Source: Isohypsibius dastychi (lineage: Eukaryota; Tardigrada; Eutardigrada; Parachela; Isohypsibiidae). From it: a stretch of DNA of 30,498 nucleotides. Positions 1 to 30,498 of the stretch are shown here, one piece after another. The first letter of the stretch is position 1. Each line of letters opens with the position of its first letter. A program made the translations under genes and the position numbers. The stretch covers positions 1 to 30,498 of the forward strand of contig JAQIWT010000161.1 of the NCBI GenBank assembly GCA_034696485.1, given 5' to 3'. A model generated the notes under the pieces. That model saw only the letters and a program-made list of their open reading frames with translations. It searched no databases and was not told where the DNA came from.

Positions 1-53
1 GTAATTCCCTGCGTATGACAATTGAATGATTCAATATCTCCCGTGAGGAGTCG

Positions 54-299
54 TTAATGGATACCACTGTCCTTAAGGCCCCAACCATAACTGTACCATA
101 CGCCAAGACTCTAAAAAGCAAATGTTTATTAGTATGATTGAGAGAGAAAGAGTGCAGATACTCAACTGACCTCGACATCCCATGAGTATGGAGTTGGTTC
201 GACAGGGAAGCACCCCTGATTACGCTTCTCCTCTCGAGCATCTAAGCACTGTGCAAAGACAATCACTGTGGTTATAGCCAAAAGTAGAATACGTGCCAT
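54..299 (-). CDS. Small secreted peptide, two exons
   Basis: Two minus-strand exons, 299-171 and 110-54, encode 61 residues. The 60-bp intron (170-111) has a GTCAGT donor and a pyrimidine-rich TTTGCTTTTTAG acceptor, and the reading phase is kept across it. The first 21 residues (MARILLLAITTVIVFAQCLDA) form a typical cleaved signal peptide, so the product is probably secreted. The mature part is about 40 residues, with one cysteine, an EEKR stretch near its start that could be a dibasic processing site, and an aromatic, glycine-rich C-terminus (VWYSYGWGLKDSGIH). I recognise no family. The start is the ATG right before the signal peptide; an upstream in-frame ATG at 374 would bury the hydrophobic segment and lies upstream of the TATA box. 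No in-frame stop interrupts it, unlike most ORFs here. It could be a neuropeptide or an epidermal secreted peptide; that is inference. Confidence 0.6.
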
Positions 300-347
300 T
301 CTATGATTGCTGTGGGAAGCGATGGCTTGAGTTTGAACTGAACTGCA

Positions 348-353
348 TTTATA
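348..353 (-). promoter_or_regulatory. TATA box of the secreted-peptide gene
   Basis: On the minus strand the sequence TATAAATG lies 49 bp upstream of the chosen ATG at 299. A start site about 30 bp downstream of the box would leave a 5' leader of roughly 20 bases. The spacing fits a strong focused promoter and supports the short signal-peptide start. Confidence 0.5.
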
Positions 354-374
354 CGCAGTTAGAAAAGTGCGCAT

Positions 375-1425
375 TGAAGCAGTAGATCATTGACCGTCTC
401 CTCACCTGGGTGCGGAAGAACATGTCAACTACCCGAGTTTGTCAGTACGAAGCGCTCATCAAGTAATTCGCAGGGGAAACAAACAACGACCCCAACAACT
501 TTCTTCACAAAAGCTTTTCGTTTTCTTGAAGTTCTATCCGGGGATTTTGAACCCTTCAAATTTCGACCGAGGAAGGTTCGGTTTTGTTGCCATTTGGTGA
601 TCATGAGCATTCATTCATTGGAAGTATTGAATTCAATTCTCAACATTTTCTTTTTTCGAATTGCTTTGAAGGGGACACACATAAACCGAATTTAAAACCT
701 ATAGAGCACAAACTCTAGAGAAACAGGAGCCCTCTTCCATGCAAAAGTTCAGGAAAAGGAAATCTGTAACGAAAGTTCGGATGACGAAAAGGAGCGTACA
801 AAAAGCCACGGCCCGCAGCAGGGATGACAGAATCACGGAGCAATTTGACGGACACTCTACTGTTACACTGTTATCGCCATGGTAGTCTGATCACGGGAAA
901 GATCATGAAAATCTAAACGATCATGAAAAGGATCTAGAGGAAGGAGACAAGTCACAACAAAAAATTTGTGGAACAATAAATATAATGGCAATGCTTTTGG
1001 TTAAGCGTTTAAGGCGAAGGTATTTGTTAGGTTTTAGGGCTTTCATAGCTTTTGCTCGGAACACATTTGTGAGTTGAGGACGAGAAAACATTCCCAAACT
1101 CAAACGATAGAATATAGTGGCGAGGTTGAGACTGCACGCACATTTCGGCCTAACTCTGGGCCGTTGCTGAGAGAAGCGCTACCGTGTAATAAACTTCCTG
1201 AATATCTTTCGAATTTTGGAGAGCGAGCCATGAGAGATGTAGAATAAATTGGAAGATTGCAGGTCATGAATTATTATAGTGAGAACATAGTTTTTCGACT
1301 CAATGTTCCGACAAGTAGGAGCTACCGAACTTATTTGACATACAACAAATCAAAACGCTTGAAATTATTCAAAAAATGACTCCACCAAAGCTGGAACTCC
1401 AGAATTGCATCGGGGATCGAAATTA
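375..1425. other. No convincing gene
   Basis: Only short ORFs without recognisable motifs, splice context or codon bias occur here. Composition is mixed and I see no repeat arms. Confidence 0.5.
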
Positions 1426-1650
1426 ATGCTAGACGAACTCGCGAAGACCGAACGAGAAGAACCGACGAGAAGACCCTCACAGCTCAGACTCACAAAATTT
1501 CCCGATGTTTTTGTTGACCAACTGTATTTCTGTAAGAGTGTCAGGCATGACTCTTATCATGCAGAGCTTGAGGAACTCAAGTCTGGAGAACCCAGGGTAA
1601 TCCGGTGTGTTGATAAAGAACGATTGATTCGTTCTTTAGAGCCAGTTTGA
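1426..1650 (+). CDS. Hypothetical ORF, 74 codons
   Basis: An open frame starts at the ATG of MLDELAKTEREEP and ends with ERLIRSLEPV and a stop. It is rich in charged residues (E, K, R, D) and in codons without obvious bias, and could be an exon or part of a decayed mobile-element protein. I recognise no domain. No clear splice sites or promoter support it, so it may be a chance ORF. Confidence 0.2.
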   Translation: MLDELAKTEREEPTRRPSQLRLTKFPDVFVDQLYFCKSVRHDSYHAELEELKSGEPRVIRCVDKERLIRSLEPV

Positions 1651-2196
1651 TCAATTCTATGTACTTTTGGCAATGCTTTAATTTGATATCGTTCAGAACC
1701 GCACACGCATCACACATCGTCATTTCACCATGGCAGTTTGATCATGAGAAAGGTCACCAAAACAACAACCCAAAAATGCAAACAAGGCACCACAGCAAAC
1801 TCTTAAAAATATTACCGATTCGAGCAAAACACAATGATATGAACACAGAAATAACACAAGGTCCAAAGAGTCAGGCTTATTTTGGGAGACAGTTCCTTCC
1901 TCTCCAGCTACTGAATACAACAGTACTCCGTTTCTCGTCCTTTGCAATACGACACCCCACTTGGGAATTCTTGCGGGGAAAAGGCACAGTTTTATGTGTT
2001 TGTGTAGCTGAAAGGAGACTGAACAGCACAGACAACTGGTCTGGATTTCAGCGAACCCAAGCTAATATAAGATCCCACTTGAATTGAAGGTACGGTTGGG
2101 ACAATTGCATTGGAGTAATGCCAGTAGTCTGCGATGTTGATGCAGGCAACTGTTTTCCACTTCTGGCAGCAAAACCAAGTACCCCGTCCCTGACAG

Positions 2197-2348
2197 TTGG
2201 GAGGGCGCGATTTGGCGGGTTCTAAAAGTGGAGGTTTGAGGTGTAGGTTGGATTAAGCTTATTCCTGTCTGGAGCCAGTCTTAAATTCTTAAATCAACCT
2301 ACACTTCCAACCTCCACTTTTAGAATCCGCTAAATCGCGCCCTCCCAA
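2197..2348. repeat. Palindromic MITE, family A, copy 1 (152 bp)
   Basis: Both ends read TTGGGAGGGCGCGATTT inwards, and the arms continue through a conserved TCTAAAAGTGGAGGTT block to GTGTAGGTT. The loop differs between copies. Two more copies lie at 20972-21078 and 24092-24172. No open frame and no clear target duplication are visible, so it is a non-autonomous inverted-repeat element whose superfamily I cannot assign. Confidence 0.75.
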
Positions 2349-3260
2349 GTATAAGTCAGAACTGGCGTATGTTTGTGGGAAGTGCTTGCAGTTCCATGGA
2401 TTCAGCGACGCTGTTGGAGATTGAGTGGGACATTTGACGCTTTTGCCCCACAACATTGAAAATCCATATGTTATGTGTGGAATGGTTGGGACGAGGACAG
2501 AATCGGTAACGTTTCATGCCGTAACGGCTGACTTGAGGACTGCAAAAATTACAATCCAGCAATTCATCTCCAGGAGCTATACAATTATTACGACCGAATC
2601 AAATAGAAAAGCAGAAAAAACCGGTTTTCAGGTAAAACTGTTTTCATTTTTTCTGTTGCCATGCAGGTTATGATGTGGCCTTAGATTTGGACAGATAGTC
2701 TGAAGATTTGTGTGTAAGGGCAGTGACTTAGCTCCATTCTATTTCTATCTGGTCCAAGGGCGTAGCAAACGAATGGCGCAGAATCTGGTCTGAACTTGAA
2801 GTTGCATAAACCAAGGAAATATGAATTTAGTTCAGCGCGGTAGATAAATTTTCGCTCCCCCCCCCCCTTCCGGCAGGGAGATTACTTACTGGACACTCCA
2901 TTCAACAACGAAGAGTTTCATTATATTGGTCCATTAGTTTCATTAGCTCCATTGTTTCATTAGTCACATCTGATTGGTCCCACTTCGAAGAATGAATACC
3001 TGATTGTTCCAAACTGCGCTTAGCCACACCCTTTATAGCAAATACTCAATTTTTCAACACTTCAAAAAAATAGAATTTCTCGGTTGAAATTACGTCACGG
3101 AGGTCAGGCTGTGGTTACAGTTGTCATATTTCATTCAATGTTCCGCACGAGACGATAGATTGACATCTAATGACCAAGCTGTCCGAGAACTTCAGTCGTA
3201 ATTTCTTTGCAGTTCAATGAATTCTTCTGGTAGCAGATTTCCTAGTGCCACATACAGCTA
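2349..3260. other. No gene; low-complexity runs
   Basis: An 82-codon ORF at 2425-2673 shows no motif. There is an 11-base C run near 2857 and a stretch at 2925-2965 with repeated CATTAG words. Nothing else is supported. Confidence 0.4.
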
Positions 3261-3348
3261 GTCGCACAAAGTCCTGCGGTTTCTTGACGTCATCCCGGTA
3301 GGAATTAACGTTGATTTGACGTCAGAAAAACGCAGGACTTTGTGCGAG
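3261..3348. repeat. Palindromic TA-flanked MITE (88 bp)
   Basis: Two 32-bp arms (3261-3292 and 3317-3348) are inverted copies with few mismatches, sharing CGCACAAAGTCCTGCG. TA lies directly outside each end (3259-3260 and 3349-3350), as expected for Tc1/mariner-type target duplication. Each arm ends with the palindrome TGACGTCA, a perfect cAMP-response-element core, so one insertion brings two such sites close together. Confidence 0.7.
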
Positions 3349-4418
3349 TATCTGTACAGCCAGACGAAAAAGGTTCTGCTGTGCTACACAAAGCGTGAGG
3401 CGGCGCGATTGATTGTTCGTTCTGTTTGATTGACTGATTGATGGCTTGATTATTTGTCTGTTTGATGCATACAATCCGCGGCAGAACGCAAGTGTTCATG
3501 ACACGCTGGCAGCGATGTGCTTTGCGAAGCGATGGGGGCAGACGTGTGTAGTCAAATTTCCTTCTGCACTAAACAGGCAATCGACTGACTGAATGGCTGA
3601 CGTCATTAGCGCCGCCTGAAATCAGTGTCGCACCGCAGAACCTATTACATTTTGCTGTACACGGATAAAGCCATGGCCCCCACCTCAATGAACAGGATCC
3701 CGATGTCACAAAGAAATGCGCTGTTGTTCAGTTATGGAGCTTTGTCTTACGAATCTCTCGATCGCAGCTAGAATTCATTTACAAGAGCGAACACGAGAAT
3801 GAGTTTCTCCTAAGAATAATTCTTTTCAGAAAACAGTCGTGATTCCGTTTTAGCTTGCACCACAAGAAGCACTGCACAGGTTTCTTGTCAAGCAATTCAG
3901 AGCCGGTTTTGGAAATGTATTTCTCAGCAGAAACGTCCAGTAGGAGTCAATGGTTATTGCTGGGTAAGCAGACAATTGATGGATCTTCCAATAAATCTTT
4001 GTTGGATCTCCCCTCAGTGGAATGGCGCGTCTCGAATTAAGAACGCGTTCAACCTGGAATCAAATGGAGTAATATGAGTGATTTCAGAAAATCACTTCTT
4101 CAGAAAACAACATAATAAAAGACAATTAATAAATAAGGAGAATTGACTCATTTCGCTGAAATCTAACGTACGGAACAACTCAAAATAAAAACAAGCACAT
4201 TCCTCGGTCATCCATCGGTCCACCGTTAGTTCAGTTTTTATGGTTGGTGATGTCCAAATCGGATAATCGGAAGTGCAGCCAAATCAATACAGAACCGTAC
4301 AAGATCAGTACCCAAAGCATTCAGCAAGTCCAAAGGCAGGAAAAATTCCAGAACACGGTAAATATAAAATGGTACCCGCGAGGTTCGGACCATCCAGATC
4401 TTGGAGAGTGATTTTTGA
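3349..4418. other. No convincing gene
   Basis: A GATT-rich simple stretch lies at about 3408-3465. ORFs here (for example 3855-4040) carry no recognisable motif. The ORF pair around 4238-4516 is probably the shadow of the minus-strand fragment that follows. Confidence 0.4.
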
Positions 4419-4712
4419 CTATTCGAAAACGATATTATGTTCCGGAGACTTTCGCGATCCAACAGGTGTGATGACATTTTGGCGCTCCAGGTCGTCGGGT
4501 GCTGGCATCTGACCACCCTCCTGATCCGCCACCATATCTTCCATTCCCAGAGGCGGTTCGTTCACAGCTCCTTGAAGATCCTGTATCACAATGTTGTCCG
4601 CATCACAGTCTCGTTTAGCTGACGAGCAGCTGCTCCTGGCTCAAGAGGTCCGTTAGTGATGAGGGCATTCTGAGACAAGGTGTCTTCGTTGCGAACTAGC
4701 AGTTGCGTTCAG
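4419..4712 (-). pseudogene. Decayed minus-strand exon fragment, unknown protein
   Basis: Two overlapping minus-strand frames read like one acidic protein exon broken by a frameshift near 4612. The upstream frame contains LVRNEDTLSQNALITNGPL followed by EPGAAARQL; the downstream frame contains NEPPLGMEDMVADQEGG and ends HNIVFE-stop. The NGPLEPGAA stretch resembles the end of fibronectin type III domains in cell-surface receptors, but this match is short and unverified. Composition (many D, E, P, N, Q) is much less random than neighbouring ORFs. It may be part of a host gene or a chance run. Confidence 0.3.
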
Positions 4713-4838
4713 CATCCGGTAATCTAATATACGAGGTTAATCTGGTATGCCAGCCATGTAATCGTCGTTGTCATTGGAATCTTCTCCGTTGATATGTGAG
4801 GACCACATCTGCGAAATAAAGCCCATAAAACGAAGATA

Positions 4839-4926
4839 CGTCTCCGCCAAAATTAAGAGCGCGTCTGCGCTCTATCGATTGACTTAGTGAACAGGGCAAA
4901 GTGCGCTCTTAATTTTGGCGCAGACG
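4839..4926. repeat. Palindromic MITE, family B, divergent copy (88 bp)
   Basis: The arms share CGCCAAAATTAAGAGCGC in inverted orientation, and the ends read CGTCTCCGCC and CGTCTGCGCC. TA precedes the left end (4837-4838); the right flank reads AA, probably a mutated TA. Ends and loop resemble the 87-bp elements at 5955-6041 and 25272-25358, but the arm interior (TTAAGAGCGC in place of AGAAGTCCTC) differs, so this is a subfamily. Confidence 0.65.
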
Positions 4927-5224
4927 AAGATCAAATGGTGGAAATAGATCAGACCCGTCTGTGCTGTTCAGATGAGGTCACCAAGTTTAAGCAGGTCAAA
5001 ATTTTGTCAAATGATGGAATCATCATCGTACACTGAGTTGACCCAAGTCAAAATGACGTGGAAAAACTTAAAGGATGACGGGAACTGTTTGCAGTGATCA
5101 GAAATGACCAGTCACATCCTGAATCAGATATAGAAGCCTGTCGCGTTTTCTCAATCTTATCTCTTATGTGTTTCAGTTCTTAGTCTGAATAATTTGAAAC
5201 ACTTTTGTATCGTTGTCGTGAGAG

Positions 5225-5695
5225 ATGGAACTGATTTGGGAGGATTTAGACTGCAAGTGCTACAAGATCAGTGACTGGGTGACAGTATGGATTGTTGGAG
5301 ATTCTAAAATTGTTTTTGACCACGAAGAGAGTCCCAGCGAACGGTTCGGAATGATCGAAGCTTGGACAGAAGGGACTGATCTAAAAGCAGCAGAAATTCG
5401 AACAGGTGGTGAAGAACAAATTCCCAGTTTAGCAGTGTGCGCGAAGTTCCATGGACCAGGAATATTGGCGCCACTCAATCACAATGATCCTGGGAGATCA
5501 GTATGGGATGGCACTCTTCTCTCAACTCACGGGCGTCCAACTTCATCTGGTTTCCCCAGTCCCAACGGTGAAGCCTTTCTGGAATTTCGTCAAGATCGCA
5601 GTTACAATCTGAGTGAAGTATGTAAGTTTTCATCATCAGTGACATCAAAGAAGGCTCCACGACTACCAGAAACACAACAAGAATATTCGAATTGA
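5225..5695 (+). CDS. Hypothetical protein, 156 codons
   Basis: This is the longest clean plus-strand ORF before 10 kb. It starts MELIWEDLDCKCYKISD and ends PETQQEYSN-stop, with no interruption. It is acidic in its first half (EESPSERFGMIEAWTEGTD), with glycine and proline turns later (GPGILAPLNHNDPG). I see no signal peptide, membrane segment or known domain. It could be a single exon; the AG directly before the ATG would allow an acceptor. No homologue is recognised. Confidence 0.35.
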   Translation: MELIWEDLDCKCYKISDWVTVWIVGDSKIVFDHEESPSERFGMIEAWTEGTDLKAAEIRTGGEEQIPSLAVCAKFHGPGILAPLNHNDPGRSVWDGTLLSTHGRPTSSGFPSPNGEAFLEFRQDRSYNLSEVCKFSSSVTSKKAPRLPETQQEYSN

Positions 5696-5954
5696 AATTT
5701 GAGGATTTGGAGAACGTTTAGTTCTCTTGATATTTGATTCTGAATAAGGTCCATTTTCACAACTGTATACTTTTGAGTGAAAAAGTCAGGGTAAAAAAGT
5801 GCTCAATAAGCTGTATCTAGATGTTGGACACCAAGCGTTAGTTGATATTTTGAAGAAGAACTGAAAGCGGAGATGCATTCAGATCGTGAAAAGATGTGTC
5901 ATTGGCTCTTATTTCATTTTTGTTGGAACTGTGAATACTTTTATCATGCTCATA

Positions 5955-6041
5955 AGTCTCCGCCAAAAAGAAGTCCTCACTTCGCCCTGTCCAATAACTG
6001 AGTGGGCAGGCCCAAGTGAGGACTTTTTTTTGGCAGAGACG
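5955..6041. repeat. Palindromic MITE, family B (87 bp)
   Basis: Inverted arms read TCTCCGCCAAAAAGAAGTCC on the left and TCTCTGCCAAAAAAAAGTCC on the right arm's other strand. TA flanks both ends (5953-5954 and 6042-6043). The loop (CGCCCTGTCCAATAACTGAG) matches the reverse complement of the loop at 25272-25358, so the two copies have the same length and opposite orientation. Confidence 0.8.
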
Positions 6042-6735
6042 TAAAATGTATAGCAAAAACCCAAGCCTGTGCAAGGTTTTGATCATGTGCACTTGTATGG
6101 CTGTTACCCGGGGAAATGTTTTTGTCCATGATTCCTCGTTATGCTGAATTGTTAATGAATGACTGTGGTGTGTGTTAACCAGGCCTGAATATGCCGATTA
6201 TCGATAATAAAAATTACAGTTATGATATTAATTCAACTGTTGAGTTTAAAACGAAATATAATAATGTTTGATTCAAGAACAATGTTAAATAATCATTAAT
6301 CACCAGTTCCTCAGTTATACAATCACTGAATCATTCAATGACCAAACTAATGAATTATTAAATGATCTGACATCACAACAAAAAAGTGGGCCACCCCCTC
6401 GACAACCGCCCGTCCTGTGCATTTAGCCTAACCCCCTAGTGCCCAATTATGAAGCTGCTTCTAATTCCCAAAAGCTATCTTTTCTTACTAAGAATATGAC
6501 GTCATGAGTTCGCTCATTTTGTGACGTCGTAAATGACGCTATGGCTCGAAAATGTGGACTTCCCTGCTATCGCTTGCTAAAATTTTGTACATTAACACAA
6601 CCCTTTGTTAAAGATACGAAGAAGGCACTGTGGGGGGGGGATTAATTATTGATCATCTGTTTGAATCACCATTCTTCATTTGAATCATTAGTCATCATCC
6701 ATCAGAGCTGTGGTGGAAGCTAATTGGTTATAAAT
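6042..6735. other. AT-rich spacer, no gene
   Basis: The 6200-6370 part is AT-rich with recurring TGAATCATT/AATGATTCA words. A run of nine G lies near 6632. No coding or RNA signal is supported. Confidence 0.4.
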
Positions 6736-7077
6736 ATGGACATGGATATGGATCTCGTTGAGCAACTCGGTGCATTTGCAACAGTCACGGAGGTCAGCAA
6801 GGTCCTTCGTGGAAATTATTTTCGTGCTGATCCTGATGAATTGGTTGAAGCGGTTTCACTGGACTCAACTTGACCTCCGGAAAAAGTGGATTTGACTGCA
6901 TGGTATACGATTGAAACGAAATTATCGCGGACCGAAAAAACGTTTGGTCTGTCAAGCCATGAATTTCAAGTCAAACTAGCTTCCTTTGATGGCGTTGGAT
7001 TGGATGCATTTTACCTGAGTTTTTCAAATTCTCAGGGCAGTTCTTATCCAGGTCACCACCAATGCTGGATCCGATGA
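6736..7077 (+). pseudogene. Decayed ORF with one in-frame TGA
   Basis: A frame opens with MDMDMDLVEQLGAFATVTEV and runs 113 residues to a stop at 7075-7077, interrupted only by a TGA at 6871-6873. After the TGA it continues PPEKVDLTAWYTIETKL. The same kind of composition reappears in an ORF at 7126-7326 (SDPNMNLLLVPVQKTV), which may be a later piece. I recognise no domain. Either a recently broken gene or a chance long frame; the aspartate-rich start is unusual. Confidence 0.3.
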
Positions 7078-7766
7078 TTAAATTTGTCTGGTTTTTGAAA
7101 GCTTAGCCTTCAAATTTTTGTACTCTTGAAGACTACCCAAAAACAAGAGCTCAACCCTGCCATGCATCTAAATGCTGTTGGGCGAATTTCGGATCCAAAT
7201 ATGAATCTTCTCTTGGTTCCTGTTCAAAAAACTGTGATTTGCATCCAAGTTCACAAAACGCAGCGGGTAGTCCGCAACGGAATGCAATCTCATCGAGAGA
7301 TATTCACAGTAGGAGCGATCGGTTAATGCGATTCCTCAAGATAAGTCCAATGTGTGCTTCTTTGAGGAATGATTGTTAATATTGCGCTAGCCGATAATCC
7401 AAATCGAACTGAACAGAAAAACTGGAACCAGCTTGATGAAGGCCGTAGTGGTCGGGACGGTCAGTATCGGGTCAAAAAAATGACACACTGATGCCGGCGT
7501 TCATTGTGGACCAGTAGTGCTTGATCGGATTGAGCTACCAGCGCATCCGTCCTATGCCCGACGCGGTTGCTGACCGCGGTGAAAAAGAATCAGCGTGAAA
7601 TGAGATAATTCTCTGTCTCATCGATAGTCAAGATTCCACCGTTACCGAATTACATTGTTTTTGCGATAGAGGGATAAGAAAATGCTAGTGAATAATTTCA
7701 AATTTTGTTAATTCATGGTTGTAAGTCAGAAACAATGCCAAAAATGTGCCTTGTGTTTTCGCAAGC
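7078..7766. other. Small ORF only
   Basis: An ORF at 7126-7326 (66 codons, VQKTVICIQVHKTQRVV) follows the decayed frame upstream and may belong to it. The remainder, 7327-7766, shows nothing I can name. Confidence 0.3.
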
Positions 7767-7961
7767 ATGAAACTCACCATAGATGTACTCGTGTTTGCCA
7801 CTGCTATCAGCGTCCTGACTGTGGACCTAGAGGAAGAAAGCTACATTTTGGCAATTGCGATCGTGTTTGGACGTATCAACAACGCGTGTTTGCTCACAAA
7901 GTGTCTCGTAGGAGAGGGAAAGCCCTGTGTTACCCCTGTTTCCGTTGTCCGTCTCATCTGA
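7767..7961 (+). CDS. Possible small secreted peptide
   Basis: The 64-residue frame starts MKLTIDVLVFATAISVLTVD, which looks like a signal peptide, followed by EEE and a short tail with three cysteines (NNACLLTKCLVGEGKPCVT). A second frame over the same DNA (7715-7984) is arginine- and cysteine-rich, so at most one is real. No TATA box or splice evidence decides the case. Confidence 0.25.
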   Translation: MKLTIDVLVFATAISVLTVDLEEESYILAIAIVFGRINNACLLTKCLVGEGKPCVTPVSVVRLI

Positions 7962-9343
7962 TGTATCTCAAACGCGATCGATGACGAGATCATCTGGGAC
8001 ATGTTTGTTTCGAGACTCTTTTTAAAGACTGCAGAAACTTGGTCCTCTCCGGCCATCGTTGCCGTATTCAACGTGACGATAAAATTCTTAACCTGGTAAA
8101 TTTCTCTTTGGTGATTCTGAAAGTCGATCAGTGGTGAACATGTGCCAGTGGGTGCTTTTTTTTCTAGATGAATCCAGTTAAGTGGTAAGCTTTTCAGATA
8201 AAACCCCGTGCCACGTGTGTAACTAAAGTCACTTAAGGGTTGTCTCGTCCTCTCATATTTGGTTCGGAAACAGTGGATAGGTACTCAACTTGTTATCTAC
8301 AATACTTACAGAAACTCGTAACAGACTAGATAAACAGTGTCGCGCAATAGTTGTACAACATAAACTGCAACCAACGCCGATAAAAAGCACTAATTGTTGA
8401 CAGGTTTAGCAAGCAAACCCGAGTTTGTGCTCCATATTCATCAGTAGTGACAGATGCTCCGTCGAATGTTGCTCAATTACCTTACCTGGAATTTAAACAG
8501 TTTGAATGAAACGAGAATGTTAATAATCCGGTGTAAATTGGATATCAGTAAGGCCCGGCTCATCTGCGCTGACATTTCCGGTATCTTTGTAACAAAGCGA
8601 TTCAATAGGTCATCCACAAAAGCCAGTCACAAAATATGAATACCTTTATTCCCACGTTTAGCGGACTTGTTCCAGTTATTCTCGGATTCTTCCTAAAAAG
8701 AGACAGCGCTGTAGTTGTTGAAGAAAATTCAACTGAAAACTGACCTGAATGAACAATAATTCTCACTTGTTCACCAGGGGTGCTGGCCATGTTGGGATGA
8801 TTTAGAAAAATAAACATTCCAATACGAAAAGAAGTTTGAAGTTAAACATTTTGGCTCAAACGACGTGTCGGATTGTTGAGATGCTTCGCGATTTGGGTGT
8901 GGCTCTGGACTTCCAGGGCGCATGGGAACCAGATGATCAATTGAGATAACAAGGCACTGGAAAGCTCTGATCTGTCGAACCGAATAATCCGAGCAGAATT
9001 ATCAGAAACGAACAAAATTTGGTGCAGACGCAAGATTTTTGTCTTTCGAATGCTTGATGTTTTTTATTTTCTTTGGAATTTTCAACGTATAACGAATATG
9101 AGGTCAAACTTTCTGTAACATCTCGCTCACAAACAAAAGCTCATGATATGAGATATATGTTTCGATATTGATTGACTCCATTTCCACAGTTCAGAGACCT
9201 GCAACATACACATTCCACACGGTCACCCAACCCAAAATAGCGGAAAACCAGCAGCAGCCAATGATTCTGGTATTGGGAGAGGTAATGGCTACCGGACCGG
9301 GAATATGGACGACTGAAGCCGACTTCCACATGGGTCCATTTCA
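7962..9343. other. No convincing gene
   Basis: Several ORFs of 60-76 codons on both strands (for example 7841-8071, 8602-8817 and 8842-9033 on the minus strand) lack motifs. A short open stretch at 9168-9365 (QPKIAENQQQPMILVLGE) runs into the next ORF in another frame and may be related to it. Confidence 0.35.
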
Positions 9344-9784
9344 TTGGGCCCATCCCACAACCTGACAGTTATGTCTTGTATTACTGAATCTGTTAAAGCA
9401 ACTATTTCATCACTCAACAACTCATCGGACACGGATCATGTAACATCAATTATCCCATCGTCAGAATATTTCATTTCTCCAGCAGATACCCGCCTTGTCA
9501 TGGAATGTGTTATGGACAATTTGGATGAAACTCAACTCCTCGCATCGGCAGAAACTTCAATGAGAACCACCCGTGCAGTTCGCATACCGATTCCTGCTGA
9601 TGATCCACGACCAGTAGACGGTGAAATAGCCCGGATGACAGCATGGCATACGGAACAGGACGCCACTTAGGTCCAGGATGATACGTCAGCCGAATCAGAA
9701 ATGGAAGCCAACAAACGACAAAAAGGTGACGATCTGGCCGTTGGCCGACTGATACCCTCTTCTATTCAATGTGGAATCGTGTGA
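9344..9784 (+). pseudogene. Decayed exon of a nuclear-type protein, one in-frame TAG
   Basis: One frame runs from 9344 to a TGA at 9782-9784, broken once by TAG at 9668-9670. Before the TAG it is serine/threonine-rich and acidic (VMECVMDNLDETQLLASAET). After it comes SAESEMEANKRQKGDDL, where KRQK in an acidic setting resembles a nuclear-localisation motif. I recognise no domain. The continued protein-like composition past the stop suggests a broken coding exon. An alternative is that an intron removes the TAG, but I see no clean sites. Confidence 0.35.
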
Positions 9785-10779
9785 AAGTGAAATGTAACGG
9801 CAAACCCATTAATTTCGGTTTTCGGGTCCTTATTTACAAGGCTCTGATGAAGCTTCAACTGCATCACTGGAAGGAAAATGAAATGACCATTTTGCAGAAC
9901 GTCATTTGGTTTCAAGCCCAGTTCCCTATTTCATCAGCCTGAAACCTCATTAGACTTGAAATACGGTTGATAATTGCTTTTTTTTCCAGTTTGATGCCAT
10001 TAATGTTCTCGTGAAGTCAACCAACACCCCGTCACTATGAGCCACACTTCAACAACAGGACAATTAGAATCGATGGCTTAACACTTTATCTTTCTGTCAC
10101 ATGAATGCGACAGTTTCGCATTCATGGGAGAGCCACCATATTTCTAGAATAAAACTTCTGCAGACTGTAAAGAGGATAATTTAGCACCATGTTTGGAATT
10201 CAAAATGGTATATCTAAACGAGAAAGTCCCTAATTCATAAATCTCACCGACCGGTATCTTCATGATCGGCGAACTTCTCGCTGTCTTCGAAACTAAAAAC
10301 AGTGATTCTGTGATGGATGTAATTAAAGGCCAGGAAACTAACCAACAAGAGACTGCAATCGAAATTCCCTCCGTAACAGCTACTTGCAATACCACAGATA
10401 CATCACGATCACCACTTTTGTGGTTCTTTGCGATTTGCTGCTCTTTTACATTTCTTTCAAGTTGAAATTACCTCAAAAATTATTTCAACTCCCTCGCACC
10501 CCCAGAGCCGACTTGGCTACCCACCAGTTTTCAAAGGCACCTCACGCAACATCCCGTTTCTAAACCAGTGGTGGGCAACAGCCAGGCTTATTCTATTGAC
10601 GGTAATTATACGTTCCATTCGCAAATTCTCCTTACACAAGACAGGAGTTATGATGTTCTTGTACTGAACATTTTTTGATGAATTGTATAACATGCAGATG
10701 AATAAGAATAAAACACGAGTGAAGATTTAAAATCTGCATCCAAAGTGAATGTTGTTTGATCCCCTATTTTGGGAAGCCG
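9785..10779. other. Short ORFs without motifs
   Basis: Open stretches at about 9771-9942 (MWNRVKVKCNGKPINFGFRV) and 10262-10465 (VMDVIKGQETNQQETAIEIP) look mildly protein-like but carry no recognised domain. CAGTGGTGGGCAAC at 10566-10579 resembles a hAT terminus without a visible partner. Confidence 0.3.
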
Positions 10780-10937
10780 GTATTCAGCAACATTCCGCTC
10801 GAAAAAAGTTGGCTTGCTTTCCAGTGATATGTTTTCCGCAGTGTGAAAGGGGTTATTTGTATTCAGCAACTTTCCGCTTGGAACAATTCGACTTGCTATC
10901 TAGTGATATGTTTTCCGCAAAGTGAAAAGGGCTACTT
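10780..10937. repeat. Imperfect tandem duplication, two 79-bp units
   Basis: The units at 10780-10858 and 10859-10937 both begin GTATTCAGCAAC and share AGTGATATGTTTTCCGCA and GTGAAA. The 79-bp unit length is not a multiple of three. Read on the minus strand, both units give related peptides (AENISLESK and AENISLDSK), in frames that differ by one base. Confidence 0.7.
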
Positions 10938-11488
10938 GTATGACTTTCTGGATTGAGATTGAACTTATCAAGCAGTCTATCACAAAAATATTCATCGTTT
11001 TGCCCCGTTGTGCATGAATTGATCTCGGTATCTGCTTCAGAAAATGTTTTTCCAAAACTTTCTTCTTCGATCAATGTCGCACCCAATATAATCTGCAGAG
11101 CTCGCAAGCGAACATTACATGGAGTGATCTGTCACGACAAATGGATTCATTTGAAAACGTCAGTGCCGTTAGAAGTGAACGGCTTTTTGATTAAGATAAA
11201 ATGCAGAAAGCACCACAAAAGGAAATCTTTCCTACGGTCGCAGAAGCAACAGAGCGTTCGCAGAATGGAGGACACGTTTTTTATGAACTGCAAGGTCCAA
11301 TCGGCCTTCATTCAGTTAACAACTCTGTTTCAGATGTGACTTAATTTGGATGAATTGAGTTTAATCTGTGATTGTTGGATTTATCGGCTAGAAATTCCAT
11401 ACATTCAAGATTCTTCTGCCGATCAGGAAAGCGATTCTATGTTTTCCAGAGGCTTTTTTTAAGTTAACTCCAAATTTCGCCGCTGGAT
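10938..11488. other. Overlapping ORFs of unknown value
   Basis: A plus-strand ORF of 128 codons (10953-11339, basic: KCRKHHKRKSFLRSQKQQ) overlaps a minus-strand ORF of 84 codons (10853-11107, acidic). Neither has a recognised domain, and I cannot tell which, if either, is real. Confidence 0.25.
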
Positions 11489-12480
11489 TTGCGTAATGTG
11501 ACCCGCGTGAAGTTGAGCCAGTCAGTGTTGCACGGAAGCGTCATTGTCGAACCCGGGGAAACTCTGGAAGAAAACGAAACCAACAATACAGCGATGCACG
11601 CTCCTTCTGAGGTAATGAAGCGTCAACGGAACGACAGTACAGGTAAGAATTGTGAGGGTTCTGATAGCAGTAGCTAGGGTGTGGAAATTGTGGATTCACT
11701 TAAAGGAGTAAGAGATTTACTGATATCGCATCCTTTTGCCATTCCGAGAGCTGATCAGACGGGTGATTACGACTCGAAAAACCCCATTTCGAAAATGAAC
11801 CGGCGCAGAGATGAATGCATCCGTGTTCGTGGAGATCTCACCGCCAGCACCAGCAGAAATTCCCCTCATATCTTTGATGGACCCACATGGATCGCAGATA
11901 TCATTCATGCCAAACGTCGGAGCCATTTGCCCATGGTAAATGGTGCAGACCAAATGGAATATTTTGTCCAGTGGGCGAATAGCCAAATGTGAGTTAAGGT
12001 TGTGAGAGTCTCTTTGTTATGTCGTCTGACCACAAATGTCGCCCATTGTATGGAATCACCAGGAGATGTGCCATATGTTCGGTTGGTATGTGTGTTCCTT
12101 TATATTAGGGTGGATGGTCAGTGGATCTCGCACGAGTTCCTTTTCGATGAGACCGTGGCCCAGAAAATCAACGATGATACTCCACATCTTCAATCCAGCT
12201 CAGGCGAAGAGGATACCAGTTCAGATTCTGATAGGGAAGGTGACAGTTTAGAATGATGATTTATGTAACCATTCCTATTGCAATCGCCATAGAGTTTTAT
12301 ACGGGTATTTAATTCACAGCTGCTTGTGGCGATAATGATGTAGAAGGGCATGAGTGTGTTCAGATTGAACGCGCTGGAAAACTTTCACCGATGGAGGGCA
12401 TTGCCGCGCCAGTTAAGAGAGCTATCCCGTCCCGTTGTGTCAAGAATCTGAATTCGACGGGAAGGAAGCAGACTCAATAA
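11489..12480 (+). CDS. Split divergent chromodomain protein, at least three exons
   Basis: Exon 11678-11988 contains GPTWIADIIHAKRRSH and MEYFVQWANSQ, which fit the start and middle of a chromodomain (W-I-x-x-I, then Y-x-V-x-W). A GTGAGT donor at 11989 and an acceptor at 12107-12108 join it, in phase, to exon 12109-12239, where DGQWISHEFLFDETVAQKIN supplies the W-x-S/P and C-terminal helix. That exon ends in a serine/acidic tail (SSSGEEDTSSDSD) and joins in phase (donor 12240) to exon 12320-12480, ending KNLNSTGRKQTQ-stop. An upstream open stretch at 11489-11642 with a GTAAGA donor may be an earlier exon, but its phase does not match. Chromodomains usually bind methylated histone tails; a role here is inference. 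This part has no in-frame stop and may be intact or the first half of the broken gene that follows. Confidence 0.5.
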
Positions 12481-12669
12481 ATGGTATTTGGCGGTTGATT
12501 AAGTTACCTTGTCTCAATAAGGATTCTGAATTTGATCACGCGATAATGCAAAGTAAGCTGGTCGCAAATTTAGTATTATACGAAATCTGCTACAGATCTT
12601 AGTATGAGAAGCGAAGGTCTATAGTTGTTTGAGATGACGGTATAATACTATTCGTGTTTGTTCATTTAG

Positions 12670-13394
12670 AAAGTGTTCACGATGATGATCAGGCTACCAT
12701 ACGTCAATGCCGGTCTTCCAGTGGTAAACTCATCCGCGAACCCAACACGTTTCGCGCTTTGCCGAAGAAAATTGCATCTAAACCTGCCACGAAAGCTGAA
12801 TCAAAGAAGGCGGTTGAAGGTCATCATAGTAAGTGGGGATGTTTATTCTAGTGTTATCAGAGATATCCAGAACGGAATCCATTTGGTTTTGAGTTTACTT
12901 TCGGCCCATAGATGTGCTCCGTCATTTCAGAACGCTTTGGTTGTGGCTCGGCTGGTGTAGTTAATGGAGAGGAAGCATGGTTGATTGAGGAAATTTGAAG
13001 AGTCCACAAGAAAGGACGGAGGAAGAATTACTTGGTGAAATGGGACGGTTTTGATGCCGAAGAGAATACATGGGAGCCGACAAGGTCTTTGGTTCACTCG
13101 CGGGATCGCATCAAAGCTTTCTTGGACACTTATGGGTATGTTTACACTTCTGGTGGATCTCCATTATTTGAATTCTATGCAGAGTTTGAATGGTGTATTT
13201 GATCGAGTTTTTTAGTTCCCGCAACGAATCCATTGTTTTCGTTATTGATAATTTTGGTTTAGCCCCTTGAATTGTCACACAGCGTGAGTCAGGTCTGTTT
13301 TGTTTGTAGTGAACCATCCGAGACAACTCGAATGGTTTTCTCGCCGCGTGGTGAAAAGTGGAACGCGGATCATCCTGACGCTGTTCGTCCATGA
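12670..13394 (+). pseudogene. HP1-like chromodomain gene piece with one TGA
   Basis: Three exons splice in phase: 12670-12828 (basic linker, ALPKKIASKPATKAESKK), 12931-13135 and 13310-13394 (TRMVFSPRGEKWNADHP, stop TGA 13392-13394). Introns are 102 and 174 bp. The middle exon holds a near-canonical chromodomain: EEAWLIEEI, then after a TGA at 12996-12998, RVHKKGRRKNYLVKWDGF and EENTWEP, ending RIKAFLDTYG. The aromatic cage positions (W/Y-x-V, W, W-E-P) are present. The stop falls in the first strand of the domain, so the protein is interrupted while everything around it is preserved. It may be the second half of a tandem-chromodomain gene starting at 11.7 kb; the TAA at 12478-12480 would then be a second break. 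Confidence 0.6.
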
Positions 13395-13965
13395 AACGGA
13401 TATCGTTTCAGTGTTTTATGGCTTATGGGTATATGATCGACCTATAACAGCATTTCTTGATGTAGTTGGCGAATGGATTCGATGTATTATCTTTGTTATG
13501 CCAGGTATGGTAATCTCTGTCTACTAAATGTAGTTATGTTGTTATGACGTTATGTTGAAGTTATGTTTTACCCTCTCTGTTGCTTGTTCCGAGTCATTCG
13601 GTTATTGTTAAGTTGAGAGAATCTTGGTAGACCATCAGCCTCGATTTTCTGTTGGAGATAAATAATGCAAATCACATGCCTCGTTCGGTGCGGATGAGTT
13701 TATTCTCAAGAACGCCTCGTGGAATTGCGTTATGCTAACTGGCATGACCGTTTTAGGGAAAACGCGGTTGGTGTGCCTCTACGCAGGATAGGTTGCCTTA
13801 TTATGCTAAGTGTAATTTGGAGCCAGTAAATAGCCCGTTAGGTATATGGTTATGTAATTAGCGATACATATTCCCGAATCAGGAACTCGGTGCATTACTG
13901 AATGTAGTGCAGTGCGTCGATTCGGTTCGCGAATTTGGTGGGTTTGCGTGTCAGGGCAAGTCCGG
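13395..13965. other. No clear gene
   Basis: The interval between the chromodomain exons and the helicase fragment shows no exon I can defend. It may hold heavily decayed upstream helicase sequence. Confidence 0.35.
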
Positions 13966-15392
13966 ACTCTGTATAACTGGAGGATCCATTCGTGACCCAT
14001 TAGGCTTCTGGAGCTCATGATATTTCCGCTCCTGTGCATAAATGAGATCCCCTCACCCCTGAGGTTCCAAGCGATATTTATCGAATATCCAGGTGTCTGG
14101 ATGATCTTTCGTCTTCGGGGTTCTCGCTCTGATCAAAGAACCCATGACGAGGCTTGAACACAACAACTCTTGATTGGGATTGCAAACTAGTTTGTCCTCA
14201 ACTAGTGTGTCCCTACTGAGCACGAGAGTCGGTGGATTGGGGGTCAACCTATCTGCAATTGATACTGTATGTATTGTGTTTTTTTTTTTCAACCAGAAGT
14301 TCGCCAATATTATATTGTGTTTTAGGTGGTTTTTTTTGTCAGCGACTGGAATCCAACTGTTGATCAACAGGCTTTGGATCGCGCTCACAGACTTGGTCAG
14401 ACTGAGCAGGTGATGCGTGGTCTACCGTCTCATCTATCAAAATACGGTGGAATAACGTATTCTTGAACGAGCTCAAGAGAAAAGCGATGCACTTACCTGG
14501 CCACAATTGCCGGGTTTACATGATTAGTGTTGTGTTGTGCTTTAGATTCAGAGAGTGGTTATCAGTGGGAGTGATTATCGCCCTGATACTTTGAAACCGA
14601 CTGAAGTGGTTTCACTTCTCTTGGATGACGATGAAACAAAGAACCAACCGACGTGAGAATCGTTGTTAATGGTTCTAATGCAGAATTGTGTGTCTGACGT
14701 TGTTGATTCAGTTCGTTGTATAGGAAGGGGAAGCTACGCAGAAGGTAGATGCACTGAAGACTCTGAGACCTTCAAGAGAGCCTGATCCGGTCTGTTTTGA
14801 TGACCGCCGGAGTTTGGTTAGATTTATGGTCACATTGTCAAACCTATTTTATCTATCCTTCAACGGTGCCGCCCAATCATAAAAGAAGAATCCCGTGGCC
14901 GAAGTACCGGCTATGTCATCTAATGCTCCACCGTCAAAGAAGAAAGCGCTGGCGAAGAAAACTTCCCTCCCGGCTGTGGGTATCTCTACTGAAGCTTCCC
15001 TAATGGAAGCAGAAACTTTATCGTCGATCCCATCTATTGTTGTTGTTGCTGCCAGTCTGGTGACTAGTAAGTGAATATGGCGTCATGGTCCGGGCGGCTC
15101 CTCGGTGAATTATGAACTCTTTTCTGTTGGTGTTGTGCCAGCGTTATCTTCGAAGAAGAAACAAAAACCAGTTGCTCAGAATTCTATGCCATCAGGACAA
15201 GCTCTGTTGAGTTCAGTTCTTAAAATTCGAGAGACTGTGCCAACTTTGATAGAAAAAACTTCGTTGCAAACTCCAGCTTCAAATTCGGTTGGGGAGAGGA
15301 AGCGTGAACGACCACAGTCACCTTCAATGAGTACTGCTGGACTGCCCGAAACTCGACTCGTCCTCTACATACTCGTGCAGAACCAGTCATGA
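13966..15392 (+). pseudogene. INO80: INO80-type SNF2 helicase, C-terminal part, decayed
   Basis: INO80 is the ATPase of the INO80 nucleosome-remodelling complex in the nucleus. Helicase motif V appears as LLSTRVGGLGVNLSAIDT, ending at a GTATGT donor (14267). The exon from 14326 gives [20 protein letters not shown] (motif VI region). After a one-base shift near 14413-14419 comes [11 protein letters not shown], a TAA at 14453-14455, then [12 protein letters not shown]. The exon 14546-14652 reads VVISGSDYRPDTLKPTEVVS and LLLDDDE, which is specific to INO80 among SNF2 proteins. Weaker upstream pieces (WMIFRLRGSRSDQRTHDEA at about 14090) match the motif IV area. Downstream exons at about 14880-15067 and 15142-15392 are lysine/serine-rich (PPSKKKALAKKTS), as in INO80 tails. 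The N-terminal helicase half is not visible. Introns are kept, so this is a duplicated gene copy that decayed, not a processed one, unless the stops are sequence errors. Confidence 0.75.
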
Positions 15393-15812
15393 CTTAGGTG
15401 TTCCGCCTATTCCACGATCCTTTTCCGGAAGATGATCCTTCTCCACCGGAAATCCGTTGCAGACGGCGACTACTTCCATGCTACGGCTGCTTACGACGAA
15501 AACGAATCGAACTGATACCCTGGGATTTCTAAACAACCGATGTCAAAGGACTTTCTTGCCGTCCGATTACGCCACATTATTACCATCGGGAATTTCAACA
15601 ATCAACTGCAGCCACGTTTCTCATCCTGCAATTCATTCAGCAAACGTATATTATTTTGTTTTTGAACAGCAATGCTGATTCAGTGAATTGATTTCTGTGA
15701 CTCGAAATCCAATACAATACAATATAAAATTCAATGCAATACACGAATCATCTGGCTGGTCAGGCTGCATTCAGATGGTCAGACTGCCGAATTTCTCGGA
15801 TCAGACATAGAA
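15393..15812. other. No clear gene
   Basis: A 73-codon ORF at 15457-15678 has no motif. A repeated AATACAATACAAT stretch lies at 15708-15742. Confidence 0.35.
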
Positions 15813-16031
15813 ATGAAATTTTGTCAAAGGCTCCGCAGACGTGGACATCGGGGACCACTCGTTAATTTCCATAACCTCAGCGCTTATGATGGTAACTTCA
15901 TACAACAGCATCTTCAGGGAAATGATATCAATCCAACTTCGATATCGCAGATGGAACCTACTTTGCAAAAAACAACGGATAGAATCTCGCTACCTCATCT
16001 TTCGATTATCTATGCTCCACGCAGCGTTTGA
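15813..16031 (+). pseudogene. Fragment of protein-primed family-B DNA polymerase
   Basis: The frame reads RGPLVNFHNLSAYDGNFIQQ near its middle. The H-N-L-S-x-Y-D pattern followed by a hydrophobic helix is the exonuclease II (Exo II) signature of protein-primed DNA polymerase B, found in Polinton/Maverick elements, some animal DNA viruses and linear plasmids. The frame ends in a TGA about 45 residues later and I find no Exo III, palm or YxDTD motif nearby. It is therefore a short remnant of a self-replicating element. Source (Maverick or an integrated virus) cannot be decided from this piece. Confidence 0.45.
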
Positions 16032-16266
16032 GAGTTTTGACGCGTCTGAAAGACGATTCTCTTTTTTTTTCGCGAGGACATAAAAAATATCCTTATTGCG
16101 GTACAATACCAGGTCAAGAGTTTTCCGCCGTGCGAGGAACGAATAAGAAAGAACCATCTGATTTTAAATGCTGATACAAGTCTCACAGGAATGGAGGATT
16201 GAATTTGGGGAAAGCAATTATCAAACATTGTGAACAGGACGCAGCAGTGCAATCGCTGTGTTCGCC

Positions 16267-17039
16267 TCAAGCATTTACCAACCGTTCGAATTTGGTCCAC
16301 TCACTGATCGTGCGAGGATCAGATGGTTTGTCAAAATCAAAATTTCCTCGACATTCCAGAAATTTCGGAACAGTGCATCCAATTTTTCGAGAGAGCTGAA
16401 ATTTCCTGTTTTGCGTCACCGTATCCGGAACATAACGATTCTTACACTTTGTAGAAAACGTTCGAGAAAAACGATAAATCGTGACTGTCCACACCCTGAT
16501 TGAAATAGTACATTCACAGGAGTTTACACCACTCACGAACTTTCTCAGACAAGAGAGAAGATTTACAAAATCATCGAAATTTTTGAAGTTTGACATTCCC
16601 TCATGAAGTCTAACGTCTCTTCCACCAAATGTCAAAGCTTCTGATTCAGGATGCCGCGAGATTGTCAATCAACAAAAATACTGTCTAATTTTTGTAAACG
16701 AACAATGACTCTGCTTGGTACTTCGGGTACAATTGAGGAAGCGCTCATTCTTGCTGCTGCTTCAGTTTCAGACTTTGAATCCCTGGAGTTTCCACTATCC
16801 GGCTCCGATCTAGATTTTTCGAAGCCATGATTCAACATTCCATTCAACAAGGGCCACTTAATACGAAAAATTCCGTCTAAAGTTGGGGAACGATTAACTC
16901 TTGCCAAGCGAACACGATTCAATGGTTTGTTAAAATAGATCTGCGAGTCACTTGGGCGAAATTCCACTCCTCTGGTGAGAATCAAATTCACACATGTGCC
17001 TCGGGTGGCGAAATCAAGATAAATCGCAGGTCGTGTCAT
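16267..17039 (-). mobile_element. Minus-strand ORFs of a probable LTR element
   Basis: Two long minus-strand frames abut with a 4-base overlap: 17039-16665 (124 codons, MTRPAIYLDFATRGTCVNLI) and 16668-16267 (133 codons, containing GRDVRLHEGMSNFKNFDDF). They lie just downstream, on the same strand, of a primer-binding site and LTR edge at 17316-17334, which is where a gag frame is expected. The first frame has a polar SRDSKSETEAAARMSAS stretch. I recognise no zinc knuckle, so gag identity is positional inference. Confidence 0.35.
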
Positions 17040-17315
17040 TCAAATTCAAACAAAGAATAATTACAAACGAATTCATTCGTAATGCTCTCGAAATATGCCA
17101 ATGCTGATTATGAAAATTTCAGTCACAAAAATCGTAAGATCCAGGAAATCCTTTCTGCTAACAAAAATCAAAGTCAAATGTGAATCGAATAATTCCTTCA
17201 ACAGAAATCAAAATCAGTTGGTCACTTAACTTCCTCAAACCTTAATGTCAATATCAGGCGGTACCCACCACCTCCAGAAATTAAACCTCAGCATACAGAA
17301 TAAGAGTGTGAAATC

Positions 17316-17333
17316 AATTTCCGTGGGGCGCCA
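17316..17333 (-). promoter_or_regulatory. LTR-element primer-binding site
   Basis: The minus strand reads TGGCGCCCCACGGAAATT right after a sequence ending TGACA. TGGCGCC followed by a C/A-rich tail is the usual tRNA-primed start site of Gypsy-like elements, and TGACA is a usual LTR 3' terminus. Together they mark a 5' LTR edge facing lower coordinates. Confidence 0.5.
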
Positions 17334-17560
17334 TGTCAGATGGTCCCGGCAGTTCCTTTTATCGAATAAATGTACACTCAAACTTCCGTCGGGTGGCCCA
17401 GGGCCCGAGTCTCTCTTCTCACGAAGTCGTTCATTCACGGAAGAATGAGTAAAGTACTCGAAAGATGATTTATTTAACAAAACAAATGTGGAAAAAGCGC
17501 TCATTTTTGATTCTTGCCCTGATAATTATGAGGATAGCTGTGTGAGAGCTCTCAATCGGT
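17334..17560 (-). repeat. Probable partial LTR
   Basis: This is the sequence on the LTR side of the primer-binding site; its minus-strand 3' end is TGACA, and AATAAA occurs on the minus strand near 17470. The outer LTR limit is not visible, probably because the plus-strand Gypsy remnant truncates it. I did not find a second LTR copy in the window. Confidence 0.35.
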
Positions 17561-19474
17561 GTGAATTCAATTAAAATTAGCTGATTGTTGCTCAAGTGAA
17601 CGATTTCTTGCACCTCTGCGATGAGGTTGACAACACAATGTCTGACAAAGAAAAAATCAGGTTTTTCACCAAGGTTTGCGAGATGAGATGCTAATCAGAG
17701 TTGAAACTTTGCGACCGAAAACATCTGATGAATTGTTGGAATGCTGTAATCTTGTTGTTGACTTCGAGCGTAAATCAAATCAATCTTTTCGTGCGAATAA
17801 CAATTCTGGCTCAAGCACCACTTTTTCGGAGAATCATTTTTGGTACAACCGCTTTCACTCTCGCGGCAGTTCTCAAAAAGGCCGATTCAAGAGTGATCGA
17901 AATCATAACAACTAGAACCGTTATGATCTTCCTGACATCGTGGTTTATACCAGATCAATACCAATAATTGCTCAAGTCATAATTCTGAACGAGACAATGA
18001 AAATTACCAGCCTTCTTATTGTTTTTGAAATCAAGGTGGAGGTGAATCTATGTCTGATCGTAACCAAGCCCCGGTTTCTGCACGGAACTGACGTCGTCGA
18101 AAAATCTGCAATAGAAACCACTGGGCGATGAGGGTTTTGACCACCAGACTCTTGGACCTGAAAATCGTGCTAAGGAAGAGAATCGTAAAAGCTCTTGTTC
18201 TTCGGAAAACGCAAAACACAGTTTCCCGTAAATGCACTCCGCAATGTCCCATATTTCCATCGCACAGTGCATCGAATCAGTACGAGAATCACATCTGCAC
18301 CAGATTCGATCCGTCTGATTAATGCAAAAGTAGAACATTAGGTAATCTCTGCCCTGGTTGACACGGGCGCAGGTCTCTCTATCATTTCGTTGGACTTTGT
18401 GTATCATTACTGTTATGCATCACTTGATCATTATCGTGACATTTTTCCAGCCGCAATTATCACATGCATGTTGACACTTGCACTGCACAGCTTTTCTGCC
18501 AGCCACCTTACCGCATGTCACTGCCTGAGAAGGAACAGATTGAAGCTCACGTAAAAGAACTTTTAGAACAGAAAGTAATTGTTCCGAGTAATAGCCCCTG
18601 GGGGAGCTCAATGGTTTTAGCTACAGAGAAAAATGGCAAATCACGCATGTGTGTGAAGTTCATGAAGCTCAACACCCTTACCAAGCAAGACGGTTACTCG
18701 TTACCTCAAGTCTAAGATGCATTAGACCACCTTTGATGGTTTGATTGGGTAACGATTCTTGATTTGAAAGCTGGTTACCATCAAATGGCGCTGGACGAAG
18801 AATCGAGGCCAAAACTTGCTGATGGACAATTATACAATCACGAGACCGCACCTTTAGGATTTGGTAATGCTTCAGCTTGCTTCCAACGTTTGATTAACGT
18901 GACATTGTCGGAATTACTCTGGATCTGTTGTCTTGCTTACATTGACAACATTTCAATTCTTAGGAGAAGGCGTCTTCGCAAAGCATTTGAGCACCCTCGA
19001 TAAAGCTAATCTAGTTTTGAACCCTGAGAAATGTTCTCTTGCAAGAAAACGAATGAAAAGTTTGTGGTTTGTCGTATGTCTCCAGGTATTGAGCCCGATC
19101 CGGACAAAATTGCCGCGATCGTGAATTTCCGCAGGCCGATAACAGTTTAAGACGTGAAAAGATTTTTGGGGAAATGTTTATATTACCGACACATATAAAA
19201 CCTGTCGGTCATCGCAGAACCACTTCATATTCTAGAACGGAGTGACGTTAAATGGGTTTGGTCAGAGAAACAGGAATCAGCTTTTCAGCCACTCATAAGT
19301 TTGTAATTAACGCCGCCTTAATTAGCCCATTACAACCCAAATCTGGAGACTGATCCGTTCAGTGATGCATGCAATACAGGTCTCGGGGCGATTATCGAGC
19401 AGAAACATACGGAAGGTAGCCGCGTTGTCTGTTACGCTAGCCGTACTGAATTCCGCTGAAAAAAATTAGAAATA
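17560..19474 (+). mobile_element. Gypsy-type gag-pol remnant
   Basis: Read in order: a gag C-terminus (RVETLRPKTSDELLECCNLV, 17700-17770); a retropepsin with VISALVDTGAGLSIIS (DTGA codons 18360-18371); reverse transcriptase from MSLPEKEQIEAHVKELL through SPWGSSMVLATEKNGKSRM, LDLKAGYHQMALDEESRP and APLGFGNASACFQR; the tail EKCSLARKRMK and DVKRFLGKCLYYR; and an RNase H start DACNTGLGAIIEQ with VVCYASRTEF (19364-19450). The catalytic YxDD box reads YIDN (18938-18949), so even a restored frame would lack one metal ligand. Multiple stops (for example at 18713 and the TAG before VISALV) and frameshifts break it. Integrase and 3' LTR are missing: the element ends against the minus-strand receptor gene. 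Confidence 0.85.
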
Positions 19475-20717
19475 TAAATAGTTAGCGCACCGGCCAACCA
19501 TCGAAGTTTTTTCTCCTGATTGTTGGAAGGGGTTGGACGACCCAAAATAGTGATGAGGTCTAGGGCCAGACTGACGACGACTGCGAAAGTGACATAAGTG
19601 ATCATGAATTCTCTCCAGCGCTCATCATCGATCCTAAGCTAGAAAACAAAAACATTTACAAAATCTGCGCTAGACTTTGAAGTGGCACAATGTATGTTAA
19701 GATCCAAATAGTATCACAGCGGCAGTTGCATCACTCAATCAAACAGATCCCAGTTCTGTGTGAGCCCCAGATTATGTGAATTATCTAGGTGGGGGGATAT
19801 TGTTTCTAGCCCCTTTGATCCCTCATATGACAAACTCCGATAAGAAAGAGTTAATTGTGAAGATTTTCCGGTGTTTCGCAGATTAACATATTCGTTTCTT
19901 GGCAAACTGTATGGTATCAATACAAACAAAAGGCAGAAAATCCCGCAGCTGTTTCGGAAAAGCTATCATCTTTTTGATCAAAAGGGTTCAGTGAATGTTG
20001 GTCACCCCTACCCTGGCACTAAGCACTCACCTCGAACAAGTGAAGTAAAGTGATACCAGAAGGTGGTCCAAGTATGCTGACTGCGACTGCGAACAGCACA
20101 ATGAGTTCATTTTTTCCGCTGTGACGATAAGCAATACTGTGTAGAAGGTGGATTAATAGCCAGGCGAAGATTGTTCCACAGAGTAAGATGTCGGCAATGC
20201 ATATTGTGATTTTCTGAAGGTGCTTTGACCGGTTGTCAGCGAGGAGAATATAAAATTTCATTAACTGCATAATGAGGCCGACAACCGACCAGATGATAAA
20301 TTGAATTACGTATAAATAGGATAACGCCCGAGTATGAACGCTGTCCAGGATATTCCGAAGGACATCTGAAAGTAATGAAACCGATGATCAGAGAACAGAG
20401 CAAGTGAATCGGACTTATGTGTCCGGAAAATAAGAAAATTGTGGTTTATACTAAGCGTTACAAAATCATTACTAACTCCAGGAACTGCAAGTCATCCCCA
20501 TGGAAGTAACAGTAAACACAATGTATTCCAGGATCACAACGTTTGCTTCAGTGACTAGCCCACAAAAAAGTTCGGTCGCGTTCGACATTCTACTAAAAAA
20601 ACTTCCCAAAGGATGACAGAGATCGGCTAATTGAACTCACCGTCTTTATGTACTGACGGATCACCTGACTCGATATCCTTTTGTATGCAGTCGGCGAACC
20701 TATCTAACAAACTCCTT
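19432..20717 (-). CDS. Multi-pass membrane protein, chemoreceptor-like
   Basis: Four minus-strand exons can be traced: 20717-20641 (RFADCIQKDIESGDPSVHKD), 20592-20477 (TELFCGLVTEANVVILEY), 20365-20031 and 19638-19432. The joins 20477/20365 and 20031/19638 keep phase; the first join is off by one base, so either a splice choice is wrong or the gene is damaged. Hydrophobic segments occur at YVIQFIIWSVVGLIMQ, ICIADILLCGTIFAWLLIHL, LIVLFAVAVSILG and FMITYVTFAVVVSLALD, giving at least four to five membrane spans. Overall layout, with a TY motif in the last span, is like invertebrate gustatory receptors, but I cannot confirm the family. The N-terminal exons are not found. The last exon reads into the 3' end of the Gypsy remnant before its stop, so the true C-terminus may have been replaced by the insertion. 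Confidence 0.5.
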
Positions 20718-20971
20718 CTACATTATTTGACTTTTCTCTCTCACTGAAAAAATGGGTTCGTGTTCAATGGATTTCTCCTGACTGGTTTCTAAGGCTCTTT
20801 TTCCGTCCCATCTAAATCAATGTACATTGTTAGTACGTATGAATGAGGTCATTTTTTTGACGTCTCCTATTTCATTCACGGGCCAATTTTTTTCTGCTCA
20901 CTCTTTATTTATCTTGTGTTGATGAACATGTTCCCGGCGATCATTAACGGAACCTGCACTTCCGTCAAAAC

Positions 20972-21078
20972 TTGGGAGGACGCGATTCAACGGGTTCTAA
21001 AAGTGGAGGTTGGAGGTGTAGGTTATTTTTAGCTTGGATCAACCTACACGCTTCGAGCCACCTTTCAAGTGCGATTCG
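20972..21078. repeat. MITE family A, copy 2
   Basis: The left arm is intact: TTGGGAGGACGCGATT, then TTCTAAAAGTGGAGGTTGGA and GTGTAGGTT. The loop TTTTTAGCTTGGATCAACC matches the reverse complement of copy 3. The right arm (CTACACGCTTCGAGCCACC) is strongly mutated beyond the first 10 bases. Confidence 0.7.
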
Positions 21079-21162
21079 GCAGAATTCCAAATTCATATTT
21101 TCGCTTCTCCTCTGATTAATTCACTTGACTTCTCATCTTTTGCATCTCATATTTCTTCTGGA

Positions 21163-22339
21163 ATGGATTCCGAAATTGAAACTGATGAGTTTTTGAGCGA
21201 CACGCTGCTGCAGACTTGTTAATATTCTTCTGTCATTCTAGAGTCAGAGCAGTTGATTGTTCGGACGAGATAGCCCCGAGAGAGAAATTCCGCAGTTTTA
21301 AATGCTGATTATGAACTGATCCGTCGCACTGATTCCTTGAAGCCGTATGAAAGCGGAGGCAAAACTTTGGAAATCTTCGCATCGATTGCCTTTCAAGTCA
21401 ACAAAGAACTTAAGCTGACAAAAGGAAAGGAGAGGACTGGAAAATATTGCGCTGATCGAATGTGAGAGTTGTTGAGAATTCATCGGGCCAAGCACTTCAA
21501 AGTCGAAGGCAGTGGCTCCAAAGCAGCAGATATGCAGACCGAGGCTGGAAAGCAGATGGCTGACTGGTTGGATGATGAGTCACAGGATGTAGCGAAAGTG
21601 TCGAATGCTGCGCAGAAAAAGAAGGTCCAGGATGAGATGGTTTTCGAAAATCAGCTTCAGCAAGCAGCGTTACTAACTTTAAGCCAAACCAAAGGGAAGA
21701 AGCGCAACAGCACTTCGAATGGAAAGATCCGCATGCCGTATTATTCGAAGAATAAGAAACTTTGCTTATTTTCCGTCTTGCCCATCGTGACTTCCGGTTG
21801 AATACCCGAATGCCTTCTACCAGATGTTTTTTTACAGTTGAGCGTGAAGAGGCACAACAACGTAGAGAAGTAGTATTCACTCCCAGAAAAAGCCCTAGAA
21901 TCGCAACCTAGACCAAAACTCCATCTGCATCAAGTCCGACTTCCGGTTCGAAAATTCCGAATTAATCTGCAAAGAATAAAACGCCAAGAAAATTCACACT
22001 CCACGGCGACTCACTTCAGCCGCTGTGACCAAGATAAAAAAAAAGGATCAGGGAGATATAATTCAGAGAAGGATCTCAGCTGAATCGGAGTGGAGAAAAG
22101 AAGATCGTGAGATTCGCAAAATGGAACTGGATGTGTGAACCAAGGAGATCGAATTTGAGGCTCAGTATCAGGATTTGGACCGATAATATCAGCGCGAAAA
22201 AGACGAGCGTGAAGAAAAATTTCGTCGCGAACAAGCCGAATTGGAGCGTAAGGAGATACAACGCCAACATGAATTTACTATGACATTGCTAGCTTCTTTT
22301 ACTGAGAAAACTGATAAGTTCCTTTTGTTTTCTCGTTAG
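21163..22339 (+). pseudogene. SANT/Myb-like plus coiled-coil protein, decayed
   Basis: A possible start at 21163 gives MDSEIETDEFLSDTLLQTC. The frame from 21301 contains LTKGKERTGKYCADRM, a TGA (21463-21465), then ELLRIHRAKHFKVEGSGSK and EAGKQMADWLDDESQDV. The spacing of T-G-x-x-C-A-D-R, the helix and the acidic follow-up resemble Myb/SANT-like DNA-binding domains of genes and of transposon companion proteins. Later frames (about 21837-21905 and 22075-22339) give EEAQQRREVVFTPRKSPRI and a highly charged heptad-like helix (REKDEREEKFRREQAELER), interrupted by TGA (22136) and TAA (22184). Function would be DNA binding with dimerisation; this copy is not intact. Confidence 0.5.
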
Positions 22340-23341
22340 TGTTTATTCAGATAGATATACTTCGCAAGTTGGTGGAACGCAGTCAAAGTACGTTGTCGTG
22401 TTGCTTCCGTACAAACAAGTGTGCAAATTAGCCAAAATCGTTGCTAGATTCCGACTGGTTGGAGCAAAAGCTTTTTCGAATCTCCATCACGCAGAACCTA
22501 AATGAACCGGACGTTTTTCCAAATGTCCATTCAACGGTAATTCGCAAAGGAATCATTGCTTTGTTTGATCTGACTTGACAACGAAGAGAGTCCGTTTATA
22601 TGCCTGATCTCCATAAACCATGTACCGATCCACCATATGTCAAATTTCTCATTAAACGCCTGAATTCTTACCGATAGGTCAGACAACCGAGCCATTCCTG
22701 AATCATGAATTTTTCAGCAAAATAGTGAATCCAGAATCAACATGATTCGATTTGGAGCCGACAGCCCTGTGCTTTTGAAGAATGGAACTTCTTATAATTG
22801 AAGGCTTGTTTCTGCAGCATTCCACCAGTCGGCCCGAGAAATGAAAAACCTGAAATTTATTTAAGTATGTACCGCGTAGCGCTACGCTTCTACTGGTACA
22901 GGCTTCGTTTGCTGCGTTCGAGCTCCGCAATTCTACGGCAGAAAGTAATATCCAGGCTGAATCACAGTGAGAAAGTGGTATTTTGACAAATTTTCGAGGT
23001 TTTTTGACTCTGTTCCGTTACCATGACAACCGGAAGCTAAAGACATTCCATTTCCGGTCTCCAGAAGTGACATTGACCAACAATGCGGTCGGATATTCAA
23101 TGGATTTCCCATAGGTGGGCCGGAAACTCATTCACATCCGGCTGTTTCTCAGTCACGTGACGAGTTTTTTGGCTTACGTTGTGGTCCAATTCCAATTCAT
23201 GAATTATTTTTTGCAGTCACATCTGTTTCGAAGGTCGCGAGGTTTGTGGTATGGGTCTCTATGTTAGAATATTGATAAATCGTTGGTGAGAAGGCTCACG
23301 TGATAAATTGCGCGTCAGTAACCGACGTTTACCGAGGTTTA
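22340..23341. other. No clear gene
   Basis: Short open runs such as INMIRFGADSPVLLKNGT (about 22738-22791) are not recognised. A 14-bp perfect palindrome GCGTAGCGCTACGC lies at 22874-22887. Confidence 0.35.
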
Positions 23342-23364
23342 GGGGTCGACCTTCGGTCGACCCC
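23342..23364. repeat. Perfect 10-bp hairpin with TTC loop
   Basis: GGGGTCGACC, TTC, GGTCGACCCC form a perfect stem; the flanks GGTTTA and TAAGTTC extend the symmetry imperfectly. It lies just past the 3' end of the Harbinger fragment and may mark an element terminus. Confidence 0.5.
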
Positions 23365-23519
23365 CGAACCTAAGTTCACATTTCTCCACTCCTTTTTGCC
23401 GTTCCAGCTGGTAGAATCGGTCCCGTTGCATTCTTCAGCACGTACCAGCTGAAACCCTTTGTTGGGATATAACTGTCAAAAATTTGAAAAATCAGTCCAG
23501 AATTACACGACAAACTCAC

Positions 23520-24033
23520 CGTGCTATACGATCAAGCGTTACATCTAGAAATCTAAAGCAATGCGGAAACAGGTTACCTTTTGTGCGATTCCGTTCGGCG
23601 AAATTGGCGAATGTTTCCTCTGTCAACCATGGTCTGTCGAAGGTCTGAAGGACATGTCGGAAGTTCGTGAATATTTGCTGAATTCCCCACGCAAAAATCC
23701 GGTTTATCGCGCTTTTCTCTCTTCCGAATATTTCCACCAGATCGTGTCCTCGGCCTTTTGCTGCAAGTCTCCGTAAAACGATACAAATAGCTCTGTACCC
23801 GGTACACTGACCCAATTTTGCAGCACAATTCTCTTGGGAAAACGCAGATTATCAGCCAACTTCGGAATGTCCTTCTTTTTGAAACGGAATTTCAGCAGGC
23901 AATCGCGAGCAGTGATATTACGAAGCCGGAACTGACGTCTTTCTTGGTACCCTTTTGAACGATTTCGTGACAAAATAACATAATCAATATCATCAATGAA
24001 TCCAGAAAACAAAGCATCTTGAAGGGAATCCAT
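23520..24033 (-). pseudogene. Harbinger (PIF) transposase N-terminal exon, frameshifted
   Basis: The minus-strand frame from 24033 reads FRFKKKDIPKLADNLRFP then QNWVSVPGTEL, matching the N-terminal helix region of Harbinger/HARBI1 nucleases. One base is lost or gained near 23780-23795, and the next frame continues CIVLRRLAAKGRGHDL, FGREKSAINRIFAWGIQQ and RPWLTEETFANFAERN, ending CFRFLDVTLDRIAR. That last motif corresponds to GFIDGT..., which carries the first catalytic aspartate. A GTGAGT donor follows at once (23519), and an acceptor at 23473 starts a short open stretch with no clear match. The remaining DDE residues are absent, so the copy is dead. The family A MITE lies 33 bp upstream of its start. 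Confidence 0.75.
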
Positions 24034-24065
24034 CGTGAAAGAGAAAACAAGTTTTAACCAGCTGC

Positions 24066-24172
24066 AAATCGCGTCCTCTGGTGTGAGTTAACCGGTGTAG
24101 GTTGATTTAAGCTAAAAATAACCTACACCTCCAACGTCCACTTTTAGAACCCGCTAAATCGCGTCCTCCCAA
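24066..24172. repeat. MITE family A, copy 3, rearranged
   Basis: Intact right half: loop GATTTAAGCTAAAAATAACC, arm CCACTTTTAGAACCCGCTAA and end ATCGCGTCCTCCCAA at 24172. The left arm is replaced: after an isolated end fragment AAATCGCGTCCTC (24066-24078), in the same orientation as the right end, sequence joins directly to GGTGTAGGTTGATTTAAGC. This looks like a truncated copy next to another copy's end. Confidence 0.65.
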
Positions 24173-25271
24173 CTGATCTTCGTGCCAAACGGACCAAATC
24201 CCAGGTTGCTGATTACGTTAAAAAAGCAATTGATAAAGTTCCCAAGACACTCCATATTCGAAATCTCTAGAGAACGGAACTGTCCAAAATATTGTTTTAA
24301 CTCTTAGATGACTGAGCGAGCCTTTTCGGCTCTACTCTTTGGCAACAAAATCGTCGCGCGCGTACCAAGGTGAAAGTAAAGATTTCCTTAAAACTCAGTG
24401 TCTGATTTCAGACAAAGTAACTTTTGTCTTTTGAATTTTCGATATCGGATGGTTGCTTAATTATCTTGGGCACAGAGCCGAAAGGGCTCTGTAAAATTTG
24501 GTCTTGCGTGATCTGCAATAACTTGGCCCTGAATTTGATGAAACAAATCTGAACGGTACAGTCTGTTCACAATCCAATTTTCTTCTCGACTAAAGCGTTT
24601 TTAGTATTTCTTGCGCAAAACGGCACCAACAAAGGTGATTCAAAAAGAGGCGATCGATCAAAGGTTTATTACGGGCAACTGACTATCGCTTGAAGCGGAC
24701 AGACCAAGCAACGGGTTGGGCACTGCCTCTCAATCGCTTTTTATATGACTGCCTATTGGAGGGCGCTTTTTATTGAGCCAGTAAGACCAGGTGGAGCCGA
24801 AAAGGCGCTGGTAAGTCACAACAGGAGCAGTGGATATTCTCTAATGCTCTTGGTCACAATCGGTCAAGATATCACACAGTTACTGAAGAGTTAAAGCAGC
24901 GAAACAACCGAAAGTGTAGCAGGTGATTTGAGAAGCTGGAGATACATGTACATGTATACGTAGGAACAGATAGGAGCGTTGTCTGTTGGAAGTGGCGCTG
25001 CGAACGCCAACGAGAACGAACCGGTGAATTCGGACAGTAAAATGAGAAATGACCACAAATTTCGTTCAAAATCAGTTTACAGATTTTATCAAGTGACGAT
25101 TTATTGGAGCATTTTCGGAAATCAAATCGCCCAACAAACCTTCAGTGACTTGATATCGTTCATTCATGCACCTGGGATGAAAAACAATATGTTGAAGTCA
25201 TTCTAAGATTGAATAGTGATTTCCTCAAAATAAAGTGCGTATTGGTAAGCATGGTCATAAATTCTCGGACA
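24173..25271. other. Non-coding stretch with GC hairpins
   Basis: A short frame SQVADYVKKAIDKVPKTL follows the MITE (24173-24270) without recognised homology. Hairpins sit at 24318-24332 (GAGCC/GGCTC, loop TTTTC) and 24472-24492 (ACAGAGCC/GGCTCTGT, loop GAAAG), and a weaker GCC-GAAAA-GGC is near 24795. Another palindrome, ATACATGTACATGTAT, lies at 24942-24957. No gene is supported. Confidence 0.4.
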
Positions 25272-25358
25272 CGTCTCCGCCAAAAAGAAGTCCTCACTTG
25301 GGCTTGCCCGCTCAGTCATTCGATAGGGCGAAATGAGGACTTCTTTTTGGCGGAGAAG
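25272..25358. repeat. Palindromic MITE, family B (87 bp)
   Basis: Ends read CGTCTCCGCCAAAAAGAAGT inwards on both arms with one end change (CTTCTCCGCC). TA follows the right end (25359-25360); the left flank is CA, probably a decayed TA. It is the closest relative of 5955-6041, in inverted orientation, and sits 67 bp from the Ginger-like element. Confidence 0.8.
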
Positions 25359-25425
25359 TACAAAGGATTCATCCGTCGCATTAAAGTCATCATTGTGAAA
25401 AACCAACAGGTAAGAAATGTGCCGG

Positions 25426-25610
25426 AAAATTTGTTACCCTATTGGCGTGTTACTCAGGGTAACAATGTTTAGCCAACAAATTCTTTGTTACCCAAAATGT
25501 GTTACCCTTCCTGATATGTATCCCCAAGTTCAATATAGCTTTCATGTGATCACCGGTCATCTCAACCTAGACTTTGACTCGACTTCAAGCTGAGCCTTCC
25601 ACGATGCATG
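25426..25610 (+). repeat. Left terminal inverted repeat
   Basis: The outer 83 bp (ending near 25508) carry GTTACC words in both directions and match the reverse complement of 28921-29006 closely. The inner part, CATGTGATCACCGGTCATCT at about 25543-25562, matches the right side at 28865-28900. Total paired length is about 180 bp with gaps. Confidence 0.7.
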
Positions 25611-26374
25611 AAAACTGTGGGGGCGGAATCAACCTGAAGTTTTTTAGACACATTGTTTCGAATACAAGATATTTCTTTGCTGTCGCACTTTTTGTCAGCC
25701 TGTTTGGGTTTAACACTTGTGGTAACGGACTTTGGGCAACAAATATTTCATTAGCAAACTGGTGTTAAACCTTCTTCACAATGCAGGTTAAGCCCGAGAA
25801 TGTCAGCATTTCTTACAGAGGAAACGAAGGTTAAGAGAGCAAACCGGTAATCATAATTCGTAATTGAATTGAAAAGGATTCAATTCCCCACTGACGTCTG
25901 CACCTAGAGCTCGTGTAAGTGGGTGGTCGGGTGGGCATGTCATAGACTACGTCACAGCTCCTTCTTCTTTAATGTTGCCGCTTTTGTTTACGTTTTGAAA
26001 CTTAGTGAAGGTAATTTTCTAGTGATACATTCCGGAATATTCATCCCTCGAGGCCACGTTGCAGCCTGTACCTGAACGAGTGTACAAAAAAGAACTGGAC
26101 CACGTTGCAATCCGGCTCTATTTGGCGAACCATACCCACATCTCGCGTTTGGGCGGTCCAGCATTTAAGTCACCGCGAAATATAGTTGCGAAACAAGCAA
26201 AATCCATGTTTCTCGAGAAGTAGAAATTGTTCGTCGTTCACGGGGGGAAAACCTGCGGTACCTTGAGGAAGACTCTGAGAGAGAAAAGCTTTTGCGTTCG
26301 ACTCATTGGTAAGTTCTTCTTAAAAGACACCATTTTTCACAGTGCAGGGTTTATTTGCAGCCAGTGGGGGCATA

Positions 26375-27048
26375 CACCATCCCCTGGTTATATGGTACAA
26401 GTTTGGCAGTCCCATATAGCGAGTTACAACAAATCCCATGAAGCGAGGGCTACTGTCGTCGTCGCCAAATTCGACAGGTGACCTCTCGATTTTTTGACCT
26501 TGTAGAAGGACAAATAGACCGTCCACCGAGTTTTATGTATGTTTAACTAGTTTCAGAATATATTTTAACCTGGAATCGAAAAACTGGTGTTGTCTCGATT
26601 TCGACTGCGGAGGCATGATTTCATCGGAAGTATCTTCCAGTGGTTTTCCATGAAATACGTAAGTAAGCCACTGAATAAGTATTTATTAAGTAAGAAAGAA
26701 GAAGAAAAACGCAAATTGGAGCAGATGATATCGATTCTTGTTCGGTTTTGATCAGTGGTGGATTAGGGAAGTTTTCAGTGGGGGTGGGGGGAGGGAGGTT
26801 CTGAAAATAAGAAATGCTCCGAAAATCTCCCCCCCCCCCCCCGCAAATCCACCACTGGTTTTGATATCACAACAAAACCAGTGATGGGCGCTGAGTCAAA
26901 ATTCTAGGGTGTTTGCGTCCCATGTAGCAAAAATCCCCTGTTTAGACTAAATTACGGACCCTCCGTCAGTTAGCTGCTATACGTCACATTTACGAAACGA
27001 TTTTGAAAGTCCCATATACCAAGAATCCCATATAACCAGGGGATGGTG
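26375..27048. mobile_element. TA-flanked inverted-repeat element in the transposase intron
   Basis: Ends CACCATCCCCTGGTTATATG and its exact inverse (27028-27048) give perfect 21-bp arms. TA lies directly outside both (26373-26374 and 27049-27050). Taking it out together with one TA leaves an intron of 72 bp, the same size class as the other introns of this gene (45-63 bp). No transposase frame is seen inside, so it is a non-autonomous Tc1/mariner-like element. Confidence 0.7.
26753..26857. mobile_element. hAT-type MITE with 8-bp target duplication
   Basis: Ends CAGTGGTGGATT and AATCCACCACTG are exact inverse 12-mers of hAT type. They are flanked by a perfect 8-bp repeat GTTTTGAT (26745-26752 and 26858-26865), the target size of hAT transposons. 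The interior is G-rich on the left and has a 14-base C run on the right, so it can fold back fully. It is nested inside 26375-27048. Confidence 0.9.
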
Positions 27049-28819
27049 TATTGCAGGAGACAAAATGCTGAAAAAAATTACCGAAGCTCACTACTGGCGA
27101 TCAGTGCGGGAAGACCTTGAAGATTTTGTGAGTCATACTGCTGTATTGTATTTGTGCACTGAACAACTGTGAATGGTTCCGCAGTTACGAAAATGTATGG
27201 TCTGTCAGCAACAGGGAAAACAGGTGCACAAGGTTTGCAAAACCTCGAAGCAGTTTCCTGTTTTGTCCGGTGTTTGGTCGGTCGTTGCAATTGACACAAT
27301 TGGACCTCCTCATGCAACTGCATAGGGGTATAGATGGTTGCTGGTTTTGGTAGACATACGATCAAGATGGGTTGAAGCGGTTGCCATGAAACAACGTGAT
27401 GCCCACACAGTTGCTGCTGCGCTGTATGAAGTTTATTGCCGCAACGGTTGCCCTGACCGAATATTGACTGATAACGGTGGAGAATTTGTCAACAACGTAA
27501 GAACCATTTCAGGATTTTAAGATTTCATGGTACAGTAACAGAAACATTGCGATTTGCATCTGAACCATTGCATGAACGAGCTGTTATGCCTTCGTCACAC
27601 AAGGACCTCAGCATACTGTCCACGAACGAATGGAATGTGTGAAAGAATGAATGGCACCGCTCAGAGGTAGACATTAATATTCAAAAACCATATCCATATC
27701 AGAAGAGTCAATGTTATTCAGTTTTCCAGACAGTTGCGGGTCAAGTTGGCTGAAAAAGCAGGTCACTGGAATCAGCATTCAAACGAGTGCCTCATGGAAA
27801 TCCGAAACCGTATCAGTCGACCGACCGGATACAAACCTCATCAGTTGTTTCACAAGTTCAAATTTCTGATGTGGCCTCCGACTGCCCTAAACGAGGAGGA
27901 TGTTCTCATGCCAATGATGCAGTATGACGCGGATGAAATTGACCGTATGATCGATGACGGCAACAGAGTGCTCATGGAAAAAATTCGGCGAAGTGGCTTG
28001 TTTGCTCCATCAGAAGGTGACCTCAAACATGAAAAAGGAACAAAACCTTAAAAAGAAATGCTTTGAAAAGCATCATATTGGAAAAGGCGAAGTTTTGAAA
28101 CCAGGTATTTTGCTCTAATTGTTTTCTCCGTATTGTCATGAAACCGACCATGATTGATCACTGGAGACCTCTTTTGGTTCCGAGACAGTCAACGTGGACA
28201 CAAGTTCACGTCTAGGGATTCAGCTGGATGGGTTGGTTTGGTGAAGTTGTACAAGGTCCGATCCAGTGACACTCAAGTGCAGTACGGAAAAGTGAAGTTG
28301 TATGTGAAGAACGAGAATTTGCGTACATGCGGTTTGCCAGTTTTCCGATGTGCTGCGCTACCGTGTTTTTTTTCAGACAATGCGCGAATATCTTCTGAAA
28401 TCACTGACGGATGGTCAATTCAAGGGATATTTTCCACTCACTGGATCTCGACCCGGTCGCATCATGCCACGTCGGCGAGAAACTGCTGCCATACAATGCT
28501 TTTGCCGCATGCCATTGATCCGCGGGTTGAAATCAGTGGTTGTCTGCGAATGTGGTCGTGCTGGATGCTGTCGCGTTTACCATCGGTCTTGTATCGGTCC
28601 TGTTGGATGAAGTCTCGAGAATCGGACATGCCAAATTGGCACACTCTCTGGGAAAATGAGAGAGTACGAAGCGATCAACACTAAAATTGACTGAAACAAA
28701 TCTCACAGTATTCTTTTGCATCTTCAGCACCTCGGCATGAGATTTCTAAAGTGCAGCCAGAAATGAATGTTGAGTACTGGAACGAACTTCCTCTAAAATT
28801 GCATGTCTTTTATCTGCCT

Positions 28820-29083
28820 TCACAGTCCTCATGTAGTCTAAAGGCTCAATATGAAGTGGCGGTGTAGGTTGAGATGACCGGTGGTCACATGAGGCTTATA
28901 GAGATCTCCAGAATCCGTTCCAATTGTAACAAAATTTTGTGTAACAAAAACTCTGTTGGTCAAACATCGTTACCCTGTGTTACAGGCCAACAAGGTAACA
29001 AATCTGCTGGCTACTGTGATTTTGAAACTTTGTTGGCCAATCATTGTTACTCTTGGTGACACGCCGATAGGGTAAAAAATAAG
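28820..29083 (-). repeat. Right terminal inverted repeat, outer unit duplicated
   Basis: The block 28865-29006 pairs with the whole left repeat. A second, outer copy of the terminal unit (29029-29083) follows, separated by about 22 bp, and is the one bordered by CCGG. So the right end has two tandem terminal units and the left end one. Confidence 0.65.
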
Positions 29084-29775
29084 CCGGCAGATTGGTCACC
29101 CTGTAGAATGTTACCCATATCATCATTTTTTGAATGACAAATCCTAAACAGATTTGGTCATGCCTCGCTTTATTTTTAACTAATCAGTATCCGATGTTAC
29201 ATGAATTTCTGACTTAACGAATGTTGTTTTCATCCGAAGTATGCACGAACGAAAGTCCAAAGACATGCTGATCCATTTCCGAAATTCTCAGTGAGAACGG
29301 TGTGAACGGTGTGAACGGTTTTTAGACTCCACGAATGAAGATATTAAACACTAATAGAAATACGCGGCTCCAACTTGGTTCAAATTTCTGAAAGTATTCG
29401 AAGCTCAGCGACTCGACGAGCGAATAGACCGGATCAGCTGCGCGAGTTCAGCTGATTCAGTCCAGTTTTAAGGTGACTGATTGGTCCAAACCGCGACTTG
29501 CAATGCCTGTATTATGGTGTGGGTCAGAGTCAAATGGAATGTCACGTGTGGAGGGGAAACTGCGGTGTTTATTTCGTCCCCCACCCCTTTCCGCGTTTGG
29601 TTTGCGATTGCGAATGCGGATCTGATGATATCAACCAACGTTGATTGAAAGGGTCTGAAAATAATCGATCCTCGTATCCAGATTGATTTCTTGGGCCAAC
29701 AGTCATCGACTCCGCGAAGATCTTGTGATGTTAAAAAGAAATCATTTTCGCATTTTGCTGGGATGTTTTTCTCGA
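29084..29775. other. No gene; short tandem repeat
   Basis: GGTGTGAACG is repeated about two and a half times at 29298-29320. Otherwise no coding or element signal is visible before the F-box gene. Confidence 0.4.
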
Positions 29776-30217
29776 ATGGGAAATGTCGAAACGGATGATG
29801 AGCTTGCTGTCACGGAACCCACACGAGATCTTCTCAACGTTAATCTATCGTACGTATTCGCATTTCTTTTGCTTGTGATGATTCAAATCCATCTGGCGTA
29901 GTGTTTAAGAGTGCTGCTTGCTTCGCAAATTCATCGCAGGCAGATGCTTGAATTCATTTCGCATTCTGTTATCCAGGACCATCAGCGATCTCCCACGAGA
30001 AGTCATGGAAATTATTTTCGAGAAACTTGATTTCGTCAACCGCAAAAAAATTGAACGGTAGTTCAGTTGAAAGAAGTTTTTGTGTCATCTTGACATTTGT
30101 CTGCTTTGTAGAATTTGCAAAGGTTGGATGCAGATCATTCGAGGAGCCAGAAAGTTTCGTACCCATCTTCGAATCGATCTTGCTTCGGACATCGTCCAGA
30201 TGATATGCTCAAGCTGA
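29776..30217 (+). CDS. F-box protein, three exons
   Basis: Exons 29776-29849, 29977-30057 and 30112-30217 join in phase through introns of 127 and 54 bp with GTACGT and GTAGTT donors. The product starts MGNVETDDELAVTEPTRDL and contains ISDLPREVMEIIFEKLD and RICKGWMQIIRGA, the LP-x-E-V..IF..L and C-K-x-W core of an F-box. F-box proteins hold substrates for SCF ubiquitin ligases by binding Skp1. The frame stops at TGA 30215-30217, but an overlapping frame shifted by one reads RPDDMLKLNGAALY and ends exactly at a strong GTAAGT donor (30236). The likely original gene therefore continued beyond, and a one-base frameshift between about 30180 and 30198 (or a sequence error) truncates it. Substrate-binding repeats are not visible in the window. 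Confidence 0.65.
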
Positions 30218-30498
30218 ACGGTGCAGCTTTATACCGGTAAGTCAAACCAAAAAGTTCGACTTCAACTTGCACATAGGTTGTTATTCACGTAATTTTCCGA
30301 GTTAGATCTGATGTATTCTGCTTATCTTTTGATCATATATCAGTCATGAGTCAATGCTTCACCAGATTTTTGTACCAGTTGATGTTCTTCTCGCAGTCAC
30401 CCCACCGCAGTTATTTTGTGGTTGCTACTGGAAGCATAAGGTCGTGATGCTTTCGGCCAATATTTCCCCTGACAAAAGTCGAGTCCACGCTTAACTAA
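30218..30498 (+). other. Likely further F-box gene sequence
   Basis: After the GTAAGT at 30236, acceptor-like AGs follow pyrimidine runs (about 30342 and 30395), and the last 100 bases are open in part (PPQLFCGCYWKHKVVMLSA). This may be a later exon, cut by the window end. Confidence 0.3.

Follow-up and report, generated by a model that had tools for sequence, protein, structure and literature searches.

A dead Ginger1-like DNA transposon in Isohypsibius dastychi whose PHD-like finger is probably the remnant of a longer tail

The window, a 30,498-bp stretch of the Isohypsibius dastychi genome (contig C161 of a 30.4-Mb assembly with 1,648 contigs), contains a decayed DNA transposon. The interval was translated in three frames, the genome was searched as DNA and as protein, and the locus was compared with the surroundings of its relatives, taken in stretches of at most 10 kb. 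The following features were located:

25418-25843, plus strand: left terminal-repeat region; inverted repeats with matches on C411, C1144 and C1501 and to the repeat ends of other copies
26077-26308, plus strand: YPYY-like integrase exon in a decayed state, followed by a GT donor and interrupted by one stop and one frameshift
26372-27051, no strand assigned: nested MITE of 680 bp with 24-bp perfect inverted ends and an apparent TA duplication
27056-27130, plus strand: zinc-finger exon (GDKMLKKITEAHYWRSVREDLEDFV); E 2.6e-6 against the C1514 exon
27185-27499, plus strand: DDE exon 1 with the zinc-finger CxxC and two catalytic Asp; one in-frame TAG
about 27557-27667, plus strand: second DDE exon, carrying the catalytic Glu within NGMCERMNGT; E 2.4e-14
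27728-28106, plus strand: post-DDE exon; a frameshift near 27980 splits it into two adjoining matches in different frames
28154-28324, plus strand: GPY/F-region exon; tblastn against C469/C1514, 62-63% identity, E 8e-24
28325-28376, plus strand: junction, at the place of two Ulp1-like modules in relatives; ends with poly-T and a CAG acceptor
28377-28607, plus strand: last exon, a tail helix and a PHD-like finger with 6 of 8 ligands, terminated by a stop
28676-29091, plus strand: right terminal-repeat region of two 77-bp units, its outer end decayed

The exons of a spliced Gypsy-type integrase with a zinc finger and D-D-E, which an earlier note had recognised from the letters, were located; the gene is decayed. 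Their order is YPYY-like, zinc finger, DDE, post-DDE and GPY/F region. Positions 26077-26250 of the YPYY-like exon matched an exon of the relative C1514 by tblastn (E 3.3e-12); in the family this segment lies upstream of the zinc finger, and C471 has HP for YP. HHCC, the first Asp and the Glu are invariant in all four aligned relatives, and the second Asp in three, the exon of the fourth not being included. The suggested GPY-like region holds as far as the exon itself, which matches C469 and C1514. The GP residues, present in C254, C471 and C499, are replaced both in C1514 and in the window copy. The gene of the window copy is disabled by the in-frame TAG, by the stop and frameshift in the YPYY-like exon, by the frameshift near 27980 and by the MITE, which occupies the expected site of the second zinc-finger His. 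This MITE had not been mentioned before. It has matches on 21 other contigs in the DNA search of the genome. Stretches near 26754-26860 within it match elsewhere separately.

Inverted repeats do enclose the element, as had been described. Three arm pairs were aligned, 25421-25498/28934-29011 (81% identity), 25409-25480/29029-29100 (79%) and 25527-25572/28862-28907 (80%), and the DNA search found these repeats on other contigs as well. The right repeat consists of two units 77 bp apart, and so do the repeats of C411, C1144 and C1501. The borders, which the earlier note had proposed to fix by aligning copies, lie near 25418 and 29091 by homology to the terminal repeat of other copies; the ends of the window copy itself are decayed. 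The left end reads TGTGCCGG, a decayed TGTAGCCGG, and the right end TCTGCCGG, both one base short of the ends of other copies (TGTAGCCGGCAAA...). TGTAG stands at both ends of C1514, C469, C344, C965, C1144 and C1027.

Outside these borders, 25107-25236 in the left flank and 29289-29167 in the right flank are homologous in inverted orientation (score 69; maximum of 200 shuffles, 47), and the same comparison with C1501 gave a score of 107 against a shuffle maximum of 42. Because of these inverted homologous flanks it is possible that the original repeat of the window copy was longer, or that the element inserted into a palindrome. The left flank also contains a short palindromic MITE (25271-25359) that occurs again at 5957-6042 of the window and on 8 other contigs; C1501 has the same left flank without it. 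Dispersed repeats lie on either side of the element (24297-24895, 29422-29514 and 29969-30181), each with at least 10 genome matches.

CCGG at both edges had been taken for the target site. As a target duplication it was rejected: in every one of 24 ends it occupies bases 6-9 of the terminal repeat (TGTAGCCGGC...), and it is therefore part of the repeat. These ends were chosen by an exact pattern starting TGTAGCC, and decayed ends were thereby left out. In their flanks, position -4 is C in all 24, position -5 is A or G in 22, position -2 is C or T in 21, and position -3 is mostly G (16 ends, with A in another 7). The flank bases give a CpG-centred 6-bp target, nRCGYn, and symmetry is strongest around the -4/-3 step, where a 6-bp stagger would put it. 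When 23 flanks were scored for symmetry (C1027 counted once, its two flanks being identical), a duplication length of 6 bp scored highest (0.196), followed by 4 bp (0.142) and 12 bp (0.061), with a negative score for 5 bp. For a 4-bp duplication, position -1 would have to be G; 9 of the 23 flanks have it there, and no 4-bp flank match occurred in the six relatives computed. C1514 is flanked by GACGTG on both sides, a matching 6-bp duplication found in one of seven two-ended relatives; matching flanks were absent from C469, C344, C965, C1144 and C1027 (computed), from C764 (by eye) and from the window copy. The unmatched flanks in six of the seven are a real weakness of the 6-bp target claim; recombination or chimeric assembly could have caused them.

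The reported lack of reverse transcriptase (RT) was confirmed, since no RT or RNaseH match was found in 25103-29413 of the window. Across the family none of 11 sequences (9 with integrase) gave such a match, whereas six of seven Gypsy controls from the same genome did, the exception being L030. The nine family integrases formed one group (support 99/97), separate from the 20 database integrases and the 7 Gypsy integrases of the same genome. Within it the window integrase grouped with C1514, C469 and C755 (100/97), and its place beside C1514 and C469 was weak (86/19). The tree had 36 rows with no Ginger1 reference among them; P0001, P0015 and P0023-P0025 were omitted by hand, and P0026-P0068 were found later. 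That the element is what is left of a Gypsy LTR retroelement, with the integrase alone kept, is very improbable: the best matches outside the genome are indeed Gypsy-type integrases, but inverted terminal repeats, introns, a separate integrase clade and the lack of RT and RNaseH across the family all argue against it. The earlier assignment to a Ginger-like DNA transposon was thus upheld. Protein-database searches listed 14, 10 and 43 proteins, among which none had Ulp1 or PHD by Pfam columns or names and none was recognisable as Ginger1; 10 of the 43 sequences were inspected, and the 43-protein search was limited to scoring the 7,998 candidates with the most words in common. One protein, P0030, is named Gypsy integrase-like 1 but has an RT domain.

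A 6-bp target could also suggest a Polinton/Maverick or a GingerRoot/IS3EU element, both of which make 6-bp duplications (PMC10045372), and GingerRoot and IS3EU further resemble the family in their integrase-related transposase. We consider this assignment unlikely. Polinton, IS3EU and GingerRoot are described in the same source as being without HHCC, which is invariant in the four relatives aligned here, and GingerRoot and IS3EU as having mostly TA..TA ends; the ends of our family are TG...CA. In C1514 the longest gene-strand frames belong to the integrase/Ulp/finger gene and the other strand has no open frame above 136 residues, which also speaks against this assignment.

Ginger1 elements are described as having a Gypsy-like integrase with HHCC and DDE but no RT, YPYY before the zinc finger, GPY/F, and TGTNR-ended inverted repeats some 40-270 bp long. 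The family has several Ginger1 features but a different target, and we therefore call it Ginger1-like, not Ginger1. Ginger2/Tdd elements share TGTNR ends, HHCC, DDE and a preference for palindromic targets with the family, and differ by an AT-rich RTATAY target, duplications of 4-5 bp and the lack of YPYY and GPY/F, as described in PMC2836005. Imagin, a domesticated Ginger1 gene, has YPYY and HHCC and is Ginger1-derived like the family, but is a host gene with a dead DDE and without inverted repeats; the term PHD does not occur in the main text of the source (PMC12863088).

The earlier note had asked whether a PHD-like tail exists in other genomic copies. The same finger was found in seven of eight related integrase loci of this genome, each of which also has two Ulp1/SENP-like modules. 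The order integrase-UlpA-UlpB-finger was read in C1514, C469, C1525, C216 and C499. The sister elements C254 and C471 (L052, L054) have the order Ulp-finger-Ulp, compared with Ulp-Ulp-finger in the other five; the last Ulp module of C471 is weak (E 9.5e-6, 11 bits). No Ulp module or finger was found in the repeat-only stretches scanned of C411 and C1501. In C1514, an element of 7,514 bp, the joined exon pieces of the predicted gene model amount to about 1,370 residues.

The two modules match each other's profile (e.g. E 1.7e-13 in C1514) and therefore look like duplicates, and their catalytic His/Asp/Gln/Cys columns are invariant in both at four loci. Judged by single-sequence tests, the Ulp1 label is firm for C254 only, which alone passes the Pfam Ulp1 cut-off (26.3 vs. 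20.7 bits). The modules of C1514, C469, C1525 and C499 stay below Pfam cut-offs, with weak scores for YopJ acetyltransferase, GtgE, C57 and C39 and not for Ulp1. Among PDB sequences UlpA came closer to GtgE (E 0.04-0.09) than to SENP5 (E 0.42), and the sole match of UlpB was an Ulp1-like protease (E 0.61). Fold ranking placed SENP or NEDD8 proteases as the best 16 of 45 PDB chains for UlpA, all at E >0.001 and with low TM-scores to the SENP and NEDD8 chains (0.18-0.36). The structure models (mean pLDDT 57.5 and 55.1) are too poor to settle the folds. An Ulp1-like match at C1043:7122-7463 lies within an open frame of 2,027 residues.

The PHD-like finger at the end of the window integrase proved to be present. 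A profile of the seven relatives' fingers, with the window excluded, picked out 28380-28592 in a scan of 66 frames, with a single-sequence E of 1.6e-6, and 28380-28607 aligns with all seven. The fingers of the eight loci, window included, have C-x-C-R-M-P, C-x4-C, His and Cys in common. The seven relatives hold the full C4HC3 ligand set with the final C-x2-C, whereas in the window copy a stop codon precedes the final Cys pair. No Pfam domain reached its cut-off for the finger. A profile of all eight had the Yng1 PHD finger as best of 12 PDB rows (E 0.0072); eight of the rows are Yng, PHF2, EBS or SHL proteins, and the rest include unrelated ones. In the fold ranking 16 of 19 chains were PHD fingers, mostly of ING type, all at E >0.001 with poor models. 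ING-type readers have a Trp directly before (F/Y)H; the residue at this place is not Trp in any of the eight aligned fingers.

The supposition that the finger is the single extra domain did not stand, as two Ulp modules accompany it in seven of eight loci. A PHD finger in a Ginger1 transposase is also already known. Table 1 of Bao et al. (2010, PMC2836005) already gives 'Ulp1, PHD' for Ginger1-9_HM of Hydra, and the same paper reports C-terminal Ulp1 or OTU for Ginger1. By its description there, Ginger1-9_HM resembles our family in its integrase-type transposase with C-terminal Ulp1 and PHD, its introns, its inverted repeats and its TGTNR ends. It differs in length (3,758 bp vs. 7,514 bp for C1514) and in its single listed Ulp1 against two modules here, while the Ginger1 group has 4-bp CCGG/CCGT targets against nRCGYn.

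In the window copy the GPY/F-region match ends at 28324 and the finger match starts at 28380, with just 55 bp in between, and a profile search found no Ulp module anywhere in the window. An AG acceptor stands at, or at most 10 bp before, the finger exon in all eight loci, the window included. Since the last exon starts at a matching splice site, both Ulp modules have most likely been deleted, and loss of the protease exons explains the short junction most simply. This reading is independent of the Ulp1 label. A genuine short variant, in which the window subfamily shed its proteases while active and used the finger alone, seems improbable to us. It would fit the finger exon, which retains six of eight ligands and its splice acceptor, and C755 of the same clade, which also has no Ulp modules; the copies seen included no other of the window type with an integrase for comparison. 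The loss of the final Cys pair to a stop and the stops, frameshifts and nested MITE of the integrase argue against it, as do C1514 and C469, which belong to the same clade and have both modules. Moreover, an Ulp1-like fragment interrupted by three stops lies on C411, a contig that has a window-type repeat, and no second copy with the window's short junction was found in the genome.

We therefore regard the window copy as, very probably, a dead Ginger1-like DNA transposon from which both protease parts were deleted. Its finger would then be a remnant of a longer tail of known design, not a replacement for the proteases, which corrects the earlier reading. Loss of the tail is not peculiar to this copy, because C755 (same integrase clade, 100/97) shows neither Ulp modules nor finger in 9.9 kb.

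In the fuller relatives the spliced gene would encode an integrase with a YPYY-like segment, HHCC, a DDE core and a GPY/F-like region, together with two Ulp1/SENP-like modules and a PHD-like finger. Such a transposase would bind the TGTAGCCGG... ends, excise the element and join it to a CpG-centred nRCGYn site, probably with a 6-bp stagger. The putative protease activity of the Ulp modules may facilitate the repair of DNA by way of SUMO or ubiquitin, in agreement with Bao et al. (PMC2836005), and the finger's putative partner would be a histone tail or another protein.

A doubtful but larger proposal is that the family is a distinct integrase-type lineage apart from Ginger1 and Ginger2, marked by CpG-centred hexamers with a 6-bp stagger and by an Ulp1-like module in two copies that adjoin or flank an ING-type PHD finger, some members having a second small PHD protein. 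The literature searched, with Repbase and most subscription papers outside it, yielded no description of paired Ulp modules or of a CpG-centred 6-bp target. If true, such a lineage would bring along its own complete set of SUMO and chromatin tools, by which insertion might be directed towards active, CpG-rich chromatin. Should the family be upheld, it would show that Ginger-like integrases can change their target from CCGG to a longer, CpG-centred site and that one transposase can bear two protease-like modules and a PHD finger; comparison of the two modules could then address a long-standing question, the reason for Ulp1 or OTU in Ginger transposases.

The second small PHD-type protein, of 77 residues, is encoded by C1514, C469, C344 and, in damaged form, C965 (L047:2124-2354, minus strand, and L042:2261-2491, plus strand), and was not found in the window or the other 11 loci tested. 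Its Pfam PHD match (E 0.0015) is below cut-off, and the C1 domain scores better. The 2.1-kb C344 copy keeps this protein, with no integrase in the protein-search listing. A COX1 search gave no match; rhodopsin-type receptor frames, which adjoin C254 and C344, point to an animal. The flanks of C1027 (L040), a 1.6-kb relative, are perfectly inverted over 34 bp, like an insertion in a palindrome.
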